In this document: positions 1 to 64,000 of the stretch, one piece after another
Layout: each line of letters starts with the position of its first letter
How positions within the stretch are numbered: the stretch's first letter is position 1
Source: Prevotella histicola JCM 15637 = DNF00424
Lineage (GTDB): Bacteria; Bacteroidota; Bacteroidia; Bacteroidales; Bacteroidaceae
Direction: 5' to 3'
Assembly (NCBI RefSeq): GCF_000613925.1
Contig: NZ_BAJX01000001.1
Span: 62,001 to 126,000, forward strand
DNA length: 64,000 nucleotides
Position numbers and translations under genes: made by a program
Notes under the pieces: generated by a model
Database searches by the model: none
What the model saw: only the letters and a program-made list of their open reading frames with translations
What the model was told of the DNA's origin: nothing

Positions 1-1647
1 CTTATCACGCACAATACCCGTGAAATAAACATGCTTGAATGGGAATTTCCCACGATATTCATAGCCCGCCATGATCATTCGTGCCACCCAGAAGAAGATA
101 ATATCCGGACCAGTTACAAGATCACTGGTAGGGTAGTAGTAGTTTATTTCCTCATTATCGGGATGATTGATACCATCAAACACCGAAATAGGCCATAACC
201 AACTTGAGAACCATGTGTCCATACAGTCGCTTTCCTGCTCAAGATCTGCAGCAGTTACGGCAGGGTTCTTCTCCTTAGCAAGCTTCAAAGCCTCCTCAGA
301 GGTCTCTGCAACTACGGTAGCATTCTTACCCTCTGCATCCTTAAAGTAGTATGCCGGAATACGATGTCCCCACCAAAGCTGGCGACTGATACACCAGTCC
401 TTGATGTTTTCCAGCCAGTGGCGGTACGTATTCTTATATTTCTTTGGATAGAACTCAATCTCATCATCCATAACAGGACCGAGCGCAATGTCAGCAAAGT
501 GCTGCATCTTCAGGAACCACTGAGTAGAGAGTTTAGGCTCAATAGGCACGTTTGTACGCTCGGAGAAGCCCACTTTGTTGTCATAGTCTTCCACCTTTTC
601 CATCAAACCAGCCGCCTCTAAGTCCTTAGATATCTGCTTGCGCACGTCCATTCTGTCCTGACCTACGTATAAACCAGCCGCCTCGGAAATGGTTCCGTTA
701 TCATTGAAAATGTCAATTGTCTCCAGTCCGTGCTTCAAACCAAGTGCATGGTCGTTGACATCATGTGCAGGAGTAACCTTCAAACAACCCGTTCCAAACT
801 GGATATCTACATATGAATCCTCGATAACAGGGATTATGCGGTTGACTAATGGTACGATGACATGCAAGCCTTTAAGCCATGTATTCTTCACATCCTCTGG
901 ATTGATGCACATAGCCGAGTCGCCCATAATCGTCTCTGGACGGGTAGTTGCAACAACAGCGTAGTAACCTTTCTCGTCTTTGTGCATTACGTTACCCTCG
1001 TCTTTGCGTTCAACTTTAGCCTGATCGTCCGCAGCAACATAATATTTAAGGTGATAAAGCTTGGAATGTTCATCCTTATAGATAACCTCCTCGTCCGACA
1101 GAGCAGTCTGAGCCTGTGGGTCCCAATTGACCATTCGCACGCCACGATAGATATAACCTTTATTATATAAATCGCAGAACACCTTAATAACACTCTTGCT
1201 TCTGGTGTCATCCATGGTGAAAGCAGTACGGTCCCAATCACAAGAGCAGCCCAGTCGGCGCAACTGTTTCAGGATAATCCCTCCATGTTCATGTGTCCAA
1301 TCCCATGCATGCTCAAGAAATTGCTCGCGAGTAAGGTCAGTCTTTTTAATACCTTCCTGCGCTAACTTGTTAACAACCTTTGCTTCTGTAGCAATACTTG
1401 CATGGTCTGTTCCAGGAACCCAGCAAGCATTCTTACCCTCCATACGGGCACGTCTTACCAGAATGTCCTGAATAGTATTGTTAAGCATGTGCCCCATGTG
1501 AAGCACACCCGTAACGTTTGGAGGTGGGATGACCACAGTGTAAGGCTCACGGCCATCTGGTTTAGAACTGAATAGCTTATTGTCCAGCCAGTACTGGTAC
1601 CATTTTGATTCCACAACCTGTGGATCATACTTGCTTGCTAATTCCAT
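1..1647 (-). CDS. valS: Valine--tRNA ligase (partial, N-terminal 549 residues)
   Basis: Class I aminoacyl-tRNA synthetase that charges tRNA-Val in the cytoplasm. The reverse-strand frame is open from the ATG at 1647 to the window edge and starts [20 protein letters not shown]. The class I signature is seen as [13 protein letters not shown] near residue 45, with [11 protein letters not shown] and [14 protein letters not shown] further on; these are typical of ValRS and its editing (CP1) region. [10 protein letters not shown] marks the editing domain, and [17 protein letters not shown] the return to the catalytic core. The KMSKS loop and anticodon domain lie outside the window. A -7 box (1692-1699) sits 45 bases upstream, divergent from mazG. 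No frameshift was found in the visible part. Confidence 0.95.
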
Positions 1648-1691
1648 TGTTTCGTATATTTTTATTTCTTTATTATCTTTAAAATACGGTG

Positions 1692-1699
1692 CAAAAGTA
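1692..1699 (-). promoter_or_regulatory. -7 promoter box for valS
   Basis: TACTTTTG on the minus strand matches the Bacteroidetes consensus TAnnTTTG, 45 bases before the valS ATG. Confidence 0.5.
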
Positions 1700-1721
1700 C
1701 AAAAAATCCGCTTAAAAAGTG

Positions 1722-1729
1722 TATCTTTG
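1722..1729 (+). promoter_or_regulatory. -7 promoter box for mazG
   Basis: TATCTTTG followed by C matches TAnnTTTG, about 65 bases before the mazG start. It forms a divergent pair with the valS box. Confidence 0.5.
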
Positions 1730-1793
1730 CAACGATATTAGTACTCACAGAGAAGTACTTTAACGTTTATCTTTAACTTTAAACATCAAGACA

Positions 1794-2672
1794 TTGCATA
1801 CAAAAGAAGAAAAATTAAAAGCCTTTGCTCGTTTATTGGATGTTCAGGAACGCCTTCGAAAAGAGTGCCCTTGGGATAAAAAGCAGACCAATGAGAGTCT
1901 TCGCCCTAATACTATTGAAGAAGCATTCGAGTTAGCTGACGCTCTTCTTAAGGACGATTCAAAGAATATTTGTAAGGAATTGGGCGATGTTATGGAGCAT
2001 GTCGTGTTCTATTCTATGCTTGGTCAGGAGAAAAAGGAGTTTGATGTCGCTGATGTTTGCAATGCACAATCGGATAAACTCATGTTCAGACATGATTTTA
2101 TTGATTGGACTGGATGGGAGGTAACACGGCAGGATATGGTCGTAAATACCAATGGCCAGGTTGTGTACAAAGATGAATTGAATAAACAGGCTAATAATCA
2201 TCAAGCTGCACCTGATACTGCAACGCAGGTAGAATCAACATGGGAACAACGGAAGCAACGCGAAAGAGATGGAAATACGTCTGTCCTTTCTGGTGTTCCT
2301 GATTCTTTACCAAGCCTTATTAAAGCTTATCGAATACAAGATAAAGCCCGTAATGTGGGCTTTGATTGGGAAGAGAAAGAGCAAGTATGGGATAAGGTTT
2401 ATGAGGAATTGGACGAATTAAAAGCTGAACTGAAGAAAGGAGACAAAGAACATTCTGCTGAAGAGTTTGGTGATTTTATGTTCTCTCTTATCAATGCTGC
2501 TCGACTCTATCATATTAATCCTGATAATGCTCTTGAACATACTAACCAGAAGTTTATAAAAAGATTCAATTATATTGAAGAAAAAGCTCGTGAGAAAGGA
2601 GTTAATATAAAGGATCTTACTCTAGAAGAGATGGATAAGTTCTGGGAAGAAGCAAAACAGACAAATAAATAA
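1794..2672 (+). CDS. mazG: Nucleoside triphosphate pyrophosphohydrolase MazG
   Basis: House-cleaning enzyme that hydrolyses (d)NTPs to NMP and pyrophosphate. The start is TTG (HTKEEKLKAFARLLDV follows), because no ATG or GTG fits the conserved N-terminus. Two MazG modules are visible. The first has CPWDKKQTNESLRP and ELGDVMEHVVFY (residues 25-80). The second has DKARNVGFDWEEKEQVWDKV and EEFGDFMFSLINAARL (190-250), with the helical metal-binding EExxE/ExxD pattern. The linker is longer than in E. coli MazG by roughly 40 residues (about 105-150, from FIDWTGWEV to QAAPDTATQV). At 292 aa it is slightly long for the family. It is followed 20 bases later by a lipoprotein gene. Confidence 0.9.
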   Translation: MHTKEEKLKAFARLLDVQERLRKECPWDKKQTNESLRPNTIEEAFELADALLKDDSKNICKELGDVMEHVVFYSMLGQEKKEFDVADVCNAQSDKLMFRHDFIDWTGWEVTRQDMVVNTNGQVVYKDELNKQANNHQAAPDTATQVESTWEQRKQRERDGNTSVLSGVPDSLPSLIKAYRIQDKARNVGFDWEEKEQVWDKVYEELDELKAELKKGDKEHSAEEFGDFMFSLINAARLYHINPDNALEHTNQKFIKRFNYIEEKAREKGVNIKDLTLEEMDKFWEEAKQTNK

Positions 2673-2692
2673 ACCTACATAAATTCCACAAT

Positions 2693-3250
2693 ATGAAAAA
2701 TTCTTTTTATCTCATTATTTCGTTATTTCTCCTTTTAATGGTTGCCTCTTGTAAGGATAATAAGCCTAAGACAATAGCAGAACAATCTTCAAAGAATGCT
2801 GATACGCTCACGACGGGGGACAGTACTGTATATGGAACAATGGTAGATGGTGGTATGAACTCCATCATTCTTCTTACAGACAAAGGTGATACTATAGAGT
2901 TTCTTGCCAATCCTAATGATACTGCAGAGGTGGTTAAAGGAGGTAAGATAAATGGCGATCGCTTTGCCATTATCGGTTATACAGAATATGGTGATCGTTT
3001 TATGCGTTCAGCAATCAATCTTACATCTTTGTTTGGAAACTGGCATAGCCTTGATCGCAATTTTGAAATAAAGGAGGATGGAACGATTACTTCTACTCTT
3101 CAGTCAGAGAAAAGTCCATGGACAACATGGAAAATATGGAATGGAAAGCTTATCCTTTCGAAAGATACTTTCACGGTAGATAAGCTCGGAGCTGAGGCTT
3201 TATCTTTAGAAAATAAGGATGGTATATTCGTGTTTAATAGGGGAAAGTAG
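2693..3250 (+). CDS. Lipocalin-like lipoprotein
   Basis: Predicted lipoprotein: the N-terminus MKNSFYLIISLFLLLMVASC carries a lipobox (VASC, Cys20). The 185-residue protein has an N-terminal beta-rich segment (TVYGTMVDGGMNSIILLTDKGD) and a C-terminal lipocalin-like strand series with LFGNWHS and EIKEDGTITSTL. Such proteins are common in Prevotella and Bacteroides and have no assigned function. It lies between mazG and rnz, with gaps of 20 and 17 bases, so the three are probably cotranscribed. The family label rests on pattern recognition only. Confidence 0.7.
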   Translation: MKNSFYLIISLFLLLMVASCKDNKPKTIAEQSSKNADTLTTGDSTVYGTMVDGGMNSIILLTDKGDTIEFLANPNDTAEVVKGGKINGDRFAIIGYTEYGDRFMRSAINLTSLFGNWHSLDRNFEIKEDGTITSTLQSEKSPWTTWKIWNGKLILSKDTFTVDKLGAEALSLENKDGIFVFNRGK

Positions 3251-3267
3251 CCCTATCTGTTTATAGA

Positions 3268-4182
3268 ATGGATCCATTTAAAGTGCACATCCTGGGCTGT
3301 GGAAGTGCTTTGCCTACTTTGCAACATTATGCTTCTTCTCAAGTTGTAGAACTTAGGGAGAAGCTTTTTATGATTGACTGTGGAGAAGGTACACAAATAC
3401 AATTGCGTCGCTGTCATATTCATTTCTCGCGTATTACAGCAGTCTTTATTAGTCATCTCCATGGTGATCATTGCTTTGGCATCCCTGGTATGATATCTAC
3501 TTTTGGAATGACAGGACGTACAGCTCCACTGCATATATATGGTCCTGCTGCTTATGAACCAGTACTAAATCAGACTCTTGATTTCTTTTGTCAAGGTCTA
3601 GAGTTTAAGGTGGTCTTTCATCCAGTTGTTACAAAGGAGCAAACTATTATTTACGAAGATCGTGGTTTGACAGTCGAATCCATTCCTTTAGAACATCGTA
3701 TTGAATGCTGTGGTTATTTATTTAAAGAGAAACCAACTTTACCCCATATCCGCCGTGATATGATAGATTTTTATCACATTCCTGTTAGTCAGATAAATAA
3801 TATTAAAGCAGGGGCTGATTGGATAACGGAAGAAGGTGAAAAGATTCCTAATAGTATGCTTACAGTTCCTGCGAAAGCTCCAAGAAGTTATGCATATTGT
3901 TCGGATACCCGATATATGAAGAATCTGCATAAAATAGTCAAAGGTGTCAGTACTCTTTACCATGAAAGTACTTATGCTACAGAAGATGAGGACCGTGCAC
4001 ATCTATATTGGCATAGTACTTCTCGTCAGGCTGCAACTGTAGCAAAGGATGCTTCCGTCGGTAAACTAGTGTTAGGTCATTTCTCTGCAAGATATCAAAA
4101 TGAAGAGAAAATTTTGGAAGAAGCAAAGGAGGTCTTCCCGAATACACTCCTTAGTAAAGAAGGGATGACTATTGATGTATAA
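3268..4182 (+). CDS. rnz: Ribonuclease Z
   Basis: Metallo-beta-lactamase-fold endonuclease that removes the 3' trailer from tRNA precursors. The zinc motif SHLHGDH is at residues 62-68. GCGSALPT near the N-terminus, EHRIECCGYLF, YCSDTRY and the late HESTY and LGHFSARY motifs complete the tRNase Z pattern. At 304 aa it has the usual length of the short-form enzyme. The ATG at 3268 fits the conserved start MDPFKVHILG. It is the third gene of the mazG-lipoprotein-rnz run and converges on ispE with 66 bases between; no strong hairpin is visible there. Confidence 0.95.
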   Translation: MDPFKVHILGCGSALPTLQHYASSQVVELREKLFMIDCGEGTQIQLRRCHIHFSRITAVFISHLHGDHCFGIPGMISTFGMTGRTAPLHIYGPAAYEPVLNQTLDFFCQGLEFKVVFHPVVTKEQTIIYEDRGLTVESIPLEHRIECCGYLFKEKPTLPHIRRDMIDFYHIPVSQINNIKAGADWITEEGEKIPNSMLTVPAKAPRSYAYCSDTRYMKNLHKIVKGVSTLYHESTYATEDEDRAHLYWHSTSRQAATVAKDASVGKLVLGHFSARYQNEEKILEEAKEVFPNTLLSKEGMTIDV

Positions 4183-4248
4183 GTCATAGACGTTAGGATT
4201 TTGTTCCTATCGTTAAAGATTAGAAGGTAATATCTACCATCAACCTAT

Positions 4249-5088
4249 CTATAGTCTGCAGACATATGTAAATGTATTAGGGAAAGTCTTTTCTATATCT
4301 ACAGGCTTTCTTCCAAAAATACCAAAGATAGTACTACCGCTACCAGACATTTGTGCATAAAGGGCATTTTTTTCGTATAACTTTTCTTTAATTGCTTTTA
4401 ATTCTGGATAACGCTTAAATACAGGAACCTCAAAATCATTAAATAATTCTGTTCGCCATGTATCGATAGGTTGTTTAACTATGTCACGGCAACATTTTAT
4501 TGGCTGTTGGGGTTCTATGGTTGCGTAAGCCTCTGCTGTTGATACTGCTATATCAGGTTTGATCAATACTAAATAATATCCATTAAGATTTCCACTTTCA
4601 GAGTCTGCAGGTGCCAGTATGTCTCCTATGCCCGTTGCATATGATATTTCTGAACGAATAAAAAAAGCGCAATCAGCTCCTAACTTACTTGCGTAACGTT
4701 CCATCTCGGCATTACCCATGTTCAACCGAAAACGTTCGTCAAGAAGGCGAATCATATATGCTGCATCAGCCGATCCACCTCCTAATCCAGCTTGTGTAGG
4801 AATACGTTTATATAGATGTGTGTGAACGCGGGGTAACTGGTAGTCTTCAGCTATAAGGTTATAGGCTTTGACAACAAGATTATTTTTTTCTTCTCCATCG
4901 ATTAGATTACCTGTTATCTTTAAGTCACACTGTACGTCTGATGGGAATTCTTCGTCCATTTTCTTTATTTCAAGTACATCACAGAGTGGTACTGGGTAGA
5001 AAATAGTCTCAAGGTTGTGATAGCCATCAGGACGTTTGGATACAATATTTAAACCAAGATTGATTTTACAGCAGGGGAATGTAATCAT
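4249..5088 (-). CDS. ispE: 4-diphosphocytidyl-2-C-methyl-D-erythritol kinase
   Basis: GHMP-family kinase of the MEP (non-mevalonate) isoprenoid pathway; it phosphorylates CDP-methylerythritol. The GHMP ATP-binding motif GLGGGSADAA is at residues 101-110, and the third motif AQMSGSGSTIFGIF is near the C-terminus. The N-terminus MITFPCCKINLGLNIVSKRP matches the substrate-binding start of IspE. The length of 279 aa is typical. Its -7 box (5106-5113) is 17 bases upstream, back to back with the dnaB promoter. Confidence 0.95.
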   Translation of the reverse strand: MITFPCCKINLGLNIVSKRPDGYHNLETIFYPVPLCDVLEIKKMDEEFPSDVQCDLKITGNLIDGEEKNNLVVKAYNLIAEDYQLPRVHTHLYKRIPTQAGLGGGSADAAYMIRLLDERFRLNMGNAEMERYASKLGADCAFFIRSEISYATGIGDILAPADSESGNLNGYYLVLIKPDIAVSTAEAYATIEPQQPIKCCRDIVKQPIDTWRTELFNDFEVPVFKRYPELKAIKEKLYEKNALYAQMSGSGSTIFGIFGRKPVDIEKTFPNTFTYVCRL

Positions 5089-5105
5089 AGCTTCTTTATT
5101 TTTTG

Positions 5106-5113
5106 CAAAGATA
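5106..5113 (-). promoter_or_regulatory. -7 promoter box for ispE
   Basis: TATCTTTG on the minus strand (TAnnTTTG), 17 bases before the ispE ATG at 5088. Confidence 0.5.
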
Positions 5114-5156
5114 GTAAAACTGTTGCATAATGCGGTTATGATTGGAATATTTTTTG

Positions 5157-5164
5157 TAATTTTG
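5157..5164 (+). promoter_or_regulatory. -7 promoter box for dnaB, almost touching the ATG
   Basis: TAATTTTG ends 7 bases before the dnaB ATG at 5172. If it is used, the mRNA would start at or within a few bases of the start codon, giving a leaderless transcript. Confidence 0.45.
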
Positions 5165-5171
5165 TGGGCAA

Positions 5172-6686
5172 ATGGTAGAAAGAAGTAATAGTAAAAGCAA
5201 TCGAAGGAGCAAGCAGGCTCCTATAGATACGACCTTTGGACATTTACAGCCACAGGCTACTGATATTGAGAAGGTAGTCTTAGGTGCCCTTATGATAGAC
5301 AAGGATGCCTTTACTGTTGTATCTGAGATTATCAAGCCCGAAACTTTTTATGAGGCTCGTCATCAGAAGATCTATGAGGCAATACAATCGTTAAATCTTC
5401 AGGAAAAACCTGTAGATATTATGACTGTGGCCGAGGAATTACGACATAAAGGAACTTTAGAAGAAATAGGAGGTCCTGCTTATGTTGTAGAGCTGAGTTC
5501 TAATGTAGCTTCTTCTGCCCATATAGAATATCATGCTCATATTCTTGCACAGAAATTTCTAGCACGGCAACTTATCCAGTTTGCATCAATGATAGAAACT
5601 GACGCTTTTGATGAGACTGTTGATGTAGATGAGTTGATGCAAAAAGCAGAAGGAACTCTTTTTGAGATTTCTCAAAAGAATATGTTGCAAGACTATGTAC
5701 AAATTGATACAATTGTAGAGCAGGCGCACCAATTATTACTTCAAGCTGCTAATCGAGATGGTGGATTGACTGGTGTTCCAAGTGGATTTCATAAACTTGA
5801 TGAAATCACGGCAGGATGGCAAGCTTCAGATCTTGTGATTATTGCAGGTCGTCCTGCTATGGGTAAGACCTCATTTGCTCTGAGCATTGCAAAAAATATT
5901 GCCGTTGATTATCGTGAGCCCATAGCGTTCTTCTCTCTTGAGATGAATAATGTTCAGCTAGTAAATCGTCTTATATCTAATGTTTGCTCAGTACCTGGTA
6001 ATAAGATTCTTAATGGTCAGCTTACACCTGATGAATGGGAAAGGTTTGATTCAAATATCCGAAAGATGCAAGGAGCTCCCATATATGTTGATGATACTCC
6101 TGGGTTATCTATTTTTGAGCTTAGAACAAAGGCACGCCGTTTAGTGCGAGAGCACGGCATTAAGATTCTTATGATTGACTATTTGCAATTGATGAATGCA
6201 AATGGGATGCGATTTAATAGTCGTCAAGAGGAGGTTTCCACTATTAGTCGTTCTTTGAAAGGTCTTGCAAAAGAGCTTAATATTCCAGTACTTGCTCTTT
6301 CACAGTTGAGTCGTGCAGTTGAACAACGTGATGGCGCTGAAGGTAAACGTCCACAACTTAGTGACTTGCGTGAGTCAGGTGCTATTGAGCAAGACGCTGA
6401 TATGGTCCTTTTTGTGCATCGTCCAGAATACTATCATATCCTTCAGGATGATAAAGGAAATGATTTACATGGTATGGCTCAGATTATTATTGCTAAGCAC
6501 CGCAAAGGCGCAACTGGCGATGTCCTTTTAAATTTCCGAGGGGAATATACTCGTTTTGCGAATCCAGAAGATACCGATTTTACTGCACCTCTTCCCGAAG
6601 ATCAGTTTGGTGGTGAAATTGTGGGTAGTAAGATAAATGAAGATCCTATGCCTCCTACACCTCCAGGGATTCAACCTCCTTTTTGA
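5172..6686 (+). CDS. dnaB: Replicative DNA helicase DnaB
   Basis: Hexameric 5'-3' helicase of the replisome. The N-terminal all-helical domain (residues 25-130) contains PQATDIEKVVLGALMIDKDA. The RecA-like C-terminal domain has Walker A at about 225-234 (AGRPAMGKTS), Walker B in ILMIDYLQLM, and SQLSRAVEQR and LSDLRESGAIEQDAD, all DnaB signatures. At 504 aa it is full length; no intein is present. The start at 5172 is the only Met before residue 42. A proline-rich tail (PMPPTPPGIQPPF) closes the protein. It is a single-gene unit divergent from ispE, followed by a long non-coding gap. Confidence 0.97.
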   Translation: MVERSNSKSNRRSKQAPIDTTFGHLQPQATDIEKVVLGALMIDKDAFTVVSEIIKPETFYEARHQKIYEAIQSLNLQEKPVDIMTVAEELRHKGTLEEIGGPAYVVELSSNVASSAHIEYHAHILAQKFLARQLIQFASMIETDAFDETVDVDELMQKAEGTLFEISQKNMLQDYVQIDTIVEQAHQLLLQAANRDGGLTGVPSGFHKLDEITAGWQASDLVIIAGRPAMGKTSFALSIAKNIAVDYREPIAFFSLEMNNVQLVNRLISNVCSVPGNKILNGQLTPDEWERFDSNIRKMQGAPIYVDDTPGLSIFELRTKARRLVREHGIKILMIDYLQLMNANGMRFNSRQEEVSTISRSLKGLAKELNIPVLALSQLSRAVEQRDGAEGKRPQLSDLRESGAIEQDADMVLFVHRPEYYHILQDDKGNDLHGMAQIIIAKHRKGATGDVLLNFRGEYTRFANPEDTDFTAPLPEDQFGGEIVGSKINEDPMPPTPPGIQPPF

Positions 6687-6752
6687 AATTAGAGAAAATG
6701 CAAGAGAACTTATAAAAGAGGGAATATATTTTCTTCTTATTTTTTGTTTGAT

Positions 6753-6835
6753 GTTGCTGTCATTTTTAACAGTTTCTGTAAATTCCTATATCATAGATTT
6801 TTAGCTCTCTATTAGAGTGATACTAATGACAGCAA
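6753..6835. repeat. 83-nt inverted-repeat element, copy B
   Basis: The left arm GTTGCTGTCATT is answered by the right arm AATGACAGCAA about 60 bases later. The first 30 bases are close to the left ends of the copies at 54129-54213 and 60261-60345 (the latter reverse-complemented), which have nearly the same length. It looks like a short non-autonomous, MITE- or REP-like repeat. Confidence 0.55.
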
Positions 6836-7091
6836 AATCCAAAATGGCATATATATAGTTCAAGCTATATTATGAAGAGATATAAATTCTCCGTCTTAAT
6901 TCTTTGCTGAATTATAAAGAAATTTGCTTGTTAAAGTCACATGTAAATTGGAGATAGCTTCAGTATTATATATTAATGCGTTTCTTTAGTTTGTGTTTTG
7001 TAATATGTTTATTATTAATATGTTATATATTAAATGTGTGTGTGTGCTACTCAGTAATGTACAAAGGTGATACATTAGGTTTGTGTTGATG

Positions 7092-7119
7092 GTTAACACT
7101 AGGAGTGCTAGAGTTAAAC
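7092..7119. repeat. Imperfect palindrome GTTAACACT...AGTGCTAGAGTTAAAC
   Basis: GTTAACACT, then AGG, then AGTG and GTTAAAC form an imperfect inverted repeat. The preceding GTTGATGG plus part of the arm recur near 39978-39994 (GTTGATGGTAAACACTA), hinting at another dispersed intergenic motif. Confidence 0.25.
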
Positions 7120-7211
7120 ACAATACGAGTTGAATGGTAGCACCATTTAAAGTTTGTTGTAAAGAGAAGATTTCTAGTGCTACAATCAGTTTTTTATATT
7201 AGGAAGGAATT

Positions 7212-7240
7212 GTGAGGATGGGGGCTTTCCCCATCCTCAC
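7212..7240. terminator. Hairpin terminator downstream of kdsB
   Basis: Perfect 12-bp stem GTGAGGATGGGG / CCCCATCCTCAC with loop GCTTT, 31 bases after the kdsB stop. It has no long T run on the minus strand. Confidence 0.6.
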
Positions 7241-7271
7241 TTAGATATTTGAGATTTTATTTTCTCCACTC

Positions 7272-8018
7272 TTATACTTTGTTTTCTCTTAAAAAGATTT
7301 CTGCACGTTCTAAGTCTTCAGGAGTATCAATCCCTATGGTTTCAACATCAGTGAGTCCTACTTTTATGCGGTATCCGTTCTGAAGCCAGCGAAGTTGTTC
7401 TAAACTTTCTGCAAGTTCAAGGGAGGATTGTGGCAAACGGCTAATTGCTCGTAAGACATCTGTACGGTATGCGTAGAGACCAATGTGTTTTAGAAAAGGA
7501 TATCGTTCAATCCATTCGGATTTCTCATACCCTCGCACAAAAGGTATAATAGAGCGGGAGAAATAAAGAGCATAAGAATTATTATCCAAAACAATTTTTG
7601 GAGAATTTGGATTTTTTGCCGATTCCATCGACTTAAAATGTTTGCCTAATGTTGCAATTTGCGTTTGAGGATCATCAAAGCAATTCATCACTGTTTTTAT
7701 CTGACTCTTTTGAATAAAAGGTTCATCTCCTTGAATGTTGATGACTACATCATAAAAAATACCGATTTTATCGAGGGCTTCGCAAATGCGGTCGGTTCCG
7801 CTTTTATGATCTGATCGTGTCATGACAGCCTTACCTCCAAATGACTGGACCGTATTCGAAATGCGCTCATCATCTGTTGCAACATATACATCAGTTAGAA
7901 TACTGCTTACCTGTTTATAAACACGCTCTATAACAGTTTCTCCTCCGAGCATGGCTAAAGGTTTGCCAGGGAAGCGAGAGGATGCATAGCGAGCAGGAAT
8001 AATACCTATAAATTTCAT
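7272..8018 (-). CDS. kdsB: 3-deoxy-manno-octulosonate cytidylyltransferase (CMP-Kdo synthetase)
   Basis: Activates Kdo with CTP for lipid A core assembly in the cytoplasm. The N-terminus MKFIGIIPARYASSRFPGKP is the family nucleotide-binding signature. VATDDERI, the HKSGTDRICEAL region and VVINIQGDEPFI are also diagnostic. A longer in-frame extension to 8129 exists but is poor in KdsB character; 8018 gives the usual 248 residues. A -7 box lies at 8075-8082. The Kdo phosphatase gene kdsC is only 900 bases away on the other strand, so two consecutive Kdo steps sit together. Confidence 0.95.
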   Translation of the reverse strand: MKFIGIIPARYASSRFPGKPLAMLGGETVIERVYKQVSSILTDVYVATDDERISNTVQSFGGKAVMTRSDHKSGTDRICEALDKIGIFYDVVINIQGDEPFIQKSQIKTVMNCFDDPQTQIATLGKHFKSMESAKNPNSPKIVLDNNSYALYFSRSIIPFVRGYEKSEWIERYPFLKHIGLYAYRTDVLRAISRLPQSSLELAESLEQLRWLQNGYRIKVGLTDVETIGIDTPEDLERAEIFLRENKV

Positions 8019-8074
8019 TTGTTTTCTTTTGTTGAAGTTCTTATGAAGTCTGCTAATAGCAGAAACTCTAGACG

Positions 8075-8082
8075 CAAAAATA
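8075..8082 (-). promoter_or_regulatory. -7 promoter box for kdsB
   Basis: TATTTTTG on the minus strand, 56 bases before the chosen kdsB start. It lies inside the longer in-frame extension, which supports the shorter protein. Confidence 0.45.
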
Positions 8083-8136
8083 ATAATTCTTTCGTAAAAA
8101 GACAACTCGCAACTGCTATATTTCAGCAAAAAATAC

Positions 8137-8144
8137 TAAATTTG
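8137..8144 (+). promoter_or_regulatory. -7 promoter box for the DUF2520-kdsC-maf-rlmH operon
   Basis: TAAATTTG ends 5 bases before the ATG at 8150, suggesting a leaderless first gene. Confidence 0.4.
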
Positions 8145-8149
8145 TTGGC

Positions 8150-8926
8150 ATGAAGAGTATTATAATGGTTGGTGCAGGTAATCTTGCAACGCAGTTGGGG
8201 CTGGCTCTAGCTGAAGTTGGTTTTCCTATTGTTCAGGTATTTAGTCGTACTAAAGAATCTGCACAGGATTTAGCTAATAAACTTAATTCTGAGGCCATAA
8301 CGGATATAAACTCCTTGCGTAATGATGCAGATGTATATATTTTTTCTGTAAAAGATAGTGTACTTTGTCAGCTTATTCCTAATGTTTGTAGAGGCAAAAA
8401 GGATAAGCTTTTTTTGCATACGGCAGGCTCTATGCCTCTAGATTGTTTTAAGGGCTTTGCAAATCGATATGGGGTTTTCTATCCAATGCAGACTTTTTCG
8501 AAATCACGTAAAGTTAATTTTAAAGAAATCCCTATATTTATCGAAGGTAGTGCAAATGATACAGTACAAGAAATAAGAGATATTGCTTCATCAATATCAG
8601 ATTATGTTATTTCTTTAAGTACAAATGATCGGCAATATCTACATCTTGCAGCTGTATGGGCATGTAATTTTGTAAACTATTGCTATAGTGTTGCCGCAGA
8701 TATACTTGAGAATAAGGATATTCCGTTTAATGTGATAATACCTCTTATAAATGAAACTACACAAAAGGTGCATGACATTAATCCCAAAGATGCACAGACT
8801 GGTCCTGCAGTGAGATGGGATAAAAATATAATAGAGAAGCAAATGAATTTGATGTCTTCGTTTCCAAGTAAGCAGGCTATTTATGGGATGATTTCAAAAG
8901 ATATTCATGAACAAAATAAACAGTAA
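8150..8926 (+). CDS. Rossmann-fold NADP-binding, DUF2520-type protein
   Basis: Predicted oxidoreductase of unknown substrate. The Rossmann dinucleotide loop IIMVGAGNLATQLG is at residues 4-17 and is followed by an F420/NADP-oxidoreductase-like N-terminal domain (VQVFSRT, YIFSVKD). The C-terminal helical half (TNDRQYLHLAAVWACNFVNY and GPAVRWDKNIIEKQ) is typical of DUF2520 and resembles ketopantoate-reductase-like C-terminal domains. At 258 aa it has the family length. First gene of a tight operon: its stop overlaps the kdsC start by one base. Confidence 0.8.
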   Translation: MKSIIMVGAGNLATQLGLALAEVGFPIVQVFSRTKESAQDLANKLNSEAITDINSLRNDADVYIFSVKDSVLCQLIPNVCRGKKDKLFLHTAGSMPLDCFKGFANRYGVFYPMQTFSKSRKVNFKEIPIFIEGSANDTVQEIRDIASSISDYVISLSTNDRQYLHLAAVWACNFVNYCYSVAADILENKDIPFNVIIPLINETTQKVHDINPKDAQTGPAVRWDKNIIEKQMNLMSSFPSKQAIYGMISKDIHEQNKQ

Positions 8927-9444
8927 TGATAAACTACGACTTAAAGAAAATTAAAGCCATCGTTTTTGATGTAGATGGAGTCTTATCAGCTGAGACAATC
9001 CAGATGGATGATAAGGGAGAACCTATTCGTACAATAAACATAAAGGATGGCTATGCTATCCAGCTTGCGGTGAAGCATGGGTTACATTTAGCTATCATGA
9101 CAGGTGGGCATAATGATAATATAAGATTACGATATGATTATCTTGGAGTTAAGGATGTTTATATAAATTGTTCCATGAAGATAAATGTGTGGAGTGAATT
9201 CTTACATAAATACGCACTTAAGGAAGAAGAGATTATATATGTAGGTGATGATATTCCAGATTATGAAGTAATGCAGCGTGCAGGTTGTGCATGTTGCCCA
9301 AAGGATGCATGTTCTGAAATTAAGCATATATCTACATATGTGAGTGATGTAAAGGGTGGGGATGGAGTTGCACGTGACATCCTTGAGCAAGTTATGAAAG
9401 CACAAGGGAAATGGGTCTTGAATGAAAAAGCTTTTGGATGGTAA
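8926..9444 (+). CDS. kdsC: 3-deoxy-manno-octulosonate-8-phosphate phosphatase (KdsC-like HAD)
   Basis: HAD-superfamily phosphatase that removes phosphate from Kdo-8-P before CMP activation. Motif I FDVDGVLSAE is near residue 14, motif II IMTGGHND near 57, and motif IV YVGDDIPDYEVM near 105. At 172 aa it has the compact cap-less KdsC size. It overlaps the upstream DUF2520 gene by one base and the maf gene follows 8 bases after its stop. Its proximity to the divergent kdsB supports the Kdo role over other HAD-IIIA functions. Confidence 0.88.
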   Translation: MINYDLKKIKAIVFDVDGVLSAETIQMDDKGEPIRTINIKDGYAIQLAVKHGLHLAIMTGGHNDNIRLRYDYLGVKDVYINCSMKINVWSEFLHKYALKEEEIIYVGDDIPDYEVMQRAGCACCPKDACSEIKHISTYVSDVKGGDGVARDILEQVMKAQGKWVLNEKAFGW

Positions 9445-9452
9445 ATGGTGAT

Positions 9453-10049
9453 ATGAAAAAGATTATTTTGGCCAGTAATTCACCTCGCCGTAAGGAGCTA
9501 TTAGTTGGATTAGGTGTTGAATTTGAAGTTAAAGTCTTGCCAGGTATAGAAGAGTCCTATCCTAATAATCTTCCTGCAGAGGATGTTGCCAAGTATATAG
9601 CATGTGAAAAGGCAAATGCTTATAAGCAAGGATTGCAGGAGGATGAACTTGTTATTACTGCTGATACTGTCGTTGTTGTAGATCAGCAAGTACTAGGTAA
9701 ACCTAGAGATGTGATAGATGCTCGAAGAATGCTCCATTTGATTAGTGGACGATCGCATCAGGTTGTAACGGGGGTATGTTTAACAACAAAACAGTTTCAA
9801 CGCTCTTTTTCAGTGACCACTGAAGTTACATTCAAGGATTTATCAGAGCAAGAGATAACTTATTATATAATGAATTATAAGCCGTTTGATAAAGCTGGGG
9901 CATATGGTATTCAAGAATGGATAGGCTATGTAGGTGTTACGGCATTAAAGGGTAGCTATTTTAATGTTATGGGTTTGCCTGTACAAAGAATATGGGAGGA
10001 AATAAAAAATGAAGACGGTATTAATCCTTGTTGGGAAAACGCAGAATAA
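9453..10049 (+). CDS. maf: Maf-like nucleotide pyrophosphatase
   Basis: Septum-formation-inhibitor family enzyme, a dTTP/UTP pyrophosphatase that cleans up non-canonical nucleotides. The N-terminus MKKIILASNSPRRKELL is the family signature, and ITADTVVVVDQQVLGKP and YGIQEWIGYVGVTALKGSYFNVMGLP complete the fold. An earlier in-frame ATG at 9438 would overlap kdsC and adds only MVNGD; 9453 gives the standard start. The 3' end overlaps rlmH by 41 bases. Confidence 0.9.
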   Translation: MKKIILASNSPRRKELLVGLGVEFEVKVLPGIEESYPNNLPAEDVAKYIACEKANAYKQGLQEDELVITADTVVVVDQQVLGKPRDVIDARRMLHLISGRSHQVVTGVCLTTKQFQRSFSVTTEVTFKDLSEQEITYYIMNYKPFDKAGAYGIQEWIGYVGVTALKGSYFNVMGLPVQRIWEEIKNEDGINPCWENAE

Positions 10050-10479
10050 AGTATTTAAGGTGGGGATAGATGAATATGTGAGTAGGATAGGGCATTATAT
10101 TCCCTTTTCTATAATAATTATTCCTGAACTAAAGAATACTAAGAGCCTATCGGAAGAACAACAGAAACAGAAAGAGGGAGAATTGATTTTGAAAGAAATT
10201 CATCCAGGTGATACCGTGGTATTGCTAAATGAGCATGGGATGGAACTCCGCTCTGTTGAGTATGCTAAATGGTTAAAACAAAAACAAAATATAGCTCGTC
10301 GACTTGTTTTTATTATAGGTGGTCCCTATGGTTTCTCACCTAATATCTATGCGCGGTCAAACGAAAAAATCTCTCTTTCTCGTATGACCTTCTCGCATCA
10401 AATGGTAAGACTCATCTTTACTGAACAACTTTATCGTGCTTGTACTATTATAAAAGGAGAACCTTACCATCATGAATAA
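10009..10479 (+). CDS. rlmH: 23S rRNA (pseudouridine1915-N3)-methyltransferase RlmH
   Basis: SPOUT-class methyltransferase acting on helix 69 of 23S rRNA in the 70S ribosome. The C-terminal knot is recognisable as FIIGGPYGFSPNIY, followed by KISLSRMTFSHQMVR, FTEQLYRA and GEPYHHE at the end. The length of 156 aa is standard. It is the last gene of the DUF2520-kdsC-maf-rlmH operon, and its start lies 41 bases inside maf, implying translational coupling. It converges on the DUF4491 gene 23 bases away. Confidence 0.96.
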   Translation: MKTVLILVGKTQNKVFKVGIDEYVSRIGHYIPFSIIIIPELKNTKSLSEEQQKQKEGELILKEIHPGDTVVLLNEHGMELRSVEYAKWLKQKQNIARRLVFIIGGPYGFSPNIYARSNEKISLSRMTFSHQMVRLIFTEQLYRACTIIKGEPYHHE

Positions 10480-10502
10480 AAAGAGTAGGTAGTAGAATGC
10501 CT

Positions 10503-10865
10503 TTATCCTTCCTCAGGGATTTCCTCTTTGCATATAGGGCAGAGATGTTCGTCTGTCTTTATGTCTTTATAATGTTCTTTGCGTTTTGGATTCATTGGGA
10601 ACCAACCTTTCGCTACACGTTTTTCTTGAGCTAAAAGCTCGCCAATTCCCCAAAGAAGAGATGCTCCAAGTACACCAAGGAGAGCAGACCAGAAAACACT
10701 TTTAATAAACAGCGCACCAATACAACATGCCAGCCCAGATATAAGCCATATCCACCAAGGTTTTGTTCCAAAATAATATTCCGTTTTAATGACCAAAGGA
10801 TGACATAGTCCAATTATGAGAAATGTACATATTGCGAGTAGAATTCCTTCGAAGTTTATACCCAT
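10503..10865 (-). CDS. DUF4491-type small membrane protein
   Basis: 120-residue inner-membrane protein with three hydrophobic segments (GILLAICTFLIIGLCHPLVI, the WWIWLISGLACCIGALFI region, and VFWSALLGVLGASLLWGIG). The GxELLAQEKRVxKGWFPMNPKRK stretch is typical of DUF4491. The cytosolic tail ends with CPICKEEI, a zinc-knuckle-like CPxC half-site. Function unknown. It is a single gene convergent with rlmH. Confidence 0.75.
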   Translation of the reverse strand: MGINFEGILLAICTFLIIGLCHPLVIKTEYYFGTKPWWIWLISGLACCIGALFIKSVFWSALLGVLGASLLWGIGELLAQEKRVAKGWFPMNPKRKEHYKDIKTDEHLCPICKEEIPEEG

Positions 10866-11000
10866 TTTAGTCTAAGTTTTAGATGTTTATATTTAAAATA
10901 CTATTATAATATAATAAGAAGACCTATAATCTTCTTAATTTTATAGGTGCAAAAATACAAAAAAAAAATATTTTCAAGAGATATTCTCAGAATAATTGAC

Positions 11001-11008
11001 TATATTTG
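11001..11008 (+). promoter_or_regulatory. -7 promoter box for the phosphohexomutase gene
   Basis: TATATTTG followed by C, 31 bases before the ATG at 11040. Confidence 0.5.
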
Positions 11009-11039
11009 CAGATAAGAAGATAATAGAAAAACTTAAATT

Positions 11040-12785
11040 ATGGAAAATAACCAAGCGCTTATTGCGCAATGCGAAAGCAAAGCAAAGCAGTGGTTGTCTC
11101 CTGCTTTTGACGAAGAGACACGTTCAGCTGTAAATAGAATGATCGCTAATGAGGATAAGACTGATCTGATAGAGAGCTTTTATAAAGATTTGGAGTTCGG
11201 AACAGGTGGTCTTCGTGGTATCATGGGTGCTGGTTCTAACCGAATGAATATCTACACAGTCGGTATGGCTACGCAGGGGTTTGCTAATTATCTGAAAATT
11301 AATTTTAAGGATAAGAAGCAAATAAGTGTAGTCGTTTGTCATGATTGCCGTAATAACTCTCGCCTTTTTGCAGAAACTGTTGCAAATATTTTCTCAGCTA
11401 ATGGTATTAAGGTTTATCTTTTTGAAGACCTGCGTCCAACTCCTGAATGTTCTTTTGCAATCCGCTATCTAAAGGCTCAAGCAGGTGTAAATATCACAGC
11501 TAGTCATAATCCACGAGAATACAACGGTTATAAAGCTTATTGGGAGGATGGAGCTCAAGTACTTGCTCCACACGATAAAGGTATTATAGATGAGGTTAAT
11601 AAGGTAAAGATTGAAGATGTTAAGTTTGAAGGGAATAAAGCTTTAATTCAATCAATAGGCGAGGATATAGACAAACCTTATCTTGATCGGGTAAAGACTG
11701 TTAGCATAGATCCTGAAGTGATTAAACATCAGCATGATTTGAAGATTGTTTATACTCCACTTCATGGTGCAGGACGGGTTATGATTCCTCGTTCTTTAGC
11801 TCTATGGGGATTTGATAATGTACACTGTGTAAAAGAGCAGATGGTGAAAGATGGGAACTTTCCTACTGTGGATCGTCCTAATCCTGAAATAGCGGAAGCA
11901 CTGACATTGGGTTTACGTGATGCTAAAGCACTTGATGCTGATATACTTATGGCATCAGACCCTGATGCTGACCGAGTTGGCATGGCTTGCAAGGACAGTA
12001 ATGGTGAATGGGTTTTGATAAATGGTAACCAGACTTGTCTTATTTTTCTTTGGTATATTATCACCAATCGTCAAGCTGTTGGTAAGATGAAGCCTACTGA
12101 TTTTATAGTGAAGACAATTGTCACAACAGAAGTTATTCGCAAGATAGCTGAAAAACAACATGTAGAAATGCGTGATTGCTACACAGGATTTAAGTGGATT
12201 GCACGTGAAATTGCTATATCAGAAGGTAAGCAACAGTATATTGGTGGTGGAGAAGAAAGTTATGGATTTCTTGCAGAGGACTTTGTGCGCGATAAAGATG
12301 CTGTAAGCGCTTGCTCATTGTTAGCAGAGATTTGTGCATATGCAAAAGATCATGGTAAGACTTTGTATGATATTCTCATGGATATATATTTGGAATACGG
12401 GTATAGCCATGAGCATACGATTAACGTAGAACGACCAGGTAAGAGTGGCGCAGATGAGATTCAACAAATGATGAAAGACTTCCGTACTAACCCTCCAAAA
12501 GATCTTGGTGGAAGTCCAATTAGTATTTATAAAGATTACCAAAGTCTTGAGATGACAAAGGTTGATGGTAGTAATGAAAAAATAGACATGCCTGATACAA
12601 GTAATGTATTACAATGGTTTTGTTCGGACGGAACCAAAGTGAGTGTTCGTCCCTCAGGTACTGAGCCTAAGATTAAATTCTATCTTGAAATAAAAGATAA
12701 AATGTGCTCTGCTTCAGACTACCCGGCTTGTGAACAACGTGCCGTAACGAAAATAGAGGAAATCAAGAAGAGTTTGAAGTTGTAG
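11040..12785 (+). CDS. Phosphoglucomutase/phosphomannomutase family protein
   Basis: Alpha-D-phosphohexomutase that interconverts hexose-1-P and hexose-6-P for glycogen, UDP-glucose or GDP-mannose supply. The phosphoserine loop ITASHNPREYNGYK is at residues 152-165, the metal loop DPDADRVG near 304-311, the sugar-specificity loop GGGEESYGF near 402, and the phosphate-binding loop RPSGTEPKIK near 540. At 581 aa it matches the long phospho-sugar mutase of Bacteroidetes. It stands alone and is closed by a strong hairpin. Which sugar it uses cannot be told from the sequence. Confidence 0.92.
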   Translation: MENNQALIAQCESKAKQWLSPAFDEETRSAVNRMIANEDKTDLIESFYKDLEFGTGGLRGIMGAGSNRMNIYTVGMATQGFANYLKINFKDKKQISVVVCHDCRNNSRLFAETVANIFSANGIKVYLFEDLRPTPECSFAIRYLKAQAGVNITASHNPREYNGYKAYWEDGAQVLAPHDKGIIDEVNKVKIEDVKFEGNKALIQSIGEDIDKPYLDRVKTVSIDPEVIKHQHDLKIVYTPLHGAGRVMIPRSLALWGFDNVHCVKEQMVKDGNFPTVDRPNPEIAEALTLGLRDAKALDADILMASDPDADRVGMACKDSNGEWVLINGNQTCLIFLWYIITNRQAVGKMKPTDFIVKTIVTTEVIRKIAEKQHVEMRDCYTGFKWIAREIAISEGKQQYIGGGEESYGFLAEDFVRDKDAVSACSLLAEICAYAKDHGKTLYDILMDIYLEYGYSHEHTINVERPGKSGADEIQQMMKDFRTNPPKDLGGSPISIYKDYQSLEMTKVDGSNEKIDMPDTSNVLQWFCSDGTKVSVRPSGTEPKIKFYLEIKDKMCSASDYPACEQRAVTKIEEIKKSLKL

Positions 12786-12839
12786 AGCTTATTCTGTAGA
12801 CCTTCTTTTTAGTAGAAGAAAAAATACTTATATATGAAA

Positions 12840-12876
12840 AATAAGAGGATGTATCAAAATAATACATCCTCTTATT
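12840..12876 (+). terminator. Terminator after the phosphohexomutase gene
   Basis: Perfect 15-bp stem AATAAGAGGATGTAT / ATACATCCTCTTATT with a 7-base loop, 54 bases after the stop. Confidence 0.75.
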
Positions 12877-13001
12877 ATTATGCATTTATTTGGCGTTAGA
12901 ACACCATAATACCTTAATGCAATAAATCTATTTTGTAAAGTCACTTATAGTTGTTTTATCTCTTGTATTATATTCTCGCAAGAGATGTAAATCTCTAAAA
13001 A

Positions 13002-13033
13002 AAGGCAACCTATATCTATTTATAAGTTGCCTT
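13002..13033 (-). terminator. Terminator after the DUF1573 gene
   Basis: On the minus strand the stem AAGGCAACTTATA pairs with TATAGGTTGCCTT (one mismatch) and runs into T7, 25 bases after the stop. Confidence 0.75.
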
Positions 13034-13057
13034 AAGGTGTTTTGTTTCTTCAACAGA

Positions 13058-13444
13058 CTATTTACCTTCCATGACTCCTTCTATATATAGACGGGTCATT
13101 TCGTTTTTACCATTCGTACGTACAGTGATACTTTTTTTAAAATGACCAGGAAACTTTCCTGTCCCATTATATGTAACATCAATACTACCTTTCTGCCCAG
13201 GTGCTATTGGTCGTTTGTCATATCGAGGAATGGTGCAACCGCAACTTGCAACAACTTGGTTTATCACTAATGGAGCCTTTCCAACATTTGTGAAAGTAAA
13301 TGTCGTCTTGTGGACTGGATTATTCTCAGAAAATGTACCAAAATCGTAACTCACTTTGTCAAATTTGATTTCTGCCTGATTCTGTGCAGTTGCGAATGTT
13401 AATCCAAAAACAAGCAGTAATGTCATTAATATAAACTTCTTCAT
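13058..13444 (-). CDS. Secreted DUF1573 domain protein
   Basis: 128-residue exported protein with a signal peptide (MKKFILMTLLLVFGLTFATA, cut before QNQAEI). The DUF1573 beta-sandwich is marked by SYDFGTFSEN, FTFTNVGKAPLVI, VVASCGCTIP and APGQKG. The family is very frequent in Bacteroidetes periplasm or envelope and resembles HYDIN/ASH Ig-like folds; no enzymatic role is known. It is a single-gene unit with its own terminator. Confidence 0.88.
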   Translation of the reverse strand: MKKFILMTLLLVFGLTFATAQNQAEIKFDKVSYDFGTFSENNPVHKTTFTFTNVGKAPLVINQVVASCGCTIPRYDKRPIAPGQKGSIDVTYNGTGKFPGHFKKSITVRTNGKNEMTRLYIEGVMEGK

Positions 13445-13626
13445 GTAAATCTTTATTTAATTATAACTTCATTGAGTTGGATGCAAAAGTAATCAGAAAG
13501 TTTATTGTTATCAGGGGTTTTATATTTGTTAAATGTAAATTATCAAATATTAAGTATTCTGTGAGCTATGGTATTTAATCTTCCCATATTTTTATAAGGT
13601 ATCTCCCGTTTCTCATTTAAAGTTCG

Positions 13627-13634
13627 TACCTTTG
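13627..13634 (+). promoter_or_regulatory. -7 promoter box for aspS
   Basis: TACCTTTG followed by C, 29 bases before the aspS ATG at 13664. Confidence 0.5.
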
Positions 13635-13663
13635 CAGGGAGAATATAATAAATATACTAGAAT

Positions 13664-15420
13664 ATGTATAGAACAAGTACTTGTGGAGAGCTGCGCCTTT
13701 CAGATGCAGGCAAAGAAGTAACCCTAGCTGGCTGGGTACAGCGCTCACGTAAAATGGGAGGTATGACCTTTGTAGACCTCCGTGACCGCTATGGTATCAC
13801 TCAGTTGGTTTTTAATGAGGCAGATGATGCAACTTTATGTGGTGATGCCAACAAGTTAGGACGTGAATATTGTATTCAAGTGAATGGCATTGTTAGCGAA
13901 CGGCAGAGTAAGAATAGTAAGATTCCTACAGGTGATATAGAGATAATAGCAAAGGGATTGAAGGTGTTAAGTCCGTCTTTAACCCCTCCTTTTACAATTG
14001 AGGATAATACAGACGGTGGTGATGATTTGCGCATGAAGTATCGCTACCTTGATCTCCGTCGTGAGGCTGTACGTAAAAATCTTGAGTTACGTCATAGGAT
14101 GACAATCCTTATCCGTAATTTCCTCGATTCACAAAAGTTTATGGAAGTGGAGACTCCTATCCTTATTGGTTCTACTCCAGAAGGGGCTCGTGACTTCGTA
14201 GTCCCATCACGTATGAACCCTGGGCAATTCTATGCTTTACCACAGAGTCCACAAACTTTGAAGCAATTATTAATGGTAGCAGGCTTCGATCGTTACTTCC
14301 AAATTGCAAAGTGTTTCCGTGATGAGGATTTGCGTGCTGATCGGCAGCCAGAGTTTACTCAGATTGACTGTGAGATGTCTTTTGTAGACCAAGATGATGT
14401 TATCAATTTGTTTGAGGAAATGGCTCGCCACCTTTTCCGTGAGATTCGTGGCGTTGAACTTCCTAAGTTAGAGCAGATGACATGGCATGAGGCATGAAGC
14501 GTTTCGGTTCTGATAAACCAGATTTACGTTTCGGTATGGAATTCGTTGAATTGATGGATGACCTAAAGGGTACTGGTTCTTTCTCTGTATTTGATGAAGC
14601 TGCGTATATAGGAGGTATTGCCGTTCCAGGATGTGCTGATTACAGCCGTAAACAGCTCAATGAACTTACAGATTTCGTCAAGCGTCCGCAGGTTGGAGCA
14701 CATGGTCTCGTGTTCATCAAGTACAATGCTGATGGTACTGTTAAGAGCTCTATTGATAAGTTCTATACGGCAGAGCAATTACAGAAGGTAAAGGAGACAA
14801 CTGGTGCCAAAGATGGTGATCTTGTTTTGATATTGTCAGGTGATAATGCAAATAAGACACGTATTCAGCTTTGTTCTCTACGTCTTGAGATGGGCGATCG
14901 CTTAGGACTTCGTGATAAGAATGTATTTAAGTGTCTTTGGATTGTTGATTTCCCATTGTTTGAGTGGAGTGATGAAGAGCAGCGTCTTATGGCAACACAC
15001 CATCCGTTTACAATGCCTAACCCTGATGATATACCATTATTGGATGAGCATCCTGAGCAAGTACGGGCTAAGGCTTATGACTTTGTCTGTAATGGTATTG
15101 AAGTTGGTGGTGGTTCTCTCCGTATCCACGATACTCAACTACAAGAGAAGATGTTTGAGGTACTCGGTTTTACTCCAGAACGTGCAGAAGCACAGTTTGG
15201 CTTCTTGATGAATGCTTTCAAATATGGAGCACCTCCTCATGCAGGGCTTGCCTTCGGTCTGGATCGTTTTGTTAGTATCCTTGCAGGTCTTGATTCTATT
15301 CGTGACTGTATTGCCTTCCCTAAGAATAATAGTGGTCGTGATGTTATGTTAGATGCTCCTTCAATGATAGATCAGAAGCAGTTAGATGAGTTAGAAATAA
15401 AGCTTGACCTGAAGTTATAA
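13664..15420 (+). CDS. aspS: Aspartate--tRNA ligase (frameshifted at about 14494)
   Basis: Class IIb synthetase charging tRNA-Asp; essential. The first frame (13664-14497) carries the OB-fold anticodon domain ([20 protein letters not shown]) and the start of the catalytic core ([47 protein letters not shown]), and ends MTWHEA-stop. The second (14494-15420) resumes [15 protein letters not shown] and carries the GAD insertion and motif 3 ([10 protein letters not shown]). Together they form one standard AspRS of about 585 residues. Restoring one A (GCATGAAG to GCAATGAAG) rejoins the frames exactly. Sequence error is the likeliest cause, since the gene is essential and both halves are fully conserved. 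The ATGA overlap is a by-product of the missing base. Confidence 0.93.
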
Positions 15421-15526
15421 GTGTATTAAGTTGATATAAATCAATAAATTAATAATCAACACTTTAGAGTGCTATAGTATTATTTACTTTTAGCTATTAG
15501 TATTTGATACTACCAATTATTTAATG

Positions 15527-15534
15527 TACTTTTG
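15527..15534 (+). promoter_or_regulatory. -7 promoter box for the DUF2582 gene
   Basis: TACTTTTG, 59 bases before the ATG at 15594. Confidence 0.45.
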
Positions 15535-15593
15535 TGGAGTATATTACAAATTATTATTTGATAACTTGGTTAGGACTTTAATTTATTTAAATT

Positions 15594-15878
15594 ATGACTG
15601 TAAAGAAAGAAATAAAAACTGCTCCAAAGAGCACTGCAAAGAAAGCCACTACAAAGAAAGTTGCTGTAAAGAAACCTGCAGTTGTTATTAATGCAGAGAA
15701 TGTTGGATTCAAGGCAGGTGATGTTTATAATGCACTTGCAGCAGAGGCAAAGGCACTCAGTGTTAGTGAGATAGCTAAAGTTGCTAAGATTACAGAAGAA
15801 GAGGCTTATCTAGGTATTGGCTGGCTCTTTAAGGAGGGTAAAGTAAAAGATGAGAATAGCAAGATTGTACTTGCTTAA
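15594..15878 (+). CDS. Winged-helix DUF2582-type protein with histone-H1-like Lys/Ala tail
   Basis: 94-residue protein. Residues 1-30 are a disordered Lys/Ala/Thr tail (TAPKSTAKKATTKKVAVKKP) like the basic tails of bacterial H1-like proteins. Residues 33-94 form a winged-helix domain: VGFKAGDVYNALA, ALSVSEIAKVAKITEEEAY and LGIGWLFKEGKVK match DUF2582. A nucleoid or DNA-associated role is an inference from the tail and fold. A hairpin terminator follows within 35 bases. Confidence 0.75.
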   Translation: MTVKKEIKTAPKSTAKKATTKKVAVKKPAVVINAENVGFKAGDVYNALAAEAKALSVSEIAKVAKITEEEAYLGIGWLFKEGKVKDENSKIVLA

Positions 15879-15912
15879 GCTAATGACATTTTAATATAAA
15901 TAGAAAAGAACG

Positions 15913-15942
15913 GGGAGTCTGTATGAGATAGTATAGACTCCC
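15913..15942 (+). terminator. Terminator after the DUF2582 gene
   Basis: Stem GGGAGTCT / AGACTCCC, extendable by G-U and A-T pairs to 12 bp, then TTTCTTAT. It lies just before the next ATG at 15951. Confidence 0.6.
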
Positions 15943-15950
15943 TTTCTTAT

Positions 15951-16295
15951 ATGCAATACGATAAAGAGATACTACAGGTGCTTATTGAGGCAGGTTGTGA
16001 GGGAATTTCTGTTCAGAAAATTTCTCGCCATGTGCATAATGCATGTAACTCTTTATTTAATCCTTTATCTCAAAAGGATATTCACAAGTACGTTCAGCAG
16101 TTTTTACTGCGGAATTGTAAAACTGATACATCTTTAGTTGAGAAAACAAAAAAGGGGATTTATCGTTTGAATGTAAATAATGGAATGACACAACAGTTGT
16201 TTCTTCAATTCCGTGAAGATAGGGAAATTGTAGAGGAAGCGCCAGAAAAGGACTATAGCCTCGATCTCTTTGGTAATTTAGATTCTGGAGTATAG
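15951..16295 (+). CDS. Conserved hypothetical protein, possible winged helix
   Basis: 114 residues, not assigned to a named family. The N-terminal 75 residues read as a short helical DNA-binding-like module (EILQVLIEAGCEGISVQKIS followed by LSQKDIHKYVQQFLL and a beta-wing KTKKGIYRLN). The C-terminus is acidic (EDREIVEEAPEKD). Its position just after another winged-helix gene suggests a shared regulatory role, but the intervening hairpin argues for separate transcription. Confidence 0.55.
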   Translation: MQYDKEILQVLIEAGCEGISVQKISRHVHNACNSLFNPLSQKDIHKYVQQFLLRNCKTDTSLVEKTKKGIYRLNVNNGMTQQLFLQFREDREIVEEAPEKDYSLDLFGNLDSGV

Positions 16296-16441
16296 TTGGA
16301 ATAGACTATACCTTCTGTGTATTTTTTCTATCTTGTATCCATTCTTGTTTATTTGGAATGTGCACTTCTAAAATCTTAATCTCCTGATAAATCCCTCTTT
16401 CAGAAATCTATATATGGGAAATGTTGTTATTAGCTTATTTC

Positions 16442-18652
16442 TCATATTCTTGTAACCTGTTTTACTCCTTTCACTGTTCTTAATTTCTTGATAAGCATGT
16501 TTAATTTTGAATTGTCATCAAGTAAAACTACAAGATTGCCAGAAAAGAGGCCATCATGTGAGTCTATATTGATAGATCGCATTACTATCTTTTCATCTTT
16601 AGAGATTACATTAGTAATATTACTTACAATACCTATGTCATCATTGCCTATTACACGTAGCGTGATAGCATACTGTGAAGATCCCTTTCCACTCCAACGT
16701 GCTTTCACAATACGATAACCAAAACGTTTACACATTTCTGGTGCATTTGGACAATCTGTACGGTGAATCTTTATACCCCCATTTACGGTTACAAAACCGA
16801 AAACGGGGTCACCATAGATAGGGTGACAACATTTGGCCAAAGAAAAATCTAATCCTTTAAGATTCTTATCAATGACTAGGACATCATCATTCTTCTTTAG
16901 AAACTCATTTGTTGGATTTTCAAACTCAAAGTTCTCAGCACTTTCAGTCTCTTTGGGTTGATTTAAATTATGGTCGTGGTTATATACCTTCTGATACTCC
17001 TCTATAATATAATTTGGGTCAAGTTTCTCATCAGCAACTTGTTTATAGAATTCTGAAACTTCTTTAAATCCAAGTTTACGCAGAAGGTGCCCCATAGTAG
17101 ATTCTTCTATCTCTATTTTCTTATTCTTAAATCTACGTTCTAAGAGCTCTTTGGCGTAAAGTCCGTCTTTTATTTGTGTTTCTTTTAAAGCAAGACGTAT
17201 TTTAGCTTTAGCTCTTGAAGACTTAACTATTTTTAGCCATTCTGCTTTAGGTTTCTGTGTGGCAGAAGTAAGAATCTCTACAGTATCACCGCTATGAAGC
17301 TCTGTACGAAGCGAGACATTCTTGGCATTTATTTTCCCTCCGACACACTGATTACCTACTTTCGAATGGATGTGATATGCAAAGTCAAGTATAGTTGCTC
17401 CCTTAGGAAATTTCAATAAATCTCCTTTGGGAGTAAAAACATAAATCTCCTTTTCGTATAGGTCAGACTTGAATTGGTCCATAACTTCCAAGTTGTCCCC
17501 TGCTTCAAGTGCAGCGCGAATGGAGGCTAGCCAGTCATCCAATCCTCCCTCTTCTTTTATTCCTTTATAGCGCCAGTGTGCGGCAAGACCATGCTCGGCA
17601 ATCTCATCCATTCGCTCTGTACGGATCTGTACTTCTACCCATTTTTTTTCTGGCCCAAGAACAGTAATATGTAAGCATTCATAACCGTTGGATTTGGGTA
17701 CAGACAACCAATCACGTAATCTCTTAGGGTTAGGCTGATACATATCTGTCACGATAGAGTAAGCTTGCCAACATTGGATTTTTTCTTTTTCCAATGGGGC
17801 ATCTAAGATGATGCGGATAGCGAATAAGTCATATATTCCTTCAAAACCACATTTTTGTTTTTTCATCTTTTGCCAGATGGAATGTATTGATTTTGTTCGT
17901 CCCTTTATATGAAATCGTAATCCACCAGCTGTAAGTCGTTCTCTTACAGGAGCTATAAATTGATTAATATAAGCATCGCGCGAAGCTTTTGTTGCATTTA
18001 GTTTATCCTTAATTAAGTAATAGGCATCATGCTCAAGATATTTTAATGATAGGTCTTCTAATTCACGTTTTAATTGATAGAGCCCCAGCTTGTGTGCTAG
18101 TGGAGCATAGAGATAACTAGCTTCCTCTGCAACTTTGTGTTGTGCTTCTTTATCCTCAGCATCTCGTATCTGTCTCATAAGATTTACGCGGTCGGCAATC
18201 ATTATCAGAATGACTCGCATGTCTTCTGCAAAGGACAATAAGAGATTGCGAAAGTTCTCACTTTCGATAATAGGATTTTTCTGGTAAAGTGTTTGTATAC
18301 GAATGAGTCCATGGATAATTTTTGCAACACTTTTTCCGAATCGATTATCTATGTCTTCTAATGTGATGTATCCATCTTGTACGCTTTGGTGAAGCAGAAT
18401 AGCTATAACAGAATCACGCTTTAATCCAATATCCTTTACAGCTATGGCTGCAGTTTGTAAAGAACACAAAATAGGGTTTAGCCCGAAAACATTGCGATGA
18501 ATAGTATTTTTAGCTACAGAATCTTTAAGTTGTACTTGTAGCATTGGCAAATCATTTTCAAGAAAAGATTTGTCCAAAGTATCCTTTAGTTCATCCAAAA
18601 TCTGATAAGATAATTTTCTCTCTTTATCTGTATATATGAATTTATCCTCCAT
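16442..18652 (-). CDS. RelA/SpoT family (p)ppGpp synthetase, hydrolase motif degenerate
   Basis: Stringent-response alarmone enzyme of 736 residues. The N-terminal HD-type hydrolase fold is present (EDMRVILIMIADRVNLMRQI), but the HDxxED metal motif reads HQSVQD near residue 87. The pairing histidine region of the typical RHP motif is also absent. The synthetase domain (about 230-360) keeps KGRTKSIHSIWQKM, YDLFAIRII, SNGYECLHITVLG, VQIRTERMDEIAEHGLAAHW. TGS follows (IYVFTPKGDLLKFPKGATIL, about 393-455), and a C-terminal ACT domain (YAITLRVIGNDDIGIVSNIT). The enzyme therefore looks synthetase-only, implying a second SpoT-like hydrolase elsewhere. Its -7 box is at 18677-18684. Confidence 0.9.
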   Translation of the reverse strand: MEDKFIYTDKERKLSYQILDELKDTLDKSFLENDLPMLQVQLKDSVAKNTIHRNVFGLNPILCSLQTAAIAVKDIGLKRDSVIAILLHQSVQDGYITLEDIDNRFGKSVAKIIHGLIRIQTLYQKNPIIESENFRNLLLSFAEDMRVILIMIADRVNLMRQIRDAEDKEAQHKVAEEASYLYAPLAHKLGLYQLKRELEDLSLKYLEHDAYYLIKDKLNATKASRDAYINQFIAPVRERLTAGGLRFHIKGRTKSIHSIWQKMKKQKCGFEGIYDLFAIRIILDAPLEKEKIQCWQAYSIVTDMYQPNPKRLRDWLSVPKSNGYECLHITVLGPEKKWVEVQIRTERMDEIAEHGLAAHWRYKGIKEEGGLDDWLASIRAALEAGDNLEVMDQFKSDLYEKEIYVFTPKGDLLKFPKGATILDFAYHIHSKVGNQCVGGKINAKNVSLRTELHSGDTVEILTSATQKPKAEWLKIVKSSRAKAKIRLALKETQIKDGLYAKELLERRFKNKKIEIEESTMGHLLRKLGFKEVSEFYKQVADEKLDPNYIIEEYQKVYNHDHNLNQPKETESAENFEFENPTNEFLKKNDDVLVIDKNLKGLDFSLAKCCHPIYGDPVFGFVTVNGGIKIHRTDCPNAPEMCKRFGYRIVKARWSGKGSSQYAITLRVIGNDDIGIVSNITNVISKDEKIVMRSINIDSHDGLFSGNLVVLLDDNSKLNMLIKKLRTVKGVKQVTRI

Positions 18653-18676
18653 GAGCCATAAAGTAATTGTTTATGG

Positions 18677-18684
18677 CAAAGGTA
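18677..18684 (-). promoter_or_regulatory. -7 promoter box for the RelA/SpoT gene
   Basis: TACCTTTG on the minus strand, 24 bases before the ATG at 18652. Confidence 0.5.
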
Positions 18685-18749
18685 CAAAGAAAATCGACAT
18701 TATAGAGCATAAAAGTTTCATTTACTTTCTTTATTCTAATATAATTCTT

Positions 18750-18757
18750 TATTTTTG
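18750..18757 (+). promoter_or_regulatory. -7 promoter box for the DUF4301 gene
   Basis: TATTTTTG followed by C, 36 bases before the ATG at 18794. Confidence 0.45.
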
Positions 18758-18793
18758 CAATAACAATACAATCTTTTTAATTTTCTGTCAAAT

Positions 18794-20310
18794 ATGATAC
18801 ACAAAGAAGACCTAAAGCAAATCAGGAATAGGGGAATTGATCTTGCACAAGTTACTAAGCAATTAGAAGATTTCTGTAATGGTTTTCCTTATCTTAAGAT
18901 AAAATGTGCTGCAACACCAAAGAGAGGTATTGTAGTATTAGGTGAATCAGATATAAGCGAAGTTTGTAGAACTTGGGAGGAATATCAATCATCTGGTCAT
19001 AAAATAGTAAAGTTTGTACCAGCCTCAGGTGCAGCAAGTAGAATGTTCAAGGACCTCTTTGCTTTTCTTAATGGAAATAATGACGTACCAACAACTGATT
19101 TTGAAAAATATTTTTTTGCTAATATCCATAATTTTGCTTTCTATGCTAAGCTTTCTCAGCAATGTATGATTTCTGAAGGACAGACGGTTGATACGCTAAT
19201 TGCAAATGGTATGTTCAAAACTGTTGTCTCTATACTCTTGGAAAATAAGGGCTTAGATTACGGAGGACTTCCCAAAGGCTTCTACTTTTCCATACATACA
19301 ATGGTAATCCTCGTACTCCAATGGAGGAACATCTTGTCGAAGCTGCACTTTATGCTTCATGCAATGGTGATGCTCATGTTCATTTTACGGTTTCTCATGA
19401 ACATATTTCGCCATTTAAGAAGAAGTTGAGAGAGGTAAAGGATACTTATGAGTCCTTATATAACACCAGCTTTGAAGTTACATTCTCCGAGCAAAAACCA
19501 AGTACGGATACAATAGCTGTGAATCCTGATAATACTCCGTTTCGGAATAGTGATGGCACTTTACTCTTTCGTCCAGCAGGACATGGGGCTCTGATAGAAA
19601 ACCTGAATGAGTTAGATGCTGATATAATCTTTATAAAGAATATAGATAATGTAGTACCCGATCGTCTGAAGGATATTACAGTTAAGTGGAAAATGGTTCT
19701 TGCAGGTAAACTTGTTGAACTACAAAAGCGCACTTTCTCCTATCTGCATAAACTTGATGCTGGAACCTATACAAACGATGATATTAATGAAATGATAGAC
19801 TTCTTGCAGCACGACCTTTGCTGTTATAAACCAGATATAGAACTCCTTGAGGGTAAAGATCGTATAAGTTATCTTTATCATAAGCTTAATCGCCCAATGC
19901 GAGTTTGTGGAATGGTGAGGAATGTAGGAGAACCTGGAGGAGGCCCATACCTTGTTTTTAATAAGGATAATAGTATCAGTTTGCAGATTCTTGAAAGCTC
20001 ACAGATTGACAAACATAATAAGGCTTATGTTAAGATGTTTACAGAAGGGACACATTTTAATCCTGTAGATCTAGTTTGTGCAGTGAAAGATTACAGAGGT
20101 AGACCTTTTGATCTTGCTATGTATGTTGATAAGTCTACTGGTTTTATAAGTTCAAAGTCTAAAGATGGTCGTACTCTTAAAGCTCTTGAGTTACCAGGTT
20201 TATGGAATGGTGCTATGAGTGATTGGAATACCGTATTCGTAGAGGTTCCTCTTGATACTTTTAATCCGGTTAAAACGGTCAACGATTTATTACGTGAACA
20301 ACATCAATAA
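18794..20310 (+). CDS. DUF4301 family protein (frameshifted at about 19280)
   Basis: Cytosolic protein of about 505 residues whose sequence suggests a nucleotidyltransferase- or sugar-phosphate-related fold. Typical DUF4301 blocks are VKFVPASGAASRMFKDLF in the first frame, then TPMEEHLVEAALYA, SDGTLLFRPAGHGALIENLN, RVCGMVRNVGEPGGGP, GTHFNPVDLVCAVKDYRG and FISSKSKDGR in the second. The first frame (18794-19429) leaves the conserved sequence after GGLPKG. Restoring one C (GGCTTC to GGCCTTC) gives KGLLLFHTYNGNPRTPMEEH and joins the second frame (open from 19321 and earlier). Function unknown; the biological state of the break is undecided, but homopolymer contraction is likely. Confidence 0.8.
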
Positions 20311-21002
20311 GGTGATAGCATCATATATCTTATTCCTAAGTTCTGTATAAAGTACAATGATATTTTTATATTCAAAGGATGAGAGCTCTTAAGATATCTG
20401 AAAAGGCTGACTAAGGAGAGTTAGCTCAGAGAGCCTATTCACATGCGAGTATACTGATATATAACAAGGTTTAGAGGAAGAGGGATGAAGTGAATAGTAG
20501 TGTATGACAAAGGGTAAAAAATATATACGTATTACAAGATATGGAAAAACAAAGAATGAAAGGGAATAGTATTTTTCTTGTTTTGTAACTTAAACATTGT
20601 CAGACAGTTATAGGTAGGCTTGTGAAAGGGCCTCTTTCATGCTGCAAAAGGGCATCTTTTACATGCTAAAAGATGCCCTTTTATAATGTAAAAGATGCCC
20701 TTTTGAAAAGCAAAAGATAATCTTTTGGAAAACATAGGAAGTTTTCTTTTACAGAATGGGAGTAATTTTTTATGTATTCCTAAAGAGTTCTTTTTATTTT
20801 GTATATGTGGCTTTGCCTTATGAATATAGTTTAATCTGTTTGAATGCCGATAATATCTTTCAATTCTATTGGTTATTTTATAATTTTGATAAATAGTATT
20901 TATTGTATAAAGGAACGATAATTTGACCCATGTAGCTTTAAGTTCAAGAATTATTTCTAATAAAAAAGAGTGGATTTCTTTGTCTCTTCCAAATAAAGTT
21001 TT
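20311..21002. other. Non-coding gap upstream of rho
   Basis: About 690 bases with no credible gene. It holds a five-unit 22-nt-period palindrome array (20624-20726) and the rho promoter at its end. GAGAGTTAGCTCAG at 20416-20429 resembles a tRNA D-arm, but no cloverleaf follows. Confidence 0.65.
20624..20726. repeat. 22-nt-period palindrome array 1 (five units)
   Basis: Five 15-nt units start at 20624, 20646, 20668, 20690 and 20712, with exact 7-nt spacers. Units 3 and 4 are AAAAGATGCCCTTTT, unit 2 is its reverse complement, and units 1 and 5 are variants that keep the palindromic AAAG...CTTT ends. A weaker AT-rich sixth unit may follow. Confidence 0.85.
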
Positions 21003-21010
21003 TATCTTTG
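21003..21010 (+). promoter_or_regulatory. Promoter of rho (-33 TTTG and -7 TATCTTTG)
   Basis: TATCTTTG at 21003-21010 with TTTG at 20979-20982 gives a 20-base spacer, a good Bacteroidetes promoter 80 bases before the rho ATG. Confidence 0.6.
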
Positions 21011-21090
21011 CATCATAAAAGGCACGAAAAGATGTTTCTCTTTATGAAACGTCACAACTCTTAAAATAAGATTTCCTATACATATTATAT

Positions 21091-23072
21091 ATGTTAAGCA
21101 AAGAAGAATTGTTAGAAAAAAATGTTTCTGAGCTTGAAGAAATTGCTCAGCAGACAGGTGCTGTTTACTCGCCTGGAGACGATAAGGATAAATTGGTGTA
21201 TGCCATTCTTGATCGTCAGGCAGAGGAGGTGGGAACGGCACACCCTTTAGAATCAAAGCGTAAACGTACCAGAATTGCACGTAAAGAAACTGACCGTGTT
21301 TATTCTGTACATGGTAAGAATGGTGAAAATTTTGATGTAAAAAATAATAAACCGACGGGTGTTAGTCAGCCAACTCTTTTTAAAGATGCTGTTGAAGAAA
21401 CTCCTGCGACGGAGGAAGAGAAGACACCAGAAGAGATACTTGCATCTATCCCTAAACATCGTGGACGTAAGTCAAAAGCTGAGCTTGAAGCTATTGCTGC
21501 AGCGGAGGCTGCTTTAAAAGCAAAGCAAGAAGTAGATAGCGTGGAGGATGAACAGAAGGAAGAGCCAATATCAGCTCCTGATGATTCCTTAAATAATGGG
21601 AAAAAAGTAGACATGGACGGAGAAGATTTTATTCCAGAAGACCAGTTTGTTCCTGAAAACGAGCAAGAGTCTGGCCACGATGATGATATGTTGGCTCGTC
21701 TGCAAGAAAAAGTAAATGCGCATAATATGAACTATGAAGCTTCAATTGCGCCTACAACTTTTCCAAGTGGAGTATGGGAAGGTGATCCAGGAGATGGAAC
21801 GGATTTCATTCCAGTGGTTGATCTACCAATAGAAGATCAAGGGGCTGTACCTACATATGATATGTTTGACCAACCTACAGTGCCTGGTCCTATGGCCTCT
21901 ACTCCTGTGTATGAAGAAGCTCCTACTTTGAATGCAGAGGCTACTTATGATTTCGCTGACATTATTAAGGCAAATGGTGTGTTAGAGGTAATGCCTGACG
22001 GATATGGTTTTTTACGTTCCAGCGATTATAATTACCTGTCTTCACCAGATGATGTTTATGTTTCTAATAGCCAGATTAAGCAATATGGCTTAAAAACAGG
22101 AGATGTTGTTGAATGCCATGTACGTCCGCCACGTGAGGGAGAAAAGTACTTCCCGCTTACGGGTATTGATAAAATAAATGGGCGTAAACCTTCTGAGGTG
22201 CGTGATCGTATTCCGTTTGAACATCTAACACCATTATTCCCTGACGAAAAATTCTCACTTTGCGGTGATCCAAAGACAACAAATCTCTCTACACGTATTG
22301 TAGATCTTTTTTCTCCAATAGGAAAAGGACAGCGTGCATTGATAGTGGCACAGCCTAAGACTGGTAAGACTATCCTTATGAAAGATATAGCTAATGCCAT
22401 CGCTGCTAATCATCCTGAAGCCTATTTGATGATGCTGTTGATTGATGAACGTCCAGAGGAGGTAACAGATATGGCGCGTACGGTAAATGCTGAAGTAATT
22501 GCTTCTACATTTGATGAGCCGGCTGAACGGCATGTAAAGATTGCTGGTATTGTTCTTGAAAAAGCAAAGCGCATGGTTGAATGTGGGCATGATGTAGTCA
22601 TTTTCCTCGATTCTATAACTCGTTTGGCACGTGCTTATAATACTGTAGCCCCAGCTTCAGGAAAAGTACTTACGGGTGGTGTTGATGCCAATGCATTACA
22701 GAAACCTAAGCGATTCTTTGGTGCTGCACGTAATATAGAAGGTGGTGCTCATTGACTATCATTGCAACCGCATTGATTGATACAGGTTCAAAGATGGACG
22801 AGGTAATCTTTGAGGAGTTCAAGGGTACAGGTAATATGGAATTGCAGCTTGATCGGAGCTTAAGTAATAAGCGCGTCTTCCCAGCTGTTAATCTTGTTGC
22901 CTCAAGTACACGTCGTGATGACTTGTTGCAGGATCGTACTACCTTGGATCGCATGTGGATTCTTCGTAAGTATATTGCAGATATGAATCCAATAGAGGCT
23001 ATGAATTCTATCCATGACCGTATGGCGCACACGAAAGATAATGAAGAGTTCTTGTTATCCATGAATGGATAA
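21091..23072 (+). CDS. rho: Transcription termination factor Rho (frameshifted at about 22747)
   Basis: Hexameric RNA helicase that terminates transcription. The N-terminal SAP-like segment ([19 protein letters not shown]) is followed by a long acidic, low-complexity insert (about residues 60-280) that is usual in Bacteroidetes Rho. The RNA-binding OB fold comes next ([20 protein letters not shown]), then the ATPase core with Walker [14 protein letters not shown] near 420, [13 protein letters not shown], and Walker [17 protein letters not shown]. The first frame stops at IEGGAH. Restoring one G (GGTGCTCA to GGTGGCTCA) gives [19 protein letters not shown] and the frame runs to 23072. About 660 residues in total; essential, so a sequence error is likely. 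Confidence 0.93.
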
Positions 23073-23104
23073 CGGCTTTCGTCCGTATGTTGACAGATAT
23101 ATAA

Positions 23105-23146
23105 AATGTCAGAAGCATGTAATCTATTGATACAGCTTCTGACATT
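23105..23146. terminator. Bidirectional terminator between rho and the DUF5103 gene
   Basis: 12-bp stem AATGTCAGAAGC / GCTTCTGACATT with an 18-base loop in a convergent gap, ending 2 bases before the DUF5103 stop codon. Confidence 0.65.
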
Positions 23147-23147
23147 A

Positions 23148-24410
23148 TTATTGTATTATAAACTTTACATTTGAATATCCAACTAACTTATCCGTTCTTC
23201 CTCCTTGGGGGCGAAAGTATATTAAGGCTTGATAACTGTTTTCTGTCTGATAATGACTTTCGTCAATTCTGAGAGAAGACAGCTTATTATTCTCATCAGT
23301 AGTTATAAACTGATAATTATAATAACCCAGTTTGAGAGGTATAATAGCTTCATAGTATTTTTGTTCAGCATTATATCTCATCTCATATTCAGGAAGAATA
23401 CGGTCATAAGTCCAATCTCCATTTAAGTAAATATGTGCTTGATATGGAGTAGGGGCTGATAATCGGATATGTGTCATAACATAATCGCTAGTGGTATTGA
23501 TATCTACATTATCAGAATTGCGTATAAGAAAAGCCCCGTCAGCATCTTTTTCATAAAGATAATTTGTGAGTGGGGTCGTAATAAATGGATAGACTTGATA
23601 ATTCTTTCCATCCCATGTAATATGATCAATACCCATAGAAGCTACATCTGTAGAGAGAATTTCAAACTTGCGGTATTCATTTCCAGCCCAGAAAATGTAA
23701 TCCTTATTATGGTTCCATTGTAGACCATCTGCCATGATGTATTGTGGTTTAGAATTGTATCGAGCATCTAACCAATTACGATTTTGTAGGACAACCGTCT
23801 TTATCTGTTGTTGCGGATTAGATACAATGTAGTTTCCATAATTAATAATCATATCTACCTGTTGATGTTTGTCGTTGATGGTTGCGTCTGTCCTCGCCGT
23901 AACATTAAGTTTTAGACCCATAGTTTGTCCAAATGGTTCTGTTAGCATAAAGCAAGCTATGAGTACAGGCTGGCCTGGATGATCATCATCATAAACAGTA
24001 AGTTTGTAATTCCCAGATATTTTAGGCTTGCAATTATCATTAGGGATATCTAAGTGATAATGAGTATAGAGTGTGTTTGTTAGTGATGACTCTTGAATGT
24101 TCTCGATTGTATTTCCCGATGCAAATCCTTCAATGAAATCACTGTCAAACAGCCCTGTAGAGGGACTCCAGTCTGCCTCATAATGTTTTATCGTATAAGT
24201 TAGTCTTCTATAAGTGTGTGTAAGATCATCAAAGTCAATGCTAATTTTCCCTTCATTAATCATCATAACAGGCAATTCTTGCCATTTTCCATTAGCAATG
24301 ACCTGTAAAGAGCGTATGTTACGGTCTTTTATCTCATGTCGTTGAGCAAAAGTAGAAAGACTATATATGGAAAAGAGAATACAACATAGTCTGGTTATAG
24401 TGTATTTCAT
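23148..24410 (-). CDS. DUF5103-type exported protein
   Basis: 420-residue protein with a Sec signal peptide (MKYTITRLCCILFSIYSLST, cleaved near FAQ). The body is beta-rich: ISIDFDDLTHTYRRLTYTIK, HYEADWSPS and DSDFIEGFASGNTIENI are hallmarks of DUF5103, a Bacteroidetes-specific envelope family that has been linked to the type IX secretion outer-membrane plug. That link is family knowledge only; no other T9SS gene is in view. Its ATG overlaps the stop of the upstream hypothetical gene (24407-24853) by 4 bases, so the two are cotranscribed and coupled. Confidence 0.75.
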   Translation of the reverse strand: MKYTITRLCCILFSIYSLSTFAQRHEIKDRNIRSLQVIANGKWQELPVMMINEGKISIDFDDLTHTYRRLTYTIKHYEADWSPSTGLFDSDFIEGFASGNTIENIQESSLTNTLYTHYHLDIPNDNCKPKISGNYKLTVYDDDHPGQPVLIACFMLTEPFGQTMGLKLNVTARTDATINDKHQQVDMIINYGNYIVSNPQQQIKTVVLQNRNWLDARYNSKPQYIMADGLQWNHNKDYIFWAGNEYRKFEILSTDVASMGIDHITWDGKNYQVYPFITTPLTNYLYEKDADGAFLIRNSDNVDINTTSDYVMTHIRLSAPTPYQAHIYLNGDWTYDRILPEYEMRYNAEQKYYEAIIPLKLGYYNYQFITTDENNKLSSLRIDESHYQTENSYQALIYFRPQGGRTDKLVGYSNVKFIIQ

Positions 24411-24853
24411 TCGCTTTGTTTTAAGATGTTCTGCAAGAAATTGTCGAGATCTTCATCAAGTCCTTGCATAAGGTTGCCACCAATCATTACTAAGTCGTCA
24501 TCAACAAGATAAAGCTCAGCAATATTATTCTTTTCATCATCTTCAAGAATAAAGCTAAAAGGCTTCATGATCGAGAGGTTGTCAATCGTGTCTTTCATGC
24601 GGTTGAGCTCAGATCTTAAAGTGTATGCTATTTCTTGATAGAAATTATCACTTTTGTTTTCTATCCATGTGCTTATAACACAACGACTAATTTCGTTATC
24701 GTCATCGTCAAAGGCCATGAGATCACCACTGTCTTGTGATGCACGTAAATGAATATCCGTCATAGGCATATCACTTTCTTTTGCGGTGAACTTCTGTGCA
24801 ACTTTTCTGAGAAAGCGCTCTATCTGTTGTTGTGTCTGTTCTGTATATCCCAT
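24407..24853 (-). CDS. Conserved hypothetical protein
   Basis: 148-residue acidic cytosolic protein with no signal or membrane segment. An N-terminal helix (TQQQIERFLRKVAQKF) is followed by an alpha/beta body with acidic patches (MAFDDDDNEIS, LEDDEKNN, LVDDDLVMIG). It is not recognised as a named family; relatives seem confined to Bacteroidales, which is an inference. It is coupled to the DUF5103 gene by a 4-base overlap and has its own -7 box at 24878-24885. Confidence 0.6.
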   Translation of the reverse strand: MGYTEQTQQQIERFLRKVAQKFTAKESDMPMTDIHLRASQDSGDLMAFDDDDNEISRCVISTWIENKSDNFYQEIAYTLRSELNRMKDTIDNLSIMKPFSFILEDDEKNNIAELYLVDDDLVMIGGNLMQGLDEDLDNFLQNILKQSE

Positions 24854-24877
24854 TTCAGTTATAAATTATTATGTCGG

Positions 24878-24885
24878 CAAATATA
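24878..24885 (-). promoter_or_regulatory. -7 promoter box for the 24853 gene pair
   Basis: TATATTTG on the minus strand, 24 bases before the ATG at 24853. Confidence 0.45.
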
Positions 24886-24935
24886 CGAAAAGTTTTCTAT
24901 TTTATATTCCTTTGCTTAATTTTTTGCATCTTTTT

Positions 24936-24966
24936 TTTGTTGATATTAAAAAAAATGTTATCTTTG
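24936..24966 (+). promoter_or_regulatory. galE promoter
   Basis: TTTG at 24936-24939 and TATCTTTG at 24959-24966 with a 19-base spacer form a textbook Bacteroidetes promoter 51 bases before galE. Confidence 0.65.
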
Positions 24967-25017
24967 CACCACTACTGATATTGGGGATCAGCCTAAAAAA
25001 TAAAATCTAAAGGACAT

Positions 25018-26055
25018 ATGAAACAGACTATATTGGTTACAGGTGGAACTGGGTTTATTGGTTCTCATACAAGTGTTGAACTGATAGAAGCAGGGTACAA
25101 TGTTGTCATAGTAGATAATCTGTCTAACTCTAAGATTGAGGTGTTGGATGGAATAGAAAAAATTACGGGTACACGTCCAGCATTTGAGCAGGTTGATCTT
25201 CGTGATTTTGAAGCAACTAAAAACGTTTTTCTTAAGTATCCTGACATAGAGGGTATTATTCATTTTGCTGCATCAAAGGCTGTTGGAGAAAGTGTTCAAG
25301 AACCATTGATGTATTATAGAAATAATGTAGTTTCACTTTTGAATCTACTTGAACTGATGCCGCAATATAATGTGAAAGGTCTTATTTTCTCAAGTTCATG
25401 TACGGTATATGGTCAACCAAATCCGGAGAATCTACCAGTTACGGAAGAAGCTCCTCATCAGAAAGCAACTTCCCCCTATGGTAATACAAAAGAGATTAAT
25501 GAACAGATCATTTTAGATTATATTCATAGTGGAGCAAATATCAAAAGTATTGTCTTGAGATATTTTAATCCAATTGGTGCACACCCATCTGCGCTTATTG
25601 GCGAACTGCCAAATGGAGTTCCCAATAATTTAATACCATATGTCACACAGACAGCTATGGGTATTAGAAAAGAGTTAACTATTTTTGGAAATGATTATAA
25701 TACACCTGATGGCACGTGTATTCGAGACTATATCTATGTAGTTGATTTGGCCAAGGCTCATGTTGCGGCTATGGCACGTGTCCTGGATCAAGATACTGAT
25801 AAAATAGAGTATTTTAATATTGGTACAGGTCATGGTAACTCAACACTTGAAATTGTTGAAACCTTTGAACATGCTACTAAAGTAAAAGTAAATTGGAAAT
25901 ATGGACCTCGTCGTGAGGGAGATATTGAGAAGATATGGGGTGATTGTTCTAAGGCAAATTCTATACTCGGGTGGAAGGCTGATACACCTTTGTCTGATGT
26001 TCTTCTCTCTGCCTGGAAGTGGCAGGAAAAACTGCGGGCTGATGGTGTAATGTAG
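25018..26055 (+). CDS. galE: UDP-glucose 4-epimerase
   Basis: Short-chain dehydrogenase-type epimerase interconverting UDP-glucose and UDP-galactose (Leloir pathway and surface glycan precursors). The NAD-binding loop TGGTGFIGSH is at residues 8-17. FAASKAVGESV, the catalytic SSSCTVYG, and Y154/K158 in SPYGNTK are present. The C-terminal ALIGELPNGVPNNLIPY and GTCIRDYIYVVDLA are GalE-specific. The length of 345 aa is standard. It has its own promoter and terminator. Confidence 0.95.
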   Translation: MKQTILVTGGTGFIGSHTSVELIEAGYNVVIVDNLSNSKIEVLDGIEKITGTRPAFEQVDLRDFEATKNVFLKYPDIEGIIHFAASKAVGESVQEPLMYYRNNVVSLLNLLELMPQYNVKGLIFSSSCTVYGQPNPENLPVTEEAPHQKATSPYGNTKEINEQIILDYIHSGANIKSIVLRYFNPIGAHPSALIGELPNGVPNNLIPYVTQTAMGIRKELTIFGNDYNTPDGTCIRDYIYVVDLAKAHVAAMARVLDQDTDKIEYFNIGTGHGNSTLEIVETFEHATKVKVNWKYGPRREGDIEKIWGDCSKANSILGWKADTPLSDVLLSAWKWQEKLRADGVM

Positions 26056-26147
26056 TAAAGGATTAATTGTTTTTCATAATATATTATAATTGTAGATATT
26101 TAAAGATTTGTAGGTTTATCCTACATTATTTTGTGTTTGTGTTGTTG

Positions 26148-26175
26148 TTATCCCTCGATGTGAATCGGGGGATAA
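26148..26175 (+). terminator. galE terminator
   Basis: 12-bp stem TTATCCCTCGAT / ATCGGGGGATAA (one G-U pair), tetraloop GTGA, then TCTTTTA. Confidence 0.7.
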
Positions 26176-26205
26176 TCTTTTACAGGTCTATCTTTTACAG
26201 GTCTA
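26176..26205. repeat. Tandem duplication of a 15-mer
   Basis: TCTTTTACAGGTCTA occurs twice in direct tandem immediately after the galE hairpin. Confidence 0.7.
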
Positions 26206-26235
26206 TATAATTGGTACTTAAAAAAGATTCATAAA

Positions 26236-26267
26236 TTTGTTATATCCATTATTATTCTGTATCTTTG
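26236..26267 (+). promoter_or_regulatory. Promoter of the MORN gene
   Basis: TTTG at 26236-26239, a 20-base spacer, and TATCTTTG at 26260-26267, 44 bases before the GTG start. Confidence 0.6.
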
Positions 26268-26311
26268 CAAAACAGTTATATTATTTCTATAACAATTTAA
26301 AGCCAAATTAC

Positions 26312-27423
26312 GTGAGAAATAAATATATTATAATTTTACTGCTCCATTTATCTACTACGCTCTTTGCCCAAACAGTGGAGATAGGTTCTTGCATAACAAA
26401 AGATGGAGGAAACTATTATGGACAGATGTTTCGTGGAAAACCAAATGGAAAAGGTAAAACTACATATAAGAAAGGAGATGTCTATGAGGGAGAATATATC
26501 CGAGGTATGAGAGAAGGAAAGGGGACATACACTTTTGCAGATGGTGAGAAATACAGAGGGCAATGGTTTCAGAATCAACAACATGGACAAGGAGTTTATT
26601 ATTTTTCTAATGGAAACCGTTATGATGGTCTATGGTATAAGGATTATCAACAGGGGCTAGGAACTATGTACTATTATAATGGTGATAAGTACATAGGTAA
26701 TTGGGAGCATGATAAACGGAGTGGACAAGGAAAGTATATCTTTTCCAATGGAGCCTATTACGATGGCTCATGGAAAATGATATGAAGAATGGACATGGGC
26801 GTTTTTGTTGGCCAGATCATTCCTCTTTTACAGGAGACTGGGTTAATAATTTGAAGGATGGGAAAGGAATTTATATCTATTCTGATGGAGATGAATATAC
26901 TGGTGAATGGAAGAATGATTTGCAGAATGGGAAAGGTATATATAAGTATAAAGATGGTGAGATCTACGAAGGGCAATATGTAGATGGCGAACGGACGGGA
27001 CAAGGAATCTTCCGGTATAAGAATGGTGATCAATATTCTGGTCATTTCCTTAAAGGTCAAAAATCTGGTTTTGGTACAATGTCTTGGCGAAATGGAGATA
27101 TCTACACTGGATATTGGGAAAGAGATTTACAGAATGGGCAGGGTAAGTTGACCAAAAAGAACAATGATATATATGAAGGACAGTTTCGTGATGGGAAATT
27201 AGAAGGCCTTGTTATCATCCATTATGCTGATGGTAGTAAGTTTAGAGGCAGTTATCATAACGGAAAACGTAATGGTAGTGCTATTGAAGAATCCTCAAAT
27301 GGGATAAGATTTGAAGGTAATTACCGAAATGATGTTCGAGATGGCAAGTTCATAGAGCGTGACAAGAATGGCAAAGTGATGGTCAGTGGGCATTATGAAA
27401 GAGGTAAGCGATATACAAATTAA
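26312..27423 (+). CDS. Secreted MORN-repeat protein (frameshifted at about 26773)
   Basis: Exported protein made almost entirely of about 14 MORN repeats of 23 residues, pattern Y-x-G-x(4)-G-x(3)-G-x-G (for example YEGEYIRGMREGKGTYTFAD). I choose the GTG at 26312 because it opens a signal peptide (RNKYIIILLLHLSTTLFAQ) downstream of the promoter; an ATG at 26237 would lie inside the promoter. Repeats 1-5 are in the first frame, ending at YDGSWKMI. Restoring one G (ATGGAAAA to ATGGGAAAA) gives YDGSWENDMKNGHG and continues repeats 6-14 to 27423 without loss of phase. About 370 residues in total. MORN arrays bind membranes or serve as scaffolds in other systems; the role here is unknown. Confidence 0.8.
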
Positions 27424-27481
27424 TTTTTATACACGTAATCAATACTGATTTTCCATAATTTTAGATAAGATTAATAAAAAC

Positions 27482-29530
27482 ATGTTGTCTACTAATCAAA
27501 CAAAAAGAAATTCTAAAGAAGTTCCTGAAATGGAAATTGTCAAGAGAGATCCTTATCTTGCTCCATACGAGAGTGCTATAAAGGGACGTCATGACCATGC
27601 TTTATGGAAGCTGAATCAGCTTACTCAAGGAGGAAAGTTCTCGTTGTCAGAATTTGCAAATGGCTATCAGTATTATGGTCTTCATCATGAGTCTGATGGT
27701 TGGATTTTTCGCGAATGGGCTCCAAATGCTACAGACATTTATCTTGTAGGTGATTTCAATAATTGGCAAGAGACAATAGCTTATAGATGTAAAAGAGATG
27801 TTGATACTGGAGATTGGGAATTAAGGCTTCCTGAAGATGCGATACAACATGGTCAATTTTATAAGATGCATGTATACTGGAATGGGGGAAAAGGAGAACG
27901 CATTCCTGCTTGGGCACAGCGTGTTGTACAAGACCCTCAGACGGGAATTTTTTCTGCTCAGGTATGGAGTCCTAATGCTCCTTATGTATGGAAGATTAAT
28001 TCCTTCAATCCCCAGATTTCTCCTTTATTGATCTATGAATGTCATATAGGTATGGGTCAAGATGCAGAGAAGGTTGGGACATATAATGAATTTCGGGAGA
28101 AAGTGCTACCAAGAATAGTGAAGGATGGGTATAATGCTATTCAAATAATGGCAATTCAGGAGCACCCTTATTATGGTAGTTTTGGTTATCATGTTAGTTC
28201 TTTTTTTGCACCCAGTTCGAGATTCGGTACTCCAGAAGAGTTGAAAGCTCTTGTGGACGATGCGCATGAAGCAGGTATAGCCGTTATCATGGATATTGTC
28301 CATTCTCATGCTGTGAAGAATGAAATGGAGGGCTTAGGTAATTTAGCTGGTGATCCTAATCAATTTTTTTACTCTGGCGAGCGACGTGAACATCCAGCTT
28401 GGGATTCTTTGTGTTTTGATTATGGCAAGGATGAAGTCCTTCATTTCCTCCTTTCTAATTGTAAGTATTGGTTAGAGGAGTTTCATTTTGATGGCTTTCG
28501 TTTTGACGGTGTTACTTCTATGCTTTATTATAGTCATGGGCTAGGAGAATCTTTTTGTAACTATGGAGATTATTTTAATGGTCATGAAGATGATAATGCC
28601 ATATGCTATTTAATGTTGGCAAATACTTTAATACATGAAGTTAATAATAGAGCTTTGACTATTGCAGAAGAGGTCTCTGGTATGCCTGGTCTTGCAGCTG
28701 AATTCAAAGATGGTGGGTATGGGTTTGATTATCGCATGGCTATGAATATACCAGACTATTGGATTAAGACCATTAAGGAGTTGCCTGACGAAGATTGGAA
28801 GCCTTCCTCTATCTTTTGGGAGATAAAGAATCGTCGAATAGATGAGAAAACGATTTCGTACTGTGAATCACATGATCAAGCTCTTGTAGGCGATAAGACA
28901 ATTATTTTTCGTTTAGTGGATGCTGATATGTATTGGCATTTCCGTATAGGAGATGAGACTGAGAGGGTACATCGAGGTATAGCGCTCCACAAAATTGTGC
29001 GTTTAGCAACTATTTCCGCTATTAATGGGGGATATCTGAACTTTATGGGTAATGAGTTTGGACATCCCGAGTGGATAGATTTCCCTCGTGCCGGTAATGG
29101 ATGGAGTTGCAAGTATGCGCGACGTCAATGGAATCTAGTTGATAATCCAGAACTATGTTATCATTATCTTGGTGATTTCGACCGTAATATGTTAGCTGTA
29201 ATTAAGAGTGAGCATGGGTTTACAGATACTCCTATTGAAGAAATCTGGCATAATGATAATGATCAGATTCTAGCTTTTAGTAGAGGGGAATTAATATTTG
29301 TTTTTAATTTCTCTCCTAGTCATTCCTACTCTGATTATGGATTTCTTGTTCCAGAAGGGTCTTATGCAGTTGTTCTAAATACTGATGCGAAAGAGTTTGG
29401 TGGCTTTGGATTTGCTGATGATTCTGTCGAACATTTTACAAATGTAGATCCTCTTTATACCAAACAACATAAAGGATGGCTTAAACTTTATATCCCTGCT
29501 CGTAGTGCAGTTGTCTTAAAAAAGAAATAA
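27482..29530 (+). CDS. glgB: 1,4-alpha-glucan branching enzyme (eukaryotic-like GH13)
   Basis: Creates alpha-1,6 branches in glycogen. The CBM48 domain (WIFREWAPNATDIYLVGDFN) is followed by the GH13 barrel: the nucleophile lies in DGFRFDGVTSM, the acid in TIAEEVSG, and ESHDQALVGDKT contains the third catalytic region. The GNEFGHPEWIDFPR block is shared with eukaryotic branching enzymes. The length of 682 aa fits. An alternative start at M17 (MEIVKRDPYL) is possible, as the first 16 residues are poorly conserved in character. It is followed 5 bases later by a membrane protein gene. Confidence 0.93.
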   Translation: MLSTNQTKRNSKEVPEMEIVKRDPYLAPYESAIKGRHDHALWKLNQLTQGGKFSLSEFANGYQYYGLHHESDGWIFREWAPNATDIYLVGDFNNWQETIAYRCKRDVDTGDWELRLPEDAIQHGQFYKMHVYWNGGKGERIPAWAQRVVQDPQTGIFSAQVWSPNAPYVWKINSFNPQISPLLIYECHIGMGQDAEKVGTYNEFREKVLPRIVKDGYNAIQIMAIQEHPYYGSFGYHVSSFFAPSSRFGTPEELKALVDDAHEAGIAVIMDIVHSHAVKNEMEGLGNLAGDPNQFFYSGERREHPAWDSLCFDYGKDEVLHFLLSNCKYWLEEFHFDGFRFDGVTSMLYYSHGLGESFCNYGDYFNGHEDDNAICYLMLANTLIHEVNNRALTIAEEVSGMPGLAAEFKDGGYGFDYRMAMNIPDYWIKTIKELPDEDWKPSSIFWEIKNRRIDEKTISYCESHDQALVGDKTIIFRLVDADMYWHFRIGDETERVHRGIALHKIVRLATISAINGGYLNFMGNEFGHPEWIDFPRAGNGWSCKYARRQWNLVDNPELCYHYLGDFDRNMLAVIKSEHGFTDTPIEEIWHNDNDQILAFSRGELIFVFNFSPSHSYSDYGFLVPEGSYAVVLNTDAKEFGGFGFADDSVEHFTNVDPLYTKQHKGWLKLYIPARSAVVLKKK

Positions 29531-29535
29531 AGTTT

Positions 29536-30501
29536 ATGAGTGAACAGAATTTTATACATATAGTATGCTCTGTACTATTTTTCTTGTTTACATTTAGTTA
29601 TCTGTTTTTCTTTCAGGCAGATGTAATGACTGTGACTCAGCATTTAGCCTCTGGAGGTCAAACTTTTTATAATCCTCTATTAGGAGCTATTTTGATAACT
29701 ATTGTTCTGAAGTTGCTCCAAATAGGTGTTAGTTCTCTGATTAGATTGACAAAGCGGGGCTATGCTTTGACTTATTTTCCTTCTTTTCTGTTTCTGACAA
29801 TTATTTCTGACCTTAAACCAGCATCTCAGGGAGTTAGCCTTGGCAACTGGATTTGGATATCCCCTATATTATTTGTTATTTATTTCTTTGTGATTGTTTC
29901 TGTAAAAAGATATGAACCTTACGAACTTGAGTCACGCAGTATAGGGCCTTTTTCACAACAGGTTTGGTCAAGTCTTCTTATTATGCTTGGTCTCTTTCTG
30001 TTTACAGGACTGTTTAGTAATACTGATAAACACTTTCACCAAAGGGCAAAGGTTGAATCTATGATAGATAAACGGAATTATGTTGGTGCTTTGCATGTTA
30101 TTAAGACGGTATCTAATACAGATTCAGTAATGTCTATGCTAACAATTTATGCTGTAGCCCGTTGTCATCAACTATCTAATAGCTTATTCTGTTATCCGTT
30201 AATAGGAGGATCAGATGTGTTGAGGCCAGGCAAAATACATTCCTGGCTGCAACCAGACAGTATTCTTCAGAAGTCTACACGTAATTCTGCAAATTATCAA
30301 CTTGTTGGTTTTCTTTTGGATCGTAATCTTCATGACTTTGCACGCTATTTGGTTAGATATTACCCAATAGATACGATTCGTCCTCGTTATTATCGTGAGG
30401 CATATCAGATTTATTTACTCCATAAAAAAGGATTAAAGCCCAAGGGACCTTATGCAGCAGGGAGTTATGCTGCCTATTATTTTAGGCAGTATGCAAAATA
30501 A
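29536..30501 (+). CDS. Polytopic membrane protein of unknown function (possibly DUF6057-like)
   Basis: 321 residues with four hydrophobic segments in the first 180 (IVCSVLFFLFTFSYLFFFQA, LGAILITIVLKLLQIGV, WIWISPILFVIYFFVIVSV, WSSLLIMLGLFLFTGLF). A soluble C-terminal region resembles helical repeats (KVESMIDKRNYVGALHVIKT, ARYLVRYYPIDTIRPRYYRE). The layout recalls the DUF6057 family of Bacteroidales but is shorter; the assignment is tentative. It is only 5 bases after glgB, so cotranscribed. Confidence 0.6.
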   Translation: MSEQNFIHIVCSVLFFLFTFSYLFFFQADVMTVTQHLASGGQTFYNPLLGAILITIVLKLLQIGVSSLIRLTKRGYALTYFPSFLFLTIISDLKPASQGVSLGNWIWISPILFVIYFFVIVSVKRYEPYELESRSIGPFSQQVWSSLLIMLGLFLFTGLFSNTDKHFHQRAKVESMIDKRNYVGALHVIKTVSNTDSVMSMLTIYAVARCHQLSNSLFCYPLIGGSDVLRPGKIHSWLQPDSILQKSTRNSANYQLVGFLLDRNLHDFARYLVRYYPIDTIRPRYYREAYQIYLLHKKGLKPKGPYAAGSYAAYYFRQYAK

Positions 30502-31144
30502 GCCTGGGTAGTATTTTATCGTGCATAAGTTTAATCAGTAATTAATGTAACATTGAAGAAATTATCCCTCAATACTATTTAACTTAAAGATACTAGGGCA
30601 TATTATATAATACCAGGGTAATTACAATATAGAAAGGTGTGTATGAGGGAAATATATTTATCCCTCGCAAGCAACTGGTAAATGTAAAAGGTAGAAAGCA
30701 ATGGATCCCAAAATGAAAAGGATAGTTTTGCTTTTGAAAATAATATTAGATATGATTCTGAAAGTTAGGTGCCTGACGAGTTTAATACAGAAGGTGGCTA
30801 TGTATCTTTCTATAAATCGATAAAACTAAAGAATACTTGCCATTCTGTTTGTTCAGATTCTTTGTGCTGTAGAAGGAGGAAGCAAGTTTAGACTATATCG
30901 TTTGCCAGAAGGAGAACATAATTATCAGGAGTTTTTTTTAGAAGTAGAAGTTCCTGTGCTCCAGACAGAAAGAAGGTTCGTACTTACGGGCTATTAGGTT
31001 TATCCTCTTAGCTGTTTAGTTTAAGATCAGTTTTTATTTGTTAGCTAAAAATAGAAATAAGCAAAATAGCTGACTTTCAAGTGGGGATCTGATCTTAAAA
31101 TATATTTATAAGAACTAGTTTGGTAAACAACAATAGAGCGGAAC
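30502..31144. other. Non-coding gap with gene debris
   Basis: About 640 bases. It contains short protein-like stretches broken by stops and frame changes (30685-30999), with no intact gene. Confidence 0.5.
30685..30999 (+). pseudogene. Degraded remnant of an unidentified gene
   Basis: One frame reads KVESNGSQNEKDSFAFENN, then RYDSES, a stop, then VPDEFNTEGGYVSFYKSI. A second frame downstream reads EGGSKFRLYRLPEGEHNYQE through EVEVPVLQTERRFVLTGY before its stop. The amino-acid composition is protein-like and unlike random AT-rich sequence, suggesting a decayed lipoprotein-type gene. No family was recognised. Confidence 0.35.
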
Positions 31145-31185
31145 AAAGAAAGCGGCTGTGTTAAAGTGATACAGCCGCTTTCTTT
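31145..31185. terminator. Bidirectional terminator downstream of rng
   Basis: Perfect 15-bp stem AAAGAAAGCGGCTGT / ACAGCCGCTTTCTTT with an 11-base loop, between the plus-strand glgB unit and minus-strand rng. Confidence 0.8.
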
Positions 31186-31262
31186 AGTATAGACCTTTCT
31201 ATTCATCTTTACCTAAATGTTTGATTATTTTAGGTGACTTCTAATAATGTCCTTTGTCAGAT

Positions 31263-32834
31263 TCAAGATTTATCATTTCGTTCCTTCATGTCAATGAACT
31301 GCTGTTTTGCATCATAGAACTCATATTGCAAGAAAGCAAGTTTCTGTGAAGGAATGATATTTACACCTAATCCATACTTAATCTGCCACTTGCGTTTCAA
31401 GGAGATGAATCCTTTGTTAATATAGGCTGCAACATAAGGATGAACGTGTAAATAGAATTTCTTAATTCCAACTTTATTGACAAGGCGGTCAATTTTTCTC
31501 TCTAATTGATCTGTGAAAAGAATGCTTGAACGAATCTTTCCAGTACCAAAGCATGTTGGACAGTCTTCATCAACATCGACATCCATTACGGGTCGTACAC
31601 GTTGACGTGTGATTTGCATTAAACCAAACTTACTTAATGGAAGGATATTATGGCGAGCACGGTCTTTCTGCATGTTCTTGCACATACGTTCATAGAGCAT
31701 TTGTCTGTCCTCCGCAAGATTCATGTCTATGAAATCAACAACGATAATGCCGCCCATATCACGTAAACGTAGCTGCCGAGCTAACTCATCTGCAGCTCCT
31801 AGGTTGGTATCAAGTGCATTCTGTTCTTGAGCTTTCTCCTTAGTTCTGTTTCCACTGTTTACATCTACAACGTGCATGGCTTCTGTATGCTCGATGATGA
31901 GATAACAACCATGTCCATAATTAATGGTCTTCCCAAAACTAGATTTGATCTGTTTGGTAACATCAAAGTTGTCAAAGATTGGTACCTTGCCATTGTATTT
32001 TTTCACGATGTTTGCCTTTTCAGGGGCTATAAGTGAAACATAGTGTCGTACAGCGGTACAAATCTCGTCATCATTAACGTAGATGTTTTCGTAAGTTGGG
32101 TTGAATAGATCACGAAGCATTGCAACAGCACGTCCTGTTTCTTCAAAGATTAATTGAGGACGGTCCTGTGTCTTTTGTACTTTCGTAATAGCTTCATTCC
32201 AACGGTTCATTAGGATCTTCATCTCAGCATCAAGTTCAGCGACACGTTTCCCTTCAGCTACAGTACGAACTATTACTCCAAAGTTTTTCGGTGTAATACT
32301 TTGAATAAGTTGCTTAAGGCGTGCACGTTCTTCTCCACTTTTGATCTTTGATGAAACGCTAACTTTATGCCCAAAGGGTATAAGCACCAGGTACCGACCA
32401 GCGAAAGATAGTTCGCCTGTAAGGCGCGGTCCTTTGGTGGAAATGGGTTCTTTAACAATCTGTACCAGTACTTCTTGTCCTACTTGCAGTGTATTTTGGA
32501 CAGTACCATCTTTCTGTAGATCAGGCTGATGACTGGCTTTTTGTATGGGATAAAGTTTCTTGCGATCGCTCTGAACCTGTTTCAGATACTTTGCATAGGA
32601 GTTGAATTGACTTCCTAAGTCGAGATAATGAAGAAAGGCGTCACGCTCATAACCTACATCTACGAAACAGGCATTAAGCCCTGGCATAAGCTTTTTAATC
32701 TTTGCCACATAGATGTTTCCAACCGAGAAACTAGCCTCCCTTGGTTCACGCTGATATTCTACCAGGCGTTTGTCCTCAAGTAGTGCTATCGAAATCTCTT
32801 TCGGTTGGGCATCAATAATTACTTCGCTTGTCAT
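31263..32834 (-). CDS. rng: Ribonuclease G (RNase E/G family)
   Basis: Endoribonuclease for rRNA maturation and mRNA decay. An N-terminal S1 domain (VGNIYVAKIKKLMPGLNACF, then VDVGYERDAFLHYLDL) is followed by the catalytic region with RLRDMGGIIVVDFIDM. The zinc-link CPTCFGTGKI near residue 430 matches the CPxCxGTG motif used for dimerisation. At 523 aa it is RNase G-sized, without the degradosome tail of RNase E. It lies downstream of the HU and ribosomal-type genes on the same strand, preceded by a structured 230-base leader. Confidence 0.94.
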   Translation of the reverse strand: MTSEVIIDAQPKEISIALLEDKRLVEYQREPREASFSVGNIYVAKIKKLMPGLNACFVDVGYERDAFLHYLDLGSQFNSYAKYLKQVQSDRKKLYPIQKASHQPDLQKDGTVQNTLQVGQEVLVQIVKEPISTKGPRLTGELSFAGRYLVLIPFGHKVSVSSKIKSGEERARLKQLIQSITPKNFGVIVRTVAEGKRVAELDAEMKILMNRWNEAITKVQKTQDRPQLIFEETGRAVAMLRDLFNPTYENIYVNDDEICTAVRHYVSLIAPEKANIVKKYNGKVPIFDNFDVTKQIKSSFGKTINYGHGCYLIIEHTEAMHVVDVNSGNRTKEKAQEQNALDTNLGAADELARQLRLRDMGGIIVVDFIDMNLAEDRQMLYERMCKNMQKDRARHNILPLSKFGLMQITRQRVRPVMDVDVDEDCPTCFGTGKIRSSILFTDQLERKIDRLVNKVGIKKFYLHVHPYVAAYINKGFISLKRKWQIKYGLGVNIIPSQKLAFLQYEFYDAKQQFIDMKERNDKS

Positions 32835-32956
32835 CTTCTTCTTTTAATATAAATATCAGATAGCTTCTCTAATGGTTATTGATAGCCGTACTATCTGTTG
32901 ATATAAGCCTATCTATCTGCCATAGATAGTAATACTAAACGATACTTATAGGTAAT

Positions 32957-33009
32957 AAAAAACGGAACCTGTCGTCGCACTTCCAGGGAAAGAAGCTTTC
33001 TGCGATGAC
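32957..33009 (-). terminator. Structured RNA, probable terminator of the HU unit
   Basis: On the minus strand GTCATCGCA pairs with TGCGACGAC (one G-U) around an inner GAAAG...CTTTC hairpin, then T6. It is the most GC-rich hairpin of this gap and lies between the 29-residue gene and rng. Confidence 0.5.
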
Positions 33010-33065
33010 ACGCCCCGTCATGTTTTGAAAGTCTGTTTATAAGTTCTTTCAGCCTTAATGGGGGC

Positions 33066-33155
33066 TTACTTGCTCTTATGTCTGTTCTTTCTTAATCTCT
33101 TTTTACGCTTGTGCGTAGCCATCTTGTGTCCCTTTTTCTTCTTACCGTTTGGCAT
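33066..33155 (-). CDS. 29-residue basic protein, ribosomal-protein-like
   Basis: Tiny open frame MPNGKKKKGHKMATHKRKKR then LRKNRHKSK, 16 of 29 residues Lys/Arg. Short proteins starting MPNGKKxKxHKxATHKRKKRLRKNRHK are strongly conserved in Bacteroidetes and look like small ribosomal proteins (THX-like or one of the Bacteroidetes-specific subunits); which one I cannot tell. It lies 40 bases downstream of the HU-family gene on the same strand. Its length is too short for usual gene calling. Confidence 0.75.
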   Translation of the reverse strand: MPNGKKKKGHKMATHKRKKRLRKNRHKSK

Positions 33156-33195
33156 AGCTTTTAATGTTTTAAGTTGTTATTGTATTTATATTTAA

Positions 33196-33473
33196 TTATT
33201 TCTTCATATCCTCGATGAATGTCTTTGCAGGCTTAAAGCTTGGAAAGTCATGTGCTGGAATTGTAATAGTCGTATTCTTTGAGATGTTACGAGCAGTCTT
33301 TTCTGCACGATGCTTTACGATAAAGCTACCAAATCCGCGCAGGTATACGTTCTCTTTTTTGTCTAATAAGCTGTTTTTGATAGCGTCCATAAAAGATTCA
33401 ACCACAGCTGAAACGTCCTTCTTGCGATGCCAGTAGATGTCGCAATCTCATTAATGATATCTGCTTTCGTCAT
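33196..33473 (-). CDS. HU/IHF family DNA-binding protein (frameshifted at about 33422)
   Basis: Nucleoid protein of about 91 residues. The true start is the ATG at 33473 (MTKADIINEIATSTGIA). The frame is then lost, and restoring one A (GCAAGAAG to GCAAAGAAG) gives AKKDVSAVVESFMDAIKNSL and leads into the second frame, with the HU arm RGFGSFIVKHRAEKTARNIS and the end PAKTFIEDMKK. GFGSF is the HU signature. The -7 box is at 33529-33536. It shares the strand with the 29-residue gene and rng. Confidence 0.88.
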
Positions 33474-33528
33474 TTCGTTTTGTTCTTTATTGATGTTTAT
33501 ATCTTTATTCTCTCTTCATAACGGAGTG

Positions 33529-33536
33529 CAAAGATA
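33529..33536 (-). promoter_or_regulatory. -7 promoter box for the HU gene
   Basis: TATCTTTG followed by C on the minus strand, 55 bases before the ATG at 33473. Confidence 0.5.
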
Positions 33537-33619
33537 CTCATTTTCAGCTTAATAGAGAAATGTTTTTGTCTTTTTTTGCAAAAACTGTTTGCTTCTATTC
33601 TTAACTCTCAACTTTTTCG

Positions 33620-33627
33620 TACCTTTG
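33620..33627 (+). promoter_or_regulatory. -7 promoter box for coaW
   Basis: TACCTTTG followed by C, 23 bases before the ATG at 33651. Confidence 0.5.
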
Positions 33628-33650
33628 CGACCTAATAATATATAAGGTAT

Positions 33651-34478
33651 ATGAAGATAGCCATAGGAATAGATGTGGGTATTTCAACGACGAAAATAGT
33701 TGGAATAAGGGATGGAAAGGTTGTGAAGCCTATGCGTATCAAGGCTACAGACCCTATAACATCTCTATATGGAGCTTTTGGAAAGTATCTCTATGATAAT
33801 AGGATTGATCTGTCTGATGTAGAGCAAGTTATGCTTACAGGGGTCGGTGCTCACTATATTGATAAACCCGTTTATGGGCTTCCGACGTCAAAAGCTGATG
33901 AGTTTCTTGCAGATGGCTTAGGTGCCCAATATGAATCAAAGCTACAACGAATGATCGTTGTCTCTATGGGTACAGGTACGTCTCTAGTACTTTGTGATGG
34001 TAATGAGATACGGCATATTGGTGGTATTGGTATTGGGGGAGGTACGCTTAGTGGCTTGTCCCGCCTCTTGTTGAAGACAGATGATATAAAAGAGATTATA
34101 GCTTTAGCTATGAAAGGTGATATCTCGCGTATCAATCTTCAGATTAAGGATATATCAACTAATCCTTTGCCTGGTTTGCCAATGGATGCAACTGCTTCTC
34201 TTTTTGCAAATGCCCAAGGTAATGCTAGCCGTGAAGATATTGCTTTAGGATTGATAGGTTTAGTGCTACAATCTATTGGTTCTGCAACTATATTAAGTGC
34301 ATTAAACAGCAATATCAGGGACTTTGTTCTCATTGGTAATCTTACATTATTGCCCCAATGTGAGCTTCTTTTCCCAGTAATGGAGAAGATTTATGATGTA
34401 AGGTTTATTATTCCTAAGTATTCCGAGTACTGTACAGCAATAGGTGCTGCACTACAAGCGAGTAGAATAGGGGGATGA
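33651..34478 (+). CDS. coaW: Type II pantothenate kinase
   Basis: First step of CoA synthesis: ATP-dependent phosphorylation of pantothenate. It has the eukaryote/Staphylococcus-type ASKHA fold rather than CoaA or CoaX. The phosphate-1 loop GIDVGISTTKIVGI is at residues 5-18, VMLTGVGA near 62, the phosphate-2 loop SMGTGTSLVL near 105, and HIGGIGIGGGTLSGLSRLL near 120 is the PanK-II signature. At 275 aa it is the bacterial length. It is a single-gene unit with a very strong terminator. Confidence 0.92.
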   Translation: MKIAIGIDVGISTTKIVGIRDGKVVKPMRIKATDPITSLYGAFGKYLYDNRIDLSDVEQVMLTGVGAHYIDKPVYGLPTSKADEFLADGLGAQYESKLQRMIVVSMGTGTSLVLCDGNEIRHIGGIGIGGGTLSGLSRLLLKTDDIKEIIALAMKGDISRINLQIKDISTNPLPGLPMDATASLFANAQGNASREDIALGLIGLVLQSIGSATILSALNSNIRDFVLIGNLTLLPQCELLFPVMEKIYDVRFIIPKYSEYCTAIGAALQASRIGG

Positions 34479-34487
34479 GAAATAAAG

Positions 34488-34524
34488 AAAAAAAGTCTGG
34501 CAGGTTTCCTGCCAGACTTTTTTT
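34488..34524 (+). terminator. coaW terminator
   Basis: Perfect 17-bp stem AAAAAAAGTCTGGCAGG / CCTGCCAGACTTTTTTT with a TTT loop, 10 bases after the stop. Classic intrinsic terminator. Confidence 0.9.
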
Positions 34525-35146
34525 ATACTGTATACTTTGAGAATTTTATTCCTGATGCGAGTCTTTTAGAAGATGATCTCTCATCTGGAATCAAGTCGAT
34601 TCAAATGAAAACGAAATCTGTTTCTTAATGATTGTATGGTGATTTAGAACTTCCTTTTGTAAAACAAATTCTCTTTTGGTTTTTAATAGGTCATATTTTG
34701 CTTTCTAAAAGGTGCTCTTTTGAATTGCAAAAGATGCCCTTTTGAAGTGTAAAAGACGCCCTTTTGCAATGTAAAAGACGCCCTTTTAAGAGCCTGTTTC
34801 TAATTGCTTGATAATGTATGTGTTACAAAACTATTTAGAAATCATTTCCTATCCCTTAATTCATCCTTATATTCTTAAATCTGTAAATTTACTTTATCAT
34901 TTCGTAATATTCAAGTTCTGAGTTGTTCTCTTAGTACCTTGTATTTTATTGTATACATGGAAAGCATATAGGACATCATCCTTTGTACTTAGCATCATCG
35001 CCTGAAATGAATGGGAAGTATAGACATTTTATACTTCGAACTTGAAATATTGCCTTTAAACTTTATACTATATTCTAGTGAGATGCTGATACAAAAGATA
35101 ATGAAACTGAGGACCACTAAGATGGAAGTAATCCCAATTTCCTGTA
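34525..35146. other. Non-coding gap between coaW and trpB2
   Basis: About 620 bases. It holds the four-unit palindrome array 34707-34787. The remainder is AT-rich; short open frames (for example around 35011-35211) lack protein character. Confidence 0.6.
34707..34787. repeat. 22-nt-period palindrome array 2 (four units)
   Basis: 15-nt units at 34707, 34729, 34751 and 34773: AAAAGGTGCTCTTTT, AAAAGATGCCCTTTT, then AAAAGACGCCCTTTT twice, with 7-nt spacers GAATTGC, GAAGTGT, GCAATGT. Confidence 0.85.
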
Positions 35147-36508
35147 TTATATTTGGGGTACAGTCTCAAGATTCTTTGCTATTTCTTCATCTGATAGTGT
35201 ATAATTCCTAAGATCACCATTGATATAGTTGTCGTATGCAGTCATGTCTATGAGCCCATGTCCTGAAAGATTAAAGAGAATAACTTGTTGTTTGCCTTCC
35301 TCTTTTGCCTTTTTTGCTTCACGTATAGCTGCTGCGATTGCATGACAACTCTCTGGTGCGGGAATGATTCCTTCAGTGCGTGAGAAGAGAATACCTGCCT
35401 CAAATGTGTCTAATTGTGGGATATCCACACCGTGCATATAGCCATCCTTTATCAGTTGACTGACGATTACACCAGCACCATGATAGCGTAAGCCTCCTGC
35501 ATGGATATTGGCAGGCTTGAAGTCATGACCTAAAGTGAACATTGGTAATAAGGGAGTATATCCCGCTTCATCACCAAAGTCATATTCAAACTTACCTCTT
35601 GTCAACTTTGGACAACTGTTAGGTTCTGCTGCTATAAACTCTGTTTTCTTATCGTTGAAGAAGTTGTGACGCATAAATGGGAAAGCTATACCTCCAAAAT
35701 TACTGCCTCCGCCGAAACAGGCAATGACTTTATCTGGGTATTCTCCAGCCATCTCCATTTGTTTCTCTGCCTCCAGACCGATAATAGTCTGATGTAATGT
35801 CACATGATTCATGACAGAGCCTAAAGTATATTTACAATTAGGAGTTGTTGTTGCTAGCTCTATGGCCTCAGAGATTGCTGTACCTAATGAACCTGGATGT
35901 GTTGGGTCACGTGTAACAATGTCCTTTCCCGCACGCGTTGACATGGAAGGTGACCCTTCAACCATTGCACCGAAGGTACGCATGATGAGTGAACGATAAG
36001 GCTTTTGCTGCATGGAAATCTTTACTTGATAGACTGCTGCTTCTAATCCATAGACCTTTGCTGCATACGACAATGCAGCTCCCCATTGTCCTGCTCCAGT
36101 CTCTGTCGTTACGTTTGTAACTCCTTCCTTTTTGCAATAGTAACATTGTGGGATTGCAGAGTTTACTTTGTGCGAACCTAAAGGATTTACACTTTCATTC
36201 TTAAAATAGATATGTGCAGGAGTGTCTAAAGCTTTTTCTAATGCGTAGGCACGTACAAGAGGTGTAGAACGATAGTATTTATACATGTCCATGACTTCTT
36301 CCGGAATGTCAATCCACGCATGTTCTGTATCCAACTCTTGTTTAGAGCATTCTTTACTGAATATTTTTGCAAGATCATCTACTCCCATTGGCTCATGGGT
36401 AGCAGGGTTTAGCGGTGCAAGAGGCTTGTTTGGCATGTCGGCCTGAATGTTATACCACTGTGTAGGAATGTCCTTTTCACTAAGGAGGAATCTTTTCTGG
36501 TGTGCCAT
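35147..36508 (-). CDS. TrpB-like protein (tryptophan synthase beta chain, TrpB2 type)
   Basis: PLP-dependent beta-replacing enzyme that condenses indole with serine. At 453 residues it belongs to the longer TrpB2 class, with an N-terminal extension (LSEKDIPTQWYNIQADM). The PLP lysine is in NPLGSHKVNSA near residue 107; ETGAGQWG and CFGGGSNFGG (phosphate cup) are also TrpB-like. The start at 36508 (MAHQKRFLLSEKD) fits the family better than the upstream in-frame ATG at 36550. No trpA or other trp gene is next to it, so it may act as an indole-salvage enzyme; that is an inference. The promoter box is at 36564-36571. Confidence 0.9.
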   Translation of the reverse strand: MAHQKRFLLSEKDIPTQWYNIQADMPNKPLAPLNPATHEPMGVDDLAKIFSKECSKQELDTEHAWIDIPEEVMDMYKYYRSTPLVRAYALEKALDTPAHIYFKNESVNPLGSHKVNSAIPQCYYCKKEGVTNVTTETGAGQWGAALSYAAKVYGLEAAVYQVKISMQQKPYRSLIMRTFGAMVEGSPSMSTRAGKDIVTRDPTHPGSLGTAISEAIELATTTPNCKYTLGSVMNHVTLHQTIIGLEAEKQMEMAGEYPDKVIACFGGGSNFGGIAFPFMRHNFFNDKKTEFIAAEPNSCPKLTRGKFEYDFGDEAGYTPLLPMFTLGHDFKPANIHAGGLRYHGAGVIVSQLIKDGYMHGVDIPQLDTFEAGILFSRTEGIIPAPESCHAIAAAIREAKKAKEEGKQQVILFNLSGHGLIDMTAYDNYINGDLRNYTLSDEEIAKNLETVPQI

Positions 36509-36563
36509 ATTGAGATGTTTTTGATGTTTGATATTTCTTCTTGCAATCAAGTTTTATCTTTTA

Positions 36564-36571
36564 CAAAGGTA
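36564..36571 (-). promoter_or_regulatory. -7 promoter box for trpB2
   Basis: TACCTTTG on the minus strand, 55 bases before the ATG at 36508. The longer upstream start (36550) would leave only 13 bases. Confidence 0.45.
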
Positions 36572-36614
36572 CGAAAAATGATATATTAGGGGGCTTAAAT
36601 GATAATATTTTTCG

Positions 36615-36622
36615 TAATTTTG
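36615..36622 (+). promoter_or_regulatory. -7 promoter box for the sodium:solute symporter
   Basis: TAATTTTG, 8 bases before the ATG at 36631, again compatible with a leaderless or near-leaderless mRNA. Confidence 0.4.
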
Positions 36623-36630
36623 CCACTAAT

Positions 36631-38056
36631 ATGATAATAATAGGAACAATTCTTGCATATTTTTGCATCTTATTACTCATCAGTAGAGTAACAGGGGGCA
36701 AGGCTGATAATGAAGCTTTCTTCCGTGCAAATGGGAAATCTCCCTGGTATTTAGTAGCGTTTGGCATGATTGGTGCAAGTATTTCAGGGGTTACTTTTGT
36801 TAGTGTCCCTGGAATGGTAATGGTAAATAATATGTCTTACATGCAAACATGTCTTGGCTTTATTCTAGGATATTTTGCTGTAGCTTATCTGCTTTTACCT
36901 GTCTATTATCGTTTGCACCTGACAACAATCTATTCTTATTTGCAAACAAGACTGGGCAATCGAAGTTATAAGACAGGTGCTTCTTTCTTCTTACTATCAA
37001 AGATGGCTGGTGCTGCAGTTCGTTTTTATGTTGTATGCATGATACTCCAGCGCTTTGTTTTGGATGCTTATGGTGTTCCTTTTGCCATGACTGTTGTTGT
37101 GTTAGTATTACTTATTTGGTTGTACACACGACACGGAGGGATACGAACACTCGTTTTAACAGATACTTTCCAAACCGTCTGTATGTTTCTGGCACTTCTC
37201 CTTATTATATATAAGGTGATAGATGCACTCGGTCTGGATATACCTGAAGCCGTACAAGTTATTGCTTCCAACAGCCATTCACGTATCTTTGTGTTTGATG
37301 ACTGGTTCTCACAGGAGAACTTTTGGAAGCAATTCCTTAGTGGTATCTTTATTGTTATTGTCATGACAGGACTTGATCAAGATATGATGCAGAAGAATCT
37401 TACTTGCAAAAATCTACATGAGGCACAAAAGGATATGTGTAGTTATGGTATTGCATTTGTCCCAGCTAACCTTCTTTTTCTATCTTTGGGTGTGTTGTTG
37501 ATGCTGTATTTTCAAAAGACAGGGCAGACTCTACCTACAATGCCGGATGAGTTGATGTTGCAGGCTGCTGCAAGTGGGCAGTTAGGTAGCATAGTGGTAA
37601 TACTCTTTACGATAGGTATTGTAGCTGCTTGTTTCTCAAGTGCTGACTCTGCTCTTACTGCTTTGACAACTAGTTTCTGCGTAGATATCTGTGGTCGTTC
37701 AGCCGATGAGCGTCTCAGAAAGAGGGCACATTTGTATATCTGTAGTTTTTATATTGTTTATTCTTGTCTTCCGAGCCGTTAATTCGACGAGCCTGATAGA
37801 TGCTGTTTATATCATTGTGTCATATACATATGGACCACTTTTAGGACTTTTTGCCTTCGGACTACTTACAAAAGGTACTGTAAATGACAAATGGGTCCCT
37901 TGTATAGCAGTGTCAAGTCCACTATTGTGTTTTGTTCTCGATACCATAGTGTCTACTACTTCAGGCTATAAGTTCGGTTATGAACTACTGATGTTAAATG
38001 GTTTAATAACCTTTTTAGGACTTTTGATGATAAGAAATAAAAGGTCTATGATTTAA
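36631..38056 (+). CDS. Sodium:solute symporter family protein (frameshifted at about 37740)
   Basis: Inner-membrane Na+-coupled transporter of the SSS family, about 475 residues with roughly 13 membrane segments. I start at 36631 (MIIIGTILAYFCILLLISRV) because the promoter box lies just upstream; the frame is open further back. FFRANGKSPWYLVAFGMIGA, SISGVTFVSVPGMV and VAACFSSADSALTAL are SSS motifs. The first frame ends after RAHLYICSFYIV; the second continues VVFILFILVFRAVN and TYGPLLGLFAFGLLTKG. The break is +1 (one added base, or two lost, for example a TC from TCTC), unlike the other breaks here. Substrate unknown. Divergent from trpB2. Confidence 0.85.
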
Positions 38057-38096
38057 AAAAATATAGGAAAAGGAATACAAATAAGATCAAATAAAA

Positions 38097-38140
38097 AAGG
38101 TAAGAGAATCTATCTGTTTGTTTACAGATTCTCTTACCTT
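38097..38140. terminator. Bidirectional terminator between the symporter and gpx
   Basis: Perfect 15-bp stem AAGGTAAGAGAATCT / AGATTCTCTTACCTT with a 14-base loop in a convergent gap. Confidence 0.8.
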
Positions 38141-38189
38141 AATAAATATCTATTGTTTCTTACTTCTTTATTTTCGCTTTTGGCCTTTT

Positions 38190-38738
38190 CTATAGTAATG
38201 CTTCAATCTGCTTTGCTATATTCTCAACCTTCTCTGTAGGTTCAAAACGTGCTACAACCTGTCCTTTCTTATTGATGAGAAATTTCGTGAAGTTCCATTT
38301 TATATCAGCACTTTCCTTATAGTTGGGATCGGTTTCAGAAAGCATCTTGTCTAAAACAGGGTAGAGTGGGTGAGATTCGTCCCAACCAGCGAAGCCTTTT
38401 TGTTCCTTAAGGAACTTGAAGAGAGGGTCTGCATCTTCTCCATTTACTTTTACTTTCTTAAAGCGAGGGAACTCTGTACCATATGTAAGCTTACAGAATT
38501 CGTGAATACTCTCGTCAGTTCCAGGTGCTTGTTGTCCAAATTGGTTACAAGGAAAATCAAGAACTTCAAACCCCTGTGCATGGTATTTCTCATAAAGTTC
38601 CTCCAGTTCTTTGTATGTAGGGGTGAAACCGCACTTGGTTGCAGTGTTTACTATTAACAGTACTTCATTGGCATACTCTTTTAAAGATACTTCTTTCCCT
38701 TTTCTGTCCTTGACAGAGAATTCATAAACTGTTCTCAT
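38190..38738 (-). CDS. Glutathione peroxidase family protein
   Basis: Thioredoxin-fold peroxidase of 182 residues. The peroxidatic site is NTATKCGFTPTY (Cys near residue 37; cysteine rather than selenocysteine). LDFPCNQFGQQAPG holds the Gln and the likely resolving Cys, and IKWNFTKFLI the Trp-Asn pair. Bacterial Cys-GPx proteins usually reduce peroxides with thioredoxin, which is family knowledge. It has its own -7 box (38792-38799). Confidence 0.92.
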   Translation of the reverse strand: MRTVYEFSVKDRKGKEVSLKEYANEVLLIVNTATKCGFTPTYKELEELYEKYHAQGFEVLDFPCNQFGQQAPGTDESIHEFCKLTYGTEFPRFKKVKVNGEDADPLFKFLKEQKGFAGWDESHPLYPVLDKMLSETDPNYKESADIKWNFTKFLINKKGQVVARFEPTEKVENIAKQIEALL

Positions 38739-38791
38739 TTCCTTTTATTTATCTTTTCTTTTTTATTAAGATACTTAGTTATTACGAGTTG

Positions 38792-38799
38792 CAAATGTA
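38792..38799 (-). promoter_or_regulatory. -7 promoter box for the glutathione peroxidase gene
   Basis: TACATTTG followed by C on the minus strand, 53 bases before the ATG at 38738. Confidence 0.45.
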
Positions 38800-38920
38800 C
38801 GAATTTTATTTTTATTCTTTGCTTTATTCCCTCTTTAAAAGTACAAAAGTTTTATAGATACTGTAGGGAAATCCCTATTATTAATAGTAAATTTACATAT
38901 TATAAGCTACAATCTTTATA

Positions 38921-38928
38921 TACTTTTG
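38921..38928 (+). promoter_or_regulatory. -7 promoter box for the 38974 lipoprotein
   Basis: TACTTTTG followed by C, 45 bases before the ATG at 38974. Confidence 0.45.
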
Positions 38929-38973
38929 CATCAGTCAGAAAAGAAAAAGATTAGATAATAAAATAGTATACAT

Positions 38974-39841
38974 ATGAGACAAATAACAAAACTCTTCCTT
39001 GCGCTTGCTATAGTAGCAAGTCCGCTGACATTTACTAGCTGTGATGATGATTCATTATATAGTGGAAATGATTATTATGATGATTTAGTTGCTAATGCTG
39101 TACAGAACTATTACAGGGTATTTCCTAATGGTTCAAGTAACACTGCTGCCTATAATTGGTTCATAACTTACTATCCAGATGCCTATACTAGTGAATTGGA
39201 GGCATTTATGAATGCTATAGGAGGTGATATCTATTGGGATGATTAATAATAATGGCCGTTATGTATGGAATAATAATTATAACCAAAGACAGGAGTCTCA
39301 GAATAACAGTTTACTGGAGGAAGCACGCACTTTAACGGGTGAATGGGAAGGTAGTATGGTCTATGAGTACACGGATGATAGTACGAAAAAACGTGTAAGT
39401 GATCAGTTTAAAGCAAATATGAAGTTCTTCCAATATAACTCTTCTGCCAATTCTTTGGGTGGAAATGGTGTCGAGGTTGATACAAATGCGAAGGGTGACC
39501 AACAGACTTTGGCTTTCTCTTGGTATGTAAACACTGACGGAAATATCTATATTAAATATACTAAGAGTGGTAATGTCTTTGTTCTTGACAGTAAATCAGA
39601 TAAAAATGGCTTCCACTTAGGGTATGAGAAAGAAAAGGGTTATGACACCTTCTTTGGTACAGCATTCAGCACAAATACTACTGATGTATTGCGTTTCGAT
39701 CTTGCCCGCCAGCAACCAGCTAGTGCAAAGGCAACAAATAGTTTGACGAGAGCTGCAAATCAAGCGACTTTTGGAGCTGCTAAGAAGAATGATTTCGCAA
39801 AGTATAGTACAGATGCTGTAAACCGTCTACACGTAAGATAA
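38974..39841 (+). CDS. Putative lipoprotein (frameshifted at about 39243)
   Basis: The N-terminus MRQITKLFLALAIVASPLTF precedes a lipobox (TSC, followed by DDD, a surface-export-like acidic start). The first frame ends ...GGDIYWDD; the second carries NNNGRYVWNNNYNQRQESQN, then LTGEWEGSMVYEYTDDS and a beta-rich lipocalin-like region. Removing one T (GATTAATAAT to GATAATAAT) joins them as WDDNNNGRYVW, giving about 288 residues. The second frame also ends in a low-complexity Ala/Thr/Lys segment. Function unknown; probably cell-surface. Confidence 0.6.
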
Positions 39842-39884
39842 ATGGCATAAATTGCTTCTCTATAGCCTCAAGTGTTGAGGTGAC

Positions 39885-39916
39885 AATCCCACTGACTCCA
39901 TGTTGGTGGGATTTTT
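39885..39916 (+). terminator. Terminator after the lipoprotein gene
   Basis: Stem AATCCCAC / GTGGGATT followed by TTT, 43 bases after the stop. Confidence 0.65.
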
Positions 39917-40227
39917 ATTTGTTGTATAATCTTTGTTTTGGTCACTAATGGTGGTTAGACGTATTGGTATAGAGGAGTTGATGGTAAACACTATAACTGT
40001 GATGAACGTTAACATCTGTGGAGTTACCTATAAACACATATCGTACTTAATGACTGATGGAGATTTCCTTGGTATTATTTGGACATAGGAAACAACCGTT
40101 CCGAATCTTTTATATGGGATCTTTTGTTTGTTCTTCTTGCTTTACTTTGCTTAGTTTACATAGTATTTACTTTGCCTTCTTTAACTCCTGATAATTGCTT
40201 TTATATCTGATTCTCAGTAATTTTTCG
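39917..40227. other. Non-coding gap
   Basis: About 310 bases with no gene seen. It contains the motif GTTGATGGTAAACACTA (39978-39994), which resembles 7086-7102. Confidence 0.5.
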
Positions 40228-40235
40228 TAACTTTG
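40228..40235 (+). promoter_or_regulatory. -7 promoter box for the BASS transporter
   Basis: TAACTTTG followed by C, 54 bases before the ATG at 40290. Confidence 0.45.
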
Positions 40236-40289
40236 CACCCGTTTCTCTTCTTTTTAAGAAGTTTAGAATCCAACTTGAGTACATGAAAG

Positions 40290-41261
40290 ATGGTGAGAAT
40301 AATTCATTTTATAAAGGATTGGACGCTGCCTGTAGCAATAGCTACGGGTGCAATTATATATCTCTTTTTTGCTTTTATCCCTGCATTAGACAAAGCATCT
40401 GTTTTCTTTGCACCAATCTTTGATGAGATGTTACCACTCTTTATGTTCTTAGTCTTATATGTAACTTTCTGTAAAGTAGACTTTAGAGGGCTTGTTCCTG
40501 TAGGCTGGCATTTCTGGATAGGTTTCTCCCAAGTACTCTTTGTGGCAGTCATTATTGGTATAATCTCTTTCTTTCATGTTACAGGAAAAGGACTTGTCCT
40601 ACTTGAAGCGATTCTTACATGCATCATCTGTCCCTGTGCAACGGCTGCTGCAGTAGTGACACAGAAGCTGGGCGGAGATCTGGAAGAGATGACATCATAT
40701 ACTTTTCTGTCGAATATTATCTGTGCCATTCTTATCCCTCTTTGTCTTCCATTGATAGAAAAGAGTGTCAACATGACTTTTATGAGTGCTTTTTTCCTTA
40801 TTCTTTATAAAGTATGCCTTGTGTTAGTTGTACCTATGTTCTTGGCTTACCTTACGAAGCATATACGTATGCTACAGAGATTTTATCGTTGGGTTATAAG
40901 TGTGAAGGATCTTAGTTATTACCTTTGGGGGTGTTCATTACTTATAGTTTCTGGGACAACAATGAAAAATATTCTGCATGCTGATGCATCTGTAGGATTC
41001 CTTTTGTTAATAGCTATATTGGTTCTTGTTGTCTGTTTAGTGCAATTTGCAGTGGGTAGACATATTGGACATTATTTTAATAGTACGATTAATGCTGGGC
41101 AAGCTTTGGGGCAAAAGAATACAGCTTTTGCAATTTGGATTGCTTATACATACATGAACCCACTTTCAACAGTTGGTCCAGGATGTTATATCCTGTGGCA
41201 GAATATCATTAACAGTATTGAGATATGGTATTATGACCATACTATGAAACGAAAGAATTAA
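40290..41261 (+). CDS. BASS-family (bile acid:sodium symporter-like) transporter
   Basis: 323-residue inner-membrane protein with about ten hydrophobic segments. The two inverted five-helix halves each have a broken crossover helix. ICPCATAAAVVTQKLGG (residues 112-128) matches the first crossover of the BASS/NTCP fold, and QALGQKNTAFAIW (near 279) the second. Substrate unknown; the usual substrates are organic anions. The SGNH hydrolase gene starts 5 bases after its stop, so both share a transcript. Confidence 0.82.
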   Translation: MVRIIHFIKDWTLPVAIATGAIIYLFFAFIPALDKASVFFAPIFDEMLPLFMFLVLYVTFCKVDFRGLVPVGWHFWIGFSQVLFVAVIIGIISFFHVTGKGLVLLEAILTCIICPCATAAAVVTQKLGGDLEEMTSYTFLSNIICAILIPLCLPLIEKSVNMTFMSAFFLILYKVCLVLVVPMFLAYLTKHIRMLQRFYRWVISVKDLSYYLWGCSLLIVSGTTMKNILHADASVGFLLLIAILVLVVCLVQFAVGRHIGHYFNSTINAGQALGQKNTAFAIWIAYTYMNPLSTVGPGCYILWQNIINSIEIWYYDHTMKRKN

Positions 41262-41266
41262 GAATC

Positions 41267-42067
41267 ATGAAGAAGTATTATATAATAACATTATTAATAT
41301 TGCTGTCATGCAATGTTTTGGCACAAGAAGATTATAGTTTCTCTGTACAGAAGAATCGTCCTGTTGAAACAGTGGAGCCTGATGTGTTGTCAGCACAGCC
41401 CTATAATGAACAGTCTTCTGAAGAGACAGAAGATATTTTGGTTTCACCGCCTTCTACATCCTCAACGCATGCAACACAAGTTGCTGATAGTCGTAATCAA
41501 GTTGTGTTACTTATAGGGGATTCTATGGCTGATGGCATGGGTGCTCGCTTCAATGATTACGCTGTCAAGAACGGTTTTGAATTCCATTCTATAGTCTGGT
41601 ACGGTAGTACAACACGTGATTGGGCAATAGCTTCTGACCTACAATATCAGATAGAACGGGTACGTCCTACGTATATTATCATAAGTTTAGGTACTAATGA
41701 TTTAGGATATAAAGATTATAATCGACGTACGGCTGCGATACAAACTATTCTAAGTCGTGTTGGTAATATTCCTTATGTTTGGGTAGGACCGCTTCCATGG
41801 CGAAAGGTAAAGGACCGTAGGATTGTTAATGTTATTCGTGATTGTACGGGTGAAGGGAAGTTTTTTGATAGCAGTTCTGTTATTGCTTCACGTGCTGATG
41901 GTGTTCATCCAACACGCCAAGGAGCAGCTCATTGGGTTGATAAAATAGTAGAATGGATGGGAGAACCTGAACTGAATGATAATCCGATAGAAATGGATCA
42001 ACCTGATTTTACAACACGTTATCGCCATGACGAAAAGCATGGGATGGGGTATCACGGTAGAAGATAG
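41267..42067 (+). CDS. Secreted SGNH/GDSL hydrolase
   Basis: 266-residue exported esterase- or acetylhydrolase-like protein with signal peptide MKKYYIITLLILLSCNVLAQ. The Ser is in LLIGDSMADG (block I), the oxyanion Gly in YGSTTRDW, Asn in SLGTNDLGY (block III), and the Asp-His pair in DGVHPTRQG (block V). A 35-residue disordered linker (SSEETEDILVSPPSTSSTHA) separates the signal from the domain. Possible substrates are O-acetylated cell-wall or glycan groups, by family only. Confidence 0.88.
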   Translation: MKKYYIITLLILLSCNVLAQEDYSFSVQKNRPVETVEPDVLSAQPYNEQSSEETEDILVSPPSTSSTHATQVADSRNQVVLLIGDSMADGMGARFNDYAVKNGFEFHSIVWYGSTTRDWAIASDLQYQIERVRPTYIIISLGTNDLGYKDYNRRTAAIQTILSRVGNIPYVWVGPLPWRKVKDRRIVNVIRDCTGEGKFFDSSSVIASRADGVHPTRQGAAHWVDKIVEWMGEPELNDNPIEMDQPDFTTRYRHDEKHGMGYHGRR

Positions 42068-42111
42068 TAAGAAATCGTATTCGCATAGTTATTTATCTAA
42101 CGATTTAGTGT

Positions 42112-42166
42112 ATAATATAGAAAGTCCATAGGGTTCTGAAAAGATCCTATGGACTTTCTATATTAT
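42112..42166. terminator. Long terminator hairpin after the SGNH gene
   Basis: About 21-bp near-perfect stem (core TATAGAAAGTCCATAGG / CCTATGGACTTTCTATA) with a 13-base loop, between convergent units. Confidence 0.85.
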
Positions 42167-42261
42167 TAGTAGGAATCAAAGCTATTAGCAAAGTTTAATT
42201 GCAGTCTTCATGGACTTTTCAGTCTCTTAGAACTTAACTTTGGTATGCAGGCTTAATGATA

Positions 42262-44250
42262 TTATTCTTCTATTTCATCCTTTCGAGGCTTTGTCGCAAG
42301 GATAAAATAGATAATTAATGCACAATATGCAACGAGAGAGAGGAGCTCGGACAAATGATTTCCCCACCAGGAAGAATAATCAAAGTCGATACCTCCAAAC
42401 TTGAGTAGGGCAGAGATGACCCCCATGAGTGCACCACCAGCAATGAATCCTGATGCCAAAAGTGTACCTTTGTCACCACGAGCTTTATTGATTGCCTCAC
42501 TCTTTGAGCGTGTTGTTACGTACCAATTAACAGCTCCTCCAACAAGTAGTGGGATATTCAGTTCTAAAGGTATGAACATTCCAAGAGCAAAAGCCAGAGC
42601 TGGAACTTTACAACGGTCAAGTACAAGTGCTATTACAGCGCCAATCGCATAAAGAATCCATGGCGCCCCCTGTCCACTCATTAAAGGTTTGATGACAGCA
42701 GCCATTGCATTAGCTTGTGGGGCAGCAAGCTTGCCAGAGTTAAAACCATAGGTTTTGTCAAGAACAATCATCACACCAGCCACTGTCGCAGCTGATATTA
42801 TGGTCCCCAGGAACTTCCAAGTTTCCTGTTTTCTTGGTGTTGTCCCAAGCCAATAGCCAATTTTCAAATCAGTAATAAATGACCCTGCCATTGATAGTGC
42901 AGTACAAACCACACCTCCCATGAGCAATGCAGCCAACATACCAGCATTGCCTTTCAAGCCAACAGCTACCATAACAACAGAAGCAAGGATCAAAGTCATC
43001 AATGTCATTCCTGATACAGGATTACTACCAACAATAGCAATGGCATTGGCAGCAACGGTAGTAAAGAGGAAAGCAATAACTGCAACCAAAATGATTCCTA
43101 CTACGGCATGGAGTAAATTGAAGTCCATTACACCAAGATAGAAAAAGAGAAAAGTAACTACTAATGTAGCAATACTTCCAAAAGCTATAATCTTAAAGGA
43201 GATGTCACGCTGGGTTCGGATTATCATCCCTTGGTCTCCTCCTTTTCCTTTCATCTCACGTGCAGCTAAGCCTATAGCACTTTTAATAATCCCCCATGAT
43301 TTTATGATACCTATAATTCCCGACATGGCGATACCCCCAATGCCAATAGAGCGAGCATAAGCCTTGAAAATTGCCTCTGGGGCCATCTGTCCAACAGCCG
43401 TGGTTATAGTTGGATCCCATTGGTTGAGTACACTATCTGGGAAAATAAGTGCCATACCTGGGACAATTAACCACCATACAGTCACGGAACCTAAACAAAT
43501 TATAAAGGCATATTTCAAACCAATGATATAGCCGAGTCCAAAGACTGCTGCACCGGTGTTTACTTTAAACACGAGTTTTGCTTTGTCTGCAATAGTTTCT
43601 CCAAAGCCTATCATTCGGCTTGTTACGTTTTCATTCCACCATCCAAAGGTTGCAACAATGAAGTCATATAATCCGCCAATAAGACCTGCTATCAATAGTG
43701 GTTTTGCTTGACTTCCTCCTTTTTCTCCACTAACAAGTACTTGTGTTGTGGCAGTAGCCTCGGGGAAAGGGTATTTTCCATGCTGATCCTTTACAAAGTA
43801 TTTACGAAAAGGAATCAAAAACAAAATGCCAAGGACACCTCCTAAAGCAGCTGCAATGAAAATCTTAAAGAAGTCAGCCTGAAGATCAAGCATATATATG
43901 GCTGGCATGACAAAGATACCACCTGCAACAACTGCTCCTGAACAAGCACCTATACTTTGGATGATAACATTCTCGCCAAGTGCATTTTTCCGCTTTGTAG
44001 CAGATGATAGGCCTATGGCAATAATAGCGATAGGGATAGCAGCTTCGAACACTTGACCAACTTTTAAACCTAAATAGGCTGCCGCAGCAGAGAAGAGAAC
44101 AGCCATGAAGATGCCCCAAGTAATTGACCATGGACTTACTTCACGATATGTTTTGCTGGGTGACATGATAGGCTCATACTCCTCATCATCTTTTAGTTCT
44201 CTAAAAGCATTCTCTGGGAGATCAATGTTTTGCTTCACTTTATTTTCCAT
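42262..44250 (-). CDS. OPT-family oligopeptide transporter
   Basis: 662-residue inner-membrane protein with about 15 hydrophobic segments. SPWSITWGIFMAVLFSAAAA and YLGLKVGQVFEAAIPIAII at the N-terminus are typical of bacterial OPT/YSL transporters, and the FPEATATTQVLVSGEKGG block (near 165) is a strong signature. The start is the ATG at 44250 (MENKVKQNIDLPENAFRELK); a further in-frame ATG at 44295 lies above the -7 box (44276-44283). Substrate (peptide or metal chelate) unknown. Confidence 0.92.
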   Translation of the reverse strand: MENKVKQNIDLPENAFRELKDDEEYEPIMSPSKTYREVSPWSITWGIFMAVLFSAAAAYLGLKVGQVFEAAIPIAIIAIGLSSATKRKNALGENVIIQSIGACSGAVVAGGIFVMPAIYMLDLQADFFKIFIAAALGGVLGILFLIPFRKYFVKDQHGKYPFPEATATTQVLVSGEKGGSQAKPLLIAGLIGGLYDFIVATFGWWNENVTSRMIGFGETIADKAKLVFKVNTGAAVFGLGYIIGLKYAFIICLGSVTVWWLIVPGMALIFPDSVLNQWDPTITTAVGQMAPEAIFKAYARSIGIGGIAMSGIIGIIKSWGIIKSAIGLAAREMKGKGGDQGMIIRTQRDISFKIIAFGSIATLVVTFLFFYLGVMDFNLLHAVVGIILVAVIAFLFTTVAANAIAIVGSNPVSGMTLMTLILASVVMVAVGLKGNAGMLAALLMGGVVCTALSMAGSFITDLKIGYWLGTTPRKQETWKFLGTIISAATVAGVMIVLDKTYGFNSGKLAAPQANAMAAVIKPLMSGQGAPWILYAIGAVIALVLDRCKVPALAFALGMFIPLELNIPLLVGGAVNWYVTTRSKSEAINKARGDKGTLLASGFIAGGALMGVISALLKFGGIDFDYSSWWGNHLSELLSLVAYCALIIYFILATKPRKDEIEE

Positions 44251-44275
44251 ATTATTATAACTTTTATTCTGCTTG

Positions 44276-44283
44276 CAAAGATA
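44276..44283 (-). promoter_or_regulatory. -7 promoter box for the OPT transporter
   Basis: TATCTTTG followed by C on the minus strand, 25 bases before the ATG at 44250. Confidence 0.5.
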
Positions 44284-44324
44284 AATAAAAATCATTTATC
44301 TTGCATCAATTCAATACAAAATAT

Positions 44325-44332
44325 TACCTTTG
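44325..44332 (+). promoter_or_regulatory. -7 promoter box for trmO, 5 bases from the ATG
   Basis: TACCTTTG ends 5 bases before the ATG at 44338. Leaderless transcription is likely if this box is used. Confidence 0.5.
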
Positions 44333-44337
44333 TCTCT

Positions 44338-45000
44338 ATGAAAGAGATTACACCGATAGCTTATTTCCACTCTCCACTGACTTCAAAGTTTGGTATACCT
44401 CGACAAAGTGGTTTATCTGAGAATCTTATTGGTCATATTGTTTTTGAAAAAAGATATCGTAAAAAAGAAGCCTTAAGGGGATTGGATGAGTTTGATTATT
44501 TATGGCTTATCTGGGGCTTTTCTGCTAATAAATCCTTGAATGAGTGCAAACTAACAGTACGCCCTCCGCGATTGGGTGGTAATGAGAGACTAGGAGTTTT
44601 TGCTACACGCTCTCCTTTCCGTCCTAATGGATTAGGGTTATCGTGTGTTCGTATCAAACAGATCAGTGAAGAAAATATTGAAGTTGTCGGGGCTGATCTT
44701 ATGGACGGAACACCAATATATGATATAAAACCTTATATTCCTTATGTAGATTGTCATCCAGAGGCAAAAGGTGGGTTCACTGATATGAGGAAATGGAAAC
44801 GTTTGTCTGTACATATTCCTAATAAGTTCTCCAAAGAATTTGGTGAGAATGAATTAGCAGCATTAAAGGATCTGCTTGCGGAAGATCCACGTCCACAATA
44901 TCAACATGACGCAACGCGCATCTATGGTATGCCTTTTGGAGGTAAGGATGTAAAATTTAGAGTTCATAAAGATTTGTTAGAGGTTATCGGAATCGACTAG
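44338..45000 (+). CDS. tsaA: tRNA (t6A37-N6)-methyltransferase TrmO (TsaA/YaeB)
   Basis: SAM-dependent enzyme making m6t6A37 in tRNA-Thr. MKEITPIAYFHSPLTSKFGI followed by PRQSG, the GVFATRSPFRPNGLGLS block and DLMDGTPIYDIKPYIPYVD are the family signatures. The C-terminal subdomain ends RVHKDLLEVIGID. The ATG at 44338 is preferred over 44230, since the extra 36 residues are hydrophobic non-family sequence lying upstream of the promoter. 220 aa. Confidence 0.92.
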   Translation: MKEITPIAYFHSPLTSKFGIPRQSGLSENLIGHIVFEKRYRKKEALRGLDEFDYLWLIWGFSANKSLNECKLTVRPPRLGGNERLGVFATRSPFRPNGLGLSCVRIKQISEENIEVVGADLMDGTPIYDIKPYIPYVDCHPEAKGGFTDMRKWKRLSVHIPNKFSKEFGENELAALKDLLAEDPRPQYQHDATRIYGMPFGGKDVKFRVHKDLLEVIGID

Positions 45001-45384
45001 GAAAGACTGGATTTTATAAAGTAATATGATTCCTTGCGAAAATACTATTTCATGAGTTTATATAAATGAAGAGCATTTTTATAATCTTTTGAAGAATTAG
45101 TAGTATGTGAAAGAATAAAAAGTTTACGTGATTATAAAATGGTAAAAACACAATTAAATAGTAAAAGAAGCCTTTCTACAAAGTAAAATAGCATCTTTTG
45201 AATTGTGAATTGTAGATCTTTAATTATCTGTGTATTATGAATCTCAAGATGCTTGTTTTATGTTCATTCTTTGTATCTCTTACGATATATTATTTGTATA
45301 GATAGTTTCTTTTGTATCTTTAGGAGAGATTATGTAGATTTGAACAAGTATATGCTTATTCGTAGAACCATGTTGGAGTTCGCC
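45001..45384. other. Non-coding gap
   Basis: About 380 bases; AT-rich. It contains a weakly preserved palindrome array at 45163-45199 and nothing else recognisable. Confidence 0.6.
45163..45199. repeat. 22-nt-period palindrome array 4 (two degenerate units)
   Basis: Units AAAAGAAGCCTTTCT (45163) and AAAATAGCATCTTTT (45185) keep the 15+7 spacing, with spacer ACAAAGT; a third decayed unit may start at 45207. It appears to be an older copy of arrays 1-3. Confidence 0.6.
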
Positions 45385-45699
45385 TTACATATAATGTAGC
45401 CAAGCAAAAGCTTTGCGTTCTGAAAGATAGTTCAAGTTGTTCATGTTCCGATAAGCTTCACGTTCAAATGACAGATTCAAGTAAGCACGACCATGAAAGG
45501 GGAGGCGAATCAACCATTCTGTAATATACCAAATATAAAATGGTAAGATTAACATCTCAAGCATTTGACGCGTGTGTATACGCTCATGATTGATAAGTTC
45601 TTTTGTTAGATCAGTGTTAGGATGTACGAAAAGAATACCAAGAATATTGATCGCATCATAATTCTGGGGAGGTAAATATGGTGTTCGGATAATCTTCAT
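45385..45699 (-). CDS. Small HExxH-containing protein, possible membrane-bound metallopeptidase
   Basis: 104 residues. A gluzincin-like zinc motif HERIH (residues 38-42) is followed by hydrophobic MLILPFYIWYITEWLIRLPF (50-69) and FEREAYRN (78-85), whose Glu residues could be the third ligand. The N-terminus MKIIRTPYLPPQNYDAINIL and the HTRQ after the motif recur in Bacteroidetes hypotheticals (from memory). The order HExxH-TM-E recalls a stripped-down M48/M56 fold. It overlaps the upstream zinc-ribbon gene by one base. Confidence 0.65.
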   Translation of the reverse strand: MKIIRTPYLPPQNYDAINILGILFVHPNTDLTKELINHERIHTRQMLEMLILPFYIWYITEWLIRLPFHGRAYLNLSFEREAYRNMNNLNYLSERKAFAWLHYM

Positions 45700-46193
45700 T
45701 ATTCTGTTTCTATTGACTCTATGCGGGGCTTAGATGCCGTAGGGGTCGTTGATGTCTCATTTAGTGAACTAGATGTCGTTTCAGAAGGGCTATTATCTAT
45801 ATCTGGATCTTCCGAAGTTTGTTCAGATTTCTTATGTCTTATTTGGTGTCTCCCACGAATACTATTAAATACTTTCTCTGCTTGTTCCTCCTCTTGATTA
45901 TCGAGAGAGTCTTTAGATGTCGTATCCTTAGTGATGGTATCAAATTTTGCCTTATTTGATTCGGCTAGATTGGAGTCGGGTTCAATTGCAGTTTGAGTAT
46001 ATTCTGGATCATTTTTGTGTTGGCCGTAATAGAAAAATCCAAAGCCAACAAGGGAAAAAGTACCAATAATGATAAATGTTACGATTCCACGTCCTAATGT
46101 AGGTTCATCTTCTTTGCGAGGTATTGGCGTACCACAATGTGGACAGTGATTTGCTTTTTCATTTATTTCTGTATTACAGTTTGGACATCTCAT
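45699..46193 (-). CDS. Zinc-ribbon membrane-anchored protein
   Basis: 164 residues. The N-terminal zinc ribbon is MRCPNCNTEINEKANHCPHC (CxxC...CxxC, residues 3-20). A single membrane segment follows (GIVTFIIIGTFSLVGFGFFY, about 35-54), then a long Ser/Thr/Asp/Glu-rich, presumably disordered exterior tail. Function unknown. It is the first gene of a two-gene unit with the HExxH protein. The -7 box is at 46219-46226. Confidence 0.7.
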   Translation of the reverse strand: MRCPNCNTEINEKANHCPHCGTPIPRKEDEPTLGRGIVTFIIIGTFSLVGFGFFYYGQHKNDPEYTQTAIEPDSNLAESNKAKFDTITKDTTSKDSLDNQEEEQAEKVFNSIRGRHQIRHKKSEQTSEDPDIDNSPSETTSSSLNETSTTPTASKPRIESIETE

Positions 46194-46218
46194 TTTATAT
46201 AAGCTTTGTTTCTGTTGG

Positions 46219-46226
46219 CAAAGGTA
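46219..46226 (-). promoter_or_regulatory. -7 promoter box for the zinc-ribbon gene
   Basis: TACCTTTG followed by C on the minus strand, 25 bases before the ATG at 46193. Confidence 0.5.
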
Positions 46227-46288
46227 ACGGAAAACGTAGAGATAGCAAAAGGATTTAGCTTTTTATTCATTTCTACTTTCTTTTTTGT

Positions 46289-46296
46289 ATCTTTGC
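46289..46296 (+). promoter_or_regulatory. -7 promoter box for the 46331 gene
   Basis: TATCTTTG followed by C, 34 bases before the ATG at 46331. Confidence 0.5.
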
Positions 46297-46330
46297 AAAT
46301 GTTTCTCTGAAGATGAAAAAGAAATAATAA

Positions 46331-46783
46331 ATGAAGAAGTTCCTACTGATTATAATTGCTTCTTTCCTGATAGCTGCTGGTAAAGCGCAACGAGGTATAG
46401 ACGGTATTACTTTCATGGAAAACAGGCAAGAAGCAATGAAAGAGCTTATAAATAAGTTTGGACAGCCAGTGTCTGAAGTTGGTAATAAAGTTGTATTTAA
46501 AAATGTTTTGTTTAATGGGGATAAATATTCTGAAGCCGATGTCTTTTTTAATGGTGATAGTTGTCTGTATATTATTCGTCTAAGAACTATTTGTATAAGT
46601 CGACCAAAGGCAATTGAACATATGAAAACTTTGTGGAAAAAATATGCAGAAGTTTATAGTACTACGGAAGGAATGAATGCGGAAGATGGAAGATTTGTTG
46701 TAGGTTATGATAAAGATGGAACTCGTTTTTTTACTATTGCTACCTTCCGTAATAGCTGTGAACTATCGTTTGGTCCCTTCTAA
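46331..46783 (+). CDS. Exported hypothetical protein
   Basis: 150 residues with signal peptide MKKFLLIIIASFLIAAGKAQ. The mature part (RGIDGITFMENRQEAMKELI...) has the look of an alpha/beta SnoaL- or DUF-type module with alternating strands and ends FRNSCELSFGPF; the family was not recognised. The DUF3256 gene begins 11 bases later and is also exported, so they are probably cotranscribed. Confidence 0.6.
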   Translation: MKKFLLIIIASFLIAAGKAQRGIDGITFMENRQEAMKELINKFGQPVSEVGNKVVFKNVLFNGDKYSEADVFFNGDSCLYIIRLRTICISRPKAIEHMKTLWKKYAEVYSTTEGMNAEDGRFVVGYDKDGTRFFTIATFRNSCELSFGPF

Positions 46784-46794
46784 ATTTTAACATT

Positions 46795-47400
46795 ATGAAG
46801 AAAATATTTGTAATTATATATTGTCTTGCTTGCAGTCTTTGTATTTCTGCACAGAGTCTTCGTGAAATATGGATAGAAATGCCAGATAGTATTATCCCTT
46901 ATCTCACTAAAAGCCAGCGTACTGAGCTCGTAGATTACATTAAAATGAATGTTACTCCTGTTGTGAAGAACACTTTTGGTGATTCTACTTTTATAAAAAG
47001 AATGACAAAGGATTACCTTAAAGTTTTGCTAAATAAGAATACACAACTTGAGATAAAGATATTGGACCCATCTTCATTTGCCTTAGTTGAAACTTGGAAT
47101 GGGCCTGTTGCTGAAAGTAAATTGCGTGTTTATGATTATCAGTGGAATGTTCGTAAGATAACTCTTCCAGAAACTTTTTCTGTACAACAGCCTGATACGA
47201 TGAGTAATTCAACGTATGCAGATTTGTGCTCAATAATGACTCCGAGACTACAGGAACTTCATTTCTCAGACATGGATAATTTCTTGTTAGTAGATTATAA
47301 CTTCCCATTATTGTCTAAAGAGGATGTTAAAAGGGCGAGGATGTTATTAAAACCTTCGCGATTAATATGGACAGGAAAGGTTTTTCGTTATGAAAAGTGA
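46795..47400 (+). CDS. DUF3256 family exported protein
   Basis: 201 residues with signal peptide MKKIFVIIYCLACSLCISAQ. SLREIWIEMPDSIIPYLTKS is the DUF3256 N-terminal signature; TELVDYIKMNVTPVVKNTF and the closing RLIWTGKVFRYEK fit. A Bacteroidales-specific periplasmic family of unknown function. Confidence 0.8.
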   Translation: MKKIFVIIYCLACSLCISAQSLREIWIEMPDSIIPYLTKSQRTELVDYIKMNVTPVVKNTFGDSTFIKRMTKDYLKVLLNKNTQLEIKILDPSSFALVETWNGPVAESKLRVYDYQWNVRKITLPETFSVQQPDTMSNSTYADLCSIMTPRLQELHFSDMDNFLLVDYNFPLLSKEDVKRARMLLKPSRLIWTGKVFRYEK

Positions 47401-47431
47401 TAGTTCTTTTGGCAATCTCTAATAAAATAAT

Positions 47432-47439
47432 TACTTTTG
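47432..47439 (+). promoter_or_regulatory. -7 promoter box for the nucleoside permease
   Basis: TACTTTTG followed by C, 24 bases before the ATG at 47464. Confidence 0.5.
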
Positions 47440-47463
47440 CGGTGCGTTTTAAATAGCTGAAAC

Positions 47464-48726
47464 ATGAATTTGAAGATACGTTTAGCGTTGATGAACTTCT
47501 TGGAGTTCGCAGTGTGGGGGGCTTATTTAACTTCCATGGGACGCTATCTTGGTAATGTTGGTATTGGGTCTGAGATAGGTTTATTTTATTCCATGCAGGG
47601 TGTTGTCTCAATCTTTATGCCAGCCCTAATGGGTATTGTTGCTGACCGCTGGATTCCTGCTCAGCGTTTATTGGGCTTTTGTCATTTACTTGCAGGTTTA
47701 TTTATGTTTGCAACAGCAGGTTATGGCATTAGTGTTGGGAAGCAGGCTGATTTTCCCGTAATATTTACTCTTTATTCTTTATCCGTTGCTTTCTATATGC
47801 CTACGTTAGCTCTTTCAAACTCTGTAGCCTATAGTGCGTTGACAAAAGCTGGGATGGATACAGTTAAAGATTTCCCTCCAATTCGTGTGTTTGGAACCAT
47901 AGGGTTTATTTTAACCATGTGGATAGTAGACCTATTAGGTTTTCAGAGTAATCAGAATCAGTTTATAACCTCTGGCGTTGTAAGTATTATTCTTTTCTTA
48001 TACACATTTACATTACCAAATTGTGATGTCTGCAAAGGTAATAATAAGAAAAGTTTTGTAGATGCGTTTGGTTTACGAGCCTTTGCGCTATTTAAGGAGA
48101 AGAAGATGGCAATATTCTTTATATTCTCAATGCTTCTTGGTGTTAGTCTTCAGATAACGAACAGTTTTGCTAATCCTTTCCTATTCAGTTTTGGTGCACA
48201 GCCAGAGTTTGCTGAAGCGTTTGGAGTACAACATGCGAATATTCTAATTAGTTTGTCACAAGTTAGTGAAACATGTTGCATTCTTCTTATACCATTCTTT
48301 ATGCGTCATTATGGCATAAAGAATGTTATGCTGATAGCTATGTTCGCTTGGGTATTGCGCTTTGGATTATTTGGAGTAGGGAATCCAGGCTTCCCTGGAG
48401 TGTTGTTGTTTGTGTTGTCAATGATAGTGTATGGTGTAGCTTTTGACTTCTTCAATATCTCTGGTTCTCTGTTTGTTGATAATAGTACAGAGCCTGCGTT
48501 ACGCTCGTCAGCACAAGGGTTGTTTATGCTTATGACAAATGGTGTTGGGGCTACAATCGGTACTTTAGTTGCTCAAGCTATTATTAATGCTTATACACAT
48601 CCCCAAAAAGTTGGTATGGATATCTTAACTGTTGGCGACTGGCCAGCTTGTTGGTTTATCTTTGCTGGTTATGCTTTTGTTGTAGGAGTTTGTTTTGCTG
48701 TGATATTTCATCCGAAGAAGGCATAA
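47464..48726 (+). CDS. NupG-type nucleoside:H+ symporter (MFS)
   Basis: 420-residue MFS transporter with 12 hydrophobic segments. The N-terminus MNLKIRLALMNFLEFAVWGA and then YLTSMGRYL, GIVADRWIPAQRLLGFCHL and VAYDFFNISGSLFVD-like AFDFFNISGSLFVD are typical of the nucleoside permease branch (NupG/XapB). It probably imports nucleosides for salvage. Confidence 0.88.
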   Translation: MNLKIRLALMNFLEFAVWGAYLTSMGRYLGNVGIGSEIGLFYSMQGVVSIFMPALMGIVADRWIPAQRLLGFCHLLAGLFMFATAGYGISVGKQADFPVIFTLYSLSVAFYMPTLALSNSVAYSALTKAGMDTVKDFPPIRVFGTIGFILTMWIVDLLGFQSNQNQFITSGVVSIILFLYTFTLPNCDVCKGNNKKSFVDAFGLRAFALFKEKKMAIFFIFSMLLGVSLQITNSFANPFLFSFGAQPEFAEAFGVQHANILISLSQVSETCCILLIPFFMRHYGIKNVMLIAMFAWVLRFGLFGVGNPGFPGVLLFVLSMIVYGVAFDFFNISGSLFVDNSTEPALRSSAQGLFMLMTNGVGATIGTLVAQAIINAYTHPQKVGMDILTVGDWPACWFIFAGYAFVVGVCFAVIFHPKKA

Positions 48727-48781
48727 TATATGTAAGTCAAATTGTATAGTAGATATACTATTAGAGTGTAGAAACCTCACT

Positions 48782-49339
48782 ATGAGTAAAGTTCAACTTC
48801 TTTTTGTTGGCATATCCGAAATTGTTGGAGGTCCGGAACTGGGGCTTCTTTTACTCACAGACTTAAGTCGTACAAGGCAGGTAGCTATTGTCTGTGATAG
48901 TAATATAGAATATGAAATCGGATTACGCACGAGTAAAGATGTGGATACGAGTAGATTTTTGCCTGAAGTATTATGTCAAGTAAGCCCTCTTATGACGAAT
49001 GATCATTATGAAATCCTATTCAATTCAATTATTGATGGACAGTATAAGGCTTTGTTAGTTAATAAGGATGATTTAACTCATACACCTATGCGCGCTTCTG
49101 ATGCAATTCTCTTAGCCTTAGTGGCAAAACTTGAGATCTTTATGGAGGAGCATCTTTTTAATCGTCAGAGTGTCCATAATATGGGAGGGCAGAATAAGAT
49201 GGCATTACCACTTAATGCACTTAGCCCAGATATGTTACGTCGTGCTTTAAAGCAAGCCATAGAAGATGAAAACTATGAATTGGCATCAATGCTCCGAGAT
49301 GAGATGAAACAACGTGAGAAGAGGAACTTAGATGAATAG
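48782..49339 (+). CDS. Bifunctional nuclease (DUF151) with UVR motif
   Basis: 185 residues. The N-terminal DUF151/BFN domain (residues 1-125) has VGGPELGLLLLTDLSRTRQV and MRASDAILLALVAKLEIF. A C-terminal UvrB/UvrC motif follows (DMLRRALKQAIEDENYELAS, then MLRDEMKQREKR). This fused form is common in Bacteroidetes; nuclease activity is known only for distant homologues. It sits 21 bases before rsmE. Confidence 0.85.
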   Translation: MSKVQLLFVGISEIVGGPELGLLLLTDLSRTRQVAIVCDSNIEYEIGLRTSKDVDTSRFLPEVLCQVSPLMTNDHYEILFNSIIDGQYKALLVNKDDLTHTPMRASDAILLALVAKLEIFMEEHLFNRQSVHNMGGQNKMALPLNALSPDMLRRALKQAIEDENYELASMLRDEMKQREKRNLDE

Positions 49340-49348
49340 ATTTTCTTA

Positions 49349-49356
49349 TAATTTTG
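49349..49356 (+). promoter_or_regulatory. Possible internal -7 box for rsmE, 4 bases from the ATG
   Basis: TAATTTTG in the 21-base gap before rsmE, ending 4 bases before the ATG; no -33 TTG is visible. Confidence 0.3.
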
Positions 49357-49360
49357 ATAA

Positions 49361-50083
49361 ATGAAAGAAGCTAGATACTTTTATGTTCCTAATGCTGTAA
49401 CAGAAACAGAATTACCTGCAGACGAAGCAATACATGCATTACGTGTTCTCCGATTGAAGGAAGGGGATGAGCTCTTTCTTATTGATGGGGAAGGATGTTT
49501 CTTTCGAGCAGAAGTCGCATTAACTACATCAAAGAAGTGTGTTTATACTATTAAACAAACACTTAAACAAGAGCCTACATGGCATGGTGGAATTCATCTT
49601 GCTATTGCCCCTACAAAAGATATGGGACGCATGGAATGGTTAGTAGAGAAGGCTACGGAGATTGGCTTTAATAAGATTAGTTTTCTTGATTGTAAATTCT
49701 CTGAGCGTAAATCTTTACGTGTAGATCGAATAGAGAAAATCATAATTTCTGCTGTAAAGCAGAGTAGGAAGGGATGGAAGCCTGTTGTAGAACCTATGAT
49801 ACCGTTCCATCAGTTCATTGATAATTGTACATCAGCAGGGCAAAAATATATCTGCCATTGCTATTCTGAAATTTCGAAACTGGATTTCTTTACAGAGGCG
49901 AATCAATCACTTGAAGAAGACATTCTTGTTTTAGTTGGTCCAGAAGGTGATTTCTCTTTTGATGAGGTACGTTATGCAATGGAACATGGCTTTAAGAGTG
50001 TGACTTTGGGGGAGAGTCGTTTGCGCACGGAAACTGCAGGGCTCTTTGCCGTTATGATATCACAGCTTGCACGTAGGGTGTAA
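49361..50083 (+). CDS. rsmE: 16S rRNA (uracil1498-N3)-methyltransferase
   Basis: SPOUT methyltransferase of 240 residues. The N-terminal PUA-like region has EAIHALRVLRLKEGDELFLI. The catalytic knot has APTKDMGRMEWLVEKATEIG, FLDCKFSERKSL, VGPEGDFSFDE (usually GPEGGFS) and VTLGESRLRTETAG. It acts on the small ribosomal subunit. Confidence 0.95.
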   Translation: MKEARYFYVPNAVTETELPADEAIHALRVLRLKEGDELFLIDGEGCFFRAEVALTTSKKCVYTIKQTLKQEPTWHGGIHLAIAPTKDMGRMEWLVEKATEIGFNKISFLDCKFSERKSLRVDRIEKIIISAVKQSRKGWKPVVEPMIPFHQFIDNCTSAGQKYICHCYSEISKLDFFTEANQSLEEDILVLVGPEGDFSFDEVRYAMEHGFKSVTLGESRLRTETAGLFAVMISQLARRV

Positions 50084-50265
50084 GCTGTTTTTGTATATTA
50101 AAATTAATAATTAAGAATAGAATATTAGAAGGAATATGAGTAAAATGGGTATAATTTTTTATAGTCTCTCTAATGTGACATGAGTATTTGAAAAGAAGGG
50201 CTTTACAAGAATAGTCCATTACAAACTTTTGTCTTTCATCTCGTGTAAGTATCGAAAGTTTTATT

Positions 50266-50273
50266 TATATTTG
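50266..50273 (+). promoter_or_regulatory. -7 promoter box for the Oar-like receptor
   Basis: TATATTTG followed by C, 52 bases before the ATG at 50326. Confidence 0.5.
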
Positions 50274-50325
50274 CAACATACATTTAAATAACGTTATTAT
50301 TTCATTTAATCTCTTAGCTTAAACT

Positions 50326-53300
50326 ATGCAAAAAAGATTACTTTTCTTGTTCATGTTGTTAATGACAATGACAACTACTGTCATGGCTCAGATAACAACA
50401 TCAGGAATCAGTGGTAGAGTGACATCTCAAGGTGAAGATGTCATTGGTGCTACTATTACGGCAACTCATGAACCATCAGGAACCGTCTATAGGGCTGTGA
50501 CGAATATAGATGGTCGGTATACTATTCAAGGTATGCGTGTAGGTGGGCCGTACAAGGTACAAGTGGCTTATGTTGGCCAAAAAACAAAGACCTTTGAGAA
50601 TGTGATGCTCCAACTTGGTGAGACGGAAGATCTCTCTTGTACACTACAAGACGATTCTAAAGAACTTCAAGAAGTTGTTGTAACAGGGAGTGCGGGTGTA
50701 AATGCCACAAAGACGGGTGCCGCACAAAGTATCAGCTCAAAGCAGATTGCTGATATGCCTAGTATTACTCACGGTATTGCTGATGTTGCCCGATTGAATC
50801 CACAGTTGACAACTTCAAATAATGGGGCTATGTCATTTGCTGGTGCAAGTAACCGTTATAATTCATTTATGATAGATGGAGCTATGAATAACGACGTGTT
50901 CGGTCTTACTGCAGATGGTTCAAATGGTGGTCAAGCAGGAACACAACCTGTTTCAATGGAGACTATTGAGCAAATTCAGGTTAACGTTGCTCCTTTTGAT
51001 GTACGACAGAGTGGTTTTACGGGTGGCTCTATTAATGCTATTACTAAGTCTGGTACTAATAAGTTCCACGGTAGTTTGTATGGTTTTGGAAATAACCAAA
51101 GCTTGATAGGGCATCACTATCCGTATTCTGATGGTACTGGCTATGCACCAAAATATCAAAAACAGCAAGAGTACCAATGGGGTATGACACTTGGAGGTCC
51201 GATTATTAAGAATAAGTTGTTCTTCTTCATTAACTATGAAAATACGAATAAGACTTATCCAAACCTTAATGGTTATCGTCAGTCAGGTTCACGTGTTAAT
51301 CCTGATGAAGCTGATGATGTCATGCAAAAAATTAAGGATATGGCTCAACGCCAAGGCTTGTCATATGATGGAACCTTTGCTAATCCTGACATTTATACGA
51401 AAAGTAATAAGTTTGGAGCTAAGATAGATTGGAATATCAACGATTTCAATAAATTCTCCTTCCGATGGAGTTATGTTGATGCAAAGCAATTGAATGTTGT
51501 TAGTTCAGCTTCTTCTTTGAATGATGATCACTATTATTTCCCATTCACGAGTAAGACGAATTCTTTTACAGCAGAGTTGCAAAGTAGGTTATCTCCTGTT
51601 GTAAGTAATGAAGCACGTGTAAGTTATGTACGTGTTCGTGATAAGCGTAATGTATCATCAGCTTTCCCTATGATCTCCCTACAAGTGACAGGTGGGTCTG
51701 TTAATATTGGTAATGAGCGCTCTTCAATGGCAAACTCTTTGGATCAGGATATATATACAATAGAAGATAACTTGACCTGGTATAAAGGTAATCATACCTA
51801 TACTTTTGGTACACATAACGAATTCTATAAGTTCGCTAACCTCTTTATCCAAGATGCCAATGGCTCTTATGATTTTACTGACAAGGCCCATTTTGATAAA
51901 TACTATGCTGATTTCATAGCAGGAACAATAGATCCTACCTATAATTATTTCCGTCAGTATCGATTTGGAGTAGCAAATGTTGATGTAACAGGAGACCCAC
52001 GTTGGAAAGCTCCTTTCTCTGCAGGACAACTTGGTTTCTATGCCCAAGATAAGTGGAATGTGACACCATCTTTCCAATTTACATATGGTTTGCGAATGGA
52101 AATTCCACTTTTCTTCAAAACACCTACTGCAAATGAACCATTTAATCAGTATGCTGCAGCCCATAACTGGGGTGTTCGAACGAATCATAAACTCTCAAGT
52201 ACTCCACTTTGGAGTCCTCGTGTAGGTTTCCGTTGGGATATTAATAAAGATCGTAAGTATATCCTCCGTGGTGGACTTGGTGTCTTCACAGGTCGTATTC
52301 CTTATGTATGGATCAGTAATAACTTCGTGAAGACAGGTCTCCAAATGCAGACTTATTCTGTGAATAGTCCTAAAGGACTGGATCTGATACTTGATCCAAA
52401 TGGACAGGAGGCTAATGCGGCACGCTTAAGAGCTGCTGGTAGTCAAGAAGTCAATGTGTTTGAGGATAACTTTAAGTTTGCTCAAACATTGAAAGCAAAC
52501 CTCGGTTTTGATTTTAATCTTTTGGGTATTGATTGGACAGCAGAAGCAATTTACTCTAAGACTTTAAATGATATTTATTATAAGAATCTTTCTGTTGATA
52601 AGACAGGGCAGACCTTTGGTCAGGTAACAGGGTATGACTGGGATAATCGTCCAATGTATGAACGGACAACTACTGGTACTCCTTATTCATATGTCTATGC
52701 TCTTTATAATACCAGCAAGGGATATACACTAAACTTGTCACTTAAGGCAGAGAAGCACTTCAACTTTGGTCTTGATCTTATGGCAAGTTACACATGGACT
52801 CGCTCTATGAGTGTCAATAGTGGTACTTCTTCTGTTGCTGGTAGTAACTGGATGTTCAATGCGACCTATCGTGATGCAAATGATCCAGAACTTAGTCTTA
52901 GTGCATACAATGTTCCTCATCGTATTCAAGCTAGTGCATACTATCATACAAATTATGGTGCAAGAAAACAGTGGGAGACAACTGTTGGATTGATATATCA
53001 AGGACGCAGTGGGTCACCATATGTCATTGAAGTTTATGGAGATATGAATGGAGATGGTGCTAATGGTAATGACCTTATGTGGATTCCTACAGATGCACAA
53101 ATTGATAAGATGAAGTTCGCTAGTAATGTCAGAGTGAATAACAGTAAAGATATTTATCCACTGATTACCAAAGTTCTTGGCCCAGGCTTTAATGGAACAT
53201 TAACGGAAGATCAGCAGCGCTCATTGATGAAGCAGTGGGTTGGTGATGATTCTTACATGCGTGATCATCGTGGGGAATATTTCAAACGCTATGCCGATAA

Positions 53301-53586
53301 CCTTGCTTTTGAGCATCATTTCGATGTACACCTTGCACAAAAGTATAGTTTTAAGGTTGGTGGTCAGCTGAATTCACTTGAGTTAAGTTTTGATATCATT
53401 AATCTTGGCAACCTGTTAAATAAAGATTGGGGACATACTTATGGTGATGGTTTTGGCCGTTACTTTAGTCCTTTCAACTACGAAGGAAATGGTGTGTTTA
53501 AGTTTGATGGTACTCACGTAGCTCGTAATTACGATACTTATTATAGCCGTTGGCGTGGTCAACTCGGTTTGCGTTATACCTTCTAA
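50326..53586 (+). CDS. Oar-like TonB-dependent outer-membrane protein
   Basis: 1086 residues. The signal peptide is MQKRLLFLFMLLMTMTTTVMA. A carboxypeptidase-regulatory-like domain follows (residues 25-110, GISGRVTSQGEDVIGATITA), then a TonB-box-like ELQEVVVTGSA and a plug domain (NRYNSFMIDGAMNNDVFG and INAITKSGTNKFHGSLYGF). The long beta-barrel ends RWRGQLGLRYTF with a terminal Phe. ITKSGTN and the DPNGQ/GDMNGDGANGNDLMWIP region are typical of Oar/TonB receptors of Bacteroidetes. It lacks an adjacent SusD, so it is not a SusCD pair; substrate unknown. Confidence 0.9.
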   Translation: MQKRLLFLFMLLMTMTTTVMAQITTSGISGRVTSQGEDVIGATITATHEPSGTVYRAVTNIDGRYTIQGMRVGGPYKVQVAYVGQKTKTFENVMLQLGETEDLSCTLQDDSKELQEVVVTGSAGVNATKTGAAQSISSKQIADMPSITHGIADVARLNPQLTTSNNGAMSFAGASNRYNSFMIDGAMNNDVFGLTADGSNGGQAGTQPVSMETIEQIQVNVAPFDVRQSGFTGGSINAITKSGTNKFHGSLYGFGNNQSLIGHHYPYSDGTGYAPKYQKQQEYQWGMTLGGPIIKNKLFFFINYENTNKTYPNLNGYRQSGSRVNPDEADDVMQKIKDMAQRQGLSYDGTFANPDIYTKSNKFGAKIDWNINDFNKFSFRWSYVDAKQLNVVSSASSLNDDHYYFPFTSKTNSFTAELQSRLSPVVSNEARVSYVRVRDKRNVSSAFPMISLQVTGGSVNIGNERSSMANSLDQDIYTIEDNLTWYKGNHTYTFGTHNEFYKFANLFIQDANGSYDFTDKAHFDKYYADFIAGTIDPTYNYFRQYRFGVANVDVTGDPRWKAPFSAGQLGFYAQDKWNVTPSFQFTYGLRMEIPLFFKTPTANEPFNQYAAAHNWGVRTNHKLSSTPLWSPRVGFRWDINKDRKYILRGGLGVFTGRIPYVWISNNFVKTGLQMQTYSVNSPKGLDLILDPNGQEANAARLRAAGSQEVNVFEDNFKFAQTLKANLGFDFNLLGIDWTAEAIYSKTLNDIYYKNLSVDKTGQTFGQVTGYDWDNRPMYERTTTGTPYSYVYALYNTSKGYTLNLSLKAEKHFNFGLDLMASYTWTRSMSVNSGTSSVAGSNWMFNATYRDANDPELSLSAYNVPHRIQASAYYHTNYGARKQWETTVGLIYQGRSGSPYVIEVYGDMNGDGANGNDLMWIPTDAQIDKMKFASNVRVNNSKDIYPLITKVLGPGFNGTLTEDQQRSLMKQWVGDDSYMRDHRGEYFKRYADNLAFEHHFDVHLAQKYSFKVGGQLNSLELSFDIINLGNLLNKDWGHTYGDGFGRYFSPFNYEGNGVFKFDGTHVARNYDTYYSRWRGQLGLRYTF

Positions 53587-53605
53587 TTGGATGAATTAAG
53601 CATAT

Positions 53606-53643
53606 AAAAAAGCAGGGACTCGGTATGGGTCTCTGCTTTTTTT
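53606..53643 (+). terminator. Terminator after the Oar-like gene
   Basis: Stem AAAAAAGCAGGGAC pairs with GTCTCTGCTTTTTT (one G-U), then a T run. Confidence 0.8.
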
Positions 53644-53645
53644 CT

Positions 53646-53653
53646 TAACTTTG
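53646..53653 (+). promoter_or_regulatory. -7 promoter box for the cupin gene
   Basis: TAACTTTG, 19 bases before the ATG at 53673, directly behind the upstream terminator. Confidence 0.45.
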
Positions 53654-53672
53654 TAATCAAAATATTTATAGT

Positions 53673-54005
53673 ATGATAATAGATTTTGATAAGATTAAAG
53701 AGGAGCACATAGATGGCTTCAAAGGTGGTGAAGGGAAACTTGATATGCGTGCTTATGTTGATGATAAAGCACGTATTATGTATTCAACATTACGACCAGG
53801 TGCTTTTAGTGGGAAACACCAGCATGTCGGAACCTTCGAAGTTATGTATGTCATTAGTGGGGAGTTAACAGTACATTATGATGATAAGACTGAAGTTGCT
53901 AGGGTAGGTCAGTTACATTATTGTCCGGAAGGGCATTTTCACTGGTTTGAGAATTGTACAGACCATGATGTAGTATATTTAGCTATTGTACCAACATTAG
54001 GATAA
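53673..54005 (+). CDS. Cupin-domain protein
   Basis: 110 residues. The cupin metal motif 1 is GKHQHVGTFEVMYVISGEL (two His and one Glu) and motif 2 GQLHYCPEGHFHWFEN. A small single-domain cupin, possibly a sugar-isomerase-like or ligand-binding protein; no specific role can be read. It is the last housekeeping-type gene before the accessory region. Confidence 0.82.
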   Translation: MIIDFDKIKEEHIDGFKGGEGKLDMRAYVDDKARIMYSTLRPGAFSGKHQHVGTFEVMYVISGELTVHYDDKTEVARVGQLHYCPEGHFHWFENCTDHDVVYLAIVPTLG

Positions 54006-54089
54006 TAGATTAATTATTATATGAGTTCACATGGACCGTATAATGATCACCTTTCAATTGCATTCTTTTTTTAATAACAAAATAGATGC

Positions 54090-54126
54090 TTATTTAACGT
54101 GAGTTCTACGAACTCACGTTAAATAA
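54090..54126. repeat. Long perfect palindrome
   Basis: 17-bp perfect stem TTATTTAACGTGAGTTC / GAACTCACGTTAAATAA with loop TAC. It lies 84 bases after the cupin stop and has no T run, so it is a weak candidate terminator and a good candidate protein-binding or recombination site. Confidence 0.7.
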
Positions 54127-54128
54127 AT

Positions 54129-54213
54129 GTTGCTATCACTTTTAACACTTCAAATAACATGCTAATAACAAGGAGGTTAAGTAGCAATACGACATGACAG
54201 AAGTGACAGCAAC
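54129..54213. repeat. 85-nt inverted-repeat element, copy A (left edge of the accessory region)
   Basis: The left arm GTTGCTATCACTT is answered by the right arm AAGTGACAGCAAC (12 of 13 pairs). The first 18 bases match the reverse complement of 60328-60345 at 17 of 18 positions. Confidence 0.6.
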
Positions 54214-54287
54214 TTTGGAAAACAGGTCTTATCAACGTCTATTATGCAACTTTGTGTATGTCGTATTTTTCGTTTTCCAACTCATAA

Positions 54288-54560
54288 TTAATGCCAAATC
54301 TTCTTAGAGGTATATAGAGTAAGTACAGTAATATTATCCTTGTTGTAACCTATCCTGTCAACAATAAAACAGAGTTGAGTACCATCATAGCCCTCTATCT
54401 GCATTTTTGCTACAACTCCCGTTTTTGCCATAACCCAATAGATCTTGCAGCCGAACTGATTCATCTGGTCTATGTAACTTTGGAAGTTTTGGCTACGTTC
54501 AATGACATTCTCGTTAGGAGAAATTTCAAAATCTTTTAATGAAATTAATTTTGTATCCAT
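54288..54560 (-). CDS. Hypothetical protein
   Basis: 90 residues from the ATG at 54560 (MDTKLISLKDFEISPNENVI); a longer in-frame start at 54611 adds a hydrophobic, non-conserved-looking stretch. It reads as a small alpha/beta cytosolic protein with VIERSQNFQSYIDQMNQFG and a beta hairpin near VVAKMQIEGYDGTQLCFIVD. The family was not recognised. It lies inside the accessory region, divergent from the GG-leader peptide gene. Confidence 0.45.
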   Translation of the reverse strand: MDTKLISLKDFEISPNENVIERSQNFQSYIDQMNQFGCKIYWVMAKTGVVAKMQIEGYDGTQLCFIVDRIGYNKDNITVLTLYTSKKIWH

Positions 54561-54654
54561 ATAGACATAAATAATGTGTAAATAGTAAACGACGCTACAA
54601 ATATACCACAAATACTCATAAAATACATTTTTTTTAAAATAATACTGACTTTTC

Positions 54655-54685
54655 TTGTTATAAACAATATAGATATATATATTTG
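54655..54685 (+). promoter_or_regulatory. Promoter of the GG-leader peptide gene
   Basis: TTG at 54655-54657, a 20-base spacer, and TATATTTG at 54678-54685, about 140 bases before the ATG at 54825. A long leader is implied. Confidence 0.5.
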
Positions 54686-54824
54686 CAAAATATAATTAGA
54701 ATAAAAAAAGAATTGATTAAATGGTTCTATTGTATAGAAAAAATAAAAGCTTGTTGTTTCGGTTAACAAACTCGGCGAATCAATGAGAATGTATAATATT
54801 CGAGTCTATCTAAAATTTAATAGT

Positions 54825-55034
54825 ATGAAAGTATTCAAAAAACAATCCAAAAACTTATGTTTGCAACCCGAAGATTTGCGTGCAATTCGTGGTGGAAGTG
54901 CAGAAAATGTAACAAGTAATAATCTTGCAAGTGAAGCAAGTTTTCCATGCACGGTAAGAGAGAAAGATGGTTCAATACGCACAAAACAAGTTTCTTCCGT
55001 TCAAGAATGCTTAGAGTTTGCAGGAAAGTGTTAA
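54825..55034 (+). CDS. Double-glycine leader peptide, GG-Bacteroidales natural-product precursor-like
   Basis: 69 residues from the ATG at 54825 (an in-frame ATG at 54783 adds 14 residues outside the leader pattern). The leader MKVFKKQSKNLCLQPEDLRA then IRGG is 24 residues long, with the basic start, the E/D-L-x-x-I spacing and the final Gly-Gly cut by C39 peptidases. The predicted core (25-69) is polar and has three Cys (residues 42, 62 and 69, the last being the C-terminus). It resembles the Bacteroidales GG-leader precursor family. Whether the product is a bacteriocin, a RiPP or a signal is not known. It is followed by a hairpin terminator, and by the stubs of C39 machinery further down. 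Confidence 0.65.
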   Translation: MKVFKKQSKNLCLQPEDLRAIRGGSAENVTSNNLASEASFPCTVREKDGSIRTKQVSSVQECLEFAGKC

Positions 55035-55045
55035 TGACAAGGTAA

Positions 55046-55083
55046 CGAAAACTAGTCAGTACTAAATTATTGACCAGTTTTCG
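55046..55083 (+). terminator. Terminator after the precursor gene
   Basis: Stem CGAAAACTAGTCA / TGACCAGTTTTCG with one internal mismatch, then TGTTTCTTTC, 12 bases after the stop. Confidence 0.65.
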
Positions 55084-55107
55084 TGTTTCTTTCAATTTAT
55101 ACATTTT

Positions 55108-55897
55108 ATGAAAAAAATATTTATAGTCCTTTTGTTATTTTTTTTCTCACTTGAATTTGTCAAAGGTCAGACCTCTAAGCTTGGATATGAGGTCTCGGAC
55201 TCTGCAGGGGTCCTTGAACTTGTAAAATGGGAAAGAAAAGATAGTATAGTGGATTTAACTAAAGAAGATAATTTAAAACAGGTTAAGGCTATAGGAAATT
55301 GCTGTTTTGTTTTTAACGATTACATTAAAACGGTCATACTTCCCGAAGGTGGAAATAATCAAAGGAAGAGCTTTTGATACTTGTAAAAATCTACATCATA
55401 TATATCTGCCAAATTCTCTGAGAATTATTGGACAAAATTCTTTTAATATGTGCGAAAATTTACGTTTAGACTCACTGCCCCCAAATCTTAAAAGGATAGA
55501 ATATGGGGCATTTTGGGATTGTTGCAGGATTACAATTTCAAAAATACCAAATACTGTTACTTATATAGGGGGTAAGGCATTCACATTGTGTGAAAGCATA
55601 CAGGAATTGGTATTGCCCGATTCTATCATAGAAATAAAAGAACGCACTTTTGCAGGTTGTAAAGGATTAAAAAAAATAAAACTTCCCAATTCTCTGCAAA
55701 CTATAGAGAAATATGCTTTTGCACGTTGTTTAAGTTTGGATGAAATTTCCTTACCTGCATCTATTCAAAAGATAGGGATACAAGCTTTTATTGGTTGCAT
55801 TTCATTAAGATTAGTTATCCTATCCCCAAAGGTGGAAGTAGAAAATAATGCCTTTGACTTGTGCAAGAATGTTGTAATAAAAGAAATTCAAAAGTGA
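55108..55897 (+). CDS. BspA-like leucine-rich repeat protein (frameshifted at about 55347)
   Basis: Exported protein with signal peptide MKKIFIVLLLFFFSLEFVKG. The first frame ends ILPEGGNNQRKSF; the second carries VEIIKGRAFDTC and then about six BspA-type LRR_5 repeats of 23 residues (LPNSLRIIGQNSFNMCENLR, LPDSIIEIKERTFAGCKGLK, LPASIQKIGIQAFIGCISLR). The shift is +1: either an extra G or the loss of GT from GGTGTGG (LPEGVEIIKGRAFD would be canonical). About 262 residues in total. BspA-like LRRs act in surface adhesion; here it sits inside a peptide-export-like cluster, so its role is open. The stop overlaps the next GTG start (GTGA). Confidence 0.78.
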
Positions 55898-56286
55898 CAT
55901 TAATAGCTTATATTCTTAGACTACTGAAAGTACCCTTTACAAATAAGAATTTGAGAGGATTTTTTTGGACTCACCCTGATAGGGATAATCTATTAGGGTA
56001 TGCAAGGATATTATCTTATTATGGGATTAAAATAAATGCAAAAATAATCGATAGTTTAGATTCTATAGACAAACAAGAACTTCCATACCTTTATTTTGGA
56101 AGAGAAAAGTTTATAAAACATTATTGCAAAAAAGATAAGAGCAAAGATAGCACAAAAAATTATATAATATTATCACATTATAAATGGTTTGAAAATGATC
56201 ATATAGGAAAAACTCCTACATACATCCTAAATGGAGAAAAACTTCCATCAGGAATAACGATATTAGATATTATTAATGCATCTTAG
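55894..56286 (+). CDS. Short protein with C39-like N-terminus and thioredoxin-like C-terminal tail
   Basis: 130 residues from the GTG at 55894, which overlaps the upstream stop as GTGA. Residues 1-75 (LIAYILRLLKVPFTNKNLRG, FFWTHPDRDNLLGYARILSY, YGIKINAKIID) follow the pattern of the catalytically dead C39-like domain that precedes vitamin K epoxide reductase in Bacteroidetes. The last 30 residues (IGKTPTYILNGEKLPSGITI) match the tail of the thioredoxin domain that ends such fusions. The membrane VKOR core between them is missing. I read it as an internally deleted fusion gene that has stayed in frame; alternatively a stand-alone small C39-like protein. From memory of family patterns, not from a search. 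Confidence 0.45.
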   Translation: MTLIAYILRLLKVPFTNKNLRGFFWTHPDRDNLLGYARILSYYGIKINAKIIDSLDSIDKQELPYLYFGREKFIKHYCKKDKSKDSTKNYIILSHYKWFENDHIGKTPTYILNGEKLPSGITILDIINAS

Positions 56287-56288
56287 TT

Positions 56289-57107
56289 ATGAAACAGAAT
56301 TATTTAGTCCTCTTTTTACTCATCCCTTTACAAGTTTTCGCTCAGAAAACAAATAATAATTATGAATGTATTTACGAATACACTGTAAAAACAGCGAATG
56401 CCGAAACAGAAACTTATACAGCGATATTGCAGTTTGATGCTATTCACGCTAAGTTTGTCGACTATGCTGCTTTTCAGTTAGACTCTTTGATGCAGACAGG
56501 ACAAGCAACCGAAGAGCAGGTAAAGAAAGCAGAAGAGCGCATGGTGAAAACCGCCTACTACTTTGACCAAACTACCTTTGTAAATGTGGCAGATAAATCA
56601 ATCTCCGTGTACAGTGTTATCCCTCCAAGTCTTTATTTTTATCAAGAGGGGATGAATGGTATTTCATGGCAACTTACCGAAGAGATCGATACTATATGCG
56701 GCTATCTATGTAATAAAGCGGTAGGAGAGTATGGCGGACGTACTTGGAATGCTTGGTTCTCATCAGAAATTCCATCCCAATTCGGACCTTGGAAGTTTGG
56801 TGGATTGCCTGGACTGATAATGTATGCTTGTGATACCGATAAAATCCACTGCTTTAAAGCTATTACGTTTAGGCAAGGTGCTACGCCAATCACTGCGCCT
56901 AAAATATCCAATAGCATTACTACCAGCCGTGAAAAATTTATCAAGGCAAAAAATCACTTTGAAGAAAACCCGATAGCCAACATCCCTACTGAGAGCATTA
57001 CGGACATGAGAGTGGAAAAAGGCGACGGTGGAAGCAATTCTATTTTTATCAATGGGGTACAAGTACGCCTACGGACAAATGGCTATGTGCCTTTAGAGAT
57101 TAAATGA
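56289..57107 (+). CDS. GLPGLI family protein
   Basis: 272 residues, exported (MKQNYLVLFLLIPLQVFAQ). The family-defining GLPGLI motif is in GPWKFGGLPGLIMYACD near residue 177, preceded by YEYTVK, LCNKAVGEYGGRTWNAWFSS and IPSQFGPW. GLPGLI proteins of Bacteroidetes are usually paired with CarboxypepD_reg outer-membrane proteins, as here. It starts 2 bases after the preceding stop and overlaps the next gene's ATG by 4 bases. Confidence 0.9.
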   Translation: MKQNYLVLFLLIPLQVFAQKTNNNYECIYEYTVKTANAETETYTAILQFDAIHAKFVDYAAFQLDSLMQTGQATEEQVKKAEERMVKTAYYFDQTTFVNVADKSISVYSVIPPSLYFYQEGMNGISWQLTEEIDTICGYLCNKAVGEYGGRTWNAWFSSEIPSQFGPWKFGGLPGLIMYACDTDKIHCFKAITFRQGATPITAPKISNSITTSREKFIKAKNHFEENPIANIPTESITDMRVEKGDGGSNSIFINGVQVRLRTNGYVPLEIK

Positions 57108-59700
57108 TGATGAAAAGATTACTCCTTTATATTCTCTGTCTTTTCGTTTGGATACAAGCACAAGCTCAAGAAACTATACGTTGACTGGAATTGTGTCGGA
57201 CTCTAATGGTATGCCAATAAGAAATGCCAATGTGCAGATTTTAGAAAATAACAAGCCCATTGCCTATACCTTTACCAATGAGAAGGGAAGCTATGCTTTA
57301 AGCTACAATAGTGTTAAAACGCAGGTGCTACTTTCTATCGGACATATATCGTTTGAGAAAACCAAGCTAGTAATAGATAGCAAAGAAACAAAAAAGAACA
57401 TTACATTACTTGAAAAAAAGATGCAGTTAAGGGAAGTTGTTGTAAAGGCTCCACAAATAATTCAGCACGGCGATACACTTTCCTATCGGTTGAGTTCTTT
57501 CGCAGGAAAGGGCGATTACACGCTTAGAGATGCGATGAAGCGATTGCCCGGTATAGAGGTAACTAATTCGGGAAGTATAAAATATCTAGGAAAGGATATT
57601 TCCAATTTTTACATTGAGGGAATGGATCTTCTTGGTGGACAATATAATGTAGCCACAAACAATATTCCAGCAGACTACGTTACATCTCTGCAGGTGTTGA
57701 ATAATCATAAAGACGCCAAAATGGACAAAGACGTGCTATCTGATGATGTGGCAATAAATATAAAACTTTCAAAGCACGCCAAGTTTAAACCAGTCGGGAC
57801 ATATGAAGCAATTGGAGGTTTAGGCAGTAATGGAGGACTTTACCAAACTAATGGAGCTGGTATGTTCTTCAAATCGCGTATGCAACTTTTGGGAACATTT
57901 AAGATAGGGAACATAAGGGAGTTTGCTACCGATGAAAATATCAATCATTTTCTAAACGACCAGTTAGAATCTTACGGTGTAAAACTATTGGGTAACTTAT
58001 CTTCTTCTAGTGCACCACTCAAAAGAGAAAGGTATATCCATCCCAAAGATTATTCCGCTAGCTTCAATCTACTCTATAAACTGTCGGAAAACAAGTCGTT
58101 AAGAACAAATGTAGGCTATGCTTATTCCCAATGTAACTATGCTTACAATCATAAGATGTTTTTTGGTAATGGTTTGGACGAATTAGTGCAAGATTATCAA
58201 TACCAATCTGCCTCTACACTTCACAAGCCTACCCTGACTATCGAATACAAGGACAATAGCGATAAACGATATATCACCAATCGGTTTTCATCAGTGGCTT
58301 CGTTCGTAAAATCAGAATTGCCAACAGTTGAAAACAATAGCAATTCGGTCTTTCAAAATGAGAAATATCACGATTTAGGTTTTTCCAACAACCTTTCCAT
58401 ACGTTGGAAAACAAATAAGTTTCGCTGGAGTCTTTCTTCTCTTCTCAGTTATACTACTATGCCTAATGGCACTATTCGCGTTTCACACGTAGGAGTAGCC
58501 TCTTTTCAGCAAAGTGCAAACAGCAAACAGTTTACGAATCAGGAAACTATTTCTGCCACTTATGAAAGAAGAGCCTCACGAGTTTATTTTCCTCTTTCAT
58601 TCCAATATCGTAGCGAAAGGGTTAATTCAGCTTTGATAACTGATGACTATTCAGGCTTTAACCTAGTGAGGGGAAATGAATTAGATTTTTCATTCTCTCC
58701 ACAATATGAATATACCCACCCACAACGGAAATATAATTTCAAGGCAGGCGTATCATTGGCTACAACAAGAATCGATTTTGAAAATGAGGGAACAACTCCA
58801 TTAAAGAAGCAGAAATGGAGCTTTGTAATTAATCCTTCATTTTATTTTCTCTACAATGTTACACCAAGAGCTACGATAAGGATTCAAGGGGCTTTTGCAA
58901 ACAAGATAGGTGATTTGGCTGATTTTATAACAGCACCGATACAAACCAGTCTGAACTATCAAAGGTACAGTTTAGGGATCTTGAGTGAGAATAGGAGTGT
59001 TACGCTCAATGCTATTTACGATTTAAAATATCCAATAGAAATGTTTTTTCTTAATTTTGGTATAGGCTACACACATCAGCACAACAATTTATTGTCGGCA
59101 CAGAATGTGTCGCAAACATTGATTAAGGAATGTCCGGCACTAAGTCCTAACGGCACTGACAATATTAATACCTATTTCAATATTACAAAACAGGTAAAAG
59201 CTATCAACACCAAGTTTTCGCTGTACGGAATTTATATGCACAGCAAGAGCTTGATGATGCAAAATAGTATGATTTACAGCTATTCGTGGAACAGTCTAAA
59301 TGTAGCTCCATCTGTTTCATTCAAACCTGTTTCTTTTATGGAGTTATATTATACTTATAGCTTTTCAAAGAACTTTACAAAGGTACAAAACGTGTCAAAA
59401 TCTTTCTTGTCGCAAACACATGATATCAACTTGGTATTACAGCCTGTAACAAATCTGCAATTCAAGGCAATGGCAGATATTTCAACAAAGGAAATGTATC
59501 AAGATCTTACCAAGACTATGGCTATCTTCGATGCAGGGGTCAGTTACAGACACAAAGCATTTCGTTTCAGTATTGATATGAGAAATATTTTCAATCAGCA
59601 GTATTATAGTTACACCATTTTTAACATGATGAATACCTACGTTTACAGTTATCACATGAGAGGGAGAGAGTTGCTTTTTACTATTTCATTAACAAAATAA
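57104..59700 (+). CDS. CarboxypepD_reg-like outer-membrane beta-barrel protein (frameshifted at about 57171)
   Basis: About 865 residues. The true start is the ATG at 57104, overlapping the GLPGLI stop (ATGA), with signal peptide MMKRLLLYILCLFVWIQAQA. The frame then breaks after AQAQE; restoring one A (CAAGAAACTA to CAAGAAAACTA) gives ENYTLTGIVSDSNGMPIRN and continues to 59700. The domain order is a carboxypeptidase-regulatory-like domain (22-100, TGIVSDSNGMPIRNANVQIL), a plug-like segment (LREVVVKAPQIIQHGDTLSY, RLPGIEVTNSGSIKYLGKDI) and a large barrel ending RELLFTISLTK. This type commonly sits next to GLPGLI genes and peptide exporters. Confidence 0.85.
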
Positions 59701-59702
59701 GA

Positions 59703-59974
59703 ATGGCAGGTTTTGTTTTTATAAAGCAACATGACGCTATGCAATGTGGAGCAGCATGCATAGTAATATTATGCCATTTATATGGCAAAAAATATTCTCT
59801 ACAACAAATATCAAAGAGCTTAGAAAGTTCAAAAGGTGGAGTTTCTATGTATGATATTAGTGAACTAGCAAAAAAATAGGATTAAAATGTAATGGGAAAA
59901 TAGTATCTCTTGATATACTAAAGACTTATGAAAAACATCTTACAATTCCGAATACAAAAAGACTTGATAATTAA
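59703..59974 (+). pseudogene. Truncated, frameshifted C39-peptidase ABC exporter (N-terminal stub)
   Basis: MAGFVFIKQHDAMQCGAACI then VILCHLYGKKYSLQQISKSL is the start of a C39 bacteriocin-processing peptidase: Gln8 and Cys14 of the KQHDxMxCGxA motif are present. Frame 1 stops after ELAKK. Adding one A to an A7 run gives ELAKKIGLKCNGKIVSLDIL, which continues about 30 residues to a stop at 59974 (TKRLDN). There is no catalytic His, transmembrane or ATPase region; the sequence after it is intergenic repeat. It is 2 bases after the CarboxypepD_reg gene, as in intact GG-leader loci. The exporter was probably lost by deletion. Confidence 0.75.
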
Positions 59975-60038
59975 AAGAAAACCTATTATTTCCGCTTTCA
60001 TAACTCACGCTGTACCAATAGGTTACAAAACCGAAAAT

Positions 60039-60141
60039 AAAAGGTGCCCTTTTGCGTTCCAAAAGAGCACCTTTTACACCTCAAAAGGGCATCTTTTACA
60101 ATGTAAAAGAGCGTCTTTTAATTTACTAAAGAGCACCTGCT
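60039..60141. repeat. 22-nt-period palindrome array 3 (five units, last degenerate)
   Basis: Units at 60039 (AAAAGGTGCCCTTTT), 60061 (AAAAGAGCACCTTTT), 60083 (AAAAGGGCATCTTTT), 60105 (AAAAGAGCGTCTTTT) and a decayed one at 60127, each 22 nt apart. Orientation alternates compared with arrays 1 and 2. Confidence 0.85.
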
Positions 60142-60260
60142 ATTTTCTATTTATGAATCTTTATTACAACATTTCCAATGTCCCTTTTCTTTTCATAACA
60201 AACGAGTATTGTACCTTCTGCATAGTTATAAGAACACCATAAAAACGACTGCTTTTCAAT

Positions 60261-60345
60261 TTTCCTGTCACTCCCTTCACCCTTCCTCACATCACAACGT
60301 ATTGATAACAAGATGTTTATGAGAAATGTTAAAAGTGACAGCAAC
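60261..60345. repeat. 85-nt inverted-repeat element, copy C (right edge of the accessory region)
   Basis: The right arm GTTAAAAGTGACAGCAAC (60328-60345) is the reverse complement, 17 of 18, of the left end of copy A. The left arm TTTCCTGTCACTCC is more decayed. The element is inverted relative to copy A. Confidence 0.55.
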
Positions 60346-60481
60346 TAAAAGAAAAATAAAATAGGGCTTATGAGCAACAATGATTATTATGCTGACGAGA
60401 ATTTAAGAATTATAATAATCTCAGAAATATAGAAACGTTATTGCTTCTACATTTGTGATATAGCCGGTGTATCTTAAAGCT

Positions 60482-61729
60482 TTATTCGTAATGCATTGAT
60501 TTAGCTGGATGAATATGACTGATAAGATAACTTGGTGCTATAAGAATAACTAAACATACCAGCATTGTTACCATGTTTAGTGCGATAATAAGTGGAATGT
60601 TGATTTCTACAGGAACTGTGTTGACATAATAAGTTTGAGGATCAAGTTTTACAAGTCCTGTCCAAGATTGAAATAATATGCAGCCAAGTCCTATAATATT
60701 ACCCCATAAGAGTCCTTTACCAATAATAAAGGTTGCAAACCAAAGGAAGATGTGTCGTATCTGTCTGTTACGTGATCCTAAAGCCTTCAAAATACCAATC
60801 GTCTGTGTCCGTTCAAGGATAATGATAAGAAGGCCTGAAATCATAGTTACACCAGCTACGGAGATCATAAGTGCAAGGATTATCCAAACATTCATGTCCA
60901 TCAAATCTAACCATGAGAATATTTGTGGGTTTTGTTCTATGATGTTTTCTGATGAATAAGTACCTCCATAGTGGTCAACAGTATTCTTTACCTTATTAAG
61001 AACACGCATAGATATAGGAGTAAGTTGGGAGAATTTGTCGACTTGTAGTTCGGCGCCACTATACTGGTCAGGCTCCCAACCATTTAGTTTGTTCGTAGTA
61101 TATATATCAGTGAAGCATATCTGCGAATCAAACTGTTTCATATTTGTTGCATAGATACCTGTGATAGTGAACTTACGTGTACGTACCCCTTGCTTATTTA
61201 TGAAATATGCGAAGATACGTTGCCCAACCTTCAGATTTAGCTTATCAGCAATAGTCTTTGATATAACTATTTTTTGTTGGCTCTCATTATCATGAAAGTG
61301 TGGGAGTGATCCCTCCACCATGTTCTCATGGATAAATGTAGAGTCGAAATCAGGGCCAACTCCTTTTAGCAATACTCCAAGGAAGTCATTATCTGTCTTC
61401 AGTATACCTTGCGTATAATCATAGCGCTGTACATGCTTGATTCCAGGCGTTATCTGTAGAGCCTTGACCAAAGAGTCCGTAATTTGGATAGGGTATTGCT
61501 CTGAACTTTGGAGCGTAAGGAAATTCGCTACTGTTATATCACTACCAAATCCTACTACTTTATTGCGAATTGTATGTTTAAATCCTAAGACAACACCAAC
61601 TGAGATAATCATAACCGCAAGTCCAATAGCCACACCTATAGTGGCAATGCGGATAGCAGGCTTAGACACTTTACGTGTTCTATCACCTCCGTTATAAATC
61701 TTTCGGGCAATAAAAAGTGGATAATTCAT
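60482..61729 (-). CDS. LolC/LolE-like ABC transporter permease (FtsX-type)
   Basis: 415-residue inner-membrane permease of the lipoprotein-releasing type. N-terminal MNYPLFIARKIYNGGDRTRK and IRIATIGVAIGLAVMIISVG (first membrane helix) precede a large periplasmic MacB-PCD-like domain. Three further helices follow, including VWIILALMISVAGVTMISGL and the FtsX motif ERTQTIGILKALGSRNRQIR. It probably extracts outer-membrane lipoproteins with an ATPase encoded elsewhere. It starts 3 bases downstream of the aminotransferase stop, so they are cotranscribed. Confidence 0.87.
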   Translation of the reverse strand: MNYPLFIARKIYNGGDRTRKVSKPAIRIATIGVAIGLAVMIISVGVVLGFKHTIRNKVVGFGSDITVANFLTLQSSEQYPIQITDSLVKALQITPGIKHVQRYDYTQGILKTDNDFLGVLLKGVGPDFDSTFIHENMVEGSLPHFHDNESQQKIVISKTIADKLNLKVGQRIFAYFINKQGVRTRKFTITGIYATNMKQFDSQICFTDIYTTNKLNGWEPDQYSGAELQVDKFSQLTPISMRVLNKVKNTVDHYGGTYSSENIIEQNPQIFSWLDLMDMNVWIILALMISVAGVTMISGLLIIILERTQTIGILKALGSRNRQIRHIFLWFATFIIGKGLLWGNIIGLGCILFQSWTGLVKLDPQTYYVNTVPVEINIPLIIALNMVTMLVCLVILIAPSYLISHIHPAKSMHYE

Positions 61730-61732
61730 TTA

Positions 61733-62937
61733 CTATTCTTCTTCTACACGACCTGGATATTCCTCTAAAGCCTTTTCCAGTATAACGAGAGCACGCTCTA
61801 AGTCTTTTCTTTTCAAAACGTAAGCAATACGTACCTGATTGATTCCTGCTCCTGGTGTCGTATAGAAACCGCTTGCTGGAGCCATCATAACGGTCTCACC
61901 TTTGTAATTGAATTCCTCCAAACACCAACGACAGAACTTCTCGGAATCATCAACAGGGAGTTTAGCTACAGTATAGAAAGCTCCCATAGGAATAGGAGAG
62001 TATACTCCAGGAATACGGTTTAGCCCATCTATCAAGCATTTACGACGCTCTACATATTCATCATATACATCACGGTAATATGATTCCGGTGCATCTAAAC
62101 TAGCCTCTGCAACAATTTGTCCAATAAGAGGAGGAGACAAACGAGCCTGACAGAATTTCATAACAGCCTTACGAATCTCTTCATTCTTGGTTATTAAAGC
62201 ACCAATACGAATACCACACTCACTATAACGCTTTGAGACAGAATCTATTAATACCGTATTGTTTTCAATTCCATGTAAGTGCATCGCTGATATGTAAGGA
62301 GACCCCGTATATATGTATTCACGATAGACTTCATCTGAGAAGAGATACAAATCATACTTCTTTACCAAGTCTCGGATCTGATTCATCTCACGTCTTGTGT
62401 AGAGATATCCTGTTGGATTGTTTGGGTTACAAATCATAATGGCACGTGTACGTTCATTTATGAGCTCCTCAAACTTCTCAACTTTAGGCAAAGCAAACCC
62501 TTCTTCTATGGAAGTAGCTATTGTTCTAATCTTGGCTCCTGCAGAAATAGCGAAGGCCATGTAATTGGCATAGGCAGGCTCAGGGACTATTATCTCGTCA
62601 CCAGGATTTAAACATGCCATGAAAGAATAGAGTACGGCCTCAGAGCCACCAGCGTGATAATGATATCATCCGGAGTGACATTGATATTAAACTTCTTATA
62701 AAAAGTACAGAGTTTCTCGCGATAAGATAGATAACCCTGTGAAGGAGAATATTCTAAAATATTACGATCAATGTTTTTCAGAGCATCTAAACCACATTGT
62801 GGCGTTGGTAAATCGGGCTGACCAATATTTAAATGGTAAACTTTAACGCCACTTTTTTTAGCTGCAGCGGCAAGAGGAGCCAACTTCCTGATTGGTGACT
62901 CCGGCATCTCAAGTCCACGAACTGATATTTCCGGCAT
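61733..62937 (-). CDS. PLP-dependent class I aminotransferase (frameshifted at about 62653)
   Basis: About 401 residues. The first frame (62937 downwards) holds MPEISVRGLEMPESPIRKLA, VYHLNIGQPDLPTPQ and EYSPSQGYLSYREKL. It breaks in the phosphate-binding stretch; restoring one G (ACGCTGG to ACGGCTGG) gives DDIIITAGGSEAVLYSFMAC and the second frame (LNPGDEIIVPEPAYANYMAF, ICNPNNPTGYLY, LFSDEVYREY, the PLP Lys in DSVSKRYSECGIRIG). Substrate probably aspartate or aromatic amino acids, by family only. The promoter box is at 63000-63007. Confidence 0.9.
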
Positions 62938-62999
62938 AATCGTTTAATTATTTCTTCCTGTGGTAGAGGAGGGTATTCGTCCTGTTTCTTACTGTGTTG

Positions 63000-63007
63000 C
63001 AAAGATA
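63000..63007 (-). promoter_or_regulatory. -7 promoter box for the aminotransferase-permease unit
   Basis: TATCTTTG followed by C on the minus strand, 62 bases before the ATG at 62937. Confidence 0.5.
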
Positions 63008-63060
63008 GACATTTTTTTTATTTTATCTGCACTTTTATGAGATTAACGCAGATTTTTTAC

Positions 63061-63068
63061 TACTTTTG
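63061..63068 (+). promoter_or_regulatory. -7 promoter box for the DUF4494-yggS unit
   Basis: TACTTTTG followed by C, 81 bases before the ATG at 63150; divergent from the aminotransferase promoter. Confidence 0.5.
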
Positions 63069-63149
63069 CACAACTATAAAACAGTCCGATAGATTTCTTT
63101 TCTCTTTATTTGTTGATAGAATAGTCGGGCTTAAATATTTAAAATTATT

Positions 63150-63638
63150 ATGAGAAGTAGGACAAGTACCTGGTTTGAAACAAGAGTAAGATATGACAAG
63201 ACCATGGAAGATGGTCAGATGAAGAAGGTCATTGAACAGTATGTTGTTGATGCTTTCAGCTTTTCAGAAGCTGAGAAGTTTATTACTGAGGAGATGTCAC
63301 ATTATGTAAGTGGAGAGTTTGATGTCAAGGCGATTGCTCCTGCTACCTATGGTGAGATTTTTTTTAGTGATATTGATACCGATGATAAGTGGTTTAAGGC
63401 AAAACTTTCTTTTATTACTATAGATGAAAAAACAGAAAAAGAAAAGCGTTCATCAGTTACTTATCTTGTGCAGGCACATTCTGTCAATGGAGCTGTAAAG
63501 CATGTTGATGAAGTGATGGGCTCTACAATGATTGATTATGAGATTGCTGCTATTACAGAAACGCGCATTATGGATGTCTTTGAACATCATACTGGAAAGA
63601 AAGAAACAGTAGAATCAAAGCCAGAGTACGAGCAGTAA
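63150..63638 (+). CDS. DUF4494 domain protein
   Basis: 162 residues; MRSRTSTWFETRVRYDKTME, EQYVVDAFSFSEAEKFITEE and SGEFDVKAIAPATYGEIFF are the family pattern. Cytosolic, no membrane segment; a Bacteroidetes-specific family of unknown function. The yggS gene starts 23 bases after its stop, a conserved-looking pairing that suggests cotranscription. Confidence 0.85.
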   Translation: MRSRTSTWFETRVRYDKTMEDGQMKKVIEQYVVDAFSFSEAEKFITEEMSHYVSGEFDVKAIAPATYGEIFFSDIDTDDKWFKAKLSFITIDEKTEKEKRSSVTYLVQAHSVNGAVKHVDEVMGSTMIDYEIAAITETRIMDVFEHHTGKKETVESKPEYEQ

Positions 63639-63661
63639 TTATATAAAAAGAACTTACAACT

Positions 63662-64000
63662 ATGTATGATGTTGCAAAGAATTTACACGAAGTATTGAGG
63701 GATCTTCCTGATGGAGTGAAGTTAGTTGCTATCAGTAAGTTTCATCCTAATGAATATATTGAAGTAGCTTATAATGAAGGACAACGTATCTTTGGTGAAA
63801 GCCAAGAACAAGAATTGTCACGTAAAGTAGATACGCTACCAAAAGATATTGAGTGGCATTTCATAGGTCATCTTCAGACAAATAAAGTGAAATATATAGC
63901 TCCTTATATCTCAATGATAGAAGCTGTTGATTCATTGAAACTATTGAAAGAAATCAATAAACAGGCTGCTAAACATAATCGTGTAATTAATGTTCTTTTA
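63662..64000 (+). CDS. YggS/PROSC family PLP-homeostasis protein (partial, N-terminal 113 residues)
   Basis: The frame runs from the ATG at 63662 to the window edge. LVAISKFHPNEYIEVAYNEG contains the PLP-binding Lys in VAISK (usually VSKT), FGESQEQE matches FGENRVQE, and IEWHFIGHLQTNKVKYIAPY is the strongest family block. It is a small alanine-racemase-like barrel that binds PLP and controls B6 supply rather than catalysing a reaction. The C-terminus lies outside the window. Confidence 0.93.
   Translation, partial: MYDVAKNLHEVLRDLPDGVKLVAISKFHPNEYIEVAYNEGQRIFGESQEQELSRKVDTLPKDIEWHFIGHLQTNKVKYIAPYISMIEAVDSLKLLKEINKQAAKHNRVINVLL

Follow-up and report, generated by a model that had tools for sequence, protein, structure and literature searches.

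The window (the whole stretch of DNA analysed, 64,000 nt of the Prevotella histicola genome) holds four intergenic sites with 15-bp units of the type AAAAGN5CTTTT. The initial annotation described them as four arrays of a palindrome at a 22-nt period, and all four are present where it placed them, with the corrections that 34707 is the second unit of an array spanning 34685–34787 and that the repeat sequence at 45163 is a decayed remnant, in which two units can still be recognised together with part of the right flank. With at most one mismatch the window contains 25 occurrences of the pattern AAAAGN5CTTTT, where 7.1 are expected, a count reached in none of 100 shuffles. The arrays do not stand by themselves; each is the core of a longer element of ~185 bp. 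The features of the window are:

20580..20757, minus strand: element 1 (model positions 4–181; nhmmer 122.2 bits; orientation from the right-flank match, 32 versus 17 of 42), between the codirectional DUF4301 gene and rho
20624..20726, unstranded: array of element 1, five 15-bp units and four 7-bp spacers; units at 20624 (two mismatches), 20646, 20668, 20690 and 20712 (atypical core)
34653..34831, plus strand: element 2 (model positions 3–181; nhmmer 154.2 bits), between a convergent Fumble/BadF-domain gene and PLP-enzyme gene (Pfam)
34685..34787, unstranded: array of element 2; units at 34685 (degenerate), 34707, 34729, 34751 and 34773
45158..45244, plus strand: element 3, decayed remnant (model positions 96–182; nhmmer 22.7 bits) whose two units lie at 45163 and 45185; its neighbours are a TrmO-domain gene and, on the reverse strand, a 104-aa ORF that has no Pfam match
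59992..60171, minus strand: element 4 (model positions 5–184; nhmmer 140.1 bits), belonging to a subfamily whose flanks are extended and located between the convergent ORFs 57148–59700 and 60482–61729 if the overlapping small ORF 59928–60242 is spurious
60039..60141, unstranded: array of element 4; units at 60039, 60061, 60083, 60105 and 60127 (the last degenerate)

The DUF4301 gene and rho (window positions 18794–20310 and 21091–23072) both look frameshift-split in the assembly, the former being read as two overlapping ORFs and the latter as a frame of 561 aa compared to open frames of 592–738 aa in relatives; perhaps these are sequencing errors. Among the named loci compared, P. veroralis has the rho closest to that of the window.

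The complete element consists of a left flank, five 15-bp units at exact 22-bp steps and a right flank. An element profile HMM was built from 31 copies, while the alignment and a sequence-only model used 49 of the 53 reference copies; in the majority consensus of these 49 the left flank begins TTTTGTAAAATAAATTC, the right flank is ACAAGCCTnTTTGTAACTnnTTGATAATCTGnnGGTTACAAA, and the two ends of the element share TTTGTAA/TTACAAA in opposite orientation. When searching 864 kb of the 2.95-Mb genome (the window and 40 stretches of 20 kb) 56 full copies above 90 bits were found, giving an estimate of ~190 copies per genome if the sample is fair. The non-overlapping HMM matches numbered 79, and 14 of these at or below 90 bits were dropped, including the remnant found in the window (45158) and three copies that are partial and score 51–74 bits. 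Genome-wide, the sequence-only model gave at least 150 element matches in P. histicola, and the positions of 148 of them, as listed, underlie the distance and strand counts below. Strict adjacent pairs (AAAAGN5CTTTT-N7-AAAAGN5CTTTT) occur 457 times in the genome, and the backward pattern is absent, which bears out the idea of a dispersed family; the concern that the four arrays might lack counterparts elsewhere in this genome and in relatives is excluded, as copies were found in both.

The exact 22-nt period was confirmed for 124 of 124 distances between neighbouring units, with distances of 21 and 23 also allowed under a stricter mismatch limit. The first 464 kb contain 31 arrays, of which 25 have exactly five units, three have four and three have six, as counted permissively (up to 3 of the 10 fixed letters wrong). 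Across 54 aligned full copies the array contains no indels and the flanks four inserted or deleted bases, so that a low indel rate is not unique to the array. Freeing the spacer to 0–30 nt raised the pair count from 457 to 505 in P. histicola and mostly by little in 15 other genomes (55 to 62, 72 to 73 and 11 to 12), with larger rises in G039 (109 to 156), G065 (21 to 34) and G168 (12 to 23). All free-spacer pairs whose places were listed (in three of the 16 genomes: all 20 in G293, part of those in G010 and the first only in P. histicola) lie at 22-bp steps, or at 44-bp steps over an imperfect unit. In 14 of the 16 genomes the backward control of the free-spacer pattern has no match; in G132 and G146 it has 4 each, and the forward counts of 11 and 10 there are a modest excess.

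The 7-nt spacers are recurrent and specific to their position in the array, and they keep their orientation where units are flipped. This agrees with the earlier statement that the arrays are not CRISPR, for which identical repeats separated by unique ~30-nt spacers would be expected. A subfamily with an extended left flank (TTGTTATGAAAA...ATAAAGATTCATAAATTGA in the P. histicola copies) and a right tail includes the window element 59992–60171 and copies in the loci L099 (~580), L105 (~378), L107 (~409) and L198; a copy in the relative G003 shares the array-adjacent part of it.

Unit core and orientation switch

The arms AAAAG...CTTTT of the unit are palindromic, as first described, but the inner five bases are not self-complementary. 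Read in one orientation (f) the core is GRYGCYC and in the other (r) its reverse complement. The core variants had been explained by compensated changes; most of them are R/Y transitions, while the occurrence of units in both orientations was borne out, flipped units being found as well. Core positions 2–3 read AT in 128 cases, AC in 95, GT in 81 and GC in only 2 of 310 (65 copies); GC being nearly absent there even though both letters are frequent taken singly, GGCGCC is avoided, which could reflect restriction, methylation or a binding rule.

The orientations are not arranged at random along the array. Exactly one switch was found in 53 of the 62 unambiguous copies (of 65 in all), none in four, two in three and three in two, and the total of 65 switches compares to 106.1 (sd 6.2) expected when orientations are shuffled within positions. 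Chance inheritance was rejected as the source of this pattern since it persists after collapsing copies by flank identity: for 20, 29 and 40 flank-dissimilar representatives there are 22 versus 33.7, 32 versus 47.6 and 45 versus 71.3 switches, and the observed numbers were reached in 7, 1 and 0 of 4000 shuffles, respectively. Block inversion is likewise disfavoured because the spacers keep their position-specific letters while the units flip.

At a switch the two adjoining units match each other's complement better than random partners do (13.81 versus 13.44 of 15, z 3.6), and 23 of 68 such pairs are perfectly complementary. Nested unit pairs farther from the switch show no Watson-Crick excess (11.56 versus 11.58) and, with G-U pairs counted, a slight one (12.63 versus 12.41, sd 0.11). 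A single switch gives each element one 37-bp inverted repeat, which could have a role in cruciform formation or in the polarity of a protein array; the switch could also have arisen as a side effect of mutation by hairpin template switching.

Placement at gene ends

Among intergenic gaps of at least 180 bp an element is present in 20 of 57 between convergent genes, in 21 of 122 between tandem genes and in 5 of 55 between divergent ones, the genes being simple and possibly spurious ORF calls with 10 of 56 elements inside called ORFs or at stretch edges. The bias in position near gene ends that the initial annotation proposed to look for is seen as a preference for convergent gaps, an excess that persists with other ORF cut-offs (20/59, 21/56 and 22/60). 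The avoidance of divergent gaps is unstable to the cut-off, with rates of 6/55, 9/53 and 8/53 that reach the tandem rate (21/129, 21/135 and 22/137). In tandem gaps the element lies closer to the upstream stop than to the downstream start in 17 of 21 cases. A strand bias, for which the initial annotation also proposed a test, was not found (80 plus and 68 minus among the copies listed).

Copies also keep a distance from each other. On contigs C36–C55 none of 110 gaps between copies is below 2 kb, against 16.0 expected and a minimum of three in 3000 uniform placements; against a null of intergenic gaps the effect is weaker (0 of 38 under 2 kb, p 0.02–0.04). No pair less than 2 kb apart occurs among the 148 copies listed, a count that leaves aside decayed partial copies. 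Contigs C41 and C50 (184 kb) and positions 72–247 kb of C53 hold none of the 148 strong copies listed, and are perhaps mobile or recently acquired DNA.

A location behind genes raises the question of whether the element acts in RNA, as a bidirectional intrinsic terminator or a 3'-end RNA stabiliser formed from neighbouring units of opposite orientation. At least one such junction is present in 61 of the 65 copies, a perfectly complementary example folds into a 17-bp hairpin of -26.2 kcal/mol, and both the complementarity at the switch and the preference for convergent gaps would fit. When gene ends facing an element were inspected, a canonical terminator preceded the element in 27 of 55, compared to 38 of 197 ends in element-free gaps (p=2e-5; gene ends with less than 60 nt before the element were dropped, and spurious ORFs could dilute the element-free group). 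Since terminators precede elements more often, the elements do not appear simply to replace them, although by the terminator finder used the remaining 28 of 55 facing ends carry none before the element, a point in favour of a terminator role. Same-orientation neighbours form weak hairpins (-6.0 in one example) and yet are equally phased, and the nested pairs lack the Watson-Crick excess. The earlier suggestion that units could form small RNA hairpins is thus less supported: there is no Rfam match at gathering score in the window, the RNAalifold consensus fold is weak (-5.3 kcal/mol), and the pairs TTTGTAAC/GTTACAAA of the right flank show little covariation. On this balance a terminator or stabiliser role appears quite unlikely.

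Phasing, curvature and conservation in relatives

Distances between the starts of AAAA and TTTT tracts are almost exclusively 11, 22, 33, 44 and 55 bp, with 474 at 11 bp, placing an A/T tract approximately every helical turn on one face of the DNA with AAAA and TTTT alternating per 11 bp. The bend predicted from dinucleotide wedge values lies above the 99th percentile of random windows of this genome (3000 drawn) in 59 of 65 arrays; with the same units but scrambled spacer lengths 16 of 65 remain above it. The 11-bp spacing is off the ideal 10.5-bp phase. In relatives the arrays above the 95th percentile of background curvature are 3 of 11 in G132, 6 of 11 in G146, 6 of 8 in G084, none of 3 in G010 and 2 of 2 in P. 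disiens, the background partly overlapping the elements themselves. Some tract positions in the arrays of G132 and G146 often read AATT or ACTA.

The element is not universal in the genus. Strict pairs occur at least once in 37 and at least ten times in 14 of 299 genus genomes, a pattern that undercounts, as G132 has 7 such pairs yet at least 150 model matches. A tract-only pattern (A4N7T4N7A4N7T4) reached ten or more matches in 20 of 72 genus genomes and in none of 226 genomes from the other 21 genera (maximum 6); its backward control is unclean because long arrays match it too. Model matches number 40 in P. veroralis (G026), at least 150 each in G132 and G146, and 147 at E<=1e-3 in P. disiens JCM 6334. 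The element flanks are recognisable at loci in G132, G146, P. veroralis and G084 and barely so in P. disiens, where two loci show the 22-bp A4-N7-T4 design. The core letters are species-specific, for example GATGCCC in P. histicola, GGTCATC/GGTTACC in G010, GCAGCCC in G293, GAGCCGC and CAATAGG in G084 and CAGGCTC in P. disiens, while the phasing remains constant. In one P. disiens locus (L219) six consecutive AAAACAGGCTCTTTT units follow each other every 22 bp, five of them with an identical spacer; the five-unit arrays of P. histicola are, by contrast, diverged, and this uniformity suggests a recent expansion of units in P. disiens.

G132 and G146 are close to each other, a relationship judged without a tree, and in a region of ~100 kb all 11 of 11 elements are shared with the same order and orientation. 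When comparing ten of the 11 ortholog pairs (one was omitted, its right part being unaligned), changes were seen at 44 of 750 tract and core positions, 25 of 279 spacer positions, 86 of 800 positions of the element flanks and 282 of 2827 outside. Tract and core are thus better conserved than flanks and outside DNA together (368 of 3627 changed, p=1.5e-4), whereas the spacers change like outside DNA (p=0.67). Gap columns number 3 in the arrays, 0 in the element flanks and 200 outside. Core and tracts are conserved alike (5.4% and 6.2% changed, respectively), so that curvature alone cannot be the constraint.

This bears directly on the proposal that the array is purely a signal of intrinsic curvature, pinning plectonemes without any specific protein. 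Besides the tract phasing and the predicted bend, it can draw on the finding of Kim et al. 2018 (PMC6301789) that plectonemes are pinned by a curved sequence of 75 bp. The predicted pins of that study lie upstream of promoters, however, while the elements favour gene ends, and neither the modest curvature in several relatives nor the near exclusion of GC at core positions 2–3 fits it; we regard it as improbable.

In both the rho gap and the PLP-enzyme gap an element is present in P. histicola and in G132/G146, in opposite orientation at 2 of 2, hinting at inversion or independent insertion. The rho gap of G003 is without an element, and none lies beside its PLP-enzyme gene, where the neighbouring gene differs. 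For the gene adjoining element 4 the relatives have no or a weak partial match, in a comparison where the other neighbour was not found in the relatives and the gap may differ.

A selfish or relic MITE-like repeat, whose phased array would be read by a transposase, an integrase or a host factor and which would serve no host use, could account for the empty rho gap of G003 and for the opposite orientations, as well as for the fixed size, the ~190 estimated copies, the patchy distribution and the oppositely oriented ends. The avoidance of genes and of neighbouring copies would fit tolerated insertion sites. Against it stand the lack of movement between G132 and G146, arrays that are better conserved than their surroundings and the absence of a Y1 transposase match in P. 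histicola; among the matches listed no target duplication could be defined against G132, G003 or G026, the intergenic DNA being too diverged. A repeat of this kind is possible but rather doubtful.

Relation to known repeats and possible role

The family is probably the PINSR repeat of Naito et al. 2016 (PMC4755523), because size, copy number, intergenic location and presence in P. disiens agree. PINSR is described as an intergenic repeat of 188 bp with 177–184 copies in the P. intermedia group, compared to 185 model positions and ~190 estimated copies here; P. disiens is positive in both studies, and positions are kept, largely so between strains for PINSR and between close species here. PCR confined PINSR to one clade (intermedia/nigrescens), with P. 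veroralis tested and not positive, a restriction that does not hold for the present family with its matches in P. veroralis, G132 and G146. The likeness to PINSR, whose consensus is published as a figure, is judged by description. Searched by terms, the main text of that paper describes PINSR neither as palindromic nor as tandem nor as having a period of 22 bp. Among the titles and abstracts listed in literature searches PINSR appears in that paper alone, none describes a five-site architecture, and searches with the unit sequences gave none either. The element is therefore probably a repeat already known, whose unusual inner design has gone unrecognised and which ranges more widely than reported.

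Other repeats resemble it in part. The BrickBuilt MITE of Porphyromonas gingivalis, present in 19 copies, is likewise an intergenic element of a Bacteroidales species in which a leader and a tail enclose tandem units, there of 23 nt (PMC4596501); its unit, AGAYCATARTATCCTCTCRTRTG, is unrelated, its unit number varies and its TIRs match an IS, while most arrays here have exactly five units. REP/BIME sequences are dispersed intergenic palindromes in both orientations, linked to RAYT (PMC2817692, PMC3733652), and share the regular spacing but not the strict 22-bp phasing with five units; a CGTC occurs here inside one unit variant (GGGCGTC) and not as an end tag. A REP/RAYT system was rejected, with 0 matches to the Y1 transposase family (PF01797) in the P. 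histicola genome (95.33% complete) and no association among 41 genomes, the family being found in 10 of the 21 genomes that have strict pairs and in 12 of the 20 that lack them. Bacterial chromosomes also contain phased clusters of A-tracts (PMC3940949, PMC516772, PMC4132750) with a similar tract spacing of ~11 bp; they represent a statistical tendency, whereas the element is a discrete repeated module with palindromic sites.

Tentatively, and short of calling it probable, we favour a phased, pre-bent DNA platform for a putative dimeric chromosome protein. That the period would suit proteins binding on the same face of the DNA was already proposed in the initial annotation, and it finds support as an idea in that centres 22 bp apart place each site on one face. 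A dimeric binder acting on bent DNA is indicated because phasing is kept without indels in the array and unit orientation is indifferent, and also because tract and core are conserved and the spacer is not, and the core letters change on a constant frame. The element would then act as DNA, with five dimers of one sequence-specific, putative protein binding side by side and wrapping or bridging DNA behind transcription units. The placement at gene ends and in convergent gaps and the minimum distance suggest a role in chromosome organisation or supercoil handling; the platforms might organise the chromosome or hold supercoils every few to ~15 kb, for example by pinning the tip of a plectoneme or by loading a gyrase- or NAP-like factor. 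The pinning of plectonemes by curved segments of ~75 bp (Kim et al.) is a lead in this direction. The weaker curvature in several relatives counts against a bent platform, and simple tandem binding does not explain the single switch or the excess of complementarity at it.

Little appears to be understood of chromosome organisation in Bacteroidota. A further-reaching and more speculative version of the platform reading, unlikely in its full form, would see a chromosome-architecture code in which ~190 pre-bent five-site modules, at least 2 kb apart, often behind terminators and with one orientation switch each, serve as nucleoprotein anchors; a putative reader protein would have co-evolved with the core letters, so that the core differs from one Prevotella species to the next while all share the 11/22-bp frame. 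A fixed-phase module with a species-specific core and a minimum distance between copies offers both a set of sites and a bait for such a protein, and it gives the published, unexplained PINSR repeat a probable anatomy.
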